Part shown: positions 1 through 64,000 of the stretch, piece by piece
Layout of the letters: every line of letters starts with the position of its first letter
Position numbering within the stretch: position 1 is the stretch's first letter
Assembly (NCBI RefSeq): GCF_041438805.1
Contig: NZ_CP109190.1
Span: forward strand, 806,001-870,000
Length of the DNA stretch: 64,000 bases
Direction of reading: 5' to 3'
Origin: Streptomyces sp. NBC_01707
GTDB lineage: Bacteria > Actinomycetota > Actinomycetes > Streptomycetales > Streptomycetaceae
Notes under the pieces: model-generated
The model's database searches: none
Seen by the model: only the letters and a program-made list of their open reading frames with translations
Told to the model about the DNA's origin: nothing
Position numbers and translations under genes: made by a program

Positions 1-1414
1 GGGCCTGGATGCCGCCACCGGGCCGGCCGATGTTGCCGAGGAGGAGCTGGAGGACGCTGGCGGCGCGGATGTACTGCGAACCGGTGGAGTGCTGGGTCCA
101 CCCGACGGCGTACACGAATGCGCTGGTGCGGTCGCGACCGGAGTTGGCGGTCAGGGCGTCGCACACGCGCAGAAAGGTCGCTCGCGGGATTCCGCAGGTC
201 TCCTCGACAAGTTCGGGGGTGTAGCGGGCGTAGTGGCGTTTGAGGATCTGGTAGACGCAGCGTGGGTGCCCGAGCGTCTCGTCGCGTGGTGGGCGGGCGC
301 CGGTCCGGGCTCCTCCCGACCCGTGGGTCTCGGCGCGGCCGGAGCCCTGTGTCTTCTGCTCGTACTGTTCGTCGACGTCGCCGGCGGGCGCCTGGACCTC
401 TGCACCCTCGTACTGCCAACTGCTCGGGTCGTAGTGGTACTTGTCCGGATCGAGTCCGGAGAAGACACCGTCCAGGTCCTCGGTGTCCTGGAAGTCCTCG
501 CTGATGATCGAGGCGGCGTTGGTGTAGTTGAGGACGTACTCCCGGAAGTCCTTCTCCTCGGTGAGCACATGGTTGATCACCGCGCCGAGGAACGCGATGT
601 CACTGCCGGCCCGGATCGGAACGTGCAGGTCGGCGAGGGCGCTGGTGCGCGTGAAGCGTGGGTCGACGTGAATGATCCGGGCGCCACGCTCCTTGGCCTC
701 CATGACCCACTGGAACCCGACCGGGTGTGCCTCTGCGAAGTTGGAGCCCTGGATGACGATGCAGTCGGCGTGCTGAAGGTCCTGCATGAAGGTGGTGGCG
801 CCGCCGCGGCCGAAGGAGGTGCCCAGGCCCGCGACGGTGGAGCTGTGGCAGACCCGCGCCTGGTTCTCCACCTGTACGACGCCGAGTCCGGTGAACAGCT
901 TCTTGATCAGGTAGTTCTCTTCGTTGTCCAGGGTCGCGCCGCCGAGGCTGGCGATGCCGAGCGTGCGTGCGGTGCGCAGCCCGTCCTTCTCCCATTCCCA
1001 GGTGCGGCGCCGCGTCTCGACCACCCGGTCGGCGACCATGTCCATGGCCGTCTCCAGGTCGAGGGGCTCCCACTCGGTGGCATAGGGGCGCCGGTGGAGG
1101 ACCTCGTGGCGACGCGCGGAGCCTGTGGTGAGCTGAAGGGTGGCAGATCCCTTCGGGCAGAGGCGGCCTCGGCTGATGGGCGAGGCGGGATCGCCCTCGA
1201 TCTGGACGACCTTCTCGTCCTTGACGTAGATCTGCTGGCCACAGCCGACCGCGCAGTAAGGACAGATGGAAGGAACCACCCGTTCGGCCGTGTCGGTGCG
1301 CGGCCGGAGCTGCTGCGTGTGTGCCGAAACGGCGGCCCGGCCACGCGCCAGCGGGTCGGATCCGGTCAGCTGTCGGTAGACGGGCCAGTCGCTGACCCAG
1401 GTGCGCACACCCAT
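1..1414 (-). CDS. Formate dehydrogenase alpha subunit (5' part)
   Basis: Molybdopterin oxidoreductase that oxidises formate to CO2. The reading frame runs open from ATG at 1414 off the left edge, giving about 471 N-terminal residues. An Fe4S4 cluster is placed by C51, C54, C58 and C86 (CPYCAVGC ... LCPKG). The active-site motif NQARVCHSS puts Cys189 where FdhF/FdnG-type enzymes often carry selenocysteine, so this is a Cys-type enzyme. GAGAGGAC lies about 7 bases before the start. It follows a small gene on the same strand. Family assignment is firm; the electron acceptor cannot be judged because the C-terminus and any partner subunits lie outside the window. It may act with the formaldehyde dehydrogenase at 37 kb in one-carbon detoxification (inference). 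Confidence 0.9.
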   Translation of the reverse strand, partial: MGVRTWVSDWPVYRQLTGSDPLARGRAAVSAHTQQLRPRTDTAERVVPSICPYCAVGCGQQIYVKDEKVVQIEGDPASPISRGRLCPKGSATLQLTTGSARRHEVLHRRPYATEWEPLDLETAMDMVADRVVETRRRTWEWEKDGLRTARTLGIASLGGATLDNEENYLIKKLFTGLGVVQVENQARVCHSSTVAGLGTSFGRGGATTFMQDLQHADCIVIQGSNFAEAHPVGFQWVMEAKERGARIIHVDPRFTRTSALADLHVPIRAGSDIAFLGAVINHVLTEEKDFREYVLNYTNAASIISEDFQDTEDLDGVFSGLDPDKYHYDPSSWQYEGAEVQAPAGDVDEQYEQKTQGSGRAETHGSGGARTGARPPRDETLGHPRCVYQILKRHYARYTPELVEETCGIPRATFLRVCDALTANSGRDRTSAFVYAVGWTQHSTGSQYIRAASVLQLLLGNIGRPGGGIQA

Positions 1415-1505
1415 TACGTGTCCTCTCGGGCGGCCGGACTCCTGTCGGCAGTCGCGGGCGTTCCTCCCAGCCTCACCTGCCGGCGCTCCCACGGCGCGCG
1501 GAGCG

Positions 1506-1766
1506 TCAGGCGGACGGTTCGTCGGGTACGGGGTGCTCCGGACGTCGGTTGCCGGAGTGCGGGGCGCCCCTCCGGCCGGTGCCCACCTCGTCCGTATCGG
1601 GAATCTCCGGGTCGGGCTGCTCGTCGGCAGTGGAGTGAATCGAGGCGCCTGGGAGGTCCCAGGGGTCCTCGTCGGCGGTGACCTGCTGATCGGGCAGGTC
1701 CCTCGGTATCGGCTCAGGTGTCGGCCCCTCGCTGTTCCCAGGGGCTTCCCGGCGGTGCTCACTCAC
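1506..1766 (-). CDS. Small acidic hypothetical protein upstream of fdh
   Basis: An 86-residue hydrophilic, proline- and Asp/Glu-rich protein with no membrane segment or recognised domain. It begins with GTG at 1766, with a purine-rich GGAAGCGAG just upstream, and ends 91 bases before the formate dehydrogenase on the same strand, so co-transcription is likely. Low-complexity composition makes this a moderate call. It could be a small accessory or disordered protein, but no function can be assigned. Confidence 0.5.
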   Translation of the reverse strand: MSEHRREAPGNSEGPTPEPIPRDLPDQQVTADEDPWDLPGASIHSTADEQPDPEIPDTDEVGTGRRGAPHSGNRRPEHPVPDEPSA

Positions 1767-2284
1767 GGCGTTCTCGCTTCCTCACGCTGGGGGGTGGCGT
1801 GTGGCGCGAGTACCCGGGCGGGCGGCGAGTATGCCGGCGATCGAGGCTCCTGCGCCGAGGCCGGTCAGCTGTGCAGCGGCTTGAGGGGCACCCCCTGGGT
1901 CGTGCGCGACCGTCCTCGATCCCGGCTCTCCACACCGCCGCCCGAGGTCGTCCTCGGTGCGCTCCGCCTGCGCGACCGATTGGCCGGTCCGGCGGCGACC
2001 GTGCCGGTCAGGAAGCCGCCGCGCTGTCGGCGGATCCTGACTGCCTTCTCCTCGCGGCACAGGGCCAGACAGGTCTTTTCGTCCCCGATCCGAGGCGTGG
2101 GCACGGGCGTTCCTCCGCTTCCCGCCGCCCGGAGCTGCTTTGCTTCCAGGTGATTTCCCCTGCGGCCGGGGAATGTCCGTGGGCTCGCCGGGCACCGGAT
2201 GAGCACGAGCCATGCACGACGAGCATGAGGAGGCACCTTGCGCATCACAGAGTTCCCTGCGGCGGCCCGCCCTCCGGCCCTCGC
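1767..2284. other. Intergenic region, no supported gene
   Basis: About 520 bases between the divergent small fdh-linked gene and the Mrp operon. Open frames exist on both strands but have the arginine/proline-rich composition of high-GC shadows and no convincing start. It presumably holds the two divergent promoters; none was identified with confidence. Confidence 0.4.
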
Positions 2285-2467
2285 ATGACGGGAAGACGGC
2301 TGGGTAGCCTGGTCGGCGAAATCCTCGGGTGGCAAGTGTTGCTGTCGGCACTCTGGTTGGTGTTGATCAGCAGGGTCGAACCGCTGGAGGTGTTCGCCGG
2401 TCTGGGTTGCGCACTGCTGGGAGCAGTCGCCGCCGTCGCGGCACGCCGGGCTGTGAGCGGCTGGTGA
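2285..2467 (+). CDS. mrpE: Short MrpE/MnhE-like antiporter subunit
   Basis: First gene of a Mrp-type Na+(K+)/H+ antiporter operon. It encodes only 60 residues, with two hydrophobic stretches (about 14-28 and 33-53) resembling the N-terminal membrane part of MrpE, which is usually near 160 residues. The gene ends in GTGA, so the next gene starts inside its stop codon. The short length looks like domain reduction rather than a frameshift, because the following frame is a different subunit. Assignment rests mainly on position and on the WLVLISRVEPLEVF segment. Confidence 0.6.
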   Translation: MTGRRLGSLVGEILGWQVLLSALWLVLISRVEPLEVFAGLGCALLGAVAAVAARRAVSGW

Positions 2468-2925
2468 ACGCATGGCTCGCGTCCGCATCCGTACTCCTGG
2501 TGGCAGGTCTCTCCCCCGTCGTGTGGGGTGTGGCGACCGGACCGCTCGGCCGCAGGGTCGTCGCCCAGAACTTCGGCACCTCGGTGGTCTGTCTGGTCAT
2601 GCTGCTGCTCGCCCAGGGATACGACCGCCCCGCTTACACAGATCTCGCTCTGGTCCTCGCCGTGCTGGGCCCCGTCGGCACGCTCGTGTACGCACGGCTG
2701 CTCGCCGACGAACTGGGCGAGGCCCCGCCGAAGGCACAGCTGCCGACCGTACTGGCGGCCGCCGCCACCGTGCCGGTCGTGATCGCGTCGTGCGTGGCCG
2801 CCGGCCCGGGGCGGGCGGCGGTGAAGCTTGTGGTCGTGGGAGTTCTGCTCGTCGCCGGAAACGTGATCTCCTCACGGACCCTGTCCGGCGCCTACCTGGA
2901 GCCGAGCGAGGCCCGACGTGACTGA
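2464..2925 (+). CDS. mrpF: MrpF/MrpG-like antiporter subunit
   Basis: A 153-residue integral membrane protein starting at GTG 2464, overlapping the previous stop by four bases. The first half resembles MrpF: three hydrophobic helices with the YTDLALVLAVLGPVGT segment near the third. After a polar loop (about 80-90) come two more helices that resemble the last helix of MrpG (KLVVVGVLLVAGNV). It may therefore be a fused or reduced F-G subunit; that reading is inferred from order and helix pattern. It overlaps the next gene by eight bases. Confidence 0.6.
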   Translation: MNAWLASASVLLVAGLSPVVWGVATGPLGRRVVAQNFGTSVVCLVMLLLAQGYDRPAYTDLALVLAVLGPVGTLVYARLLADELGEAPPKAQLPTVLAAAATVPVVIASCVAAGPGRAAVKLVVVGVLLVAGNVISSRTLSGAYLEPSEARRD

Positions 2926-3178
2926 CGGCCTCATCGTGATCTCTCTGTTCCTGGTCGCGACCACCGCGACCGCCGCCGTGGCGGTCCGTGACCCGGCCCG
3001 TCAGGCTCTGGTCCTCTCGGTGCTCGGTCTGGCACTCGCGGTGCTGTTCACCGTCCTCCAGGCGCCGGACGTCGCCCTGTCGCAGCTGGCGGTGGGCTCG
3101 GCGTTGACCCCGCTGCTGATCCTTCTGTCCGTCCGGAAGGTGCGTCGCCGCGGGCAGCGTGACGAAGGCGGCCGATGA
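2918..3178 (+). CDS. DUF4040/MbhD-like Mrp subunit
   Basis: An 86-residue membrane protein with three hydrophobic segments and the motif QAPDVALSQLAVGSALTPLL, characteristic of the DUF4040/MbhD domain normally found at the C-terminal end of MrpA. Here the domain is encoded separately. The GTG start at 2918 overlaps the previous gene by eight bases, and the stop overlaps the next ATG. It is a structural part of the membrane antiporter complex. Confidence 0.75.
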   Translation: MTDGLIVISLFLVATTATAAVAVRDPARQALVLSVLGLALAVLFTVLQAPDVALSQLAVGSALTPLLILLSVRKVRRRGQRDEGGR

Positions 3179-3915
3179 GCCGCAGACTACGGATGTGGAT
3201 CCTGGCCGTGGGCTGCCTCGGCTTCGCCGCCATGTTCGGGGCGGCCTGCCTGCGGCTGCCGGGCTTCGGCGGTGACAGCCACCCCTACGGCGACCGTGCT
3301 GTCCGGGCCGCGCTCGCGCACCGCACCGCCAACGTGATCTCGGCCGTCAATTTCGACCAGCGGGCCTTCGACACCCTGGGCGAGCAGACCATCCTCTTCG
3401 CCGCAGTACTCGGAACCGTTGTGCTGCTGCGGCAGACCCGCGAGGAACGTCAGGTGCCTCCCACGCCGGTCCATGTCGCGCTCCCCGTGAGGCTGTACGC
3501 ACTGACCCTGCTGCCCATCGCGCTCGTCGTCGGCCTCTATGTCGTCGCGCACGGCCAGCTCAGCCCGGGCGGCGGGTTCCAGGGCGGGGTCGTCGTGGCG
3601 ACCGCGCTCCACCTGCTCTACATCGGCGCCGACTACCGCGCGCTGGAACGGATCCGCCCGATCGGCGTGTACGAGGTCGGCGACGCGGTGGGCGAAGCGA
3701 CATATCTCGTTCTGGGCCTGGCGGGTCTCATCGCGGGTTCTTCGTTCCTGGCCAACGCTCTGATCCCGTACGGCACGTTCAACACGCTCGCTTCGGGCGG
3801 ATCCGTGCCCTTGTTGAACATGGCCGTCGGCATGGAAGTAGCGTGCGCCGTGGTGGTGCTGCTCGCCCGCTTCCTCGACCAGGCCGTGGAGATCGAAGAG
3901 GAAGGCACGAAATGA
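3175..3915 (+). CDS. mrpB: MbhE-MrpB fused antiporter subunit
   Basis: A 246-residue membrane protein in two parts. Residues 1-90 carry the MbhE-like segment found at the C-terminus of MrpA (TANVISAVNFDQRAFDTLGE, followed by a helix). Residues about 100-240 are an MrpB domain, marked by VAHGQLSPGGGFQGG between helices. MrpA's tail has thus been rejoined to MrpB. The start ATG at 3175 overlaps the previous stop. It works in the membrane with the C and D subunits encoded next. Confidence 0.85.
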   Translation: MSRRLRMWILAVGCLGFAAMFGAACLRLPGFGGDSHPYGDRAVRAALAHRTANVISAVNFDQRAFDTLGEQTILFAAVLGTVVLLRQTREERQVPPTPVHVALPVRLYALTLLPIALVVGLYVVAHGQLSPGGGFQGGVVVATALHLLYIGADYRALERIRPIGVYEVGDAVGEATYLVLGLAGLIAGSSFLANALIPYGTFNTLASGGSVPLLNMAVGMEVACAVVVLLARFLDQAVEIEEEGTK

Positions 3916-3934
3916 GTTGGGGGATGAGCACGTC

Positions 3935-4285
3935 ATGATGTCGGTATTGCCGTATCTGGTCGCCGGCTGGATCTTCCTGGCCGGGTGTTACGGCCTCGCC
4001 ACCAGCCGCCACCTCGTTCATGCGGTGGGCTGCCTGGCGGTCTGCCAGTCCTCCACCTATGTGCTGCTGCTCGCCGTGGGCTATCGCGACGGCGGCACCG
4101 CACCCGTCTTCTCCGACCTGAAGCCCGGATCGAGACCGCTCGTCGACCCGGTCGTGCAGGCACTGGCCCTGACCGACGTGGTCGTCGGCGCCACTGTGAC
4201 CGCGCTGCTGCTGGCCCTGGTGATACAGGTCGCCAAACGACACGGCACGGTGAACCCCGACGAATTGACCGAGCTGCGCGGATGA
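3935..4285 (+). CDS. mrpC: MrpC (NuoK-like) antiporter subunit
   Basis: A membrane protein of about 116 residues with three helices, homologous to MrpC/NuoK. The C-terminal part has the typical DPVVQALALTDVVVGATVTALLLAL signature, broken here only by reading it in pieces: DPVVQALALTDVV then VGATVTALLLAL. The chosen ATG at 3935 follows GGGGGA at 3919-3924; a TTG at 3917 is also in frame. The stop overlaps the mrpD start as ATGA, so the two are translationally coupled. Confidence 0.85.
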   Translation: MMSVLPYLVAGWIFLAGCYGLATSRHLVHAVGCLAVCQSSTYVLLLAVGYRDGGTAPVFSDLKPGSRPLVDPVVQALALTDVVVGATVTALLLALVIQVAKRHGTVNPDELTELRG

Positions 4286-6024
4286 GCCATCTGCTGCCGC
4301 TGATCGTCGCACTGCCGCTGATGGGAGCCGCCGTGCTGGTGGCCGCCGGACGGCGTCTGCCGCGCATCGCCGCCGATTCGATCGGCTGCACCGTGGCCGT
4401 GGCCACCGCCGGGCTGGCCATGGCGCTCCTCATCGACGCCTCGCCGAATGCTGTCGAATGGGTCGGCGGCTGGCACCCGAGCGGCGGCGAAAGTGTGGGC
4501 ATCGTCCTGGTCGGCGACGTTCCCGGGGTGGGCTTGGCGGCACTCGTCTCCGTCCTGGTCGTCGCGGTACTCGTCTACTCCTGGCGCTATTTCGACGAGC
4601 CACCGCACCGGCACGCGGGCTCCTTTCCGGCTCTTGTCCTGCTCTTCCAGGCGGGCATGTGCGGCTTCGCGCTCACGGGTGACCTCTTCAACGCCTTCGT
4701 CTTCTTCGAGCTCATGAGCGTCGTGGCGTACGCCCTGACCGGCTACCGCGTGGAGGAGGCGAAGGCCGTGCAGGGGGCACTCACGTTCGGGGTGATCAAC
4801 TCCCTCGGCGCATACACCACGTTGACCGGGATCGTCCTGCTGTACGCCCGCACCGGTGAGCTCGGTATGCGGCAGATCGGACAGCGGCTCGACGCGCACG
4901 GCGGGCCCGACGCCCTGACCCTGTGCGCCTTCGTCCTGGTACTGACGGGTCTCCTCACCAAAGCGGCCGCCGTCCCGTTTCACTTCTGGCTGCCCGACGC
5001 ACACGCCGTCGCACCGACCCCGGTGTGCATGCTGCTGTCCGGAGTCATGGTCGAACTCGGCGCGTACGGTGTGTGGCGGGTGTACCACACGATCTTCGCC
5101 GGGCCCGGCGGCATCCCCGCACCGGACGCTGAACGCGCCCTGGTGACGCTCGGCGTGCTGACCGCGCTGATCGGCGCGATGATGTGCTGGCAGCAACGGC
5201 ACGTGAAGCGGCTCCTCGCCTATTCGACGGTCGCCCACACCGGGCTCTTCCTCATCGGAATCGGCCTCCTGCGCCCCGAGGCGACCGGCGGGATCGCGGT
5301 CTACCTCCTGGGCCACGCGGGGGCCAAGGCCGCCCTGTTCGCCTGCGTGGGCATCCTCCTCGACCGGTACGGGAGTGTCGACGAACACGAACTCTTCGGA
5401 CGCGCCAAGGAGTTGCGATGGGTCGGTGTCCTGTTCGCGACCGGTGCGCTGGCTCTGTCCGGGCTGCCCCCATTCGGCACGGGCCTCGGCAAAGCGGTCA
5501 CGGAAGAAGCTGCGGGCGGACTCCTCGCCGTGGTGTTCGTGGCCGTATCCGCAGTCACCGCGGGAGCCGTGCTCCGAGTCGCCGCACGGGTGTTCCTCGG
5601 CGCCGGGAAGCGACCCGAGGCCGAACCGGCACACGAGACGAAGGGTGAGGACGAGGAACCGGAGACCAAGGGCCGTATCGGCCGGGTGCCCATGACGATG
5701 ACCGCGGTTCCCACCGCGCTGCTCGTCGGAGCTGTCGCGGCCGGTCTGGCGCCATGGCTTGCCACGTCCGTGGGCGACGCGTTCGGCGCCCACCGTGCAC
5801 CTCACTGGACTCCGGCCGGGACGATGCTCGGGTTCGTCTCCGCCGCACTCGCCGTGGGCTTGGCCGCGGCGGCCGTACATGGCCCCACCCGTCAGGAAGG
5901 CAACCGCTGGACGACGCCGCTGCGGCGCATGCACTCGGGGCACATCGGCGACTACGTGGTCTGGCTCCTGGCAGGCACAACCCTCATCGGCGCGCTCGCA
6001 CTGCCCGGCATCCTTACCGGGTGA
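4282..6024 (+). CDS. mrpD: MrpD proton-pumping antiporter subunit
   Basis: A 580-residue polytopic membrane protein of the proton-conducting NuoL/M/N and MrpA/D family. Visible family features include GDLFNAFVFFELMSVVAYAL with its glutamate in helix 5, the lysine-bearing LLTKAAAVPFHFWLPDAHA segment and the MMCWQQRHVKRLLAYSTVAH helix; these form the proton path. It starts with ATGA overlap on mrpC. No MrpA N-terminal half (the second large antiporter module) is visible, so the complex is either reduced or uses a homologue from elsewhere. Confidence 0.93.
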   Translation: MSHLLPLIVALPLMGAAVLVAAGRRLPRIAADSIGCTVAVATAGLAMALLIDASPNAVEWVGGWHPSGGESVGIVLVGDVPGVGLAALVSVLVVAVLVYSWRYFDEPPHRHAGSFPALVLLFQAGMCGFALTGDLFNAFVFFELMSVVAYALTGYRVEEAKAVQGALTFGVINSLGAYTTLTGIVLLYARTGELGMRQIGQRLDAHGGPDALTLCAFVLVLTGLLTKAAAVPFHFWLPDAHAVAPTPVCMLLSGVMVELGAYGVWRVYHTIFAGPGGIPAPDAERALVTLGVLTALIGAMMCWQQRHVKRLLAYSTVAHTGLFLIGIGLLRPEATGGIAVYLLGHAGAKAALFACVGILLDRYGSVDEHELFGRAKELRWVGVLFATGALALSGLPPFGTGLGKAVTEEAAGGLLAVVFVAVSAVTAGAVLRVAARVFLGAGKRPEAEPAHETKGEDEEPETKGRIGRVPMTMTAVPTALLVGAVAAGLAPWLATSVGDAFGAHRAPHWTPAGTMLGFVSAALAVGLAAAAVHGPTRQEGNRWTTPLRRMHSGHIGDYVVWLLAGTTLIGALALPGILTG

Positions 6025-6029
6025 CCCGA

Positions 6030-6923
6030 ATGTTCCCGGCCCTGCGAGCACGCCCAGGCCGGGAGCTCGACATACCGGGCCAGATCACTTTCGCCATCGG
6101 CCTCGTCCTGGTGCTCTACGCGGCCGTCGAGGGGCCCGAGTCGGGCTGGACAACCCTTCCCGTCATCCTGTCGTCCGGCATCGGTCTGTGCTTCCTCGTC
6201 GGTTTCGCGGTGGTCGAACTGGGCGCCAAGTCCCCCATCTTCGACCTGACCCTGTTCAGGAACCGGGCCTTCACCGTGGGGTCCGTGGTCGCGGTCATCG
6301 GCATCCTCGCCTTTCTCGGCGCATGCTTCGCGACGAGCATGTGGCTCGGTCCGGTGCAGCACCAGGGCCCGCTTCGTGTCGCCGTCCCATTCCTGCTGCT
6401 GCAGGGGCCCGCGTTCCGCCTCATCCCGGTCGTCTCCCGGCTGTTGCACCGGGTCGCCCCGACCTGGCTGCTGACCTCGGGCTTCGTCCTGATGAGCGTC
6501 GGCTGTCTCCTGTGCACCCGGCTCGATGTCACCGACGCCGGCTTGAGCGCCTTCGTCGTGCCCGACCTGCTGATCGGCGTCGGCTTCGCGCTGTGCGTGA
6601 GCTCGGTGACGGCCGTCGCACTGGACAGCGTGCCGCCGCAGCTGGCGGGCATGGCGAGCGCCACGACCAACATGCTTCGCGATCTCAGCTTCGCGCTCGG
6701 ACCGGCCGTCGTCGGCGCGGTCGCCCTGAGCAAGGCGGGAACGGCGTTCTCGTCGAACCTGGACGGCGCGGGCCTGCCGCCGGACCATCTGGGGGCCGCG
6801 CGCGGGATCGCCGCGGAGGGAGGACCGATTGCCGTGAACAGCCTTCCGCCCGGCGCTCCGGGATCGGCAGCGCACGACCTCGCTCTCGACGCGCTGGGCA
6901 GCGGCTTCAGCAACGCCTTCTAG
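6030..6923 (+). pseudogene. MFS drug-efflux transporter, internal fragment
   Basis: About 297 residues matching the C-terminal two thirds of EmrB/QacA (DHA2) efflux pumps: LDIPGQITFAIGLVLVLYA, FDLTLFRNRAF, then several helices and GMASATTNMLRDLSFALGPA. The first ~200 residues, including the first helices and motif A, are missing, and the end stops at GSGFSNAF where homologues continue with a last helix. It lies five bases after mrpD, so it may be transcribed but should not give a working pump. Its end meets a Ppx fragment at a CTAG (6920-6923). Confidence 0.8.
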
Positions 6924-6924
6924 T

Positions 6925-7300
6925 ACTGGATATCGGCGGCGGTACGGTAGAGATCGCTGCCGACACCGGAAACCGGCCCGCGTCGTCTACTCGCTGCCGC
7001 TGGGCGCCCGCAGGATCACCCGGGACTGGCGTCCCGGCGGCACCGCACCATCCCCACGCCGACTGGCTGAGGTGCGGCAACACCTCAGCCAATTCTTGGA
7101 AGCCGTCCCCGGCCTGCCGCAGGCCGAGCCGGGCGGGCGGGTGCTGGCCTTCTCCAAGACCTTCGAACAGCTCGCCGCCGCTCAGGGCAAGACACCGCGA
7201 GCCGGACGGGCAGCTCGCGCTACCCCAACTGCGCACGTCAGTCTCCCTGCTGGCCGCCGCAGGACCGCCCCGCCGTTCCAAACTGCCTGATCGAACGCCT
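6925..7300 (+). pseudogene. Ppx/GppA phosphatase fragment
   Basis: A decayed piece of an exopolyphosphatase/guanosine pentaphosphatase. The phosphate-binding motif LDIGGGTVEIA is read in one frame at 6928. After a one-base shift the sequence continues with YSLPLGARRITRDW and, near 7150, LAFSKTFEQLA, all known Ppx/GppA features. N-terminal and C-terminal parts are absent. Frameshifts and truncation argue against function. Confidence 0.7.
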
Positions 7301-7565
7301 CGGCGTGCTCCACACCACGGCCGCGCACCCCCGCCTCGTCGGCTGAACCCAAGGGACGCCGAAAGTCGGCACCCGGGCCATCGGAGGCCAGCCATGAATC
7401 GGCATGAGTCAACGAGATCAAGGAACGTCTCGCAGGGCTGCCCGATTGGACCCGTGAGAGGTACGACATCACGTGCCGAGACCGACCGAGAGCGGCACAT
7501 CGGTCACCACGCTTGGATGACCTGGACGCACGACGCCCCCCCTGCCCCGGCCGTGGCCAGAGACA

Positions 7566-7634
7566 GGGGGCGGAGTGCTCGGGGGCGAGTTCTAACCCAG
7601 CTTGAGTCCGCCCCCTCCCGAGTTTGGGGGCGGA
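7566..7634 (+). promoter_or_regulatory. Three-segment hairpin, terminator or attenuator-like
   Basis: GGGGGCGGA at 7566-7574, TCCGCCCCC at 7607-7615 and GGGGGCGGA at 7626-7634. The middle segment can pair perfectly with either flank: a 9-bp stem with a 10-base loop on the right, or a 9-bp stem with a long loop on the left. No U-tract follows. It lies in a gene-poor stretch (7300-7900), so it may simply be a relic terminator. Confidence 0.4.
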
Positions 7635-7899
7635 TTCGTCGTCCGGTCGCGGGTGGGTGAGGGTTCCGTGGACCGGACGACTCATCCACTCACCCAGCCC
7701 ACATCCCCCTGACTCAAATTCCATGTAGGCCATCCGGCGGTACGCAGTCCGCAACGCTGACTCGCCCCGCAGAACCGGGACTGGGGCCGACACAACGAGG
7801 AGTAGCGACGGCTCGGAAAGCTCGGTGCGCGAGCGGCCACACGGCACAAGCGGCATCAGTTCGAATCGACGCAGATAGGCACAAAAAGGGGCGCGGCAC

Positions 7900-8325
7900 A
7901 CGGCGTGCTGCTTCCGCCCAGGCAGCATTTCCTGCACCTTTGCCTGAAGCCCTGTCGGACCACGGCGGCCCGATCGGAGTCCCCCTTCAGGACGGACGCG
8001 GCCGCGGCCTCGATCTGGTCCAGCGTGGCGCGCGGCAGGATCGGAGGCACGGCCGGGTCGGTGCGGAAGTCCCGGATGAAGGGGCAGGCCGCGGCCAGGG
8101 CCCGCTGCCAGGCGTCCTCGACCTCGCCGGGCTTCTCCACCCGCAGTCCGTCCAGGCCGATGGAGCGGGCGAAGTCCGCGTACTTCACGTCCGGCAGGGA
8201 CTGCGAGGGCAGGAACTGCGGTGCGCCGGACATGGCGCGCATCTCCCACGTGACCTGGTTGAGATCCTCGTTGTTGAGCACGGCCACGACCATGCGCAGG
8301 TCGGACCATCCGTCGTAGCGCGACC
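7900..8325 (-). pseudogene. TPP-dependent oxidase/decarboxylase, C-terminal remnant
   Basis: The C-terminal ~135 residues of a thiamine-pyrophosphate enzyme of the pyruvate oxidase/acetolactate synthase type: MVVAVLNNEDLNQVTWEMRA, ARSIGLDGLRVEKP, FRTDPAVPPILP and ATLDQIEAAAASVLKGD. Catalytic domains upstream are absent (the frame loses similarity just above 8320), and near 7950 the reading shifts into another frame for the expected end, LQAKVQEMLPGRK. It is a remnant only. Confidence 0.8.
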
Positions 8326-8359
8326 GCCTGCGCTGTGCGCGGCGGCAGACCGACCGTCG

Positions 8360-9022
8360 TTACACGGGGCCGGCCCGGTCAGGGTGCTGGGTGCCTTGCC
8401 CGATGAGTGTGTCGAGCTGGGCGGCGAGGCGGGGATGGGAGCCGGTCAGGTAGGGGCGGGTCGCGGTCAGTGGGCGGACGAGGGCTGCAGGGTCGTCGTG
8501 GGCGAGGGCCGCGTCAAGCTGGCCGAGGGGGGTGCGGGCGGTCGCGGGGAGATCGGTGAGGGCGGCGATCTGTCCGGCGATGCGACGCAGGCGGGCGGCG
8601 TTGTCGCGGGCCCAGGCGGTGTGAGTGCGGTCGGCGGCGCGACTTTCACGGGTGGCCTGGACGCGCTGTTCTCCGGTGGTTCCGGCGGGGCCGGGGCGGT
8701 TGCGCAGGTAGCGGCGTTCAGCGGCCTGGCGGCTGGCGACGCCGAGAGGGGCCGCGAGATCGGCCCAGCTGGCGCCCGCGTGGCGGGCGGTTTCGATCAG
8801 ACCGGTTTCCCATCCGGCGAGCTGCTCGCGCACCTGCCGCAGCAGCAGAAGGGACGCCAGGGCCTGCTGCGGGCCGGTATCTGCGCCAGCGGGGTCGGTG
8901 GCCCGCTCATGGGCTTCGTGCACAGCGTGGTCGATGGCTTCCAGGGCCGCCGCCGCGGCCAGGAACGAGGCAGGGCTCTGGGCGTCGGTGCGGGAGGGGG
9001 GCGGCTGACCGGCTGCTGTCAC
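8360..9022 (-). CDS. rheA: Hsp18 transcriptional regulator (RheA-like)
   Basis: A 220-residue, helix-rich soluble protein divergent from hsp18. A central segment (ETARHAGASWADLAAPLG, then VASRQAAERRYL) looks like a helix-turn-helix. In Streptomyces albus, RheA is encoded next to hsp18 and represses it until heat changes its conformation. The name here rests on that gene arrangement, on family resemblance, and on two operators of the described RheA type in the shared intergenic region. The GTG start at 9022 follows a strong GGAAGGAG. Confidence 0.75.
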   Translation of the reverse strand: MTAAGQPPPSRTDAQSPASFLAAAAALEAIDHAVHEAHERATDPAGADTGPQQALASLLLLRQVREQLAGWETGLIETARHAGASWADLAAPLGVASRQAAERRYLRNRPGPAGTTGEQRVQATRESRAADRTHTAWARDNAARLRRIAGQIAALTDLPATARTPLGQLDAALAHDDPAALVRPLTATRPYLTGSHPRLAAQLDTLIGQGTQHPDRAGPV

Positions 9023-9038
9023 GGGAACTCCTTCCGAC

Positions 9039-9083
9039 TGTCATCCTTTCGACGACAGGTTGTTTGTCATCCATTGGATGACA
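9039..9083. promoter_or_regulatory. Two tandem RheA-type operators
   Basis: TGTCATCC-ATT-GGATGACA at 9065-9083 is a perfect inverted repeat with 8-base arms. A second copy, TGTCATCC-TTT-CGACGACA at 9039-9057, has a degenerate right arm. The two begin exactly 26 bases apart, between the divergent rheA-like gene and hsp18. The core TGTCATC-N5-GATGACA is the operator described for RheA of S. albus. Confidence 0.8.
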
Positions 9084-9148
9084 TGCTACAACGGTTTCTG
9101 TGAAGCGCATTGGCAGGTACTGCCCGAACCTTCAGGAGGTGTTTCGCG

Positions 9149-9580
9149 ATGTTGATGCGCACCGACCCCTTCCGCGAACTCGACCGGCTGACCCAGCAAC
9201 TGATGGGCCCCGGCACCTGGTCGCGGCCGTCCACGATGGCGATGGACGCCTACCGCGAGGGTGACGAGTACGTGGTGGCCTTCGACCTTCCCGGCGTCAG
9301 CGCGGAGGCGATCGACATCGACGTCGAACGGAACATGCTGACCGTCAAGGCCGAGCGACGGCCCGTGGCGAAGTCCGACGACGTGCAGATGGAACTGTCG
9401 GAGCGGCCGCTGGGCGTGTTCTCCCGCCAGATCGTGCTGGCCGACACCCTGGACACCGAGCGCATCCAGGCCGACTACGACGCCGGGGTCCTCACCCTGC
9501 GCATCCCGATCGCCGAGCGCGCCAAGCCCCGCAAGATCTCCGTCGGCGGGGAGTCCTCCCGCAAGGAGATCTCCGGCTGA
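9149..9580 (+). CDS. hsp18: Hsp18 small heat-shock protein (Hsp20 family)
   Basis: A 143-residue alpha-crystallin-type holdase that binds unfolding proteins. The alpha-crystallin domain spans about residues 28-130, with [20 protein letters not shown] near its start and the end-of-domain motif [13 protein letters not shown] (the GVLTLRIP signature). A frame upstream would add 13 residues, but ATG 9149 has AGGAGGT at 9134-9140. The RheA-type operators 66-110 bases upstream imply temperature-controlled repression. Two DUF2267 genes follow on the same strand. Confidence 0.93.
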
Positions 9581-9672
9581 ACCCGGCGACCCGTGCCGCG
9601 GCGCAGGACGGGCGCCTGATCTCCCGCTCCCCCGTCCTGCGCCCCATCAGGCCAAGAGAGGCGGTGGCTGAC

Positions 9673-10068
9673 ATGACCCTGCGATGGGAAGCCTTCCTCG
9701 ACCACGTGAAGGAACGCGGCGAGTACGGGAGCAGGCACGAAGCAGAACGCGCGGCCCGCGTGGTGCTCGCCCTGCTCGGCGCACACCTACTCGGCGAGGT
9801 GCGTGCCCAACTGGCGGCACACCTGCCCGAAGGCTTCGCCCTGATCCTGCTCAACCCGCTGCAGAGCGCCGAACCCCTCCCACCCGAACGGTTCCTCCGG
9901 GCGACGGCGGCCTGGATCGACGGGGCCACCGAACAGACCGCGGCCTGGGACGTCAGCGCCGTCCTCAGCACGGTCGCCGACGCGGTCGACGACGACCTGC
10001 TCAAGCAGATCCTGCTCCAACTCCCCGCAGGCTACGACCTCCTCTTCGGCCGCCCCCAGCCCACCTGA
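9673..10068 (+). CDS. DUF2267 protein 1
   Basis: A 131-residue soluble protein of the DUF2267 family, which is of unknown function and common in actinobacterial stress clusters. It has the typical opening WEAFLDHVKERGEYGSRHEA, the middle VRAQLAAHLPEGFALIL and the closing LLKQILLQLPAGYDLLFG. ATG 9673 is preferred because of GAGAGG about 11 bases upstream; a GTG at 9664 is also possible. It lies 92 bases after hsp18 and is probably co-expressed with it. Confidence 0.85.
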   Translation: MTLRWEAFLDHVKERGEYGSRHEAERAARVVLALLGAHLLGEVRAQLAAHLPEGFALILLNPLQSAEPLPPERFLRATAAWIDGATEQTAAWDVSAVLSTVADAVDDDLLKQILLQLPAGYDLLFGRPQPT

Positions 10069-10144
10069 CCCCCACCGACCTGGGTGCCCGGGCCCGCCGG
10101 CCACCCACACCACGACCTCGACGACGAGAAAGGCGACTACCGCA

Positions 10145-10582
10145 GTGATGTCCGACCAGCGTGAACCGGTCCTGCACCTCCCGGCGATGACGTTCGAGGA
10201 GATGCTGGAGAAAGTCCGCTACGAAGGGGCCTACCCCACCCGAGAACGGGCCGCGGAAGCCGTCCACCTGGTCCTTTCAGGACTCGGACGCCAGCTGACC
10301 GGCGACGAACGCGTCGAACTGGCAGCCCGCCTGCCCCTCGAGGCCGCCTCCACCCTCACCGAACAGATCCCCGCAATCGAGCCCCTCACCGGCCGGGCCT
10401 TCGTCAAAGACCTCGCCTCCCGCACCGGCGCCACCCCGGCCACCACCCGCTGGGACACCGGCGCCGTCCTCGCCGCCGTCACCACCCTCGCCGGCCCCGA
10501 CCTCCTCACCCGCATCCTCGACCAGCTCCCCACCGGCTACGCTCTCCTGTTCGGCCGCGCCGAACTCACCCAAGCTGCCTAA
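10145..10582 (+). CDS. DUF2267 protein 2
   Basis: A 145-residue paralogue of the preceding DUF2267 gene, with matching elements in the same order: FEEMLEKVRYEGAYPTRERA, VELAARLPLEAASTL, and LLTRILDQLPTGYALLFG. The tandem pair probably arose by duplication. GTG 10145 and ATG 10148 are both in frame; GAGAAAGG lies about 15 bases upstream. Codon use is strongly GC-biased, as in the first copy. Confidence 0.85.
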   Translation: MMSDQREPVLHLPAMTFEEMLEKVRYEGAYPTRERAAEAVHLVLSGLGRQLTGDERVELAARLPLEAASTLTEQIPAIEPLTGRAFVKDLASRTGATPATTRWDTGAVLAAVTTLAGPDLLTRILDQLPTGYALLFGRAELTQAA

Positions 10583-10721
10583 GGCAGACTGCCGCGCGAC
10601 AACCCAGGGGACGCCGTCGGCGGGTGTGAGTGGGGGCGTAACCGGTGGTGTCCGTGGCGGGAAGTGCATCCTGGCGAGTTCGATCTGGTCATGCCACTAG
10701 GCGATAGACCACGAGTCGCGG

Positions 10722-10937
10722 TTGCTCTTTGCCGACTTCGATCCGTCCGTAGGCGGCATCTTGGGAGACCTGCGCCGGCACGCGCTCGAGTTGGGGGTCT
10801 CGCGCTACCTGGCTGCGGAGCGGTTGATCGCTGACGGCAACCTCACTCAGGAGCAGCGCGGTGAGGTGTTGTCGGCTCTCGTGCAGGCGATGGTGAGTGG
10901 GCCTTCGCAGCCGCCCGCCGACACTCCTAACTCCTAA
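10722..10937 (+). CDS. Possible small helical protein
   Basis: A 71-residue frame from TTG 10722 with amphipathic, non-repetitive composition (SVGGILGDLRRHALELGV, LIADGNLTQEQRGEVLSALV), unlike the Arg/Pro-rich shadows around it. No ribosome site is obvious and no family is recognised. It may be the tail of a decayed gene. The surrounding 10583-10720 shows nothing else. Confidence 0.3.
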   Translation: MLFADFDPSVGGILGDLRRHALELGVSRYLAAERLIADGNLTQEQRGEVLSALVQAMVSGPSQPPADTPNS

Positions 10938-11072
10938 CGCGCCGACGCAGGCTGGTCGCTGACTTGCCCTGCGCGGCCCACACGACTGCTTGATCGGCGG
11001 GTTATCCACAGGTCGAGCGAGGTCCTTGGTGTTGCCCGTACGGTGTTGATCTTCGAGGATGCGGAGGCGCCC

Positions 11073-11198
11073 GTGCGTGTCGAGTTGGAGTGGTTGGCCA
11101 CCGAGGTCATCGCCGAACTTCCTACGACTCAGGCTCGGACTGAAGTGCGGTCGTTGATCGTCGATGTTCTGCGGCATCCGGACCAGTTCGCCGGATAG
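11073..11198 (+). CDS. Possible 41-residue protein
   Basis: A short frame from GTG 11073, preceded by GGAGG at 11062-11066, encoding a helical peptide (ELEWLATEVIAELPTTQART, VRSLIVDVLRHPDQFAG). Its composition and ribosome site favour a real small gene, but nothing is recognised and the length is close to chance. Confidence 0.25.
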   Translation: MRVELEWLATEVIAELPTTQARTEVRSLIVDVLRHPDQFAG

Positions 11199-11350
11199 CC
11201 GTCACCGTCATGGACCTCGGCGTGCACGTTGACGCACTCATCGAGATCAGACGCGTCGGGCCGCCGGATACGGCAGGTCGGAGTTTCGCCTGCCGTAGGA
11301 GCACCCTGTCGATTCACCGGAGCATGAAAGCACAACACGACTGACCCCGC

Positions 11351-11923
11351 ATGTCTGTGACCAGCATTTTCGCAACAGGCTCTAGCATGCTGACTGTGCG
11401 ACCCACTCTCCCGAAGATCGAGGGCGGCCGGGTACAGGGCCTCCTGCAACTCATCGAGGACGGCATCCATCTCGTCGTCGCGGCGCTCCTCGTACTGCTC
11501 GCGGGGCTCCTTACCGTCGGGGTCGTCCACGACGTCATCAGGTCGATCCAGGGGCCGTACCGCGAGGAGACGGTCGTTCTCTCCGCCTTGGACAACGGCC
11601 TTGTGCTGTTTATCGTGGCCGAGTTGCTCCACACCGTCCGCCTCACCATCAGGAACCAGACCCTCGACGCGGAGCCGTTCCTCGTCGTTGGCCTGATTGC
11701 CGGTATCCGCAAGGTGCTCATCGTGACTGCAGAGGCGGAGAAGTCCTTCCGGTGGAACGTCGAGGGGATCGAACTGCTCATCCTGGCGGGGCTGATCCTC
11801 GTGATGGCGACAGCGGCGTACGTATGGCGGCGCTCGACGCGGCCAGGAGATTACTTCCCGCTCCAGGAGGCGGGGCGCTCCCCGTCGCCGGCGCCGTCAC
11901 CCACCCCGGTGCGTGGGTCCTGA
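11351..11923 (+). CDS. PsiE-like phosphate-starvation membrane protein
   Basis: A 190-residue protein of the PsiE family with four membrane helices (about 44-62, 82-97, 113-130 and 139-162 from the first ATG). The family was named from a phosphate-starvation gene in E. coli; its biochemical role is unknown. An internal ATG at 11390 is an alternative start, and neither has a strong ribosome site. The last 73 bases overlap the 3' end of the convergent FUSC gene, so the two transcripts are antisense at their ends. Confidence 0.75.
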   Translation: MSVTSIFATGSSMLTVRPTLPKIEGGRVQGLLQLIEDGIHLVVAALLVLLAGLLTVGVVHDVIRSIQGPYREETVVLSALDNGLVLFIVAELLHTVRLTIRNQTLDAEPFLVVGLIAGIRKVLIVTAEAEKSFRWNVEGIELLILAGLILVMATAAYVWRRSTRPGDYFPLQEAGRSPSPAPSPTPVRGS

Positions 11924-14073
11924 TCGTCACCTTCCGCCTCCACGGCCGCCCGCACCCGCTGCTCTTCGCGAGCGGAGCCGACGTCCCGTTCCAGGGATGT
12001 GCGGCTCACGGCCGTCGCGAGGTCCTCCAAGGCCCGCTTCTGTAGTTCCGCCCCGCGCCGCACTACCGGGCTCCGGTCCCCGGCGGCGGCGCCCGCCCAC
12101 GCGTGGAGCGCCTCCTCCACGCGCCCCCAGTCCGGATTCCTGTGCTCGCGCACGTCGACTGCCGCCTGCGCGGTGTCCGCCTCCAGGGCCTCGGCGAGCC
12201 GCTCCGCCTCGGGGACAAGACGGCTGTCGTCCCGCGGGACGTGGCTCTCCATGAGCATCGCCGCCCGACCGAACCCCTTGAGCGCCTCCTGCGCCTCCTC
12301 CGCCTCGCGCGACGTCAGGCCCCTGGGGCGGACCGGTTCCTGCCTCGCCCGGTCGTAGGCCTCCTGCCAGGCGGCACGTGCCTCCCTGCTCGCCAGCAGT
12401 GCCCTGCGCATGTCGGCGTGATGCTCCCGGGTCGGTTCGGCGTAGCTGCGGAGCACCGCGGCCGCATAGCGGCCGTTGGCGGCGAGCCAGTCCGCAAGCC
12501 GGCCCGGCAGTCGGGGTGTCTCCCATGCGGGGAACACCACGTACGCCAGCATTGCCAGGGCCCCGCCGAGCAGGGTGAGCACCACGCGCTCCGGGACCGT
12601 CTGCTCCCATGCCTGGCCGCCCATGCCGAGCAGGAAGACGACGTACGCGGCAGTGAAGCACTGGGAGTAGGCGTAGCCGGTACGGATCAGCGTGTACGAC
12701 AGGCCCGCCGAGACCACCGTCAGCGCGCCGAACACATGGGCGTCCGGGCCTAGGGCCCGCACCATCCCGGTGGCGAACGCGACCCCCGCCAGGGTCCCGG
12801 CGAGACGGGCCACCGCCCGCGCGTACGTCCGGTGGAAGTCCGGCCGCATCACCATCACCGAGGCGATGGGCGCCCAGTAACCGTGGCCCAGGGGTAGCCG
12901 GGCGGCGATCAGATAGCCGAGCGTGGCCACCGCCGCCAGGCGGACGGCGTGCCTGAACACGGGCGAGTCCCGGCGGAGCTCACAGCGGACCGCGCGGACG
13001 ACGACCGGTACCAGCCGGAACATTGTCGGGCGCACCAGGAACTGGGCGCCCGCGGGGCCGTGCAGCGTGCGCGTCTTCCCGCGCGCGCCGCCGCTCCCGG
13101 CGATCTCCACCGCCTCGCCAAGCAGTTCCACAAGCCGCGCGGCAGTCTGCCGCGCGGGGCCCTCCAGCACCTCGTGCTTCTCGTCGACCCGCAGGACGTC
13201 CGGGCTCCCGGGCGGCACCTCAGCGGGAGTGCCGCGGCGGATCGAACGGGCGACCGCATCCAGGACGTCGGCGGCCGCGTCGAGCAACTCCCGCGCGCGG
13301 TCCCGCCCGGGTCCCTCCGCCGGGGCGCCGACGTCCGGGTCGGCGAGCGCGGCGACGACCGGCCGAATGCGCTCGGCGAGTCCTCGGGGGCCGTGGAGGA
13401 CGGGGGGCCGGGTGCGGGCCTGTGATGGCGTCACGGCGGCCGCGTCCCGGGCAGTCATCAACGGCTCCGGGTCGAACGGGGCGGTCGGGTCGTGCCGCAG
13501 CCGGCGAGCGTAGTCCGCCACGGCGGCCAGGGCGTCGGCGAGTGCGTCACGATGCGCCCCCCAACGGCGGATCGGGAACAGCAAGATCAGCACGGCCTGC
13601 GCCACGCTTCCAAGTGCGATGACCCCGGCGTGCTCCAGGGCTCGCCCGACGCTCGTGGGCAGGGTGATGGTCACCAGCATGCTGCCGACGGTCGTCGCTG
13701 CGACGATCCCAGCGGTCGATCCGACGGCCCACGCCATCCCCGCGGCAAAGGCCCATACGGCCAGCAGAGGGAGGAACGTCACCAGTCGCCCCGCCGCCAG
13801 GTAGCCAACGAAGGTGCTGAGCGCCAGACCCGCGCCCGCGCCGAGCGCGATCACCTTGCGTGGACGCCAGGTGCGCTGGAAGGTGGCCCCACCCGCGGAG
13901 TAGGCACCGAGGGCGGCGGACGCTGCGTACGCAGGGGAAACCAGCCACAGTGCCAGCCCGATGACGATCGCCACCCCAGCAGCCGTGCGCAGCGCGAGCA
14001 GGGGCTCCAGCCGCGTCTCCTCGAGCGTGAGCCCGGATCGCACGACCTCCCCGAAGGCCCGCAGCCACGTCAC
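11851..14073 (-). CDS. FUSC-family membrane transporter
   Basis: A 740-residue protein of the FUSC/YccS type, related to aromatic-acid and fusaric-acid exporters. It has two membrane blocks of about six helices each: an N-terminal block (about residues 25-180, with AAGVAIVIGLALWLVSPAYA) and a second near 350-510 including LGHGYWAPIASVMVMRPDF, the FUSC signature. A charged helical region separates them and a long charged tail follows. GTG 14073 is chosen because homology begins there, though the ribosome site is weak. Substrate is not predictable. Confidence 0.85.
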   Translation of the reverse strand: MTWLRAFGEVVRSGLTLEETRLEPLLALRTAAGVAIVIGLALWLVSPAYAASAALGAYSAGGATFQRTWRPRKVIALGAGAGLALSTFVGYLAAGRLVTFLPLLAVWAFAAGMAWAVGSTAGIVAATTVGSMLVTITLPTSVGRALEHAGVIALGSVAQAVLILLFPIRRWGAHRDALADALAAVADYARRLRHDPTAPFDPEPLMTARDAAAVTPSQARTRPPVLHGPRGLAERIRPVVAALADPDVGAPAEGPGRDRARELLDAAADVLDAVARSIRRGTPAEVPPGSPDVLRVDEKHEVLEGPARQTAARLVELLGEAVEIAGSGGARGKTRTLHGPAGAQFLVRPTMFRLVPVVVRAVRCELRRDSPVFRHAVRLAAVATLGYLIAARLPLGHGYWAPIASVMVMRPDFHRTYARAVARLAGTLAGVAFATGMVRALGPDAHVFGALTVVSAGLSYTLIRTGYAYSQCFTAAYVVFLLGMGGQAWEQTVPERVVLTLLGGALAMLAYVVFPAWETPRLPGRLADWLAANGRYAAAVLRSYAEPTREHHADMRRALLASREARAAWQEAYDRARQEPVRPRGLTSREAEEAQEALKGFGRAAMLMESHVPRDDSRLVPEAERLAEALEADTAQAAVDVREHRNPDWGRVEEALHAWAGAAAGDRSPVVRRGAELQKRALEDLATAVSRTSLERDVGSAREEQRVRAAVEAEGDDQDPRTGVGDGAGDGERPASWSGK

Positions 14074-14255
14074 GGGTGCGAGCCTAGCCGGAATGCCCTG
14101 CCGGGTCGTGTAGGCCTGGTTGAGGTGCGCGAGCCGTCGGGCAAGGAAGCCTCCGGCACGGGCCCAGGAACAGGCGGGCGGTCGCAGCCGCTGGGACGGG
14201 GTGCTACCACTGCAGACACTGTTGGGCGTCCACCGTCCTACCGGGCCGGAGCCAG

Positions 14256-15375
14256 CTAGTCGCCGTGGTCGTCCTGGAGCATGTGGCGCCGTTCCTGTTC
14301 GCGCTTGGAGTAGGCGGCCGCCCGGATCGCCTCGTCGCTCTCCAAGCCTGATCCCAGCGCGCCGCCCACGGTGGCGACCGAAGCGACGAACCATGACAAC
14401 GTCAAGTATTCCGCGGCGTGCAGCGGCGTCCGTGTCACGGAAGCGAACACTTCGCCGTTGATGATGAACAGAGCCCACACCAAGTTGATGACGATCAAAC
14501 CGCCGTAGCAGACGAGCACCCCGATACCCACGGTCATGACCGTCGAGGCGTTGTAGAGCCTCGCCCTCTGCCTCGCCTCCGGCGAGACCTCTGTTGATCG
14601 ATGCCACAGCTGCGCGTCGATGATCAGCCAGCCGACCATGAGCCCAACAGACCCGACCATCGCGATCACGAGGCGTGGCGCGCTCAGGTACTCGGCCAGG
14701 CCCCAGATGGTGGAGTTCACGGTGGCGACTGCTCCCGTGGCGAGTGCGGCCGCCAGGGCTTTCGACAAGCCCGGCACCAACCGCCACGGCCGGTTGGCGC
14801 GGACCATACCAACGAGCACCCTCACGTAACCGCGCGGCCCGCTTACGACGTACCGAAGATCAGCGGTCTCCTCCTCACCGACCGGGCCCGGGTGAACAGG
14901 CGCGAGACGACTGACGAAGGGCCCTAGAAGCGGCTCACTCTGCGGAGGTCCCTCGGCCCCGGTGGCCCGCGGACCCGCCACCAAGCACGGCTTCTTCCAC
15001 GGCCCGCCGGGCTCTCGTCTGCAGACGCAAGCCCCCCAGCGGAGGAAGAGACAGCAGCGCCAAGCCGTGTTCGTGACTCACATCCATAACGAGCTTGCGC
15101 CCGTGTGAGTGCAGCGGAAGGTCGGTGAGGGCCACGACAATGTCCCAATTCTCAGCTCTTCCGCGGTCCATGATCCGGCGCATCAAGGTGGGCGGGTCCT
15201 CGGTCCCTGCGGTGAAAGGCTCACTGACCACCTCGACGTCGAAACGTCGGTCCTGGCCCGACTTGTCGGCGAGCCGAGTGGAAAGTATCTGGGCCATGCG
15301 CTGCGCGATCTCCGTCGGCGCATACGGATCCGCCAGGAGAGCTACGACCGTAACGCCCTGAGACGACACCCGCAT
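14256..15375 (-). pseudogene. Two-domain membrane protein, frameshifted copy
   Basis: A paralogue of the intact gene at 38505-39617. ATG 15375, with an excellent GAAGGAG site, opens a soluble N-terminal domain (MRVSSQGVTVVALLADPYAP, WDIVVALTDLPL) that stops at 14935. The membrane domain continues one frame over, from about 14984 to 14256 (VGMVRANRPWRL, then helices, ending GGALGSGLESDEAIRAAAY). A single base change between about 14935 and 14990 would restore one ~370-residue protein. Both halves keep good coding quality, so this is a recent frameshift or a sequencing error. No slippery sequence was seen. Confidence 0.75.
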
Positions 15376-15574
15376 GACTCCTTCTCGTCGGCTGCCCCCC
15401 CGATCGCCCGTGCCCACAGGATGCCCCCGAGGTATCGCCGACGCCGCGTGACACGCTGGCCCCTGCCAGCAGGTGCAGGCGGTACGGTCAGATCTCCTCG
15501 TCCTCCCCGTGCAGGGCCTGCTCCACCACCGAGCCACGGTTGCGTGCGCCACCACGAACACCCGCTCCGCGCCA

Positions 15575-15770
15575 CCCCGGGCACCGCGACGAGATCGATC
15601 GGCAGCAGGCCCGCCTCCTGTTCAACCTAGTCACCGTGATCACCTTGTTCATGGGCATCACTGCCTCTACGCCGCGCTGTTCCTGCTCGTCCATGTCACT
15701 GCGGCGTTCCTGCTCACACCGCAGTCGTTACGCCCCCTCGTCCGACACCAGCACGATGCCGAGTGCCTCT
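15575..15770 (+). pseudogene. Membrane-domain fragment of same family
   Basis: On the plus strand, DRQQARLLFNLVTVITLFMG continues after a one-base shift as LYAALFLLVHVTAAFLLTP. This parallels SRLYNTVTCVTITFGVLSLY ... LFFTLFGVSKLILTP of the intact gene at 38.5 kb. It is a third, heavily decayed copy of the family, in opposite orientation to the frameshifted copy next to it. Confidence 0.55.
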
Positions 15771-15780
15771 CTATGGCCCG

Positions 15781-15985
15781 CCACCGGCCGGGGCCCTCGG
15801 GGCCCGCGGTGCGGACCAGGTTGCCCGTCTTCTCCCGGTGCTCGTGCACGAGGCGGATAGCCATGGCACCCTCACTGGCCGCCGACGCCACCCGTTTGAC
15901 CGAGCCGCTCCTGACGCCGCCCGCCGCGAAGACCCCGGGAAGGGTGGTCTCCAGCAGCAACGCCACCTTGTCGGCGTCCGCCAAC
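15781..15985 (-). pseudogene. Thioredoxin-reductase-like C-terminal fragment
   Basis: Minus-strand reading gives LLLETTLPGVFAAGGVRSGS then VKRVASAASEGAMAIRLVHE and KTGNLVRTAGP, nearly the same as the last 55 residues of the flavoprotein at 21887-23599. Only this tail is present, without FAD or NAD domains. The DNA similarity (15781-15962 against about 21880-22055) is high but not perfect, so the two copies separated some time ago. Confidence 0.75.
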
Positions 15986-16116
15986 AGCGGAGTCTGCGCC
16001 GCCTAGGCTAGGCCGTGACCGCAAATGGATCCGAGATACTCCGGACGCTCGTGTGAGCGGGGCCCGGTGACGGCGCCCGTCGCGCGGTTCCCGGTGCGAA
16101 CGGGTAATCAGGAACG

Positions 16117-18585
16117 GTGAACAAGGACGCGACCGACCCCTTCGTGCATGTCCGGGGCGCCAGTGAGAACAATCTGCGGAACATCGATGTCGACGTTCCG
16201 CGGGACGCGATGGTCGCCTTCACCGGCGTCTCCGGTTCGGGCAAGTCCTCGCTCGCGTTCGGCACGCTCTACGCGGAGGCCCAACGGCGCTACTTCGAGT
16301 CCGTAGCACCGTACGCCCGAAGGCTGTTGCAACAGGTCGGCGCACCGCACGTGCAGGAAATCACCGGGCTGCCACCCGCCGTGGCCCTGCAGCAGCGACG
16401 CGGGTCGCCCAGCTCGCGATCGACGGTCGGCACCATCACCACGCTGTCCAATCTGCTGCGCATGTTGTACTCCCGCGCCGGCACCTATCCGCCCCGGGCC
16501 GCGCGGCTGGAGGCCGAGTCGTTCTCACCCAACACCGCGGCCGGCGCCTGCCCGGAGTGCCACGGACTGGGCGTCGTGCACGACGTCGCCGAGGACCTGC
16601 TCGTCCCGGACCCCTCGCTGAGCATCCGCGAGGGGGCGATCGCCGCCTGGCCGGGCGCCTGGCAGGGCGCCAACCTGCGCAGTGTCGTGAGCGGCCTGGG
16701 GATCGACATCGACCGACCGTGGCGCAGGCTCAGGAAGAAGGACCGGGACTGGCTGCTGTACACGGACGAGCAGCCCTCCGTGTACATCGAGCCGGAGGAG
16801 GACCGCGTCGACTACGGCTACCAGGGCAAGTTCTGGAGCGCCCGAAAGCACGTCATGCACGTCCTCGCCGACTCCAAGAGCGAGAAGATGCGCGAACGGG
16901 CGCTCCGGTTCGTCAGGAGTGTGCCCTGCCCCGAGTGTCACGGCAGCGGACTGCGGCCCGAGGCGCTCGCCGTGACCTTCGCCGGACGTTCCATCGCCGA
17001 GATCAACGCGATGCCGCTCACCGAGGTCGTGGCGCTGCTGCGGCCCGTCGCGGGGCGGTCCGAGGCCGACGCCACCACGTCGACCGCCCGATCCGGGGAG
17101 ACGACCGAGGTCGCGGTCCGGATCTGCGGCGATCTGGTCGCGCGGGTCGACGTACTGCTCGACCTGGGCCTCGGATATCTCAGCCTCGGGCGCCGCTCGA
17201 CGACCCTGTCGCCCGGCGAGGCGCAGCGCCTGCGGATCGCCACCCAGCTGCGCTCGGGGCTGTTCGGCGTCGTCTACGTTCTCGACGAACCCTCCGCGGG
17301 CCTGCACCCGGCTGACGCGGAACCGCTGCTGGACGTGCTGGACCGCCTCAAGGCGGCGGGCAACTCGCTGTTCGTCGTGGAGCACGACATGGACGTCGTA
17401 CGGCGGGCAGACTGGGTGGTCGACATCGGCCCCGGCGCGGGTGAGGGCGGCGGACGCGTGCTGTACAGCGGACCGGTCGCCGGTCTTGAGCGGGTCGGGG
17501 AGTCGGCCACGAGCCAGTACCTGTTCGGGCGTGCCCAGCGGCTCGATCACCGCCCGCGCACACCGCATGGCTGGCTGCACCTGAGCGGCGTCTCCCGCCA
17601 CAATCTGCACGACGTGTCCGTCGACGTACCGCTCTGTGTACTGACGGCGGTGACGGGCGTGTCCGGTTCCGGAAAGTCGACGCTGGTGACGCAGGTGCTC
17701 GCCGAGGTCGTCCGCGGCCACCTCGGACTCGTACCCGAGGAACCCGACGAGGCGCAGCTGGAGGTCGACGTCCAGGACGCGTCGGGGGTCGAGTCGTTCG
17801 ACCGGCTGGTCCGGGTCGACCAACGGCCCATCGGCCGAACTCCCCGGTCCAACCTGGCCACGTACACGGGGATGTTCGACGCGGTGCGCAAGCTGTACGC
17901 GGCGACGGACGAGGCCAGGGCGCGCGGCTACTCGGCCGGGCGGTTCTCCTTCAACGTGCCCGAAGGGCGGTGCGAGACCTGCCAGGGCGAAGGATTCGTC
18001 GCGGTGGAACTGCTGTTCCTGCCCGGCACCTACGCGCCGTGCCCGACCTGCCAGGGCGCCCGGTACAACGCCGAAACGCTGGAAGTCACCTACCGCGGCA
18101 AGAACATCGCGGAAGTACTGGCGCTGTCCGTCGACGCCGCCGCCAAGTTCCTGTCCGCCGTCCCGGCCGCCTCCCGCAGTCTGGAGACGTTGCGCGAGGT
18201 GGGACTGGGGTACCTGCGGCTGGGCCAGCCCGCGACGGAACTCAGCGGCGGTGAGGCGCAACGCATCAAATTGGCCACCGAACTGCAGCGAGCCCGCCGC
18301 GGGCACGCGCTCTACCTGCTCGACGAGCCGACGGCGGGGCTGCACCCCTCCGACATCGCGCTGCTGCTGCGACAGCTGCACCGGCTCGTCGACGCCGGCA
18401 ACACGGTCGTCCTCGTCGAGCACGACCTGAACACGGTCGCCACCGCCGACTGGGTCATCGACCTCGGGCCGGGCGGCGGCAACGCGGGCGGGCGAGTGGT
18501 CGCGGCGGGCCCGCCGGCCAAGGTGGCGAGGGCCCGCCGCAGCGCCACCGCGCCGTATCTCGCGGCCCGGCTAGCGCGCTCCTGA
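16117..18585 (+). CDS. UvrA-like excinuclease ABC ATPase (class II)
   Basis: An 822-residue ABC-type ATPase with two nucleotide-binding modules, as in UvrA. Walker A motifs are GVSGSGKSS (about 39-47) and GVSGSGKSTL (about 517-526). ABC signatures LSPGEAQRLRIA and LSGGEAQRIKLA and two VLDEPSAGLH / LLDEPTAGLH Walker B regions are present, as are zinc-finger pairs CPECHG and CETCQG ... CPTCQG. Canonical UvrA is over 930 residues; the shorter length matches UvrA2/DrrC-type proteins, some linked to drug resistance or damage tolerance. It stands alone, without uvrB or uvrC nearby. GTG 16117 is the start. Confidence 0.9.
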   Translation: MNKDATDPFVHVRGASENNLRNIDVDVPRDAMVAFTGVSGSGKSSLAFGTLYAEAQRRYFESVAPYARRLLQQVGAPHVQEITGLPPAVALQQRRGSPSSRSTVGTITTLSNLLRMLYSRAGTYPPRAARLEAESFSPNTAAGACPECHGLGVVHDVAEDLLVPDPSLSIREGAIAAWPGAWQGANLRSVVSGLGIDIDRPWRRLRKKDRDWLLYTDEQPSVYIEPEEDRVDYGYQGKFWSARKHVMHVLADSKSEKMRERALRFVRSVPCPECHGSGLRPEALAVTFAGRSIAEINAMPLTEVVALLRPVAGRSEADATTSTARSGETTEVAVRICGDLVARVDVLLDLGLGYLSLGRRSTTLSPGEAQRLRIATQLRSGLFGVVYVLDEPSAGLHPADAEPLLDVLDRLKAAGNSLFVVEHDMDVVRRADWVVDIGPGAGEGGGRVLYSGPVAGLERVGESATSQYLFGRAQRLDHRPRTPHGWLHLSGVSRHNLHDVSVDVPLCVLTAVTGVSGSGKSTLVTQVLAEVVRGHLGLVPEEPDEAQLEVDVQDASGVESFDRLVRVDQRPIGRTPRSNLATYTGMFDAVRKLYAATDEARARGYSAGRFSFNVPEGRCETCQGEGFVAVELLFLPGTYAPCPTCQGARYNAETLEVTYRGKNIAEVLALSVDAAAKFLSAVPAASRSLETLREVGLGYLRLGQPATELSGGEAQRIKLATELQRARRGHALYLLDEPTAGLHPSDIALLLRQLHRLVDAGNTVVLVEHDLNTVATADWVIDLGPGGGNAGGRVVAAGPPAKVARARRSATAPYLAARLARS

Positions 18586-18612
18586 CTACGGCGCGAGGGG
18601 CTGAGCACCGGT

Positions 18613-18845
18613 CAGCCGGGTTCGGGGCGCACGGTCGCGCGCGTCGCCATGCTGCGTTCCACCTTGTGGCGGATATCGCTCGCGAGGTGTCCCGCCTGGG
18701 CCCACTACACGATGAGTTCGGCAACGTGGCGCATCTTGATGTCGGTGTGCTGGGAGATCTCCCGTAGGACGTCCCGGCAGTCCTCCGCGCGCAGGCCGGC
18801 CAGCGTGACGACGATGCCGATCGCCCGGCAGATCGCCCTGATTGC
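18613..18845 (-). pseudogene. ANTAR-like regulator fragment
   Basis: Minus-strand reading resembles the C-terminal ANTAR RNA-binding region of actinobacterial regulators: AGLRAEDCRDVLREISQHTD, IKMRHVAELIV, then an in-frame TAG and WAQAGHLASDIRHKVERSM to a stop at 18613. The upstream sensor domain is missing. The internal amber and the lack of a start mark it as a remnant. Confidence 0.45.
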
Positions 18846-18990
18846 GGGCCCCGGCCGCATGCTGGTGTGCGCGGCAGACCGTGGAGTCGACGCTCAGGTC
18901 CCACGTGACCGCACCCTTCGCGTCGGCCAGGGACTGGAGCCGGGTGGATCTGCTGCCAGGTGCCGTTCCGCTGCCATCGGCGGAGTGAAG
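18844..18990 (-). mobile_element. IS5-type transposase scrap
   Basis: A short piece of an IS5-family transposase read on the minus strand in two frames: RRWQRNGTWQQI, then TRLQSLADAKGAVTWDLSVD and STVCRAHQHAAGA. The DSTVCRAHQH segment holds the first catalytic aspartate and matches the intact element at 40158-41096. Ends are not identifiable. Confidence 0.65.
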
Positions 18991-19188
18991 TAGGCCGCCG
19001 ACGAGGTGCCCGTGGCCCGGGTCCTTTTCCGACGGCACCTTCCCGAACGGTGCGAGCGCGATCGTTCTGGCCGATTCCGCAGACATCTCGGGCCTCCCGT
19101 CTGCCGTGGATCCGTGTCACGCGCGCCCGCACCGAGTGCCCAGGTCAGCCCCTCCCAGACAACCGGTGTCGCATGCGCCGCAGTGAGG

Positions 19189-20382
19189 TCAGGAGGGGCG
19201 AGCGGACTGCGCCGAGAGCGCGCCGGGACCGGGAGCGCGGTCGCGCAACGCGACGGCGACCGACACAACGGCGCCGCAGGAGAGGACCGCCGCGAAGCCG
19301 ATCATCGCGGTCTGCACGGCGAAATGCCGCAGGGCGATGCTGAACAGGACGGAGGGCAGGCCCATTCCCAGGTATGCGACGACGAAGAACACGGCGAGGA
19401 CCCCCGCGCGTGAGGCGGGCTCGGCCACTGAAACGGCACGTTCGACGCCCCCCTTGAACAGCAGCCCGGAACCGGCTCCCGACAGGGACACGGCGACCAG
19501 GTAGAGCCAGAGCGCCGGGTGGTAGAGGGCGACGGCGCACAGGACCAGGCCGACCGGGAATACCACTGCCCCCACGGTCAGGACCCGGGGCATTGGGAGG
19601 CGGCCCAGCACCAGCTGGGCGGCCGCCGCGGAACCGAACATGAGGAAGGCCGACAAGCCGACCACGAGGTGCGAGTCGGTGTGCAGGGTGCCATGGAGCA
19701 CGCTCGCCCCGAGGGAGGAGATCAGGCCGAGGATCGCGAAGGCGAAGGCGCCCAGCGCGCCGGCCGCGCCGAACGTCCGCCCGCCGCCGGGGCGCAGGAC
19801 GAAACTGCTGGGCGGTTCCGCCGCGGGCAGCTCCAGGTCCACGGTCTCCGGGGTGGACAGCACCAGCGCCAGGCACACTGCCATGGCGAGCGTGAAGATC
19901 GCCTGGACGGTGATCAGGGGCGTGGGAAGCCACTCGGCGGCGGCTCCGGCGACCAGGGGCCCTGAGGCCAGGCCGCCGAGGTTGGCGGCGGCGGCCACGA
20001 TGCCGGGCAGCACCGAACCCGTCCGTTCCGGACGGGCCTCGTGGTGGAGGTCGTGCAGGTACGTCGTCGCGGTCGAGGCCATCAACCCCAGTCCGACACC
20101 GTTCAGGATCCTGCCCGCGATCAGCCCCGGCAGGTCCCGCCACGCGATCAGTACGACCGACGCGACGATGCCAACCAGCAGCGCCGGGACGATGACGCGC
20201 CGTCGGCCGAGCCGGTCCGACAGGTGTCCCAGTCCGAGGAAGGCGGCCGCTGCGCCCACGACCATCGAGGCGTACGCCACCGTGACCGTGGTCGCGCCGA
20301 AGTGGTCCCGGGCCTCGTACAGCGGCCACAGCGGGGTCGGCGCGGTACCGAAGGCCATAAGCACGGTGAAGGCCACCGCCAC
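19189..20382 (-). CDS. MFS transporter
   Basis: A 397-residue major facilitator with about 12 helices. The family motif A is seen as GHLSDRLGRRRVI between helices 2 and 3. The frame is open upstream but has no ATG; GTG 20388 and 20382 begin right at the first helix, so the true N-terminus is uncertain. It is transcribed away from the LysR gene at 20643, an arrangement in which the regulator usually controls the transporter. The substrate is unknown; drug or metabolite export is most likely. Confidence 0.85.
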   Translation of the reverse strand: MAVAFTVLMAFGTAPTPLWPLYEARDHFGATTVTVAYASMVVGAAAAFLGLGHLSDRLGRRRVIVPALLVGIVASVVLIAWRDLPGLIAGRILNGVGLGLMASTATTYLHDLHHEARPERTGSVLPGIVAAAANLGGLASGPLVAGAAAEWLPTPLITVQAIFTLAMAVCLALVLSTPETVDLELPAAEPPSSFVLRPGGGRTFGAAGALGAFAFAILGLISSLGASVLHGTLHTDSHLVVGLSAFLMFGSAAAAQLVLGRLPMPRVLTVGAVVFPVGLVLCAVALYHPALWLYLVAVSLSGAGSGLLFKGGVERAVSVAEPASRAGVLAVFFVVAYLGMGLPSVLFSIALRHFAVQTAMIGFAAVLSCGAVVSVAVALRDRAPGPGALSAQSARPS

Positions 20383-20606
20383 GAACCAAAAGCCGGTCGT
20401 GTGCGAGGCACGACGCCGGGCGGGGGCGCGGGGCGGCAGATCGGCGGGAGCGGGTGCTGGGATCGGATGGGTCGGATCGTCGGGAGCGTCGGCTGTGGGA
20501 CGGCTCAGCGGCGTCGGAACGGCAGGCAGGGGTACCCCTCCTCGGGCGGAAGTGGATGGCGCTTTCCATACTCCTCACCAGCCGGGATCAGTGCCAACGA
20601 ATGTTT

Positions 20607-20623
20607 TTGCTGGGCTCGAGCAA
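20607..20623. promoter_or_regulatory. Candidate LysR-type operator
   Basis: TTGCT-N7-AGCAA, a 17-base inverted repeat with a T-N11-A-like core, about 20 bases before the LysR start and in the spacer shared with the divergent MFS gene. Position and form fit an autoregulatory LysR site. Confidence 0.45.
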
Positions 20624-20642
20624 TGTGAGTGATACTTCTCGT

Positions 20643-21533
20643 GTGGAGCTACGTCAGCTGGAGCACTTCATCGCGGTCGCCGAGGAGCTGAGTTTCACGC
20701 GTGCCGCCCGACGGCTGCACGTGGTGCAGTCCGGGGTGTCCGCCGCGATCCGCTCCCTGGAGCGCGAGCTCGGTTGCGTGTTGTTCGAGCGCACGTCGCA
20801 GCAGGTCCGGCTCACCGGGGCGGGCGCGGCGCTGCTGCCGGAGGCTCGGGCGACCCTGCACGCCGCCCAGGCGGCCCAGGACGCCGTGCGCGCCGCACAG
20901 GACACGCTGCGCGGCACGGTGAATGTGGGCGCCATGGCCTCGGTCGAGGTGGTGGACCTGCCTGCGCTCCTCGGGCAGCTGCACGCGCGGCATCCGGCGA
21001 TCGACGTCCGGCTGCGGCTGGCGACGACCGGATCGGCGGGACTGGCGCACGCACTGCTCAGCGGCGACCTGGACGTGGCTTTCCTGTCGCTGCCCGAGCA
21101 CAAACCCGCCGGGATCGACGCACGGGATCTGGCCACCGTGCCGCTCGTCCTGGTGGTGAGCGCCGCCCATCCGCTCGCGCAGCGGGGGGAGGTGGCACTT
21201 GCGGACCTCGCGGGGGAGCCCTTCGTGGGCTTCCCGCCGGGCTACGGCAACCGCGAGGTGGTCGACCGGGCGTTCGCGGTGGCGGGCGTCGTACGCCGGG
21301 TGGCACTGGAAGTGCCCGACATCGACATGGGGGCGGCACTGGTCCGGCACGGTCTGGGCATCGCTTTCCTGCCCGCGTTCGCCGTTGCCCGCACCCCCGG
21401 CCTGCAAGTCCTGGACGTCCACGGCACCATGCTCCGCTGGAGCATGCATCTCGGCACGTCGTCGACCCGGCGGCCCAGCTCGGCCCTGCGGGCGCTGCTC
21501 GACCTGGTCGAGCTCCACGTCATCGCCCTGTGA
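20643..21533 (+). CDS. LysR-family transcriptional regulator
   Basis: A 296-residue regulator. Residues 1-60 form the winged helix-turn-helix (ELRQLEHFIAVAEELSFTRA, then VQSGVSAAIRSLERELG); residues about 90-290 form the periplasmic-binding-like effector domain. GTG 20643 gives the usual LysR N-terminus; GTG 20625 would add six residues. It faces away from the MFS gene and probably controls it in response to a small ligand. Confidence 0.9.
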   Translation: MELRQLEHFIAVAEELSFTRAARRLHVVQSGVSAAIRSLERELGCVLFERTSQQVRLTGAGAALLPEARATLHAAQAAQDAVRAAQDTLRGTVNVGAMASVEVVDLPALLGQLHARHPAIDVRLRLATTGSAGLAHALLSGDLDVAFLSLPEHKPAGIDARDLATVPLVLVVSAAHPLAQRGEVALADLAGEPFVGFPPGYGNREVVDRAFAVAGVVRRVALEVPDIDMGAALVRHGLGIAFLPAFAVARTPGLQVLDVHGTMLRWSMHLGTSSTRRPSSALRALLDLVELHVIAL

Positions 21534-21664
21534 CGCGCGGGCCGCGGCCCGGCCGTCTCCCGTCGGTCGTGTCCGGCCCCCTGCGCTCGCCTCGCTCCGG
21601 CCGGGACATCTGCCGCAGCATCCGCTTACGCTCAGGCTGCCGTCGTCCACAGGCGGCATCGGTG

Positions 21665-21850
21665 CTAGCGGGGCATCAGCCGGGTCCGCCCAGCACGATC
21701 CGTCCACACTCGGGTCACCACCTGGAGGTTGAGGCGGTCCTCGACGTTCGCGAGGTCGTTGCCGCTGATGTCGCGGATGCGCTGGAGCCGATAACGGCTG
21801 TCGGCCCGCCGGACGTGGCTCTCCATGAACATTGCCGCCCGGCCGAACGG
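21665..21850 (-). repeat. Mosaic of duplicated PucR and FUSC gene pieces
   Basis: Read on the minus strand, 21791-21665 is nearly identical to the last ~125 bases of the PucR/CdaR gene (36352-36475), including its stop and the following TGCCCCGCTAG, with one inserted base and very few mismatches. Directly beside it, 21793-21847 matches 12220-12274 of the FUSC gene with about six mismatches. Neither piece can be functional. The PucR homology ends at CTAG. Confidence 0.75.
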
Positions 21851-21886
21851 TCCAGGACACGGACCGGTCCGCCACCGGCCGACGCC

Positions 21887-23599
21887 CTACGGGCCAGCGG
21901 AGCGGACCAGATTTCCCGTCTTTCCCCGGTGCTCGTGCACGAGGCGGATCGCCATGGCGCCCTCACCGGTGGCCGAGGCCACCCGTTTGACCGAGCCGCT
22001 CCTGACGTCGCCGGCGGCGAAGACCCCGGGAAGGGTGGTCTCCAGCAGCAACGGACCACGGCCGAGCGAGGCCCACCGGGTCGCGTCGGCCGCCGCCTGG
22101 GCGTCGGCGCCGGTGAGGATGAAGCCCTTCTCGTCCAAGGCCAGGACGCCCCTGAGCCATTCCGTGCGGGGCCGGGCCCCGATGAACACGAACAGCGCCG
22201 CGGCCCGCAGTTCCCGGCGCTCACTACTTGCGTTGTCCTCCACCGTCAGCGACTCCAGCTTTTCCTCCCCGGAGACGCCCTGGACTTCGGTGTGGAGCAG
22301 CACCTCGATTTTCGGGTGCCGTTCCACCTGGTCAACCAGGTAGCGCGACATGTCCGCGTTGAGGTCACTGCCCCGGACGAGGAGGTGGACCCTGGACGCG
22401 TGGTTCGCGAGGAACAGCGCCGCCTGCCCGGCAGAGTTCCCGCCGCCGACCACGGCGACCGGATCCGCCTGGCAGAGACTGGCCTCGTGGACCGTCGCCG
22501 CGTAGTAGACGCTGACGCCCTCAAGGCGCTCGAGACCGGGCACCTCGAGCCTGCGGTACCACACGCCCGAGGCGAGCACCACGGCGCCCGCCCGGGCCTG
22601 GGACCCGTCTGTGAAGGTGACAACGTACTCGTCGTCCTGCGGGGTGAGCCCGCCGACCTGGGCCGGCACCATGAGGCGGGCACCGAACTTGTGGGCCTGG
22701 AGCACCGCGCGTTCGATGAGCTCGCCCCCGGAGATGCCGGACGGGAAGCCAAGGTAGTTCTCGATGCGAGACGAGGTACCGGCCTGGCCCCCGGTGGCCA
22801 CGGCGTCGACGGTGACCGTGGTGAGGCCGTCGGAGGCACCGTACACGGCGGCGGCGAGTCCCGCGGGACCCGCACCGATCACCATCACGTCGCACCGCCC
22901 GGCCTCCGGCGAGGGGGCGGGCAGCCCGATGAGCCGGGCGAGTTCGGCGTTGCTCGGATTTCGCAGCACCCGCTCGCCCTTCCAGATGACCACCGGAGTC
23001 TCGTCGGGGCGGATGGAGAACCGGCGCAGCAGCGCGTCCGCCTCCTTGTCCTTCTCCAGATCCACCCAGCGGTGGGGCAGTCGGTTGCGGGCGGCGAACT
23101 CACGCAGCCGCAGCGTGTCCGGTGAATAACACGACCCCAGGATCCGGAAGCCTGCGCCGAGGCCGATGAGCAGATACCGGCGGCCCAGGTAAGCGCGGAG
23201 GATCAGGTCGCCGAGGACGGGGTCGCGGCCAACCAGGGCGCGTTGCCGCTCCACCGGCACGGCCAGGACCTCGCCCGCCTCGCGCACCACGGCGGTGTCG
23301 AACGCCGCCTGGCCCTCCAGCAACCCGAGTTCACCCAGGAATCTGCCGGGTCCGTGCACCGCCACCGTGCGCTCGTCGGGCCCGCCGAGGTCGTGGAGTA
23401 TCTCGACGGCCCCGCTGAGGATCGCGAGGAACTCCCGGAACGGCTCGCCCTCGCGGTACAGCACCTCGCCCTCGGCGGTCCTTCGGCGCTCACCGTGCGT
23501 GGTCAGGTCCTCGAACTGCTCCGGTGTCAGGCGCGGGAACGCCCCGTATTGGTCCGGTGTCTCGCGGACCGCACTCTGCTTGTGCTCGGCCGCGCTCAT
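21887..23599 (-). CDS. cNMP-domain thioredoxin-reductase-like flavoprotein
   Basis: A 570-residue protein with three parts: a cyclic-nucleotide-binding-like domain (about 22-140, with GRFLGELGLLEG), a thioredoxin-fold segment (about 150-230, ending TPVVIWKGERVLRNPS), and an FAD/NAD(P) oxidoreductase like thioredoxin reductase (GAGPAG at 242-247, GGGNSAG at 385-391, GVFAAGDVRSGSVKRVA near the end). The active-site CxxC is absent: the expected position reads YYAATVHE (365-372). It may use another acceptor or redox site. ATG 23599 shares its A with the stop of the zinc-finger gene (TGATG), so the two are translationally coupled. Confidence 0.88.
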   Translation of the reverse strand: MSAAEHKQSAVRETPDQYGAFPRLTPEQFEDLTTHGERRRTAEGEVLYREGEPFREFLAILSGAVEILHDLGGPDERTVAVHGPGRFLGELGLLEGQAAFDTAVVREAGEVLAVPVERQRALVGRDPVLGDLILRAYLGRRYLLIGLGAGFRILGSCYSPDTLRLREFAARNRLPHRWVDLEKDKEADALLRRFSIRPDETPVVIWKGERVLRNPSNAELARLIGLPAPSPEAGRCDVMVIGAGPAGLAAAVYGASDGLTTVTVDAVATGGQAGTSSRIENYLGFPSGISGGELIERAVLQAHKFGARLMVPAQVGGLTPQDDEYVVTFTDGSQARAGAVVLASGVWYRRLEVPGLERLEGVSVYYAATVHEASLCQADPVAVVGGGNSAGQAALFLANHASRVHLLVRGSDLNADMSRYLVDQVERHPKIEVLLHTEVQGVSGEEKLESLTVEDNASSERRELRAAALFVFIGARPRTEWLRGVLALDEKGFILTGADAQAAADATRWASLGRGPLLLETTLPGVFAAGDVRSGSVKRVASATGEGAMAIRLVHEHRGKTGNLVRSAGP

Positions 23600-23862
23600 C
23601 AGACCATGGCCTCGTGAACGTAGCACCAGCGCCAGTCCTCTCCCGGCTGGAAGGACTGCACGATGGGGTGACCGGCGCTGCCCGCATGCCGCCTGGCGTG
23701 CTTGAGGGGCGAGGAGTCACAGCAGCCGACGTGCCCGCAGGTGAGGCAGAGCCGCAGGTGCACCCACGGGGAACGCTCGATGAGGCACTCCTCGCAGCCT
23801 TCCGGAGTACGCGGCGTCACTGGGCGCACCATCGCCATGTGCGGGTCAGGAATCGTGGCCAT
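23599..23862 (-). CDS. UBP-type zinc-finger protein
   Basis: An 87-residue protein made almost entirely of a UBP-type zinc finger: CEECLIERSPWVHLRLCLTC, then GHVGCCDSSPLKHARRHA and HPIVQSFQPGEDWRWCYVHE. In eukaryotes the fold reads ubiquitin C-termini; in actinobacteria its role is unknown, but it commonly sits beside this flavoprotein. A good AAGGAGAA site precedes ATG 23862. Its stop overlaps the flavoprotein start, implying linked function. Confidence 0.88.
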   Translation of the reverse strand: MATIPDPHMAMVRPVTPRTPEGCEECLIERSPWVHLRLCLTCGHVGCCDSSPLKHARRHAGSAGHPIVQSFQPGEDWRWCYVHEAMV

Positions 23863-23892
23863 CAGAGTTCTCCTTCCGTGGGCGGGACTGCT

Positions 23893-24075
23893 CAGCCGCG
23901 GCCCGCGATGGTCTCCTCCACAGCGGCGCAGCTCCGGGACGGGGCGGCACCGGTCCGGCGGGACATCTCCGCTCCCCTGTCGAGCAGGACCGGTGGCGGC
24001 ATGGCCACGACCTGGAACCGCTGCGCGAGCGTCGGAGATGTCGACCTCGACGTGCTTGAGCTCGCCGGCGAGTTG
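23893..24075 (-). pseudogene. Thioredoxin C-terminal relic
   Basis: Minus-strand reading gives LAGELKHVEVDIS, then after a one-base shift TLAQRFQVVAMPPPVLLDRG and a tail ending VEETIAGRG at a stop. This follows the second half of thioredoxin, including the cis-proline region (normally xxPT, here MPPP). The WCGPC half is missing. It sits directly behind a dnaK relic, echoing the dnaK...trx operon at 34-27 kb. Confidence 0.5.
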
Positions 24076-24545
24076 GTGTTTGGGTCACGGTCACCGAGTT
24101 CAGCTCGGTCTTGGCCTTTTCCGCAGCCTCAGCCACTGCAGCGCGTGCGGGTCCTTGCGCAAGTTGATGCCGTTCTCCTGCTGAAACTTGTCGGCGGGGT
24201 GGCCCACCAGGCGCCGGTCGAAGCCGCCGCCGCACGAACGACTGTTACCCGCCATTGACCGCAGACCGAGCACGCCATCGCCGACGTCGAAGGTACCGCC
24301 GTCCAGGCCGAAGACGAACCCGGTCCCGTGCTGCTGCTTGTCCGGACCGAAGGCGAGTGCGGGCACGGTCGGCTCGTTGACATGCGCAGCACGTCGAGGC
24401 CCGCCATGCAGTCCGGCGTCCTTGGGGCGCCGCGCGCTGGGCGTCGTTCAAGTGGGTGGTCACGGTGATGATCGCCTCCATCACGCGTTGCCATCGTCGT
24501 CGGCGAGCTTTCGCAGCACCAGCGCGCAGGATTCTTCCGGCAGGC
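24075..24545 (-). pseudogene. dnaK relic
   Basis: A decayed internal piece of dnaK. Read on the minus strand in several frames it yields EAIITVTTHLNDAQR, then DVGDGVLGLRSMAGN, FDRRLVGHPADKFQQENGIN, LRKDPHALQW and EKAKTELNSVT. These align in order with the ATPase domain of the intact dnaK at 32249-34144. At least three frameshifts and the loss of both ends rule out function. Confidence 0.85.
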
Positions 24546-24607
24546 GAGGATGCAGAGCGCGCTGACGCTGTTTGGCCGTGGCCTGCACCGCCTGGTCCGG
24601 TCGCCAC

Positions 24608-25057
24608 TCACAGCAGGAGGTCGAAGACGGCTCGGGCCTCGTCCCAGTGCTGGGTCTGGGGGTTCTTCAGGTCGGGATAGAGGATCTTGAAGCTTTGGGC
24701 AAGAGCCACGCTGAGTCCGCCGATGATGTCCGGATAGGCCGCCTCGGTCTCCTCGTCGGGCGTGCGGTCCAGAGCGGGGTGGGTGGCGAGCTGTTCAAGG
24801 ATCGGCGTGAGTTCCACTTCCTGGTCGATCTTCTGGAAGTGGTGAATACTCTCCTGCAGGCCTTTCGTGATCGGTAGGTCACAGGTCCGGATGATGTCGC
24901 GCCCGTTGGCCTTGGCAGTGGCCTGGGCGACGGTCAGCAGATCGTAGAGCTTGGCGTCGACGAAGTCGCTGTAGCGCTTGAGATCGTTCTTGTCGACGTT
25001 CAGCCCCGCGGCCGCGCGGAAGAACCTTTCGAACCTGACGATGGACATCACGGTCAT
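24608..25057 (-). CDS. DUF1931 histone-fold protein
   Basis: A 149-residue protein of the DUF1931 family (SIVRFERFFRAAAGLNVDKN, LKRYSDFVDAKLYDLL, DIIRTCDLPITKGLQESIHH). Structures of thermophile relatives show a doubled histone fold, so DNA binding or a compact dimer-like scaffold is possible; bacterial function is not established. ATG 25057 follows GGAGG by eight bases; ATG 25048 is an in-frame alternative. It lies in the stress cluster and is transcribed away from the SpoIIE-type phosphatase. Confidence 0.85.
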   Translation of the reverse strand: MTVMSIVRFERFFRAAAGLNVDKNDLKRYSDFVDAKLYDLLTVAQATAKANGRDIIRTCDLPITKGLQESIHHFQKIDQEVELTPILEQLATHPALDRTPDEETEAAYPDIIGGLSVALAQSFKILYPDLKNPQTQHWDEARAVFDLLL

Positions 25058-25403
25058 AACGGCAACCTCCGGCTGCGGACGCTGGGGCGGCTCCCGGCCC
25101 CCTGTGCTTCGCACTCAGCCTGGCCGACGGGGCGCGGGAACGCATGCGCATGTCGGGGCCAATTGGCCTCTCCTGTATTGGCCTGCCAGGCCCAGGTGTC
25201 CGATTACCTGGGTAGTCGGACGGCGCGCGATCCGTCGATCCAGGCCGGCCCGGCGATCCCCAACCGGCGGGTGTCTTCAGCCGATCCCGATGCCCGACCG
25301 ATCCGCATGGGCAAGCCCCAGCACCCCAGGCTGATCGGCCCACGTCTCGGGTGTCGGAGAGCTCAGATTGTGGCGGCTCGCCCTCGCAGGGATCATCGAA
25401 GGC
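25058..25403. promoter_or_regulatory. Divergent intergenic region with palindromes
   Basis: Between the DUF1931 gene and the phosphatase. It contains the perfect 12-base palindrome GGCCAATTGGCC at 25157-25168 and the inverted repeat CCCAGGT-N8-ACCTGGG at 25191-25212. Either could be an operator for the divergent promoters. No gene is supported. Confidence 0.35.
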
Positions 25404-26597
25404 ATGGACAGGAACATGTCCGTCGAGGGCGGGGAGCGGCTGCTGGAGCAACTGGTCGGAGCAGGCCAGCTGGCATCACCTGCAGAACTGCCTGTGGTCG
25501 TGAACCGGTTTGCCGAGGCCATGGGTGTGAGCCGGGCGGTTGTCTATCTGGTCGACATCCAGCAAAGACTGCTGTTGCCGCTCGTCGAAGGCGAGCCGGA
25601 ATTCGAGCTCGACGCTTCCCTTGCCGGGTGGGCCTACCGCACCGGCTCTCTCCGAGCGGAAGAAGACCACGCCGACGGGCTGAACGTGTGGATGCCCCTG
25701 GCCGACGGGGCGGAACGGCTGGGCGTCCTCGAACTGAACATGGACACCCTAGACGGGCTCAAGCTACGGCGCTGCCGGACGATGGCGTTGATCCTGGCAC
25801 TGATCATCACATCCAAGCGCTCCTACAGCGACACCATCGCACAGCGCATGCGGACCAGGCCGATGGAACTGCCTACGGAGATGGTGAGGGCCTTCCTTCC
25901 TCCCCGGTCGATCGGCACCGGGCGGGTCGTTTCGACGGCGGTCCTGGAGCCTGCGTACGAACTGGGCGGCGATGCGTTCGACCACTCGTTCACCGAGGAC
26001 GTTCTGCACGCCACGATCCTTGACGGCATGGGGCATGACCTGGCGTCCGGGCTTGCCACCTCTGTCGCCATGGCTGGCTGCCGTAACGCCCGGCGCAGCG
26101 GGGCAGACCTGGGCCCACTCGCGGGCACCGTGGACGAGGCGCTGGCGAAGTGGCTTCCGGAGCAGTTCTGCACGGGTATCTTCACCCAGTTGCACATGCG
26201 CACCGGTGTGCTGCGATGGTGCAACTGCGGCCACCCGCCTCCGCTGCTCATCCGCCGGCACCGCCTGCTCCATAAGGCTTTGGAGCGGCAACCTGAGCCT
26301 CCTCTGGGTCTGCCCGCCAGTCTCGCCGGGACCACCCGTCAGGTGCACGACGTCAGCCTCGAACCCGGTGACCGGATACTGCTCTACTCGGACGGCGTCG
26401 TCGAGTCACGCAATGAGGAAGGCGAAGAGTTCGGACTGGAGCGCTTCACCGACTACATCATCCGGTCGACCGCAGCAGGGCAGAACGCCCCGGAAGTACT
26501 GCGCCTGCTCATCCATTCCGTCCTCGAGCATCAGCACAACGAACTCAGCGACGACGCCACAATTTTGATGTTCGAGTGGCAGCCCCCTGATCCGTGA
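25404..26597 (+). CDS. GAF-like/SpoIIE serine phosphatase
   Basis: A 397-residue PP2C-type (SpoIIE/RsbU) phosphatase. The N-terminal ~170 residues form a GAF-like sensor (FAEAMGVSRAVVYLVD, LPLVEGEPEF). The catalytic domain follows from about 195, with metal-binding aspartates in ELGGDAFDH and ILDGMGHD and the C-terminal LLYSDGVVESRNEEGEEFG and DDATILMFEW. Such enzymes dephosphorylate anti-anti-sigma factors and so switch on stress sigma factors; no partner is encoded next to it. ATG 25404 follows GAAGG closely; ATG 25416 is an alternative. Confidence 0.88.
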   Translation: MDRNMSVEGGERLLEQLVGAGQLASPAELPVVVNRFAEAMGVSRAVVYLVDIQQRLLLPLVEGEPEFELDASLAGWAYRTGSLRAEEDHADGLNVWMPLADGAERLGVLELNMDTLDGLKLRRCRTMALILALIITSKRSYSDTIAQRMRTRPMELPTEMVRAFLPPRSIGTGRVVSTAVLEPAYELGGDAFDHSFTEDVLHATILDGMGHDLASGLATSVAMAGCRNARRSGADLGPLAGTVDEALAKWLPEQFCTGIFTQLHMRTGVLRWCNCGHPPPLLIRRHRLLHKALERQPEPPLGLPASLAGTTRQVHDVSLEPGDRILLYSDGVVESRNEEGEEFGLERFTDYIIRSTAAGQNAPEVLRLLIHSVLEHQHNELSDDATILMFEWQPPDP

Positions 26598-26764
26598 CCG
26601 CAAGAGCCGGAGGGCGCGGGCGTGGCGGCGGTACTCCGAGGATGCAGACCCTGACTTCGGTGGATGCCGAGCGCAGCTCAGGCCCCTGCCTGCGCGGGTG
26701 CGGCGCCGCACAGCTCCAGCGCCATACCCGCGCACGTAGGGGCCCCAGGTCGTTTTTAGAACTG

Positions 26765-27155
26765 TCCGTTGTTGCCGGTCGCGGTGTTGGGCAGGCCGTC
26801 GGCGTGCCGGCGGCGGTTGATCGACGGGATTCGCTGGCGGGTACGGACGGGTGCCCCGTGGCGGGATCTGCCGGCGGAATATGGTCCGTGGCAGACGGTC
26901 TACGGACTCTTTCGCCGCTGGCAGCGCGATGGTGTCTGCGCAGCGGTGCTGACCGGGCTGCAGGCCCGGGCGGACGCGGCCGGGCTGATCACCTGGGAGG
27001 TCAACGTCGACTCGACGATCTGCCAGGCCCATCAGCACGCGGCCGGTGCCCGCCGGACGGGCAGGACCAGAAGGAACCGCCGGGCGGCACTCGAGTCGAA
27101 CCCAACGACCACGGCCTGGGCCGGTCCCGCGGAGGCTGGACTACGAAGAGATCAC
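26765..27155 (+). mobile_element. IS5-type transposase, truncated
   Basis: The first half of an IS5-family transposase: RRRLIDGIRWRVRTGAPWRD, LPAEYGPWQTVYGLFRRWQR, ITWEVNVDSTICQAHQHAAG with the first catalytic Asp, then one frame back NDHGLGRSRGGWTTK. The second Asp and the Glu are missing, and the reading ends close to the thioredoxin gene, so the copy is dead. It is clearly related to, but not the same as, the intact element at 40158-41096. The 26598-26760 stretch holds nothing recognisable. Confidence 0.8.
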
Positions 27156-27182
27156 CGCGACCGTTGCCAAGGTCATGGCCGA

Positions 27183-27637
27183 TCATCCTTTCCCGGCCGG
27201 TTCGCGACCCGCGATCGACTGCTCCAACCACCGCCGCAGGGCAGGGGCAGGTGCGGCACCCGACTGCCGTGCGATGGTCTGTCCTTTGTCGAGGACCAGC
27301 AACGTTGGTACGGCCTGGACTTCGAAGCGCCGCGCCAGGCCCGGGTTCTTGTCGATGTCGACCTTGACCAGTTTGATCTTTCCCGCGAGATCGGCGGCGA
27401 CCTTCTCCAGCTCGGGGCTGACCATGCGGCAGGGGCCGCACCAGGTGGCCCACAGGTCGACGACGACGGGCACGGTCGCCTGCTCGACGACCTCGGTGAA
27501 GTCGTCGTCGCCCGCGTCGGTCATCCATGGCAGAGGCTGCTTGCATTTGCCGCACCTGGGGCGGCCCTCGGCGGCCACCGGTACCCGGTTGGTGCGCCCG
27601 CAGTGCGGGCAGGTGACGTTGGTGGTCTGCATGGTGC

Positions 27638-27641
<4 letters not shown>
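27183..27641 (-). CDS. trxC: Thioredoxin 2 with N-terminal zinc ribbon
   Basis: A 152-residue thioredoxin. C11/C14 and C30/C33 form the zinc ribbon typical of TrxC, and the active site WCGPC is at 67-71, with the cis-proline motif VPTLLVL later. It reduces protein disulfides and is known to be oxidative-stress induced in other bacteria. It is the last gene of the chaperone operon, and its ATG overlaps the clpB stop (ATGA). Joining a thiol reductase to disaggregase genes suggests a joint role in repairing aggregated, oxidised proteins. Confidence 0.93.
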
Positions 27642-30267
<2,626 letters not shown>

Positions 30268-30277
<10 letters not shown>

Positions 30278-30675
30278 GGGGGTGTTTCACTCCTCGGGCC
30301 GCGGCCGCGCAGGGCGGCTTCGAGCAGGCTGATGCGATCGAGCAGGTCGAGCACCAGACCGATGGATGCGTAGTTGAGGCAGAGTCCGGAGCGCAGCCGC
30401 TGGATGCGAGCGAGGACCGCCGGGGCCGTGGGGTCGAACACCAGGCGCCCCGCGCTGTCGCGTTCGGCGTCGACCAGGCCGAGGGCGATGAACCGGCGGA
30501 TCAGATCGGGGTGGAGGCCCGAGCGACGGGCCACGGCGTCCAGGGAGAGCCTGGGGGCGGGCACGAGCGCGTACCGGACAGCCGTCGAGGCGGTGATGTC
30601 GGTGCCCGTCCGTACCGGGCGGTCGCCCACGCCGGCTCGGCTGATGCCTGCCGTTTCCGCGGGTCGGTCGTTCAT
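30268..30675 (-). CDS. cbpM: CbpM/MerR-like chaperone modulator
   Basis: A 135-residue protein with a MerR-like helix-turn-helix ([39 protein letters not shown]) followed by a helix ending in a leucine-rich stretch. CbpM proteins bind the J-domain of the CbpA co-chaperone and hold it inactive; HspR-type repressors share the fold. Its place between dnaJ and clpB, coupled to dnaJ by ATGA, favours the modulator role, but autoregulation of the operon is possible. Confidence 0.8.
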
Positions 30676-31625
30676 CGCGTCCTCCTGGGGTCGAACGAGG
30701 AAGTGGCGGCGAGCTCCTCGAATAGTTCGCGCTCCCGGTCGCCGACGGTGGGCGGCACCACGATGCGGAGTTCGGCGTACAGGTCGCCGTTCGCGCCGCG
30801 CGGGTTCGGCATGCCCTCGCCGCGCAGTCGCAGCCGTCGGCCGCTGGACGAGCCCGCGGGCACCGTGACCTTGGCTGTGCCACCGCCGGGCGTGGGAACC
30901 GGCACGGTCGCACCCAGGGCCGCCTCCCAGGGGGCGACCGGGACCTGGATGTGCACGTCGCGGCCGTCCACCCGGAACTGGGGGTGGGGCTGGATACGCA
31001 CCCGCAGGTACAGGTCGCCCGCAGCGGCGTCACCACTGCCCTGGCCACCCTCACCCGCCAGCCGGATGCGCTGCCCGTCGGTGACGCCTGGCGGCACGTC
31101 GACCTCATACCGCCGCGGCTGCCCGGTGGGACCGGCGAGCGTGACGGTGCGACGGCCGCCTCGGTACGCCTCCTCGACGGTGAGGGGCAGTTCGGCCTCC
31201 TGGTCCGCTCCGGGGACGCCACCTCGGGCGGCGCCGGCTCCGAACATGGAGCCGAGCAGGTCCTCGATGTCGATGCCCTCCGCGCCGAAGTCGTCGCCGA
31301 AGCCGGTGGCGTATCGGACACGGGGGCCGCCCGCACCCGCGGTCGTCCGAGCGCGGAAGCCGCCGCCCGCTCCGGCCGCGACCCGTTCGTCGAAGTCCTC
31401 GGGGATCTTGCGGAAGTCGTCGCCGAAGCGGTCGTAACGGGCCCGGGTCTTCGGGTCCGACAGGACGCTGTATGCCTCGTTGAGGTCCTTGAAGCGTTCC
31501 TCCGCCCCTGGGTCCTTGTTGACGTCGGGGTGGTACTTGCGGGCGAGCTTGCGATATGCCTGCTGGATTTCGTCCTGGCTCGCGGTCCGCGACACGCCGA
31601 GCACCTCGTAGAAGTCCCGCGCCAT
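30672..31625 (-). CDS. DnaJ/CbpA-type co-chaperone
   Basis: A 317-residue J-protein. The J-domain occupies 1-70 with the HPD motif ([13 protein letters not shown]), followed by a Gly/Ala-rich linker and two C-terminal substrate-binding domains ([40 protein letters not shown]). The cysteine-rich zinc domain of classical DnaJ is absent, as in CbpA. It stimulates DnaK ATPase. It begins six bases after grpE and overlaps cbpM, its likely regulator. Confidence 0.93.
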
Positions 31626-31631
31626 GACCGG

Positions 31632-32240
31632 TCACTCCCGCTTCGCGACAGTCACGGCGACGGGCCTGAGCTGCCGTTCGCCGTCCCCGTAGCCCGGGCG
31701 CAGTACCTCGACGACCGTGCCCGGTGGGGCGTCGGGGTCCTGGACGACGCCGACCACCTCGTGCCGGGCCGGGTCGAAGGCGACGCCGGTCTCCGCGTGC
31801 CGCGGGTAGCCGAGCAGTTCGAGGACGTTCACCGCCTGGTCGCGTACGGTCCGGATGCCCTCCACGATCGCGCCCGGATCGGCGCCGGCATGGGTCAGGG
31901 CGAGTTCGAGGTTGTCGAGGACGGGCAGGAAGGCGGCTGCCGTACGGGAGCGCTCCATCGTCCGCTCCCGCTCCAGTTCCCTGGCGTGACGCTTGCGAAG
32001 GTTGTCGAGGTCGGCGAGTGCACGCCGCCAGCGGTCCTCCAGTTCCTGGACCGCGGTCGTGTACTCGTCCTCGGCACACGCGGGGCCGGCGGCGTCGGGT
32101 CCCGGTTCGTCGTTCGCCGCTTCCGGCCGAGGCGGGCCCGGTTGGGGCAAATCCCCGCGAGGAGAGCGTGCGGCGCCTTCCGGGACCGGTTCGACCGGAT
32201 CCGACGCCGCCCTGTCGGGTTCCTGAGGGTGGCTGTGCAT
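31632..32240 (-). CDS. grpE: GrpE nucleotide-exchange factor
   Basis: A 202-residue GrpE. An acidic, proline-rich N-terminus is followed by the long dimerisation helix (about 70-120: RWRRALADLDNLRKRHAREL) and the beta domain near the end (DPARHEVVGVVQDPDAPPGT, VVEVLRPGY). It releases ADP from DnaK. It lies eight bases after dnaK and six before dnaJ, consistent with one transcript. Confidence 0.95.
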   Translation of the reverse strand: MHSHPQEPDRAASDPVEPVPEGAARSPRGDLPQPGPPRPEAANDEPGPDAAGPACAEDEYTTAVQELEDRWRRALADLDNLRKRHARELERERTMERSRTAAAFLPVLDNLELALTHAGADPGAIVEGIRTVRDQAVNVLELLGYPRHAETGVAFDPARHEVVGVVQDPDAPPGTVVEVLRPGYGDGERQLRPVAVTVAKRE

Positions 32241-32248
32241 GGCGCGCC

Positions 32249-34144
<1,896 letters not shown>

Positions 34145-34683
34145 GAGGAACTCCTCCCGATGCGGCGGCCTGCGCCGACGCTGCGGATCCGATCGTTGAG
34201 TATGGGCGGGACGTCCGGACGAAGCGGTCGCCGACGAGGCCGTACAGCTGCTCTACGGGCTGCGGACCACCAGCGCCGACGACGAGTACCGGCTGGGCTG
34301 CGTCGAGCGGAAGGGGGCGAAACCCCGCCCCGAAGCACCAGGACCCGCCCGGTCCGGCCGCCGCACCTCCCCGTCATCCCGGCGGCTGCCCCGCAGGGTG
34401 CACAGCAGCAGACCGAACGTCTCGTACGTGTCAACGGGCCTGCGAGGCCTCTCGAGCATCGCCCAGTCCTCCCTGCCGGTGCGCATGCGCCACCCGCATG
34501 CCCCAGACTCGCTTAACCAAGCGGCTCTACGCCTGCGCCCAGCAGGTCAAAAAGCAACGGAGCCCATCGCCCCGCGAGCACGAGACGAAGACTCCGAACA
34601 TCTCGGGTATGTTGGGCGGAGGGGCGTACAGGAACGGTCGCATTCACCTTTCTGAGGGCTTGTTGGGGGAAGGGAGCAATCCC
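34145..34683. other. Divergent promoter region with coding scrap
   Basis: Between dnaK and the PucR-type regulator. One TTGAGT half of an HspR (HAIR) box lies at 34196-34201, but its partner is absent. From about 34222 the plus strand reads [20 protein letters not shown] then DEYRLGCVERKGAKP, which has coding character but no start and no recognised family, so it may be a gene scrap. Confidence 0.35.
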
Positions 34684-36462
34684 ATGACCAGCAGCCGGGC
34701 GCACAACGTGTACCGCCACCGCTCCGACCGGGAGGGCAGCCTTCCCCGGGGCAGCGCCGGGCGGCAGTCCACGGCCGCGCGGAGAGAGCCCAGCCCCCCC
34801 GTTCCGACCCCGGCCGACTATGCCCTCCACGAACTGATGGTGCTCTCCAACGCCCTGTTCGACTCCCAGGACGAAGGCGAGATCCTGCGCCTGGCCATGG
34901 ACCACATAGCCGCCGTGGGGCCATTCAGCGCCGAGGCCGGATACCTCAGGGTGGACGGCGACCTGGTCCCCGGCCCGAGGGGCGGGCAGATCCATGCCGC
35001 CGTGGACCGGAGGGTGCGGGAGCTGGCCGGGCACGACGGCCCTGTGACCGTACCCGGCTGGCCCTGGGGCCAAGCTCTGGGGCTGCGCGGACTTGAGGGA
35101 CTCCACGGCTACCTGGTGGTGACGTCCCGCTCCCGGCCCACCGAGGCCGAGCGATACCTGCTCGCCACGCTCGTCCGGCACACCGCTGCTGCTCTGTCAG
35201 TCGCCTTCACAGACCGCCGCCAACGCGAGGACGCGCGGGAGCTGCACCGGCTGAGGGAGGAACGGACAGCCCACCAGCGGCAGCTGATCTCCGTCGTGGC
35301 TGAGCTGGGGTACCAGCGGGCTGTTCACGCGCTCATGGCCGAGGTCGCTGCCTCGGGCGGCGGCGAGGAAGCCATCACCCGCGCACTGCACGAGCTCACT
35401 GGACTCCCCGCACTGGTCGAGGACCGCTTCGGTCGGCTGAGGTCCTGGACCGGCCCCAGCCGCCCCGACCCCTATCCGGAACCGGACCCCGTGCGCCAGG
35501 ACGAAATGCTGCACGCCGCTGCCCGGGAGGTCGGGCCGGTGCGGATAAGGGACCGGCTGATCACCCTGGTCCGCCCGCACGGCGAGATGCTGGGCGTGCT
35601 GGCTTTGGTCGATGCCCAGGGCGAGGCCGACGAGCACACCGTGCTCGCGCTGGAACACGCTGCCGCGTCGCTCGCCCTGGAGCTGGCGCACCTGCGTAAC
35701 CTGGCCGAGGTGGAGCTGAGGCTGCACCGCGAGCTGGTCGACGACCTCCTGGCAGGGACGGACAAGGCGAGCGCCTACGCCCGGTCCGAGGCAGTCGGAC
35801 ACGACCTGCACCGCAGCCACTACATCGTCGTGGTGCAGTGGTCGAACCGGACTGCGGACGATTCCTTCGCGCATACCGTGGGCCGGGCGGCCTCTGCCGT
35901 GGGCATGCGCTCGCTGCTGACCCCGCGTTCCGACCACGTGGTCCTGGTCGCTGACGGCAGGCCGCACGCCCGCGCACTGTACGAGGCGCTCGCCCGGGAG
36001 ACCGGGACACGGTCCGGGACGATCGGAGTGAGCGCCCCTTGCAACTCCCTGGACGACATCCCCCACCGCTACCAGGAGGCGCAGCGCGCCCTGGAAGTGC
36101 GCCGCCACTCCCGTGAGCGCTACGGCACGACGTTCTTCGACGAGCTCGGCCTCTACCGCATCCTGGGACCTGGCAACGATTACCGGGAACTAGAGACGTT
36201 CGTCCACGAGTGGCTAGGGCAGCTCATCGACTACGACTCCCGGCACCACGCGGCCATGGTGGAAACTCTGTCCCGGTACTTCGACTGCGGCGGCAACTAC
36301 GACGAGACCGCCGAATCCCTCGCGATCCACCGCAGCACGCTGCGCTATCGGCTCCAGCGTATCCGCGACATCAGCGGCAACGACCTCGCGAACGTCGAGG
36401 ACCGCCTCAACCTCCAGGTGGCGACCCGAGTGTGGACGATCGTGCTGGGCGGACCCGGCTGA
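34684..36462 (+). CDS. PucR/CdaR-type transcriptional regulator
   Basis: A 592-residue regulator. An N-terminal GAF-like region (about 40-190) is followed by a second sensor-like region, a central GGDEF-like segment (about 400-470), and a C-terminal PucR helix-turn-helix (FDCGGNYDETAESLAIHRST, LRYRLQRIRDISGNDL). The family responds to metabolites. ATG 34684 has GAAGGGA upstream. It points at the formaldehyde dehydrogenase gene 560 bases downstream and could control it (inference from position). Its final ~125 bases are duplicated at 21665-21791. Confidence 0.85.
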   Translation: MTSSRAHNVYRHRSDREGSLPRGSAGRQSTAARREPSPPVPTPADYALHELMVLSNALFDSQDEGEILRLAMDHIAAVGPFSAEAGYLRVDGDLVPGPRGGQIHAAVDRRVRELAGHDGPVTVPGWPWGQALGLRGLEGLHGYLVVTSRSRPTEAERYLLATLVRHTAAALSVAFTDRRQREDARELHRLREERTAHQRQLISVVAELGYQRAVHALMAEVAASGGGEEAITRALHELTGLPALVEDRFGRLRSWTGPSRPDPYPEPDPVRQDEMLHAAAREVGPVRIRDRLITLVRPHGEMLGVLALVDAQGEADEHTVLALEHAAASLALELAHLRNLAEVELRLHRELVDDLLAGTDKASAYARSEAVGHDLHRSHYIVVVQWSNRTADDSFAHTVGRAASAVGMRSLLTPRSDHVVLVADGRPHARALYEALARETGTRSGTIGVSAPCNSLDDIPHRYQEAQRALEVRRHSRERYGTTFFDELGLYRILGPGNDYRELETFVHEWLGQLIDYDSRHHAAMVETLSRYFDCGGNYDETAESLAIHRSTLRYRLQRIRDISGNDLANVEDRLNLQVATRVWTIVLGGPG

Positions 36463-36479
36463 TGCCCCGCTAGAACTGT

Positions 36480-36675
36480 CGTGCGAGCGGTGCCGGCGGC
36501 AATCGCCGAGCGGCAGGAAGGTGTACACGCCTCCGGGCGAAGAAGGCACGGCGGCCACAGCGAACTCGGTGACGGCAGGCGTGGACCACTGCGCGCTGGA
36601 GTCGTCCAGTCCTTCTTCGTTGCCGGCTTCCGCGACCGTCACCCGCAGTGCTGTGAATTCTCGTAGTTCCGTCAC
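36480..36675 (-). pseudogene. Truncated unknown gene, 5' end
   Basis: GTG 36675 opens a frame of coding quality (TELREFTALRVTVAEAGNEE, WSTPAVTEFAVAAVPSSPGG, VYTFLPLGD) that loses sense at about 36480, where it runs into the 3' end of the PucR gene. No family is recognised. It looks like a gene cut by the event that placed the regulator here. Confidence 0.35.
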
Positions 36676-36896
36676 GGTTGGTTGGCCCTGCAGTAGGGAC
36701 GATCAAATATTCTTCGCCGATCTCCGGTTGACATGCAGTGTCCCGGTGGGAGGCTTTAAAGGAGCACTCCGGACGGCGCATTGGTTGCGTTTGCTGCTGC
36801 GGCCGCAGAGCCACCGGGAAGCAGTGGCCCGGCCTTTGGTGCCGTGAGGCTCCCCGGTAAATGAGTGAGCATTTTGCGAAATCTCTTCTCGACGTG

Positions 36897-36926
36897 TTGT
36901 CAGTTGTGTACCGGCACTGGTAGCCA
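36897..36926 (+). promoter_or_regulatory. Possible promoter of formaldehyde dehydrogenase
   Basis: TTGTCA at 36897-36902 and TAGCCA at 36921-36926, 18 bases apart, about 95 bases before the gene start at 37020. The surrounding 36680-36900 is unusually AT-rich for the window, as expected of a promoter region, but no gene is seen there. Confidence 0.3.
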
Positions 36927-37019
36927 TGCGCGTCCTCGTGCGCGTTTCCCGCGGCGCATGCATAGCAATCGCGGTTGATTCATTCGTGAATCCATGTCGG
37001 ACAGGAGGAGGGAATCACC

Positions 37020-38174
37020 ATGAAGGCTCTGGTGTATGACGGGCCGCGCTCGGTGAACGTGCAGGACGTGCCGGACGCGAGGATCGAGCGGCCGACGGAT
37101 GTGCTTGCGAAGATCACTTCCACCAACATTTGCGGGTCGGACCTGCATATGTATGAGGGGCGCACGGACATAAAGACGGGGCGTGTCCTCGGCCACGAGA
37201 ACATGGGGGAGGTCATTGAGGTCGGCGACGGCGTGGACCGCGTGCGGGTGGGGGACCTGGTCTGTTTGCCGTTCAACATCAGCTGCGGGTTCTGCCGCAA
37301 CTGCGACAACGGGCTGACGGCCTTCTGCCTGACCACGCCGGTGGATCCGACGATGGCCGATGCCGCATACGGCTTCGCGGGAATGGGCCCCTACAACGGC
37401 GGTCAGGCGGAGTTCCTGCGGGTTCCGTACGGCGACTCCAACTGCCTGGTGCTGCCGGAGGATGCGCGGGAGAAGCAGACCGACTACGTGATGCTGTCCG
37501 ACATCTTCCCGACCGGCTGGCACTGCACGGAGCTGGCCGGCGTGCAGCCGGGTGAGACCGTCGTCATCTATGGCGCGGGACCGGTCGGTCTGATGGCGGC
37601 GCTGTCAGCAAATCTCAAGAGCGCGGCGCAGGTGATGGTCGTCGACCGTCACCCGGACCGGCTCGCGCTCGCAGAGCAGATCGGTGCGATTCCCATCGAT
37701 GACTCCAAGGCCTCGCCGATCGACCAGATAAACGAGCTCACCAACGGTCTGGGGGCCGACCGTGGGTGTGAGTGCGTGGGCTACCAGGCGCAAGACCCAC
37801 AGGGTGTCGAGCACCCGAACCTGACGCTCAACAACTTGGTGCACTCGGTGAAGTTCACCGGGACGATCGGGGTCGTGGGTGTCTTCGTGCCGCACGATCC
37901 GGGGAGCCCCGACAAGCTGTACAAGGAGGACGGCGAGGTTGCCTTCGACTACGGCCTGTACTGGTTCAAGGGCCAGTCGATGGGAACCGGCCAGGCCAAC
38001 GTCAAGGCATACAACCGACAGCTGTGCGCCCTGATAGAGCAGGGCAAGGCCAAGCCCTCATGGATCGTCTCCCACGAGCTGCCGCTGGACCAGGCCCCCG
38101 CCGGCTACCAGCACTTCGACGCCCGTGACGACGGCTGGACCAAGGTCGTACTCCACCCCAACGGCTCGAACTGA
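37020..38174 (+). CDS. Glutathione-independent formaldehyde dehydrogenase
   Basis: A 384-residue zinc-dependent medium-chain dehydrogenase of the Pseudomonas FdhA type, oxidising formaldehyde to formate with tightly bound NAD and no glutathione. Catalytic zinc ligands appear as C38 (NICGSDLHMYEG) and H59 (GHE); structural zinc cysteines are in CGFCRNC and the following C. The NAD site is YGAGPVGLMAA near 181. AGGAGGAGGGA precedes the ATG. Formate made here could feed the formate dehydrogenase at the left edge. Confidence 0.93.
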   Translation: MKALVYDGPRSVNVQDVPDARIERPTDVLAKITSTNICGSDLHMYEGRTDIKTGRVLGHENMGEVIEVGDGVDRVRVGDLVCLPFNISCGFCRNCDNGLTAFCLTTPVDPTMADAAYGFAGMGPYNGGQAEFLRVPYGDSNCLVLPEDAREKQTDYVMLSDIFPTGWHCTELAGVQPGETVVIYGAGPVGLMAALSANLKSAAQVMVVDRHPDRLALAEQIGAIPIDDSKASPIDQINELTNGLGADRGCECVGYQAQDPQGVEHPNLTLNNLVHSVKFTGTIGVVGVFVPHDPGSPDKLYKEDGEVAFDYGLYWFKGQSMGTGQANVKAYNRQLCALIEQGKAKPSWIVSHELPLDQAPAGYQHFDARDDGWTKVVLHPNGSN

Positions 38175-38194
38175 CCGAAACGGCCCACACCCCC

Positions 38195-38214
38195 CGTGCG
38201 CAAGGGTTCGCACG
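38195..38214 (+). terminator. Possible terminator hairpin
   Basis: CGTGCG-CAAGGGTT-CGCACG, a 6-bp stem with an 8-base loop, 20 bases after the formaldehyde dehydrogenase stop. There is no U-tract, as is usual in high-GC actinobacteria. Confidence 0.4.
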
Positions 38215-38504
38215 CGTGGTTGGCGGGACTGAGCGTCTCGTCGGAGGGTCGTACCTCGCGTCGCCTGCGGGAGGGTTGTCCTTTTGGTCCGTCAGTATCG
38301 GTTCTCTGTAGGTGACTGAGTGCGTCTCCTCGTCTTCCTCCGCGCCACTCGTCCGTCCGTCGGCCGCTCTCCCCGTCCCGGCCTGATCGGGGGACGCCGG
38401 GCACCAAGGCGCCTGTCGCGCTCGACTGCCACATAGAGGGGCGTTACAACGGGACCTCGGGCGAAAAACCGTCGCGCGTGCCCGCCCTCGACCGGATTGA
38501 GACC

Positions 38505-39617
38505 GTGACAGATTTCCTGCCTGCCGCTGCGGCGCACGTCGTGCGGATCGTGCTGGTCGCCGACCCCGGAGTGGCGTCGGAGATCGCCCAGGAATTGGCC
38601 GACAAGCTGCCGCAGCAGCTGAGGCGGCGGGTCCGCGCGGACGTCGACTGGCGGGTGACAGCGCGCACGGTACCCCTGGTCGCAGACGAGCAACTGGACG
38701 TCTCTTCCGCGGCCGACGTCGTACGCCCCTTGCTCCCCGAGGGCGACTGGGACGCCGGAGTCCTCCTCACCGATCTGCCTCGACGAGCCGGCCTGCGCCC
38801 GGTCAGCGTCGAGGTGAGCCCGGCGGACCGCATCGCGCTGGTGTCCCTGCCCGCGCTCGGCTCCTGGCGGATGCGACGACGCGCCCGGCGCGTCGTCGCG
38901 GATGTCGTCGGCATGCTCACCCGGGAACGTGCTGATCTCGCTCCCCTGGAGGAAGCCGGCCGGCTCGAAGGTTCGGGGGTCGGCGAGGATGGTTTGGAAC
39001 GCTTTATCCTGCCCGGCCTGCGCGGACATCTGAGTCTCGTCATCGGTATGGTGCGGGCCAACCGGCCCTGGCGGCTCTTCGCCACCCTCTCCCGCGCACT
39101 GGCCGGTGTCTTCGCAACCGCCGCCTTCGGCCTGATCAACAACTCGACCTGGAAAATCTCTTCGGGGATGGACGTGGGGCGCCTGATCGGGGCCTCTGTA
39201 CTGTCCCTTCTCGCCCTCACGGCATGGATCATCATTGATCACGAGCTCTGGGAACGCCCTCACGGTTCGCTCTCCCGCTCCTTCTCCCGCCTCTACAACA
39301 CAGTTACGTGCGTGACGATCACCTTCGGTGTGCTCTCCCTGTACGTGATCCTGTTCTTCACCCTCTTCGGCGTCTCCAAGCTCATCCTGACCCCGCCGGC
39401 CTTCGGCACGGTTATCGGGCAAGGCGCAACGGTCCACGACTACGCCGTGCTCGCCTGGTTCGTCAGCTCGATGGGCATGGTCGGGGGTGCGTTCGGATCC
39501 GGACTCGAGGACGACGGCACCGTCCGCAACGCGGCGTACGGCGAGCGGCAGCGCCAGCGATGGCAGAAGCTGCGAGAGGAGAAGAAGGTGCGGGAAGAGC
39601 TGGAGAGCGAGACGTAG
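38505..39617 (+). CDS. Two-domain membrane protein, intact copy
   Basis: About 370 residues. The N-terminal ~120 form a soluble alpha/beta domain (VVRIVLVADPGVASEIAQEL, WDAGVLLTDLPRRAG), then a linker, then four or five membrane helices (about 185-330) with MVRANRPWRLFATLSRALAG at the entry and GGAFGSGLEDDGTVRNAAYG at the end. No known domain is recognised. Two related copies, one frameshifted (14256-15375) and one fragmentary (15575-15770), lie in this window. GTG 38505 is preferred over GTG 38478 because homology starts there. Confidence 0.7.
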   Translation: MTDFLPAAAAHVVRIVLVADPGVASEIAQELADKLPQQLRRRVRADVDWRVTARTVPLVADEQLDVSSAADVVRPLLPEGDWDAGVLLTDLPRRAGLRPVSVEVSPADRIALVSLPALGSWRMRRRARRVVADVVGMLTRERADLAPLEEAGRLEGSGVGEDGLERFILPGLRGHLSLVIGMVRANRPWRLFATLSRALAGVFATAAFGLINNSTWKISSGMDVGRLIGASVLSLLALTAWIIIDHELWERPHGSLSRSFSRLYNTVTCVTITFGVLSLYVILFFTLFGVSKLILTPPAFGTVIGQGATVHDYAVLAWFVSSMGMVGGAFGSGLEDDGTVRNAAYGERQRQRWQKLREEKKVREELESET

Positions 39618-39949
39618 AGCGTCCCTGAGCCGAGGCCTGACCCATTGCAGCCGACGCAGGTCGTCATGCTGCTGCCCATTTGACGCCGAGTTCTCGGGTG
39701 TGCCGTTGTGGCGTCGGTCTTGGTGTTGCTGATTGCGATCTCTCGGTTTGGCAGTGGTAGGCAGCCGTGGCCTGCCTCTCCGAATGAGCTCACCACGCCC
39801 ACTCACGCGGCCGCTGCCGCCACGGGCGGCATCTGCGCGACCCACACCAACGTCACGCTGACCAGCCTGACTTGCGTTCGGCCCGGGCAGTTAGGGATTC
39901 GGTAGCGACGCGTTGTGGTTGCTGCGCCGACAGTTGGCCAACGTTGCGG

Positions 39950-40157
39950 GCTACCTCGACCGGCTCAGGAAGAGCGCACGCCTGCCCACGACCAGTTCAC
40001 GCTTGAGCTCGATCCCGGCGACCAGGAAGAACACCGCGAGCAGACCCTCCGCCGTCCGGTGCCCCGCCGACAGGGCAAGGCCGAGTGCCGGTATCCCGAA
40101 GTGGAAATCCCGTATCTCCTCGTACGCCCCGCTCCACGGGCTGTTCGCCCACACTAG
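39950..40157 (-). pseudogene. nhaA: nhaA fragment, internal part
   Basis: Minus-strand continuation of the Na+/H+ antiporter NhaA beyond the insertion: WANSPWSGAYEEIRDFHFGI, PALGLALSAGH, then AEGLLAVFFLVAGIELKREL and VVGRRALFLSRSR before a stop. The rest of NhaA (about 300 residues) is missing, so the gene was already broken at its 3' side. 39618-39950 shows nothing else. Confidence 0.85.
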
Positions 40158-41096
40158 GACGTGTTTGAGATGTTGATCAAGGTCGTGAAACGATCTTCAG
40201 ATGTCTCGTGGCGATCTGACGGATGCACAGTGGGAGCGGCTGGAAGCGGTGTTGCCGCCGATACCGAAGATGGGCCGACCTCCGAGGGATCGGCGGCAGG
40301 TGTTCGACGGGATCTGGTGGCGGGCCCGGACCGGCTCGCCTTGGAGAGATCTGCCCGAGCGATACGGCCCCTGGGAGACCGCGTATGCGGTGTTCCGGCG
40401 ATGGCAGATCGACGAAACATGGGCCCGCGTCCTGAAGAAGTTGCAGGTCAAGGCAGATGCGGATGGGATCATCGAGTGGGAGGTCTCGGCTGACTCCACC
40501 GTCTGCCGGGCTCACCAGCACACCGCCGGGGCCTGCAAAAGGGGGCTGACGATCCGGGCCGGACGCGTCCGGACGGCCTCGCGGCCGAGCCGGACGACCA
40601 CGGTCTGGGACGCTCGCGCGGCGGACTGACCACCAAGATTCACCTCGCCGTCGACGCCTCCTTCCACGTCCTCGCTGCCGTCATCACCGCCGGCCAACGA
40701 GGCGACGCGCCCGCCTTCGAGCAGGTGATGGACCGAATTCGTGTCCCCCAGATCAGCGGTGGACGCCCCCGCACCCGGCCCGGACATGTGCTTGCCGACC
40801 GGGCGTACTCCTCCCGTCAGATTCGCTCCTACCTGCGCAAACGCGGGATCGCGCACACCATCCCGGAGAAGCGAGACCAGGCCGGACACCGACTCCGCCG
40901 CGGTTCCGCCGGAGGCCGTCCGCCCGGCTTCGACCGCGAAATGTACAAGCGCAGGCACAAAGTCGAGTGCCGGATCGGCCTTCTGAAGCAGGCGAGAGGC
41001 GTTGCGACCAGGTACGACAAGCTCGCCGTCCGCTACGAGTCGACCGTCCAGCTCACCCTCATACGGCAGGCGCTGTGACCACATCTCAAACACGTC
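40158..41096 (+). mobile_element. Complete IS5-family insertion sequence
   Basis: A 939-bp element with terminal inverted repeats GACGTGTTTGAGATG and CATCTCAAACACGTC, flanked on both sides by CTAG (40154-40157 and 41097-41100). Removing the element and one CTAG rejoins the nhaA reading frame exactly (...VVAL / VWANSPW...), which fixes both the ends and the target duplication. It encodes a two-frame transposase. Confidence 0.95.
40201..41078 (+). CDS. IS5-family transposase (two frames, -1 shift)
   Basis: The first frame, ATG 40201 to a stop at 40629, carries the helix-turn-helix region and the first catalytic Asp (EWEVSADSTVCRAHQHTAG). The second frame, one base back, is open to 41078 with the second Asp (GHVLADRAYSSRQIRSYL) and Glu (RRHKVECRIGLLKQ). 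A run CAAAAGGGGG at about 40535-40544 is a natural slippage site; a -1 shift there gives one DDE protein of about 292 residues. The element appears intact and possibly active. Confidence 0.9.
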
Positions 41097-41100
41097 CTAG

Positions 41101-41223
41101 CGCCACTACCGCGGCGGCAAGGAGTACCAGGCCACCGACGATCTCGGTGCGCAGTGCACGCGCGAGGGGCCTGACGCTCAGGCAGAGGTAGCAGGCCCAG
41201 GAAGTAGGAACGCGAGCGAACAT
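41101..41223 (-). pseudogene. nhaA: nhaA fragment, N-terminal part
   Basis: ATG 41223 begins the NhaA N-terminus: RALRTEIVGGLVLLAAAVVA, then L at the IS junction. With the fragment at 39950-40157 it makes a continuous first ~100 residues of the antiporter. Confidence 0.85.
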
Positions 41224-41532
41224 CAGACACCGCGGTCACCGGATAGCAAACACCGCTGTCCGCCCGGAGGTCATAAAAACGGCCGGCCAGTCCCTACCTG
41301 TCACTGCCGCGTCGCGCAGCATGGGCGTCGCGTCCCGCCGGCGGCCGGCGCAGCACTGCGAGCAGGGCCGCCAGACGGTCGGTGACCATGTACGGCCAAT
41401 CTGCTGGTGAAGACAGTCGCGAGAGCCAATGGATGGAACTCCCTCGAGGTCAGGCCACGCGGTCCCTGGTCACGGGTACACGAGCTGGGAAAGTCCAACA
41501 GACCTGCCGGTGTGCAGCTTGAAGGAGGGATC

Positions 41533-41730
41533 ATGGTCCAGCAGGTTCGCGAGGTCATGACGGAAGATCCTGTCGTCGTGTCGTCGCTGACGTTCGTGGG
41601 GAACGTTGCCCAGCTAATGCGACGCAAGGACATGGGCGCCGTCCTCGTGGTCGCTGACGATCGGTTACGTGGTCTCGTCGCCGACCGGGAGCGACTTGTC
41701 CATCGAGCGCGATACCGGTTCAGCGCTGCC
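41533..41730 (+). pseudogene. CBS-domain protein, truncated
   Basis: ATG 41533 with a strong AAGGAGGGA site starts a typical actinobacterial paired-CBS protein: VREVMTEDPVVVSSLTFVGN, then VAQLMRRKDMGAVLVVADDR and LRGLVADRE. After about 60 residues homology stops inside the first CBS motif. What follows to 42010 is unrecognised; a frame ending at 42014 overlaps the ackA start as ATGA, so some coupled upstream gene probably existed. 41224-41532 shows no gene. Confidence 0.7.
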
Positions 41731-42010
41731 AGGCCAAACGAGTGCACGATGACCTCGGAGTCACCCGCCCCCTGGACCCCGGTAAGGGATGGACCCATGC
41801 AACGGATCAGGACGGCGGCGAACGCCCGGCCAATGGTGAATTGCGACCTCCTCGCGAGCAACGGCGTATCTCGGCACGACCTGGCCGTTACCGGGCTGGG
41901 CCGTGTGCGCGGCCCCTCCACCGTCACCGGCGACCTGGCCGTCGTCTACCACACCATCGTGATCGGCTGCGCGAGGCGATCCGCCGCACCGATCCTGCCG
42001 AGACCACGAA

Positions 42011-43144
42011 ATGAAAGTGGCAGCTGTGAACGGCCCTGACATCCTCGTCGTCGACGCTGGCTCTTCCAGCCTGCACCTGACGGTTCTGGGCGCCGACGGC
42101 CGCGAACGAGCCGCGAGGCACCTCACCGAGGCACCCGGCCCGGAGACCGCCGACACGATCGAGGACTTCCTGCGCGACGCGCCCCCTGTCGGGGCGACCG
42201 GGCACCGCCTCGTTCACGGCGGACCGCACCTACTGCGCCCTACCATCGTCGACGACGACGTACGAGCCGAGCTCGACCGTACGGCGCGGCTCGCCCCGCT
42301 GCACATGCCCCCGGCACTCACGGCCCTGGACGCGACCCGCGCTTTCCTGCCCGACGTGCCGCACGTCGTGTGTCTGGACACCGCCTTCCACGCCGACCTG
42401 CCACCCGCCGCCCGCACCTACGCGGTGCCTCGCGAGTGGACCGAGCGGTACGGACTGCGCCGGTACGGGTTTCACGGCCTGTCCTACGCGTGGGCCCTGC
42501 AGCGGGCAGCCCGACGGATCGGCCGTCCGGCCAGCTCCCTGCACCTCGTCCTGGCGCACCTGGGAGGCGGCTGCTCGGTCTGCGCGGTGCGCGACGGGCG
42601 CAGCGTCGACACCACCATGGGCTTCACCCCGTTGGAGGGCCTGGTGATGAGCAAGCGCAGCGGGAGCGTCGACCCTGGTCTGCTGCTCTGGCTCCAGACA
42701 TCGGCAGGCTTGACGGCCGAGCGGATCGAGGACGCCCTCAACCACGAGTCTGGCCTCCTCGGCCTGTCCAGCATGTCCGGGGACACCCGGGACCTCGTCC
42801 GCGCAGGCGCCCGGGGGGACAGTAGGGCGGCCTTCGCACTGGACGTGTTCGCTGTTGGCGTGCGGCGCGGCATCGCGAGTGTCGCCGCTTCCCTCGACCG
42901 GATCGACGCGCTCGTGTTCACAGGCGAGATCGGCGAAGACCAGCCGGAGGTACGCGAAGCGGTCTGTTCGGGCTTGGGTGTCCTGGGCATCACCGGCGGG
43001 CTGACGGAGGGAAACCCGCCGGATGACGCCGTCGTCAGTCCGTGTGGCGCGGCCGTGCCTGTCCTGGTGATCCCGACAGGCGAAATCCAGCAGGTGGCAG
43101 CGGAAACGCGCGACACCCTCACGAGGCGGGCTGAGGACCGATAG
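42011..43144 (+). CDS. ackA: Acetate kinase
   Basis: A 377-residue ASKHA-fold kinase interconverting acetyl phosphate/ADP and acetate/ATP. Family motifs are VVDAGSSSLHLTVL near the start, TGHRLVHGG, YGFHGLSYAW, LAHLGGGCSVCAVRDGRS, and TTMGFTPLEGLVMSKRSGSV with VDPG. In actinobacteria it is usually paired with phosphoketolase or phosphotransacetylase; neither is intact here. It may supply ATP under oxygen limitation. Confidence 0.95.
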   Translation: MKVAAVNGPDILVVDAGSSSLHLTVLGADGRERAARHLTEAPGPETADTIEDFLRDAPPVGATGHRLVHGGPHLLRPTIVDDDVRAELDRTARLAPLHMPPALTALDATRAFLPDVPHVVCLDTAFHADLPPAARTYAVPREWTERYGLRRYGFHGLSYAWALQRAARRIGRPASSLHLVLAHLGGGCSVCAVRDGRSVDTTMGFTPLEGLVMSKRSGSVDPGLLLWLQTSAGLTAERIEDALNHESGLLGLSSMSGDTRDLVRAGARGDSRAAFALDVFAVGVRRGIASVAASLDRIDALVFTGEIGEDQPEVREAVCSGLGVLGITGGLTEGNPPDDAVVSPCGAAVPVLVIPTGEIQQVAAETRDTLTRRAEDR

Positions 43145-43589
43145 CAGTGCAACACAAAGGTTGGGCCAGCCACGTTTGACGGTCAGCAGCGCCCCAGCCG
43201 CACCATCCACCACTTCCCCACGAGTGTCCTGCACGCGACCCCGTGCCATCCCGGGTGGTGTACGGGGGGTTGTGGGCGTATGGGTGGACTGCATGCGGCA
43301 GCCCCGACACGGGTCCCATGGGGGGCCGCGGTCCGAGAACTTCGGGGCGCCTCAGTCGTCGGTGCCGTTGGTGTCGGCGGACTCGGCGACCGCCCGGAAC
43401 AACGCGAATGCGGCGTCCTGGTCCCGGCTGGCCGACGCGGTGACGAACCGTGCGGCGAACCGGATGGGCGGCTCCGCGGGGCACTTCGTTGTTTCGCTGT
43501 CTACCGGTTCCGCCCGGCGCGATGACCAGCCGATATCTCGATGAGGGCCCGGCAATGAAGATCACGGTGGAGGTCGCAACCTTCGTCTT

Positions 43590-44530
43590 CCGCGCGTTCT
43601 ACTCGCCGCCCCACCCGGAGTACAGCCGCGACCTGGTCGCCCGTAGGGCCCCAGGCCGCCAGGCCGGTACGTGGATGTGGGTGAAGGGGACTTCGCTTGT
43701 GTACCAGCTACCCGCCAGCAGGAAGGGATGCCGCAGTCCCGTGCGCGTGACAGGTGCGAACAGTTCCAGGTCGTCGGGGCCGTAGCCGAGCGCTCCAGGA
43801 CCACACCTGCTCTGATACGCCGGTCCAGCCGCATGGCCTCGGCGGCGGCCGTGCCTCCCAGGGAGTGCCCGAACAAGCCGACCGACGACAGGTCGAGCGC
43901 GGCGCCGAGTCCGGCCGGAAGGGCGCGGCCACCGGAGTCGGGGTTACCGCCACGCGCAAGCGGGTGCAACTGGTCCAGTACGGAGCACAGGTCGGCCACT
44001 CGGCAGTCCACGGCGGCCTTCATGACCTCCGGTGGGAGCACGCTGCCGGCCAGCGCGGGGGCGGGGGTGATGACACGGCCGTCAGGGAACGCGACAGCGA
44101 GCGCCCCGTAGGTATGGTCGACGGCCCGGCCCGGTGCGACACTGGGGCACCCACGGTCGCATGGGTGCCGATGTCGGACCAGTCGACGGAGTGCGCGGGG
44201 ATGCCGAGGGAGGCGGCGAAGGTGTCGAGCGCCGGGCTGAGGCTGGGCGGGGTGTACGGCGCGACCTGTGCTTCGACCTCCGGCATGCGGGATACCAGAT
44301 GGTGATCATCAATTCTCTTGACCGGGCCCCCTCCTGAGCCCACAGGCCCCTTCGCCCGGAGTCGACGAGGTGTAGGTCCACGGCGCTTACCGCGTGCGGC
44401 CCGGTAGGCACGACCAGGTCGCAGCGGAAAAGCCCGTCACCCGTGCCCATCGCGGCCCGGGCGGAGGAGGGCAGGGCGAGGGGCAGCCATGGCGGTAAGG
44501 CCCCCGAGGATCATGCGGCGATAGACCGAG
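43590..44530 (-). pseudogene. Tat-exported alpha/beta hydrolase (PAF-acetylhydrolase-like)
   Basis: Read on the minus strand through at least three frameshifts: a twin-arginine-like start RRMILGGLTAMAAP, then VDLHLVDSGRRG, RSRELMITIWYPA, PSLSPALDTFAASLGIPAHS, MKAAVDCRVADLCSVLDQL, the nucleophile elbow GLFGHSLGGTAAAEAMRLDR, and GLRHPFLLAGSWYTSEVPF. The order fits a secreted platelet-activating-factor-acetylhydrolase-like lipase. Every segment is good coding sequence, so the decay is young. 43145-43590 has only a weak minus frame. Confidence 0.75.
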
Positions 44531-44864
44531 TGAACTCATCTGGAGCTCACAGGAGTTGAGATGATGACGCCATCCTGCCAGGGAAGACCGCGCGTGCTGC
44601 AGACGTCGTAACTCCACCTCCGGCAGAGCCTCGCGTTAAGCGTCCGTTCACCGTGCGCAGGCACCATGCACTGAAAGAAATCACGGCTTTCGGAGCGGCG
44701 CGGATAGGTCTCAAATCGCCCGGATCCCGGCTTCCGACGACGCAGACCGCACCGGAGGTCTGATACTCGCCGGCCGCGAAGTCGACGGCACAGCTGAATG
44801 ACAGATCCACGAGGGCCAACTATTCATCTCGTCAGGCAACATCTGGCATCGATACCTCGACGCA

Positions 44865-45065
44865 TGTTCCGTCTCCCGGGAGTTGCGGCGCAACACGTTC
44901 GAGGTCGAATCGACCGGCACTCGTGGCCCCGCGCACTGGAAGCCGGAGCTGATGGCACGGTATCCGAAGACGCCGAAGCCGATGGTCAACAAACGGCTGC
45001 ATGCATATGTGCAGGAGCGGCTGGCACGCCGACTGATGCACGACCCGAACCCGGCCACCCACCCG
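44865..45065 (+). mobile_element. IS30-type transposase scrap
   Basis: Plus-strand reading SVSRELRRNTFEVEST followed by WKPELMARYPKTPKPMVNKR and LHAYVQERLA resembles the N-terminal helix-turn-helix part of IS30 transposases. No catalytic part or inverted repeats are visible. 44545-44864 contains nothing else supported. Confidence 0.5.
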
Positions 45066-45128
45066 CGGGTGGCCTCAGCGTCGAGCAGAAGATCCACCGG
45101 GCTGTCTGTCGACATTCACTGACCGGCC

Positions 45129-45178
45129 CCACCTACATCGGTTCCCGTCCTTGCCTGACGGGAGACCGTTGTAGGTGG
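45129..45178 (-). terminator. Strong terminator hairpin
   Basis: CCACCTACA-TCGGT-TCCCGTC, a 7-base loop, then GACGGGA-GACCGT-TGTAGGTGG: a nearly perfect stem of about 21 bp. It begins nine bases beyond the stop of the SIS gene and should end the nagK-SIS transcript. Confidence 0.75.
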
Positions 45179-45186
45179 CGGGGAGG

Positions 45187-45951
45187 TCAATACCCGTTGC
45201 GGTGCAGCCGCCCATCGTAGTGGGCTTCCAGCTTCGCGTTGCGCTCGAAGCCGCCCGGCAGATTGGCAGAGATGTAGACGGGCACCTCGTGCCCCCCGGC
45301 CATCAGCAGGGCGACACTCTCGGCCAATACCATCTGCACCAGCGTGGCCGAGACGATGGTGGACACCCCGCACAAAGTGCCGCCGCCGGGCAGCGGCAGC
45401 AGCGCGTCACCGGCGGGCGCGCAGTTGTCGAGCACCACGTCGGCGAGGTCGGCGAGCCGTTGCCCGCTGGGATGCAGGGCGGGGACCGAACGGGTGTGCT
45501 CCAGCGAAGTGAGCGCCACCAGCAGATGCCCCTCGCCCCTCACCAACTGGGCGAGATCGACGATCGAGTTGTTGACCCCCGAATTCGAGATGATCACAAA
45601 GAGGTCCTGCGGGCGCGGGGTACTCAGTTCGTAGAGCCGGGCGGCGAGTCCTGGTCGGCGTTCGAGCAGGGGATCGTCGAGCACTGCACGGTCCTCGCCG
45701 CCCCGCAGCACGAGGTCGGCGAGGCTCATCCGGTTGGTGGGGATGAGACCGCCCGCACGCCCGGCAATCTCCAGTGCGGTGGCTTGCGAGTGCCCCGTGC
45801 CGAACGCGTGGATCACTCCGTCCGCGGCGACACAGTCCGCGAACAGCCGGGCGGCGGCGGCCACCGCGGCCGCGTTGGTGTCGATCGCTCCGTCCAGCGA
45901 CGCGCGCGCCCGGTCGGCGAAGAGCGTCGCGCTGATCTGTGGTTCGGCCAT
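45187..45951 (-). CDS. SIS-domain sugar-phosphate protein
   Basis: A 254-residue sugar-isomerase-fold protein of the UPF0309 type. The phosphosugar-binding region includes HAFGTGHSQATALEIAGRAG, LFVIISNSGVNNSIVDLAQL and the later SLEHTRSVPALHPSG. Related SIS proteins isomerise or cleave amino-sugar phosphates such as GlcNAc-6-P or MurNAc-6-P. ATG 45951 is taken as the start; GTG 45963 is also in frame. It follows the kinase gene by about 70 bases and ends in a strong terminator. Confidence 0.85.
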   Translation of the reverse strand: MAEPQISATLFADRARASLDGAIDTNAAAVAAAARLFADCVAADGVIHAFGTGHSQATALEIAGRAGGLIPTNRMSLADLVLRGGEDRAVLDDPLLERRPGLAARLYELSTPRPQDLFVIISNSGVNNSIVDLAQLVRGEGHLLVALTSLEHTRSVPALHPSGQRLADLADVVLDNCAPAGDALLPLPGGGTLCGVSTIVSATLVQMVLAESVALLMAGGHEVPVYISANLPGGFERNAKLEAHYDGRLHRNGY

Positions 45952-45972
45952 GGGGATCACCACTCTCGTGTG

Positions 45973-45987
45973 ATTGATGGATTCAAT
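45973..45987. promoter_or_regulatory. Candidate operator upstream of SIS gene
   Basis: ATTGA-TGGAT-TCAAT, a perfect 5-5-5 inverted repeat just upstream of the SIS gene start, with the 8-base palindrome ATTCGAAT at 45996-46003 beside it. The short AT-rich interval contrasts with its surroundings and may bind the neighbouring RpiR regulator. Confidence 0.35.
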
Positions 45988-46023
45988 AGCCGTCGATTCG
46001 AATGAAACAATGAACCAGCTATC

Positions 46024-46986
46024 TCATCGCGTCAAGAGCCGGGCCAGCGCCACGGCCCCTGCAGCGCCGTCGCGCACAGCGGCGACGCGCAGCCCCATCG
46101 GCCTCACGCGTTCCACCAGGCGCTCCGCCAGGGGCCCCTCGGGTCCTATCAGTCCCCCGGTGGTCACGAGGAGTTCGCCGCTGCGCGGGGCCAGCGCGCC
46201 GACTTTGTCGGCCAGTTCATCGGCGGCCCGGTCGAGCAGGGACCGCGCCGTCGGATCGCCATCGGCCCCGGCCGCGACCACCAGGGGACTCAGCCGCGCC
46301 AGCGCCACCGGAGGCCGGGAGTAGGCCCAGTCCGCGATGGCGTCTCTCAGGCGAGTGCGCACAGCCGGCGGCAGGCCGGCATCCGGACTGTCGGGAGTGA
46401 CCTGTTCCAGCACCGATCCGACCAGTGGTCCCCACGGCCCCCGCCCGTCGAGCGCAAGCACGGCGGCCCGTACCGCCTCCCGGCCGAGCCAGAACCCGCT
46501 GCCCTTGTCACCGAGCAGCCAGCCGTGCCCGTCCACGGTCTGCGCGCAGCGCCGCCCCACCACCCGGCCGGCGATCGCGCCGGTCCCGGCGATGAGGACG
46601 AGTCCGTCGACGGGGGCCCCCGGCCCCGCGGCGAAGGCGACGTCCGCGTCCCCGTACACCTCGGCCGCCGCGGCGCCGATGTCCAGTGCTTCAAGGGCCT
46701 CGGCCAGACACGAGGCCGCGGTGTTTCGTCCGCGCCCAAGCCCTGCGCCCGCGAACCCGGCCGCCACCGCCGTCACCCCGCTACGCACTCCCTCCGGTGC
46801 GGCGGTGCGCATAGCCTGGGCCAAGTGCCGTACGAGATCGGCAGGCGGCACACTGAGTGCATTGCCGGGGCCGCTGTCGCCCATACCGACCACGCGGCCT
46901 CTCGCATCGGCGCAATACGCCCGCACCCGGGTGCCGCCCGCGTCGATTCCGATCACCAGAGGTTGTTCGAAGGATTCAGAAATCAC
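46024..46986 (-). CDS. N-acetylglucosamine kinase (BadF/NAGK type)
   Basis: A 320-residue ASKHA-fold sugar kinase. ATP/phosphate motifs are VIGIDAGGTRVRAYCAD at the start, LIAGTGAIAGRVVGRR mid-protein, and DGHGWLLGDKGSGFWLGREA. It resembles N-acetylglucosamine and N-acetylmuramate kinases that trap cell-wall amino sugars. Adjacent SIS and RpiR genes support a recycling or catabolic role. Confidence 0.88.
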   Translation of the reverse strand: MISESFEQPLVIGIDAGGTRVRAYCADARGRVVGMGDSGPGNALSVPPADLVRHLAQAMRTAAPEGVRSGVTAVAAGFAGAGLGRGRNTAASCLAEALEALDIGAAAAEVYGDADVAFAAGPGAPVDGLVLIAGTGAIAGRVVGRRCAQTVDGHGWLLGDKGSGFWLGREAVRAAVLALDGRGPWGPLVGSVLEQVTPDSPDAGLPPAVRTRLRDAIADWAYSRPPVALARLSPLVVAAGADGDPTARSLLDRAADELADKVGALAPRSGELLVTTGGLIGPEGPLAERLVERVRPMGLRVAAVRDGAAGAVALARLLTR

Positions 46987-47081
46987 GCTGCATAGTGGTT
47001 GGTAGAGTCACGTCCGGACAAGAGATCTTCCGAACCCGAATTCACTTGCGCGCCACCGCGTCGAATCGAGCTGAGTCCGCC

Positions 47082-47942
47082 GTGATCACAGACCTGATCC
47101 ACTCCGAGCTGCCCAGGCTGACCGTCTCGCTGCGCAAGGTCGGCGAGCAGGTCCTGGCCGATCCGGCGGCTCTGGCCCACACGTCGGCGGCCGACCTCGG
47201 CCGGCGCACCGGGACCTCGCAGGCGACCGTCACTCGCTTCTGCCAAGCCCTCGGACTCGACTCGTACCAGGCGCTGCTGCTCGAACTCGCCAAGGAGCAG
47301 GGGCAGCTCCCGCAGGAACGCCCGCTGGGACCGGACATCGGTCCCGACGACAGCCTGGACCAGGTTGTCGACGTCATCGCACACGCCGATCTCCAAGCCT
47401 TGCGCGGCACCGTGGAACGGCTGGACCGCAACGCACTCGAGAGTGCGGCTCGGGTCCTGGTCAGGGCCCGCCGCATCGACGTCTACGGAGTGGGCACGTC
47501 CGGGGTCCTGGCCCGTGAGGCAGAAGCCCGTCTGTTCGGTATCGGCTGCCAGGCCAGGGGCTGGACCGAGGTGCACGCCGCGGAGACCTCGGCGTCCCTG
47601 CTGACGCCCGCCGACGTCGCGGTCGCGCTCTCGCACTCCGGCAGTACGCGTGAGGTGCTGAGCCCTCTTCAGCTGGCTGCCGAGCGCGGGGCCACGACCA
47701 TCGCCATCACTTCGGACCCGCGTTCACCGGCCGCCCAGGCCGCAGGAATTCACCTCGCGTCGACCTCGGCGGAAACGAGCTTCCGGCACGGCGGCTTCGG
47801 TTCGCGCCACTCCGTACTGCTGATCATCGACTGTCTCTACGCGCGGGTGGCCCAGCTCTCCTACGACCGGGCCACTGCGTCGATCGCCCTTACGGCGCAC
47901 ATCTCCGAGGAACATGCGGCGAGGCCGCGCCGCCGGACGTGA
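47082..47942 (+). CDS. MurR/RpiR-family transcriptional regulator
   Basis: A 286-residue regulator: an N-terminal helix-turn-helix (about 1-75, with TSAADLGRRTGTSQATVTRF) and a C-terminal SIS domain (about 120-260, with IDVYGVGTSGVLAREAEARL and ALSHSGSTREVLSPLQLA) that senses sugar phosphates. GTG 47082 gives a normal family N-terminus; TTG 47046 is also open. It is divergent from the kinase/SIS pair and probably represses it until an amino-sugar phosphate binds. Confidence 0.88.
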   Translation: MITDLIHSELPRLTVSLRKVGEQVLADPAALAHTSAADLGRRTGTSQATVTRFCQALGLDSYQALLLELAKEQGQLPQERPLGPDIGPDDSLDQVVDVIAHADLQALRGTVERLDRNALESAARVLVRARRIDVYGVGTSGVLAREAEARLFGIGCQARGWTEVHAAETSASLLTPADVAVALSHSGSTREVLSPLQLAAERGATTIAITSDPRSPAAQAAGIHLASTSAETSFRHGGFGSRHSVLLIIDCLYARVAQLSYDRATASIALTAHISEEHAARPRRRT

Positions 47943-48400
47943 GGCGCGGTCCCGTGCAAGTTGCGCCGAACGTTCCGTAGTGCCTGACCGTGATCTTGCC
48001 GGTGAAGTCGTTGTGCCACGGGCCATAGGCGACGGTGACCGGTGACCACGCGTCCATGCCACGTCCGCCATCTCGCCGGCGAGCGAGTCGGCCCATCGTC
48101 TTGTCGATGCAGCCTTCGCCCACCGTGGCCCCGTTGACGGAAAGGATGTCGGTGGCGCGCTTGTCGAGCCCGCCGCAGTCGTAGGCGAAGTCGAGGGCGT
48201 GCAGTTGTCGGGCGTCGCCATGTGGCGGTGTTGCGTGACATCACCAGTCGGCCTCACCAACCCCGAAACGAAATGCTTACGGTCGACGGCAGATGCACGG
48301 GACAGGGTGGCGATGACGTCTTCGCCCCTCCCCCGGAACTCGAGCACAGCACAGTCCGCCCCAAGCACCAGACACCCTGCACACCCACCCCGTGGGCGCC
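47943..48400 (-). other. Decayed region, unidentified gene scrap
   Basis: The minus strand contains coding-like pieces (YDCGGLDKRATDILSVNGAT, VGEGCIDKTMG, VTVAYGPWHNDFTGKITVRH) in different frames between about 48230 and 47960, suggesting a broken secreted or phage-like protein that I cannot name. Confidence 0.3.
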
Positions 48401-48507
48401 GCGAACCGACACGGGTGACCTTGGTCGAGAACCTGTCCACCAGGAGCTCGTCGTTGCGTCGGCGCTTTCAACTTCTGCTCGGCAGCGTGATGTTGGAAAG
48501 CGTTCAC
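48400..48507 (-). repeat. Left inverted flank of kinase module (gene-start remnant)
   Basis: Read on the minus strand from 48507, GTGAACGCTTTCC and the next ~95 bases match 54524-54625 on the plus strand. In one frame both read S(N/D)... then NDELLVDRFSTKVTRV here and NGKLRVDEFSTEIIRI there; this copy has an in-frame TGA. It begins nine bases after the stop of the 239-aa gene. Confidence 0.7.
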
Positions 48508-48515
48508 GGGTCTCC

Positions 48516-49235
48516 TCAGCCCGGCACTTCCAGCTCGATACCGCCGATCCGGCAGCTCAGTCGCCGGTCGGACCGGGTCCCGATCCTTCGGGCGCCTTTC
48601 AGGTTCTTCGCGAAGGCCTTGCGCTGGGCCGGGCTGACAGAACGCCAGCGCAGCTCGAGGACCGGGCGCACTGGCGGAATGAGCTCCCGCAGCCGCTCGT
48701 CGACCTGGGCGAGGCCGGTCTCGTAATCGTCGTCCGGTCGATAGACCAGATCGAGGTCGACCGACGGCTCGGTGCCGCCGGCCTGGTGGTGACAGGCCGT
48801 GAGCCAGCCGGTGATCCAGTCGAGCGCGATCCGCACCGTGGAAGAGATCTGCTCCTGCCACTCGCCGAGGTAAGGCGCGTTCACCGACTCCGCGGTCACT
48901 TCCTCCGGCATCACGATCAGCCCGCGAACGGCGGTGCCGAGCAGCTCGACGTGGATGCGCGGCCACAGGCCGCTCGCGTCGATCCGGAAGGAGGGAAAGC
49001 GCCCCGCCATGCCTATCCCCGTCCGCAGCTGAGCCCAGTTCATCGCGTCGGCCGGTGGCCGGTCGGGCGTGTACGGCCCGGTGGTCCGATGCCCGAGCTG
49101 ACTGGCGCGCATCATGAACACGGCCGCGAATTCGTCGCCTCGCAACGTCATGCTCACGGGGAAGAACGCCCCGATCTCGCCCATGAACACCTTGCCGGTG
49201 ATCAGGGCTTCGATACTGGACCGACCCGGGATCAT
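48516..49235 (-). CDS. 239-aa protein coupled to the WD40 kinase
   Basis: A soluble 239-residue protein of unrecognised family. Its first half is beta-rich (VFMGEIGAFFPVSMTLRGDE, FPSFRIDASGLWPRIHVELL); the second has VDLDLVYRPDDDYETGLAQV, a helix with basic residues (SPAQRKAFAKNLKGARRIG) and the closing strands LSCRIGGIELEVPG. GGAGGAGG lies ahead of ATG 49235, inside the kinase's last codons, and the two genes overlap as ATGA. Strict coupling implies it works with the kinase, perhaps as substrate or effector (inference). Confidence 0.75.
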   Translation of the reverse strand: MIPGRSSIEALITGKVFMGEIGAFFPVSMTLRGDEFAAVFMMRASQLGHRTTGPYTPDRPPADAMNWAQLRTGIGMAGRFPSFRIDASGLWPRIHVELLGTAVRGLIVMPEEVTAESVNAPYLGEWQEQISSTVRIALDWITGWLTACHHQAGGTEPSVDLDLVYRPDDDYETGLAQVDERLRELIPPVRPVLELRWRSVSPAQRKAFAKNLKGARRIGTRSDRRLSCRIGGIELEVPG

Positions 49236-52200
49236 CGCTGCCTCCTCCATCGCCGCCGCGCCGGCTTCTCCGGCGTCGGTGCCTGCCCCCGCACGTCGTC
49301 CAGTTCGGTCTGGACGGCGAGCGTCTTCGGGTGGTCGTCGCCCAGCCGCAGCCGCCGTTTCGCCAGCACCTCGCGCAGGACCGGCTCGGCGTCGCCCGGT
49401 CGCCCGAGCCGGTGGTGCACCCGCGCCAGGCCCACCCGAGCGTCGAGCGTCCGGCCGTCGTCGCGGCCGAAGCGTCTCACGAGCCGGGGCAGCAGGTCGG
49501 CGTACATCCGTTCCGCTTCCGCCTGTTCGCCGCTCGCCGAGAGCAGGGACGCGAGCGCCGCGGTCGCCTCCAGGGTGGCCGGGTGGTCCGGCCCCAGGTC
49601 CTGTGCGCGCTCTCCGGTCACCGCCCGGACCAGCGCCAGGGCCTCCGGCTCCCGGTGCAGGTCGGTGAGGACCGCGGCCCAGCCGAGCATCGCGCCCTGG
49701 GTGTCGACGTGCCCGGCGTCCCAGAGGTGGGAGCGGACATCGACGACGAGTTGCCATGCGTGCTCGGCCGCGGCCAGGTCCCCCTCCCGGTGCAGGACCG
49801 GGGCGGCCTCGGCGAGCGTGACGAGGTCGTCCTGGAGCTGCTCGGCGAAGTAGCCGGCCCAGAACTCCTCTGACCGGTTCAGCTCTGCCTCCGGTCGCAG
49901 CAGCAGCGCGAGCCCTTCGGCCGTGCTCGGTATCTGTGTGGGCTCCCGGCTCGCCGCGTCCTCGGCCACGAACCGCACGTACAGCCGATAGCCGGTATCG
50001 GTGCGCGAAACGATCTTGTCCAGTTCGCCGGCGAGCTCCAGGGTGCGGGTGACGGCGTGCCGCTGCCGGTCGCCGAGGCGGGCGAACGCCTCGACGAGCG
50101 CCGGGCGGCTGTCGTCGCGGGAAGGCAGCGGAACGGCGACCTCGGCCCGCAGCTCGTCGAGCGCGGGCTCGGCCTCCGGCCGCAGGGAGCCGGTCGCCGA
50201 GCCGAAGTCGTATTCCCAGTCCAGGGCCCAGGTCAGCAGGCGCCCGTGCTCGTCGCCGGCCAGGAGCAGGGTGCCGTCGGGGGCCAGCGCGACGTGCGTG
50301 ACCGCGTCCGAAAAGCCGGTGAAGGCGCGCAGTTGCCGCCCGGTCGTGAGGTCCCACAACCGAGCCTTCCGGTCCTCCCCACCCGACGCCGCGAGCCGGA
50401 AGTCCGGTGTGACAGCCAGACTCCGCACGATGCCTACGTGCCCGGCCAGGACGTGGACGCAGCGCGCAGCCACGACGTCCCACAGCCGGACGGTGCCGTC
50501 CACCGAGCAGGACAGCAGCCGTCGGGCGTCCGGGCTGGGCAGGACGTCGACCACGGCGTCCGTGTGCCCGGTGAGTACCACCTCGCACTGTCCGTCGGCG
50601 GTCCGCCAGACCCGCACCGCTGCGTCGGCGCCACCGGTGACCACGAACCGGCTGTCGTCGCTCAGCCGCGCGGCGCCGATCCACTCGTGGTGCCCGCGCA
50701 GCACCCACCGGCGCTCGCCTTCGCGTAGATCCCAGATCTTCACGCTGACGTCCTGGCCGCGCGAGAGCCCGTAGCGGTGATCAGCGCTGACGGCCACGCC
50801 CAGCACCGCCCCCGGGTGCGCCTCCCAGCGCCCGATGGTCCGGCCGCTACCGATGTCCCAGGCCGTGACAAGGCCGTCGGCGGTTCCCGAGAGGGCCACT
50901 TGGCCGTCCTCGCTGACCGCGACGTAGTACACATGGTCGCGGGGGCTGGTGAACAGCTGCACGATCCGCCTGTCGCGCGGGTGCCAGGCGACGACCCGGC
51001 CGTCCTCGCCCCCGGACACCGCGAGCCGGCCGTCGACGGTCATCGCCACGGCACTGATGTGGCCGGTGTGCAGGCTGAGCGTGTGCAGCAGCTGCCCGGT
51101 CTCGACGTCGAAGACCCACGCTTCGGCGCTGTTCCCGGCACGGGCGAGCACGGTGGGGCTGCGGCCGCTGAACTCCAGGGCCCACGACCGGCCGTCCTCC
51201 GGGACGATTCGGCCCGCGGCCCAGGCGTCGACGAGCTCGGTACGGCGGCCGAGGGCACCGAGGCGACGCCAGAGACGCACCGGCTCGGTATGGCGCCGGT
51301 GCCCGGGCAGCGCGCGGGCTGCGCGGATCAGACCTGCCGCGTCGTCGAGCCGTCCGGTGCCGGCCAGCGTGGCGGCCTCCGCCAGCAGCGCGGCCGCCCG
51401 GGCGGCGGTGGCGGCGACGTCCGGGGCTTCGTGCGGGCGGACGTAGCTCCACGGGGCCGGCGGGCCCGCGGGCGGCAGGTGCCACACCCGCACGGACTTC
51501 CCCTCGGCGGTGACCGCAACCCGCCCGGCCGCGCTGAGCACGACCTCCTTGGTGGCGGGCGTCGGGTCCAGGGACAGGCGGCACCGGCCACTGCCCAGGT
51601 CCCACACTCTCGACGGCTCGTCCCGGCCACCGCTGGAGAAGCCGACCGTCCCGTCCAAATTGACGGCGACCCGGCCGAAGCCGGTCTTCAGCTCCCGCCG
51701 GGGTTCGCCGGACTCGAGATCGACCAGGCGGACGTCCGTGCTGCCGAGGTCGACCACGGCGAGGCGGCCGTCGCCGCTGAACCGCGCCGACATCACGGTG
51801 CGGTCGAACCGGTGCACCAGCTCGCCCGTGCGGACGTCGTACACGGAGTTCGTGTGGCGCTGGTAGTCGATGACGGAGCACAGGGTGCCCTGGGCCCCGA
51901 GGACGTCCGCCTTGCTCTCGAACTGCCGGACGTCCAGGGGTTCGCGCGTCTCGAGGTCCCAGGTGACGGTTTCCCCTTCGAAGCCGCTGGTGACCGCGTG
52001 CCGCTGGTCCGCCGTCAGCGCGACCAGGCCCACCCAGCTGGGGTGGCCGGGCAGTTCGAACCCGGCCGCGGCTTCGAGGTCGAGCACGAGTGCCCGTCCG
52101 ACGCCCCCGCCGACGACCACGAGCTGTCCGTCGTCGCGCACCGCCACGGCCGAGGCACGATACTTCTCGAGCTGGAACTGTTGCCGGCACTCCTTCGTCG

Positions 52201-53581
52201 GGACGTCCCAGATCCGCAGCCCGCCGGAGCTGTCGGCCGAGACCGCGACCTGGCCGTCCGGGGTCAACGCGAGGGCGACGATCCGGTCTTCGTGTTCCCC
52301 CGGCAGGACCGACTGCGCGGGGGCGGGTGCGTGTTCGACCGACGCGAGCGCGTCGGCGATCTGCGGATCGCCGGGCGTCCGCGCGTCCGTGTCCCGCAGC
52401 AGCGCGGCCGCCGCGACCGGATCGCCGCGTTCTCGGTGCACGAGCGCGAGCAGGTACTCCCCGACACCGTCGCCCGGATCCCCGAACCGCACGGACTCCA
52501 GTTCGTCGACCAGTTCGGCGTCGGTGATCACCCCGGTCCGCCATCGGTGCAGCCCGCGGTTGTAGCGGGCGTGCGGGTGGTGCGGATCCGCCCGAAGCGC
52601 CCGGGTCCACAGCTCCTCCGCGCTGTCGCGGAGGCCGAGGTCCAGCATGGACAGCGCGTGGTTGGACAAGCCGTCGGCGAGCAGAGTGGCCGCCGCCGGA
52701 GCGCGCCGGGGGTACGGGCCGACTTGCCGCTCGTGCACCCGGATCAGGCGCTCCGCGAGCGGCCCGAGCCGGGCGGGCCGCGCGGCCGGGTCCTCGGTGA
52801 GGCACTCGCGCAGCACGTCCGCCACCTCGGCCGGCACCGGCAGGACCGCGTCCGGGGCCCCGGAGCGGGCGAAGCCGTCGAAGACGCCGCCCGCCGCGGT
52901 CCCGTCCGGGTCCGGTGGTCGGCCGAGGAACATTTCGAGGACGGTGACCGCCCAGGACCAGGTGTCCGTGGCCGTTGTGAGCCCGCCCGGTGACCGCGCC
53001 TGTTCGGGCGAGCAGTACGCGGGAGTCAGACCGCCGCGGCTGACGAACGGATCCGCGTCCCCTGCGACCTGCCCGGTGGCCATGCGGGCCCGGGCCATGC
53101 CGAAGTCGGTGACCTTGACCGTGCCGTCCCGGGTGAGCATCACGTTGGCGGGCTTGACGTCCTGGTGCACGACCCCGTTCTCGTGCGCGTGGTCGAGTCC
53201 CCACGCGGACTGGATGGCGACGTCCAGCACCGATCCCAGGGGGTCGGTCCCGTACAGGCTCCGGCTCCGGACGGCTTCGGCCAGGCTGCCGCCGTCCGCC
53301 CACTCCGCGAAGACCCGGGGCACTCCGTCCAGGGTGCGGACGTAGACGCAGTTCGCGATGTGCGGGTGCAGGCCCAGCCCGACCCACACCTCGGCTTCCC
53401 GTTCGAAGTCCCGGATCGCGTCCGGCGAGCGGATCAGTGCCCGGCGAGGGGTCTTCACCGCCAGGTCGATGTCCCAGCCGTGGTGCCGGACCCGGTGCAC
53501 CAGTCCCATGCCGCCGGTGCGCACCACGTCCAGGACCTCGTAGAGGTCGAGGATCAGGTCCCCGCGGCGCCATGTCGCCAT
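49232..53581 (-). CDS. Giant Ser/Thr kinase with TPR and two WD40 blocks
   Basis: A 1449-residue protein. Kinase domain about 10-280: Gly loop GGMGLVH, catalytic K43 (AVKTP), HQDVKPAN at 139-146 (HQD in place of HRD), DFG 159-161, SPEQ near 191. TPR-like repeats about 295-415. First WD40 block about 428-705, helical linker 715-800, second WD40 block about 805-1120 with clear repeats (VRLWDVVAARCVHVLAGHVG, ARLWDLTTGRQLRAFTGFSD). C-terminal TPR_10/12-like repeats about 1300-1430 (DLGPDHPATLEATAALASLL, RLGDDHPKTLAVQTELD). No membrane helix is seen. It starts five bases after the upstream gene. The layout resembles sensor/effector scaffolds used in signalling or immunity. Confidence 0.88.
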   Translation of the reverse strand: MATWRRGDLILDLYEVLDVVRTGGMGLVHRVRHHGWDIDLAVKTPRRALIRSPDAIRDFEREAEVWVGLGLHPHIANCVYVRTLDGVPRVFAEWADGGSLAEAVRSRSLYGTDPLGSVLDVAIQSAWGLDHAHENGVVHQDVKPANVMLTRDGTVKVTDFGMARARMATGQVAGDADPFVSRGGLTPAYCSPEQARSPGGLTTATDTWSWAVTVLEMFLGRPPDPDGTAAGGVFDGFARSGAPDAVLPVPAEVADVLRECLTEDPAARPARLGPLAERLIRVHERQVGPYPRRAPAAATLLADGLSNHALSMLDLGLRDSAEELWTRALRADPHHPHARYNRGLHRWRTGVITDAELVDELESVRFGDPGDGVGEYLLALVHRERGDPVAAAALLRDTDARTPGDPQIADALASVEHAPAPAQSVLPGEHEDRIVALALTPDGQVAVSADSSGGLRIWDVPTKECRQQFQLEKYRASAVAVRDDGQLVVVGGGVGRALVLDLEAAAGFELPGHPSWVGLVALTADQRHAVTSGFEGETVTWDLETREPLDVRQFESKADVLGAQGTLCSVIDYQRHTNSVYDVRTGELVHRFDRTVMSARFSGDGRLAVVDLGSTDVRLVDLESGEPRRELKTGFGRVAVNLDGTVGFSSGGRDEPSRVWDLGSGRCRLSLDPTPATKEVVLSAAGRVAVTAEGKSVRVWHLPPAGPPAPWSYVRPHEAPDVAATAARAAALLAEAATLAGTGRLDDAAGLIRAARALPGHRRHTEPVRLWRRLGALGRRTELVDAWAAGRIVPEDGRSWALEFSGRSPTVLARAGNSAEAWVFDVETGQLLHTLSLHTGHISAVAMTVDGRLAVSGGEDGRVVAWHPRDRRIVQLFTSPRDHVYYVAVSEDGQVALSGTADGLVTAWDIGSGRTIGRWEAHPGAVLGVAVSADHRYGLSRGQDVSVKIWDLREGERRWVLRGHHEWIGAARLSDDSRFVVTGGADAAVRVWRTADGQCEVVLTGHTDAVVDVLPSPDARRLLSCSVDGTVRLWDVVAARCVHVLAGHVGIVRSLAVTPDFRLAASGGEDRKARLWDLTTGRQLRAFTGFSDAVTHVALAPDGTLLLAGDEHGRLLTWALDWEYDFGSATGSLRPEAEPALDELRAEVAVPLPSRDDSRPALVEAFARLGDRQRHAVTRTLELAGELDKIVSRTDTGYRLYVRFVAEDAASREPTQIPSTAEGLALLLRPEAELNRSEEFWAGYFAEQLQDDLVTLAEAAPVLHREGDLAAAEHAWQLVVDVRSHLWDAGHVDTQGAMLGWAAVLTDLHREPEALALVRAVTGERAQDLGPDHPATLEATAALASLLSASGEQAEAERMYADLLPRLVRRFGRDDGRTLDARVGLARVHHRLGRPGDAEPVLREVLAKRRLRLGDDHPKTLAVQTELDDVRGQAPTPEKPARRRWRRQR

Positions 53582-53586
53582 CGTCG

Positions 53587-54249
53587 TCAGTCGACGGTGG
53601 CGACGTACACCGGTGTCCCGAGCAGTACCGACCTGGCCGTGCCGTCCGGGCTGTCGCCGTGCAGCAGGCGCTTGGCCACGAACTCGACGTTCTGCGCCGG
53701 CCACCGCAGGCTCGCCACGGCGCCCTGCACCCGGGCGAGCGCGGCGCGGTCGGCGCGGTCGAGGTCGCCGTCCACCGCGTCGGCGACGTACTCGTCCTCG
53801 AGTTCCGAAGTGACTCCCAGCCCGTCGAGCATCGATGACATCATCGAGCGCCCCACCCCGCGCGCATCGGCGTCCGGCACGGAGTCCCACACGTGCTTGT
53901 ACGAGCCACCCAGCCCGACGACCGTGTTCTCGCTCCGCCCGCCGAAGAACACCAGTGAGGACGTGGGATCGCCGGGGAACGCCCCCCAGCGCATCGGGAG
54001 CAGCCCCCAGAAGAACTGACCCGGCTCGTCCACCGAGCCGAGATCACCGTGATCGCGCAGGTACCCGACGACGGTCTCCAGCCGACGGATCCGGTCGTCG
54101 GACGGGCCCTCGGTCGTTCGCTTCGCCGACAGCACCGTGAGATTCACGCCCAACTCGGTCTGGCGCTTCGCCCCGAACCTGGGGTCGATCTGCGGCAACA
54201 GCATGTCGATCTTGCTGTCGCTGACGTAAACGTAGTAGCTGAACGACAT
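53587..54249 (-). CDS. Conserved 220-aa protein (DUF7019-like) heading the module
   Basis: A 220-residue soluble protein. The N-terminus YYVYVSDSKIDMLLPQIDPR and RFGAKRQTELGVNLTVLSAK, the middle FFWGLLPMRWGAFPGDPTSS, LVFFGGRSENTVVGLGGS and a tail ending GTPVYVATVD are well conserved in style. I associate it with a DUF7019-type family found in actinobacteria, function unknown; that name is from memory. The FFGG(R/x)S...VGLGGS pattern suggests a ligand-binding fold. ATG 54249 follows GGGAG. It is first in the operon, so it may be the sensor. Confidence 0.75.
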   Translation of the reverse strand: MSFSYYVYVSDSKIDMLLPQIDPRFGAKRQTELGVNLTVLSAKRTTEGPSDDRIRRLETVVGYLRDHGDLGSVDEPGQFFWGLLPMRWGAFPGDPTSSLVFFGGRSENTVVGLGGSYKHVWDSVPDADARGVGRSMMSSMLDGLGVTSELEDEYVADAVDGDLDRADRAALARVQGAVASLRWPAQNVEFVAKRLLHGDSPDGTARSVLLGTPVYVATVD

Positions 54250-54523
54250 TGCCAGCTCCCTCCCAGGCATTGACCTGCCCCAGCGTAGCGATCACGGTCC
54301 GATGCGAGCCATCAGATGCTTGGGTCGGGCACCGTGAGGTTGCGGTGGCCGCGCTCCGATCGGGATGACGCGCACGTTCAGGAGGCCAAGTCGCGATCAT
54401 GCAAAGGCCCTGGGGAACGGGCTGTGTTCGGCGCGGGCCGCCGAGTTCGAGGGGGACCGTCGTCAAGGATGATCCAGGTTCAATCGTCATGTGCGGCTTT
54501 GGTGCAGGTGGGGCCGGGCATCA

Positions 54524-54625
54524 GTGAATGCATTCCGACACCGCTATGGCGGCCGCAAGTTGGACGCTTCTGCGCAACGGCAAGCTCCGGGTGGACGAGT
54601 TCTCGACCGAGATCATCCGTATCCG
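54524..54625 (+). repeat. Right inverted flank of kinase module (gene-start remnant)
   Basis: GTGAATGCATTCC and the following ~95 bases match, in inverted orientation, the left flank at 48507-48400. The coherent frame reads ASWTLLRNGKLRVDEFSTEI then IRIRQEFRMLVH to a stop near 54755. The family is not recognised. 54250-54523 is the promoter side of the module and shows no gene. Confidence 0.7.
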
Positions 54626-54886
54626 CCAGGAGTTTCGCATGCTTGTCCACCGATCCTCGATCGAGTCCAGCCGTGGCGCGCTGACGGTGGCCACGAGGCA
54701 CCCTGTGGCATCCCATGCGCCCGTTCAGCCGGTGTTCGCCCGGGCGATCGGGTGAAAACGTTCTCTGCCCCGTCATCGACGTAGCCGAGTCCCGTTGCCT
54801 GACCAGGCATCATGCCTGATCCCGCTCGCCCCTGACGGGTGCGGTATCCGAACCACTGGGCACTCCGCAGAACAAGAAAGGGGCTC

Positions 54887-55115
54887 ATGAATATTCACCG
54901 GTTGGCCCAGTGGACGGCGCTCTGGACGCTGTGCGTGCTTGTGGGCATTGCCCTGCACGTTCATCAACACGGTCACCGTCTCCGGCGGCGGCAGCGAGTC
55001 GGCCACCGCGACCAATCCGACGACCGTCACCGGCGGCACCTGCAACGGGGGAAACGGCGATGGGGGATCGATCCTGTCGGCCAACCTCAACGGCATCCTC
55101 ACCTCCCGCGGGCGG
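54887..55115 (+). pseudogene. Secreted repeat-protein scrap
   Basis: MNIHRLAQWTALWTLCVLVG starts like a membrane or signal segment; one frame over, TFINTVTVSGGGSESATATN followed by PTTVTGGT resembles a DUF11-type surface-protein repeat, and NGDGGSILSANLNGI follows. These appear to be joined scraps of exported proteins. Confidence 0.4.
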
Positions 55116-55117
55116 TC

Positions 55118-55939
55118 GTGTGGGCGATGCTGGTCGGGGCGCTGCTCCCCGGCACTGTCACAGCGTGCGGCCCCGGCGGCAAGGACGTGACCGCAACCAG
55201 CCGCCAGGTACACCTCGGGGCCGACTCGCACGGGGTGCCGTTGCTGCGAGCGGAAGTGCGAGACACCCTCCCCCACGACCCGCAAGCCTTCACTCAGGGC
55301 CTGGAGTTCCGCGGCGACAGCCTCTACGAGAGCACGGGCCTGGTCGGCCGCTCCTCGCTGCGAGCCGGACGGCCAGGCAAGCCGCCCGCCGTGTACGCCG
55401 AGTTGAAGGCACCCTTGTTCGGCGAGGGCATCACCCTGTCCGGCGACAAACTCTGGCAACTGACCTGGCGAAACGGCATCGCCATCGAGCGCGACCCCAC
55501 CACACTCGCAGAACGTCGCCGTTTCACCTACCAGGGCGAAGGCTGGGGCCTGTGCCACCATCGCTTCTCCGGGCGGCACCAGCTCGTAATGAGCAATGGC
55601 ACCGACCGGCTCACCTTCCGCGACCCCAGCACCTTCAAGGCAACAGGCAGCATCGACGTGCGCCAGGACGGCCAACCCGTGACAGGGCTCAACGAACTGG
55701 AATGCGCGCCCGACGGCTTCGTCTACTCGAACGTGTACCCGACGGACACGATCGTGCGCATCGACCCCAGCACCGGCACCGTCACCGCACACATCGACGC
55801 CACCGGACTCCTGACCCCATCCGAACGCAGCGGAGCCCAAGCACTCAACGGCATCGCCGCCTTGCCAGGAACCAAGCTGTTTTTGATCACAGGCAAGCTC
55901 TGGCCCCGCATGTTCAAGGTCAGCTTTGTGGCAAAGTGA
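55118..55939 (+). CDS. Glutaminyl-peptide cyclotransferase-like lipoprotein
   Basis: About 273 residues. A short hydrophobic leader ends in a lipobox-like TVTAC, then a five-bladed propeller of the plant-type glutaminyl cyclase family, which converts N-terminal Gln of peptides to pyroglutamate: PHDPQAFTQGLEFRGDSLYE, STGLVGRSSLR, GEGITLSGDKLWQLTWRNG, LNELECAPDGFVYSNVYPTD, ALNGIAALPGTKLFLITGKL, WPRMF. GTG 55118 or ATG 55127 may start it; the leader is short, so the 5' end may have been replaced. Confidence 0.82.
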   Translation: MWAMLVGALLPGTVTACGPGGKDVTATSRQVHLGADSHGVPLLRAEVRDTLPHDPQAFTQGLEFRGDSLYESTGLVGRSSLRAGRPGKPPAVYAELKAPLFGEGITLSGDKLWQLTWRNGIAIERDPTTLAERRRFTYQGEGWGLCHHRFSGRHQLVMSNGTDRLTFRDPSTFKATGSIDVRQDGQPVTGLNELECAPDGFVYSNVYPTDTIVRIDPSTGTVTAHIDATGLLTPSERSGAQALNGIAALPGTKLFLITGKLWPRMFKVSFVAK

Positions 55940-56002
55940 CCGCCCTCGTCGGCATTCGACGGAGGGCAGGGCCGCGCTGTTCAAGCGGTCCCCCGCGGGC
56001 GT

Positions 56003-56043
56003 GGTCAGGTCAGGGCAGGTCAGGTCAGGTCAGGTCAGGTCAG
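56003..56043. repeat. GGTCA tandem repeat
   Basis: Eight head-to-tail copies of the 5-base unit GGTCA, one reading GGGCA, running into the stop codon and last codons of the tetR gene (stop at 56035-56037). Slippage here would change the regulator's C-terminus. Confidence 0.85.
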
Positions 56044-56619
56044 TAGCTGTACCCAGCTGGCGCTGAGCTCATCGAGCATCTGATTACGCGTCAACTTCCG
56101 GTCATCACGATCCCCGTTCTGGGCGACGAAGTCGAGCTGGGCCATCGCAAGAACGCCCCGAAAGTGGCGTTGATGGGGCTCGAGGCGCCCAGCCGTCTTC
56201 AGTCCGTCCTCGATGTCGCTGATGGCCTCCCCCATCCATCGCTCGACCAGGTCGGTGAGTTCTGGATCGACCACCGCGGCGTCGCGGCCGGCTAGGATGA
56301 TGGGTCGGATGGCCGGCCAGCTGTCGGCGGTTCGCCGAAGCCACGCTGTGATCGCCTCCGGCGTCCCGTCGACGACCGTGGCGACGAGCTCCTGCGCCGT
56401 CGAGCCGTGCTCGGGGGAGCCGACCCGCTGCAGTGCCTCGTTGAGCTGCTCGTCGATGAGTGCCCTCATCAGTTCACTGCGGGAGAGGAAGTATGCGTAG
56501 ACGGTCCCTCGCGTGGTGCCCGCCGCAGTCGCGATGTCGTCGACCGTGGTGGCGGCGTACACCCGGTACACCTTACGCTCGACGCGGTTCACGCCGTCCC
56601 TGGGACCGAGCAACGCCAA
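56035..56619 (-). CDS. TetR-family regulator with atypical N-terminus
   Basis: A 194-residue frame. The DNA-binding part is clear from residue 24 on: ATTVDDIATAAGTTRGTVYA, YFLSRSELMRALIDE. The ligand domain follows to LSASWVQLLT. Helix 1, which normally precedes ATTVDDIA as an amphipathic helix, is replaced by an unusual segment rich in Arg and Val, and no ATG exists: TTG 56619 is the only likely start. Either the N-terminus was altered by a frameshift or the gene uses a rare start. Its target is unknown. Confidence 0.65.
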   Translation of the reverse strand: MALLGPRDGVNRVERKVYRVYAATTVDDIATAAGTTRGTVYAYFLSRSELMRALIDEQLNEALQRVGSPEHGSTAQELVATVVDGTPEAITAWLRRTADSWPAIRPIILAGRDAAVVDPELTDLVERWMGEAISDIEDGLKTAGRLEPHQRHFRGVLAMAQLDFVAQNGDRDDRKLTRNQMLDELSASWVQLLT

Positions 56620-56792
56620 GTCGATCTCGACCCCGTGGTCGATCTCCTTCCGTTTCGCGGCGGAAGTGACTGTGCGTCCGAGCCGCTGAATATACGCCGG
56701 GCGAGGAGATCCACGTATCGCTGGACCGCCCGCACCACTGCACCGCTAGTGCGGGCGGTCCATGGAGGGCGAACGACTGGTAAGTCGCCGCG

Positions 56793-57217
56793 TCAGTCGA
56801 GCCAGAAGCATGCCTTCTGCTTCGAGCCCTTGAACTGGGTACAGACCGTCCCCTTGGTCAGCTTCGGCCCGCCCGTCCGCTATGACCCCACAGAGTCTCC
56901 ACTGCAACGCCGGGCGCCCCGCCGTTGTCGCCGGTCCAGCTGGACTTCTTCCAACCGCTGACCTTCGAGCCCCCGCCGGACTTCCTGTACGTCCACCGGG
57001 CCCAGTAGGCGTGCCCCTTCTTGCCCGACACCTTGTGGGCGATGATCAGCGGTACCCGGTGGGGCGACGCCTTGGTGTATCTGATGACGATGCAGTAGTC
57101 CTTGCTCCGCGTACATCGGTGAGTCTCAACGGAACTGGCCTTGCTGTCGGCCTCCGCGAACGTCGGGGCCGACACGAGTAGTACGACACCAACTGTCATA
57201 CACATGATTCTTCGCAT
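56793..57217 (-). pseudogene. Small secreted basic protein, frameshifted
   Basis: ATG 57217 starts a signal peptide (MRRIMCMTVGVVLLVSAPTF) and a basic mature part (CTRSKDYCIVIRYTKASPHR, GHAYWARWTYRKSGGGSKVS, WKKSSWTGDNGGAPG). That frame stops at 56858. One frame over, the sequence continues as GPKLTKGTVCTQFKGSKQKA then CFWLD and a stop at 56793, a natural end with paired cysteines. A single base change near 56880 splits them. Function unknown. Confidence 0.6.
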
Positions 57218-57448
57218 GCCCGGGTCAACGGCTCTCCGTCGCAGAAGTGCGGACGGCACATGGGACATCACCCACACGAGGCGGTTGTGGGGCCGCATCT
57301 CATTGGGCTGCTGAATGTGAAGGACGGCACTAGCTGATTTCGCAACGCCTGTGCATCCGTGCCCAGCATGCCTGCTCTGACCGGCAGAACGCCGCGCTGC
57401 GACGAGCAATCCCGCCGATCTGCAGGGGGCGAATCAGCCAGGCACGAG

Positions 57449-59008
57449 CTACAGACGGAATCCTCCCCGCTGTGCAGATGGCTGCGTGCGCAGCACTGGG
57501 CTCCCCGCTCGTACGGCGGGAGGCGGCGCTTGTGCCTCACCCCATTGCTGCTGTGCCGCGATGTTGCGGTGCGCGGTGGCATCGAGGAGAGCTCGCGGGA
57601 CAGTTGCTCCGACCTGGCGTGCCGTCTCCAGCAGTGCTGCCGCAGCAGTCTGCTCGGCCTGCAGCACAGTCCGGTACGCGCCGGTCAGCGATTCTAATTG
57701 CCGGTGGTGAACGGGGTAGAAGCGCCGCTGTCCTGGATGGTCCGGGCCTGGTCGATGCTCGACGGAATCGGTGACCAGTCCGCTCTGTGCCCGTTCCACC
57801 GCCAGCGGCGCGGCTGCGGCCAGTTGCCACCCGGTGGCAGGCAGTCGGTACAGCACTGCCGCCAGACCGCCCGCGCCCCGCACGTCGTCCAGAATGTCGC
57901 GAACCGGCCGCGCTTCGGGGCGTCCTGCTCCGTCCGGTCGCCACTGCGCACCGAACAGCAGCTGCCCCACCCGCACAGCCGACGTATAGGCGATCACTGT
58001 GGCCGGGTGGGGGACGACCTGCGGCAGGCGGACCACCTGGCCGCGGCGGACGATGTCATAGCTGGGCGGCGGCAGTTTGGGATGGGCCCGGGGGTCGGCC
58101 AGGTCCACAATCCGATGCCACGCGGCCGCAGACTGCTGCCACGCCTGCGCGGAACTCCGCAGGGCTCCGGCTGCCTCCCGCTGAACTGCAGCGATCGCCG
58201 GGTCCGGGAGCTGCTCGGCGACGCGCAACAGCAATCGGCCCGACAGCAGGCGTCCCATAGCTGTCCAGCGGGAGAGCTGTTGCAGGTCGGATCCGCTCAG
58301 CCGGTGTCCGGATCGGTCGTGCAGGGTGTCGAACGCGGCCCGGGACAGCCGGTCGCAGTCCTCAGCCAGGCGCTCAGGGACATCCCGGGTGTCGTCGCTG
58401 CCGTGCGCCTGGACCGGCTCGACGGGCAGTGCGAGCGAGAAAGCCGCGATCCCCCAGTCGGCGTTACGGGTCCCCTCCTGGCCGAATACCGCGGCCTTGG
58501 CCAGCGATGACCGGACATCGGCGAAGGCTGCTTCAACACCGGGGTCCTCGATGTCCCGCCCCAAGGTGAGAGCGATCCGGTTTGCCTCCCACGCGAGTTC
58601 GGCGGACCGTCGGGCGAGGTAGTCGCGAGCGGGATGGGTGCTGAACGCATAGGCGTAAGCGGTCAACGGGACGCGGTTGGGCCCGTGATGGCTCTCGATG
58701 ACGTCACGCACCGCGTTGACGGCTGCGGTCGCGCCCGCGATGCCGTCCCCCGCCGAGCCGGACGAGTTCAGCGCCGGGGGCGGCAGCAGTCGCTGGGCTG
58801 TCTGCAATGCATCACGGGCCTGGTCGAGGTGGAACCGGAGGTCGCTCGCCGGCGAGGCGTCGTCGATGATGCTGAGCCCCGCAGCCAGATCCGCCAGGAA
58901 CTGGTCTAAGAGGCGGCTTACGGCTGCCCGGTCAGCCGCGACGGGCTGCTCGGTCGCGGCTCGAAGATGCGCGCTGGCCGTATCGAAGAGCTCTTCCAGA
59001 GTGGCCAC
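57449..59008 (-). CDS. Conjugative-element hypothetical protein (519 aa)
   Basis: A 519-residue soluble, helix-rich protein with no recognised domain. It is the last gene of the coupled conjugation operon. GTG 59008 overlaps the stop of the preceding gene (TAGTG). Sequence such as LRDVIESHHGPNR is not seen; instead the N-terminus reads ATLEELFDTASAHLRAATEQ. Similar Ala-rich proteins follow TraG-type genes in Streptomyces elements. A structural or regulatory role in transfer is possible but not shown. Confidence 0.75.
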   Translation of the reverse strand: MATLEELFDTASAHLRAATEQPVAADRAAVSRLLDQFLADLAAGLSIIDDASPASDLRFHLDQARDALQTAQRLLPPPALNSSGSAGDGIAGATAAVNAVRDVIESHHGPNRVPLTAYAYAFSTHPARDYLARRSAELAWEANRIALTLGRDIEDPGVEAAFADVRSSLAKAAVFGQEGTRNADWGIAAFSLALPVEPVQAHGSDDTRDVPERLAEDCDRLSRAAFDTLHDRSGHRLSGSDLQQLSRWTAMGRLLSGRLLLRVAEQLPDPAIAAVQREAAGALRSSAQAWQQSAAAWHRIVDLADPRAHPKLPPPSYDIVRRGQVVRLPQVVPHPATVIAYTSAVRVGQLLFGAQWRPDGAGRPEARPVRDILDDVRGAGGLAAVLYRLPATGWQLAAAAPLAVERAQSGLVTDSVEHRPGPDHPGQRRFYPVHHRQLESLTGAYRTVLQAEQTAAAALLETARQVGATVPRALLDATAHRNIAAQQQWGEAQAPPPAVRAGSPVLRTQPSAQRGGFRL

Positions 59009-59415
59009 TACTGCTCCCTAACCGTCGTGAGAGCCTCCCGCGCGGCGGACGCGTGTCGGGCCGCCTCGCTCAGGCTGCTCTGCGCGCCTGTGCTGCTGTC
59101 CCCCGCCGAGGCGAGGCGAACAAGCGCCCCATGGGTCCGATCGAGCAGGCCGATGTAGGGAGCAAGGCCGGCCGTTCCGGGCTCGATCTCTGCCAGGTTG
59201 AGGGGACCGCCCGTCTCCGGCACGGGCAGCAGATCCCGGGCGGTGAAGCATTCCTGCGCAACGACGAGCGCCTGCAGTTCGTCGCTCGCCTCGTCCCAAG
59301 CGATGGCGTCCGCGAGACGGCCCACGAGATCCAGCGCATCCCATGCGCCGGACAGAACCGTGTATGCGTCCGACTCCGACAGCGCTTCGCTCACTCTGTT
59401 CAGCTGTGCGGTCAT
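59008..59415 (-). CDS. Conjugative-element small protein (135 aa)
   Basis: A 135-residue helical protein (TAQLNRVSEALSESDAYTVL, WDALDLVGRLADAIAWDEAS, SSLSEAARHASAAREALTTV). CGGAGGGG precedes ATG 59415, whose codon overlaps the upstream stop as ATGA, and its own stop overlaps the next start. No family is recognised. Confidence 0.75.
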   Translation of the reverse strand: MTAQLNRVSEALSESDAYTVLSGAWDALDLVGRLADAIAWDEASDELQALVVAQECFTARDLLPVPETGGPLNLAEIEPGTAGLAPYIGLLDRTHGALVRLASAGDSSTGAQSSLSEAARHASAAREALTTVREQ

Positions 59416-59756
59416 GGCCCCGATCCCCTCCGTGAAATGTGTGTATATGGCAATCGTGACACCGTCTCCGGCGAAGCTCCTAGCCCCTGTGGACAGAGAG
59501 GTCTCTGTGGACAACGCCGTATCCGGTTGAAAGGACACCCGGATCTCACCGTCCGTGGTACTCGGTCTGAAACTGGTGAGCTCTCATGTTGAGGTGCCTC
59601 CTGCAGCGGCTGCGCCAGGCGTCGGGCAGCGCCCTCCGCCTGCAGGAGCCGAGCCTCACGCTCCAGAATGCCGGGGTCCGTAGTTAGCGGTAGCAGCGGC
59701 GCTTCGAGCTTCACCGCCTCCACCACCGTGCCTGCGGGCTCGTCCGTCGTGCTCAA
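59412..59756 (-). CDS. Conjugative-element small protein (114 aa, TTG start)
   Basis: A 114-residue frame from TTG 59756, with GAAGGAG six bases upstream. Its stop overlaps the next ATG (ATGA). The first half is acidic and helical (STTDEPAGTVVEAVKLEAPL, LEREARLLQAEGAARRLAQP); the second is basic. Coupling at its 3' end and the strong ribosome site support a real gene despite the rare start. Confidence 0.6.
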   Translation of the reverse strand: MSTTDEPAGTVVEAVKLEAPLLPLTTDPGILEREARLLQAEGAARRLAQPLQEAPQHESSPVSDRVPRTVRSGCPFNRIRRCPQRPLCPQGLGASPETVSRLPYTHISRRGSGP

Positions 59757-59792
59757 CGCATTCTCCTTCGGTGCTCAGTGGGGGCAACGGGC

Positions 59793-61328
59793 TCAGGTCG
59801 AGAGACGGGGCGCACCCGTCCGGGCGGCCGACCCCGGGGTCGCCACGGCGGGGCGCGGCGCACTCTTCTGGCCGGCCTCGGCCGGGGCGGCGGGGCCGGT
59901 GAGACCCGGCGGCAGGGTTACCGCAAGCCGTCCGCCGTGGTGCGCGGCAAGACCAGCCAGCGTCTCCAGGGCGGTGAGGACGGCCGGGCTGAACCGGCCC
60001 GGCTGAACCCGGGCCCGCTCCACGATCCCCTGCGCGTGTTCGGCCACCGCACTGTAGGGCCCGGCCGCCAACCCGGGACCGGCAGGCAGCTCCGAGGGCG
60101 GCAGCTGTTGCCAAACCTCGCGGAACTGCGCTACCCGCCGGTGCGGGGAAGCGCTGAGCTCCTTGCCCATGTCGGTGTCCACCCATGCCTGGAAAGCCCG
60201 GGCAATCTCTCGCGAGGCCTTCACAGCCTCGTCCCGGGTGGCGTACGGCAGCGGGGCGTTGGACCGCAGTGTGCTGCGCAACTGGCGGATCTCGGCAAGA
60301 TTCTGGTTCTGGGCGGCGTCCACGGTGTCAGCGTCGGGCCGCTCGCTGAGCGGACTGCTGTAGGCCAGGGCAGCATCGGAGACCTTGAGCAGCACCTCGG
60401 CGGTCGGCAGGTCCAGGCGCTTGGCGCCGCTGCGCAGCCAGTCGGCCCCGGCCTGCGCCCAGCGGGCGATGGTCTCGCAGGAACGGGCGGAGACCGTGCG
60501 CCAAAACCCCTGGACACGAATGTCGTCGGCCAGCCGCTCAAAGTAGGGGCCGGCCTTCTCCTTGATGACGTCCCACAGATGGGCGGCAGCGCCGCGGACG
60601 GTCTGCAGCTGCTGCCACTCCGGCGAGTCCTTGAGCGACGGAGCATGGCGGTCGGCCTCCTGCAGGGCGGTGTTGACTGCGGCGGCCGCCTGCCGGGCAT
60701 CGGCCGTACTGACAGGGGCAGACGCGGCAGGCGCGGACTGCGGACCCACACTGTCCGTAGCGTCCTGTGGGCCGGGCACGGTTCGCCTCCACTGCTGCTC
60801 CAGGATGCGCAGGTCGTTGTCGACGGCGGCGCGCAGGTCCTGGGCGCTACCCAGGTCGGGCGGGACAATGTCGGCCCATGCCTCCTCCACCCGCTCGAGC
60901 GCCTCAGGCAGGTCCACTGGCTCGATGAGGTCGGCGGCCCACAGGTCCCCGGGATCGCAGGCGTCCCCGGTGCGGCCCGCTTCCGGGAAAGCAGCGGCCG
61001 GTGCAGCCTGAGACACCAGCGCTCGCGCCGTGCCCTGAGCGCCCGTGGGGGCCTTCAGCTTCCATGTCGGGGCACCGTAGCCGTCGTACAGGACCCCGTC
61101 GCGTGCAGTCCATCCCGCTCCGTCCGGGAGGTCGTTGCCGGTCCACAGCGGAAGCTCGCGCTGCGCTTCAGGCATCGCCGCCTCGGCATTCGCCCGCGCC
61201 CGCGCCTCCAACGGGGCTGGCTGCGCCACTTGCAGAACAGGGACGGGCGGCTGGCTGACCCGGTATGTCTCGACGGCCGCTCGGATGGATTCGGCGGTCG
61301 CCGAGGCCGGTTCTGTGGGTGTGGCCAT
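59793..61328 (-). CDS. Conjugative-element hypothetical protein (511 aa)
   Basis: A 511-residue soluble Ala-rich helical protein. GGAGG lies just before ATG 61328. A Pro-rich N-terminus (about 1-60) with WKLKAPTGAQGTA near 90 precedes a long helical region (LRAAVDNDLRILEQQWRRTV, FERLADDIRVQGFWRTVSAR). No motif is recognised. Its place after the coupling-protein genes suggests an accessory role in transfer. Confidence 0.75.
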   Translation of the reverse strand: MATPTEPASATAESIRAAVETYRVSQPPVPVLQVAQPAPLEARARANAEAAMPEAQRELPLWTGNDLPDGAGWTARDGVLYDGYGAPTWKLKAPTGAQGTARALVSQAAPAAAFPEAGRTGDACDPGDLWAADLIEPVDLPEALERVEEAWADIVPPDLGSAQDLRAAVDNDLRILEQQWRRTVPGPQDATDSVGPQSAPAASAPVSTADARQAAAAVNTALQEADRHAPSLKDSPEWQQLQTVRGAAAHLWDVIKEKAGPYFERLADDIRVQGFWRTVSARSCETIARWAQAGADWLRSGAKRLDLPTAEVLLKVSDAALAYSSPLSERPDADTVDAAQNQNLAEIRQLRSTLRSNAPLPYATRDEAVKASREIARAFQAWVDTDMGKELSASPHRRVAQFREVWQQLPPSELPAGPGLAAGPYSAVAEHAQGIVERARVQPGRFSPAVLTALETLAGLAAHHGGRLAVTLPPGLTGPAAPAEAGQKSAPRPAVATPGSAARTGAPRLST

Positions 61329-61483
61329 GGAGGCTTCCTCCGTACGGTCGGATGTCACGGGCAGGAGCCCGCGAGGGCAGTTCGGCGCGCTCCGGGACGT
61401 CGTCGCGCTCCTGAGTGGCTTCTTCGGTATGTAGCGGGATGCGTACGCAGGCCCCCTCGCGTGTGTATAGGCCTGCAGCGCCG

Positions 61484-61996
61484 CTACAGCGGTGCCTGCA
61501 GTCCAGCGGTACGTCGTGCGAGTTCCGCCGCGGCCGGATGTGCGGCCGCGGCCGTAGTCGTGTCGGCGGTGAGCAGGTACAGCTCGAAGGCCTCGTCGGC
61601 GCCGGGCGGTGGCGCCACCAGCGGTGGCGGGTCCTGGTGGCGGCCGCTGGCGCAGGCGGCCAGCTGCAGTCGGGGCGTGAGGTTGTGCAGCGTGTTGATC
61701 CAGTCGGCCTCGGCGAGCTCCCGGCCAGCTGGCTGTTCGCCGGCATGGGTACGCAGCCAGCCCACGTACAGGGCGGTCAGGTGCTCGACGACGGGTGGGT
61801 GGCGGTACCAGCAGGGTGGGATGTTGTTGTGGAGTTCGAAGGTGCGGCGCAGCCAGTCGACCCAGATCGCAAGTTCTCGCATCCGGGCACGCCGCTCGGG
61901 CGGGTCCATGGCAGCCCACACCCACCGCTGAGGCTCGGGCTTGGCGGCGGCCGGTGCCGGCCACAGAGAGGCGGGGTTGTCGAGCGCGTCAGACAC
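61484..61996 (-). CDS. Conjugative-element protein (170 aa)
   Basis: A 170-residue protein with a Trp-rich core (WVWAAMDPPERRARMRELAI, WVDWLRRTFELHNNIPPCWY, VVEHLTALYVGWLRTHAG). This resembles small proteins that accompany VirD4 genes in Streptomyces integrative elements; the WCxxWxxH-like pattern recalls DUF4913 only loosely. It overlaps the end of the coupling-protein gene by eight bases. Confidence 0.75.
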   Translation of the reverse strand: MSDALDNPASLWPAPAAAKPEPQRWVWAAMDPPERRARMRELAIWVDWLRRTFELHNNIPPCWYRHPPVVEHLTALYVGWLRTHAGEQPAGRELAEADWINTLHNLTPRLQLAACASGRHQDPPPLVAPPPGADEAFELYLLTADTTTAAAAHPAAAELARRTAGLQAPL

Positions 61997-63716
61997 GGGT
62001 GCCGGCCTTCCCGGGTGCGGCGGGCGTGGTGAAGCTGACCGTCCCTGCCGGAGGAACGGGGGCGGCCAGCAGCTTCTTGAGGTCCTTGTCGCGGAAGGTG
62101 AGCCGCATCTTGACCTTGATCGGGGGCTGGTTGGAGTACTGGGCGATCGCGGTGAAGTCCGGCAGCTGCTGCAGGGAGTGGACCGGGGCGAGGTCGGTCT
62201 CGGTGGCGGAGGTGTTGGTGGAGTACTCCCCGCGGGAGCGGCCGTGGGAGGTCCGCATCACCTCGGTGCGTCCGTACAGGCCGGAGAAGTAGCGCAGGGT
62301 CTCCAGATCGCCACAGCCGGGCAGCAGCATCCGCAGACCGCTCGCGGAGAGCACGGTGTTGGCCTTCTGGGTGCCAAGCCGGTCGCGGAGCTGGGACAGG
62401 TCGTGCCACACCGTCAGGACGTCGATTCCCATCCCGCGGCCGGTGGTCAAGATGTTCGGCAGTCTCGGGTAGCGCAGCATGTTGCCGGCCTCGTCGACCA
62501 TGACCCCAAGGGACGGGTTCAGGGGATTTCCGGTGGTGTTGTAGCGGACTTCGGCGCCGTGGATGATCGACGCGATGATCGAGGTCAGTAGCGGGGCGAA
62601 GCGTTCGGCGTCGGCTTCGGACGCGATGAGGCAGACGGTGCCGTTCTGGTCCAGGAGCTCCTCGACGGTGAAGTCGGTGCCCGAGCATGTTTCGTGGACT
62701 TCTTCGTCGGCGTAGACCCGGGCCAGCACGTTAAGGCTGAACTGAATGCTGCCGATGCCGTCTTCGTGGAGGCGCAGCCAGGGGGATGCGTAGTCGTCGG
62801 CAACTTCGGTGTAGCCGTGCTGCAGCAGGACGGCGCGGACATGGTCGACGGCGTCCTTGCCCAGGCCCAGCCAGCGGCGCATCACGCTCACGCCGCCGCC
62901 CGAGAGGCTCGCGGCGAGCAGGACGCCCTTGAGGACGCTCTTGGCCTGGTCGATCCAGGGGGCGGCGCGCTTGTCGTCGCCGGAGGCGGAGGCCTCTGCC
63001 ATCCATGCGGCCATCCTGTCGGCTGCTTTGGCGTCGGCGCAGTAGTCCACCGGGGACCATTTGTGGGTGGTGCGGCCGGGGATCCCGGCGGGGGCGATCA
63101 CCCACACCGGGCCGAAATGCCGGCGCCGGGCGTAGATGATGTCCAGGTCGGCGGCCTTGGTGCTCGTCACGATCAAGGGTCCCTGCCACTCGGCTGCGTT
63201 CGGCAGCACCAGCCCGGTCGTCTTCGATGACCCGGGTACCCCGAATACCGTGGCGGAGATGTTGGGCTGGGCGGCGACGATCTTCTTGGTCCGCATCCCG
63301 CGTCCGGCGGTGATCCGGTTGGCGCGCCTGACCGGGTCCTGGGGTGCGGAGAGCTTGCGTTCCACCTTCGCGCCGCCCCACTGTGCTCCGCCGGTGCGGC
63401 CGCTGCGGTCGAGGAGGCTGACGGCTTTGACGACCAGGACGAGGACAGCGACGACCAGAAGAACAGTGAGTACGTAGAACAGCCAGGTGGGCGGGGCCGG
63501 GTCGTAAGCTGCGCCAGGTCCGCGTACGAGGGCGGTGAGGACGGTCGCGGGGACGCTGCTGGTGCGCGTCGCCCATCCGCGTCCGGACAGCAGGGATGCG
63601 AGCGGTGCGGCCAGCAGCACCGCGCCGCTGACCGAGACCAGTGCGCCCGCGCCGTAGGCGGCGAGCAGGGTGTTGTCGTCCATGGCGGCGGACGGGCCGC
63701 TCTTCCCCGTCGCCAT
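61989..63716 (-). CDS. VirD4/TraG-type conjugative coupling ATPase
   Basis: A 575-residue type IV coupling protein that brings DNA to the transfer channel. Membrane helices lie at about 20-45 and 77-100; Walker A GVPGSSKT is at 159-166; Walker B is in LGVMVDEAGN, near 400, followed by the TraG-like NILTTGRGMGIDVLTVWHDL and LSQLRDRLG. ATG 63716 shares its A with the stop of the upstream gene. Double-stranded translocation by TraB/FtsK is typical of many Streptomyces plasmids; this VirD4 type signals instead a T4SS-like element. Confidence 0.92.
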   Translation of the reverse strand: MATGKSGPSAAMDDNTLLAAYGAGALVSVSGAVLLAAPLASLLSGRGWATRTSSVPATVLTALVRGPGAAYDPAPPTWLFYVLTVLLVVAVLVLVVKAVSLLDRSGRTGGAQWGGAKVERKLSAPQDPVRRANRITAGRGMRTKKIVAAQPNISATVFGVPGSSKTTGLVLPNAAEWQGPLIVTSTKAADLDIIYARRRHFGPVWVIAPAGIPGRTTHKWSPVDYCADAKAADRMAAWMAEASASGDDKRAAPWIDQAKSVLKGVLLAASLSGGGVSVMRRWLGLGKDAVDHVRAVLLQHGYTEVADDYASPWLRLHEDGIGSIQFSLNVLARVYADEEVHETCSGTDFTVEELLDQNGTVCLIASEADAERFAPLLTSIIASIIHGAEVRYNTTGNPLNPSLGVMVDEAGNMLRYPRLPNILTTGRGMGIDVLTVWHDLSQLRDRLGTQKANTVLSASGLRMLLPGCGDLETLRYFSGLYGRTEVMRTSHGRSRGEYSTNTSATETDLAPVHSLQQLPDFTAIAQYSNQPPIKVKMRLTFRDKDLKKLLAAPVPPAGTVSFTTPAAPGKAGTRV

Positions 63717-64000
63717 CACACGACCATCCGCTCATCGGTCTCGAACAACTTCTGCTCGATGTGGGAGAGCACCAGCTGGACGGCATGCGAACCGCCGCCG
63801 CGGCCGACCTTCCACAGGGCGCGGCCGCGCTGGGCGGCACCCCAGGAGCCGATCAGGTCGCATTCGGCGTCGGTGAGTCCGATCGCCTCTCGGGTGATCT
63901 GCAGCGGGCGGGTGTCCTGGGCGAGCTGGATCCGGGTCTCGCAGGAGGAGATGAGGTCCTTGGCAATCGCCACGGCCTCCGAGCCGGCCGCCCCCACGCT
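63716..64000 (-). CDS. VirB4-like conjugation ATPase, C-terminal end
   Basis: The last ~95 residues of a larger gene that begins beyond the right edge: AIAKDLISSCETRIQLAQDT, ITREAIGLTDAECDLIGSW, GRALWKVGRGGGSHAVQLVL. The pattern resembles the C-terminus of VirB4/TraC-type ATPases (RIQLAQD, then LTxxE). It is coupled to the VirD4 gene. Confidence 0.7.
   Translation of the reverse strand, partial: SVGAAGSEAVAIAKDLISSCETRIQLAQDTRPLQITREAIGLTDAECDLIGSWGAAQRGRALWKVGRGGGSHAVQLVLSHIEQKLFETDERMVV

Follow-up and report, generated by a model that had tools for sequence, protein, structure and literature searches.

The window, a stretch of 64,000 nucleotides from Streptomyces sp. NBC_01707, carries a giant Ser/Thr kinase gene packed tightly between two small genes. 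This raises the question whether the three genes form a functional unit and, if so, what such a unit could do in the cell.

Layout and recurrence of the three genes

The earlier note had described a module joined by a 5-base gap and an ATGA overlap, and both this layout and the coordinates were confirmed, with all three genes on the minus strand.

53587..54249, minus strand: DUF7019 / SAVMC3_10250 family protein, 220 aa, candidate sensor or regulator (Pfam and NCBIfam matches)
49232..53581, minus strand: Ser/Thr kinase, 1449 aa, ATG start (Pfam and NCBIfam matches, sequence reading)
48516..49235, minus strand: p239, 239 aa, without Pfam or NCBIfam match (profile scans, alignment, AlphaFold2)
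54250..54323, minus strand: short leader of up to ~74 bp (cross-sub-lineage DNA similarity)

A second in-frame ATG lies 15 bases upstream of the p239 start, at 49250 (MEEAAMIPG...), and could be the true start; relatives have the same or a similar ATG. The leader, which moves with the cassette, contains the conserved stretch GTGATCG[AC]TA[GC]GCTGG, judged by eye to be a possible -10 region, as well as a GGGAGG that resembles a ribosome site.

The same gene order was found in 11 genomes, the window genome included, and the trio genes are under purifying selection with median dN/dS values of 0.25, 0.33 and 0.36 (9 sequences); together these observations indicate that the arrangement is not due to chance. 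Conserved three-gene linkage, a test that had been named beforehand, is thus positive, and the objection that the genes are merely adjacent here fails. The flanking genes are mostly unrelated between genomes, except between the window and its closest relative L025, where five window neighbours of the trio have 91-99% relatives around the L025 trio. DNA similarity between the two trio sub-lineages extends from 63-74 bp ahead of the DUF7019 start to the final base of p239 or up to 13 bp short of it (24 pairs). The trio recurs as a block at unrelated Streptomyces sites and would appear to be a self-contained cassette that is exchanged horizontally. The claim that the window copy sits between decayed mobile DNA and an ICE end was borne out in part: a conjugation coupling protein is located ~7.7 kb from the trio. 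Closest to the trio are genes of the SIS, BadF and RpiR types on one side, and on the other those for a glutamine cyclotransferase and a TetR protein.

Among 295 genomes of the window's genus, DUF7019 was present in 29, and all 4 full p239-family genes were within a DUF7019 locus. A fifth p239 match (G727) is a 44-residue C-terminal remnant, and decayed trio copies are also seen as a frameshifted kinase in draft L029 and a truncated kinase in L043. p239 was not found in the plasmids or viral contigs searched. This accessory distribution suggests that the trio acts conditionally, for example in conflict or under stress, and not in housekeeping. It also speaks against an AfsK/PkwA-like regulator of development or metabolism, in which differentiation or secondary metabolism would be tied in through the WD40 scaffolds of the kinase. 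Such a regulator would have precedents in PkwA, an actinobacterial Ser/Thr kinase with WD40 repeats known since 1996, and in a WD-40 protein study on S. coelicolor differentiation that PMC5587647 cites by title. Nevertheless, this reading is improbable given the rarity of both small-protein families, the portability of the trio between unrelated sites and the score of the kinase against the AfsK model (50.9 bits against a cut-off of 1300).

Architecture and lineage of the kinase

Kinase domain and WD40 repeats are combined in one chain, with PF00069 and PF00400 both above their cut-offs in Pfam (Pkinase scores 102.7 bits over residues 14-270, its cut-off being 31.7; best WD40 stretches within about 428-475 and 801-1118). 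Our own reading of the sequence would place the kinase at 10-285, a TPR-like stretch at 300-415, a first WD40 region at 430-705, a helical spacer at 720-790, a second WD40 region at 800-1118 and a C-terminal TPR-like stretch at 1250-1427. The FxSxx TPR model matches at 1266-1427, under that model's cut-off. The kinase motifs claimed earlier were all found (AVK with K43, HQDVKPAN, VTDFG), and with the Hanks-type catalytic Lys, the HxD Asp and DFG all intact, the protein is predicted to be an active kinase. HQD replaces HRD, so that the Arg is absent.

A tree of the kinases places 13 DUF7019-linked members in a single clade with a support of 98/96; this tree omits L097 (same genome as L027), L166 (short) and the trio loci L025, L027, L030, L031 and L033, and its row L126, in a wrong reading frame with an end branch of 8.03, was ignored. 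Other members of the kinase family are paired with FHA-kinases, with a ClpB-like unfoldase or with a STAND-like NTPase, and for some no partner was seen. Our literature search found no work on a Streptomyces WD-40 protein kinase together with an FHA domain.

The two small proteins and their partners

The 220-aa protein had been called a conserved protein without known function. It does belong to a known family, DUF7019 (PF22880; 255 bits against a cut-off of 22 in Pfam), and also matches SAVMC3_10250 (NF040893; 178.3 bits against a cut-off of 50 in NCBIfam), while Pfam itself lists its function as unknown. Modelling predicts an OB-like beta barrel with N-terminal helices. In the literature searched, the names DUF7019, SAVMC3_10250, PF22880 and NF040893 were not found, nor was a description of kinase, HEAT-repeat or hydrolase partners of DUF7019.

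DUF7019 is a regular partner of one WD40-kinase lineage: 21 of 23 rows in its clade adjoin a WD40 kinase of the window-kinase family or a kinase remnant, with the weak DUF7019 branch kept out of these linkage counts. The underlying tree covers 30 of 39 fetched neighbourhoods. L051-L056 and L059 were excluded as fusions or members of the weak branch, L097 as a duplicate and L110 as truncated at the end of its contig; L058 and L111 are fragmentary. The gene caller returned nothing at the DUF7019 place in L049, L051, L052, L054-L056, L113, L114 and L117, and it split or shortened the gene in L058 and L105, so that a label of 'none' may conceal a partner. The neighbourhoods of L058, L059, L109, L110 and L152 are partial, on contigs of 12 kb or shorter.

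For p239, the AlphaFold2 model has a mean pLDDT of 91.2, and a loop R-[ST]-x-G-P-Y is conserved in 52 of 54 aligned sequences. Numbered and with the residue that follows, the loop of p239 is R50-[ST]51-x-G53-P54-Y55-[ST]56. Position 51 is S or T in 52 of the 54 rows and gapped in the remaining two; position 56 is S in 27, T in 22, D in 4 and A in 1. The loop is absent from P0022 and P0024. Nucleotidyltransferase enzymes have a conserved metal-binding Asp pair. This pair is missing in p239, whose Foldseek matches to terminal uridylyltransferases all have E values of 0.001 or higher, and an assignment to this class was rejected. An AbiEii assignment was likewise dropped, as the sole PADLOC match of p239 (E 0.0054) is too weak. 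The viral structure library gave no p239 match with E below 0.001, and profile searches against solved structures gave nothing beyond chance level for either small protein (best E values 0.07 and 0.95).

The Amycolatopsis relatives of p239 (L034, L035) do not carry the loop and follow a Roadblock gene and another small gene, with neither kinase nor DUF7019 present. Based on these, p239 could be an independent passenger from a family that works with Roadblock/LC7-type or other partners and that was captured downstream of the kinase. Against this stand the fixed order and overlapping reading frames in the trio genomes, the p239-like genes of distant relatives 15-21 bp downstream of DUF7019 in L102 and L044, and 7 further pairs of p239 and DUF7019 relatives, among the matches listed, whose contigs are identical in length; it is therefore the explanation to which we assign the smallest likelihood.

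A possible relay and its relation to known systems

Tentatively, and with a confidence that stays a little short of even, the trio is read as a horizontally exchanged phospho-signalling cassette with DUF7019 as regulator, the kinase as hub and p239 as target or adaptor. That one small protein senses and the other is the output, as the earlier note had proposed, is plausible. DUF7019, through its OB-like barrel, would detect a ligand or partner protein and thereby control the kinase, whose two WD40 regions and TPRs may assemble a complex. Since HQD stands in place of HRD, this control is probably exerted via assembly and not by activation-loop phosphorylation. p239 would be the dedicated target or adaptor, with its Ser/Thr-bearing GPY loop as a candidate phosphorylation or docking site. 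The lack of this loop in the kinase-free Amycolatopsis loci would fit such a role.

Alternatively, the trio could be an anti-phage or conflict system in which DUF7019 reads an invader cue, such as nucleic acid via the OB-like barrel, and growth is arrested as the kinase modifies host proteins by phosphorylation. Stk2, which arrests growth by phosphorylating host proteins, is the model for this. Portability between unrelated sites and the decayed copies would fit such a role, as would the STAND-like NTPases adjoining kinase relatives (in L165 an nSTAND1-WD40 protein) and a DUF4011 helicase-nuclease following one DUF7019-kinase locus, although the latter was not seen in the close relative L116. 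Eight neighbours of trio loci, picked by eye and without a background rate, include some of conflict type (CHAT, Trypco2 with a trypsin-like protein that matches PADLOC LmuA at E 9.5e-10) and a TIR match just under the cut-off, but PADLOC gave a match for 1 of 7 neighbour sequences; L044:14850-16127 in that run is a mistaken reference and carries no weight.

Within the trio itself, Pfam found no toxin or nuclease domain, in agreement with the earlier note, and PADLOC (E up to 1) returned nothing for DUF7019. The defence role that had been posed as a hypothesis gained no support from PADLOC: the window kinase domain scores 156 bits with mad6 and 144 bits with PD-T4-6, whereas the best scores of six control domains are 221-478 bits, these being 6 of 8 fetched loci of the top-scoring kinases of the genome, all of them assumed not to be defence kinases. 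In view of these higher control scores, the matches were discarded as evidence of defence. No report linking a WD40-repeat kinase to antiphage defence in Streptomyces was found in the literature searched. Overall, a defence function is considered less likely than the phospho-signalling relay.

In an extension of the cassette reading that we consider improbable, such loci would be portable immune-like relays built around an HQD (non-RD) twin-propeller kinase hub with exchangeable inputs and outputs: the DUF7019 OB-type barrel would read an infection-related ligand, phosphorylation would switch the GPY loop of p239, and relatives of the hub would drive ClpB-like unfoldases or STAND NTPases. If true, bacterial conflict systems would gain a class that is centred on a kinase and works by phosphorylation. 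More generally, DUF7019 and p239, two families of unknown function, can now be linked to a concrete partner and to a hypothesis open to biochemical testing, and one kinase lineage is seen combined with different neighbours across Streptomyces.

Compared with known systems, the window kinase resembles PkwA in that a single actinobacterial protein combines a kinase domain with WD40 repeats. It differs from the PkwA type in having two WD40 regions and two TPR-like stretches, in the replacement of HRD by HQD and in forming an operon together with DUF7019 and p239, the comparison with PkwA being confined to kinase domain and WD40 repeats. With the PD-T4-6 and MADS MAD6 defence kinases it shares kinase domain homology only; it scores below six kinases of the same genome, and none of the accompanying system genes were seen. 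A MoxR-vWA core is likewise not apparent, as a scan of the trio and of 10 neighbouring genes in the window matched neither family. Kaur et al. 2020 (PMC7159879) describe the kinases of NTP-dependent conflict systems as relatives of actinobacterial kinases that are fused to propellers or PASTA domains, and the kinase, WD40, TPR, STAND and FHA parts of these systems also recur around relatives of the window kinase. The conflict-system kinase domains described there mostly have disrupted catalytic residues, whereas the window kinase retains Lys, Asp and DFG.

The conserved three-gene cassette

An earlier note described three reading frames in the window, spaced by a 5-base gap and then an ATGA overlap, and all of these are present as follows:

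53587-54249, minus strand: DUF7019 protein (220 aa), in the families DUF7019 (Pfam) and SAVMC3_10250 (NCBIfam)
49232-53581, minus strand: kinase (1449 aa), domain layout from family matches with borders drawn by eye
48516-49235, minus strand: p239 (239 aa), reading frame

The first protein had been called a conserved unknown; its label is sharpened by membership of these two families. Family matches, with borders set by eye, show a kinase domain followed by two WD40 regions that a helical spacer separates, with one TPR-like region ahead of the first WD40 region and another at the C terminus. p239 lacks Pfam and NCBIfam matches at E up to 1. At window positions 61989-63716 lies a TraG/TraD-type conjugation coupling protein, which belongs to the element earlier termed an ICE.

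A p239 profile built from 22 sequences and run on genome contigs recovered 11 loci, nine of which, all titled Streptomyces, carry the DUF7019, kinase and p239 genes in this order; in one of the nine, L029 from a draft genome, frameshifts break the kinase. Including further trios in G121 (L042) and the window, the proposed check of linkage across genomes found the same-order trio in 11 genomes. The flanks of the trio loci are mutually unrelated, apart from single low-identity matches, L027 and L097 (from one genome), and the window and its closest locus L025, which have neighbours in common on both sides. Across ten loci (L029 left out), DNA similarity between the two sub-lineages (24 pairs) starts 63-74 bp upstream of DUF7019 and stops 0-13 bp before the p239 stop codon ends, and the cassette therefore comprises the three genes and a short leader, which may hold its promoter. 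Within sub-lineages (21 pairs), similarity runs on for 63-313 bp on the upstream side and 3-127 bp on the downstream side. Median dN/dS over nine sequences is 0.25, 0.33 and 0.36 for the three genes. The trio is a real, portable and conserved kinase cassette. Most likely it is a phospho-relay, in which DUF7019 would regulate the kinase and p239 would serve as kinase target or adaptor.

Partners of DUF7019 and of the kinase

DUF7019 is present in 29 of 295 genomes of the window's genus, 15 of 147 of its order, 6 of 394 of the class and 13 of 249 of another order, and 39 neighbourhoods (18, 20 and 1) were retrieved. Thirty of these, the window's own DUF7019 and eight of the nine profile-found trio loci make up a 39-row DUF7019 tree. 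One clade of 23 rows holds ten trio rows, eight of which came in through the p239 search and bias the sample towards the trio, nine rows with a WD40 kinase of the window kinase's family (truncated in L043, with an HRD motif in L104, confirmed through a match in G712 for L105), two where such a kinase is joined by a p239-like gene, and two with none seen. In the 14-row clade, DUF7019 is directly followed by a HEAT-repeat protein of 630-682 aa in five rows (L100, L101, L103, L106, L107; Pfam was run on L100, and the other four were assigned by eye), two rows have a WD40 kinase and seven none seen. No partner was seen in the two remaining rows, L114 and L117. The gap from DUF7019 to the next kinase gene is 3-115 bp (nine loci).

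An alpha/beta-hydrolase domain has DUF7019 fused behind it (L059:520-1932), and in L053 (G058, 8100-10423) a weak-branch DUF7019 gene lies about 47 bp after a 532-aa kinase-like gene. A DUF7019-kinase-204-aa operon is followed after 154 bp by a DUF4011 helicase that carries a REase_MTES_1575 domain (L057:26-5956); no such helicase was seen in L116, a close relative.

Within the genus, kinase residues 1-420 matched 27 times at E up to 1e-50, in 26 of 219 genomes. Neighbourhood reading places DUF7019 beside nine of the 27, an FHA-kinase with a ClpB-like AAA+ protein beside three, an FHA-kinase alone (by similarity) beside three, a convergent STAND-like NTPase beside three (in L149 with a Pfam score exactly at the cut-off) and a second WD40 protein beside one; seven have nothing recognised nearby and one is fragmentary.

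L156:11453-15165 (also L152, L159): kinase relative, then ClpB-like AAA+ protein and FHA-kinase; Pfam run on L156 and L159, L152 assigned by similarity
L149:7938-13878 (also L150, L165): kinase relative convergent to STAND-like NTPase; in L165 a 1356-aa nSTAND1-WD40 protein adjoins it

The first of these is a second recurrent operon type. DUF7019 is thus a partner of one kinase lineage and is not required. This agrees with the kinase tree, in which a single supported clade unites 13 DUF7019-linked kinases and L046, L047 and L104 fall outside. Among DUF7019-linked kinases, 13 of 14 have HQD in place of HRD, the window's kinase among them, and so do 15 of the 18 others (two HRD, one motif not found); the eight other kinase loci of the window's genome comprise six with HRD and two without a motif match. 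In L150 (G822, 8702-13631), a DDE_3 transposase gene appears to interrupt a WD40 kinase gene.

The p239 family and its loop

In the other two of the 11 profile-found loci, a p239 relative of 47% identity comes after a Roadblock/LC7 gene and another gene of 123 aa, and neither the kinase nor DUF7019 has a match within the locus:

L034:8969-10762, L035:9157-10699: Roadblock/LC7-associated p239 relatives, Amycolatopsis

A wider profile search yielded 56 p239 relatives among the 7998 best candidates. Two distant ones (28-31% identity), in L044 and L102, lie 15-21 bp downstream of DUF7019 and face an FHA-kinase and a WD40 kinase in convergent orientation. At least seven more come from a contig of exactly the same length as that of a DUF7019 relative, among the best 120 of 226 such relatives. 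In the genus, p239-family sequence occurs in 5 of 295 genomes, and the four full genes each lie within a DUF7019 locus. G727 has a 44-residue C-terminal remnant of a trio-type p239 (L121, G727:C59) with no DUF7019 or kinase gene visible near it, and two DUF7019-kinase loci on other contigs.

Just three columns of the 54-row p239 alignment are S/T in at least 80% of rows, and two belong to the loop R50-[ST]51-x-G-P-Y55-[ST]56. Position 51 is S/T in 52 rows and a gap in two; position 56 is S in 27, T in 22, D in four and A in one. Structure prediction is somewhat less confident for the loop (block means 78 and 82) than for most of the protein. The loop is missing from the Amycolatopsis sequences P0022, whose contig equals that of L035 in length, and P0024, and by inspection from the L034 relative. 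Judging from these few loop-less sequences, the loop fits a candidate kinase target or docking site.

A possible defence role and known systems

DUF7019 has no PADLOC match, and each of six further kinase domains from this genome fits the PD-T4-6 and MAD6 models better than the window's kinase domain does. Eight neighbour genes of trio loci were chosen by hand. L033 has a CHAT gene 160 bp upstream, L030 has Trypco2 and a trypsin-like protein, L032 has an NB-ARC protein, and L029 has, at a distance of about 9.4 kb, a TIR match slightly below cut-off; the rest are a glycosidase match, a methyltransferase match and one without a match. PADLOC on seven sequences, one mistakenly referenced, gave a single match, LmuA, to the trypsin-like protein of L030 (E 9.5e-10). 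As pointers to a defence role, these conflict-type genes are suggestive only.

The names of the DUF7019 family (Pfam and NCBIfam SAVMC3_10250) are not mentioned in the literature searched. The cassette itself is absent from the portions consulted of PMC7159879, PMC8195603 and PMC5587647, which describe related kinds of protein.
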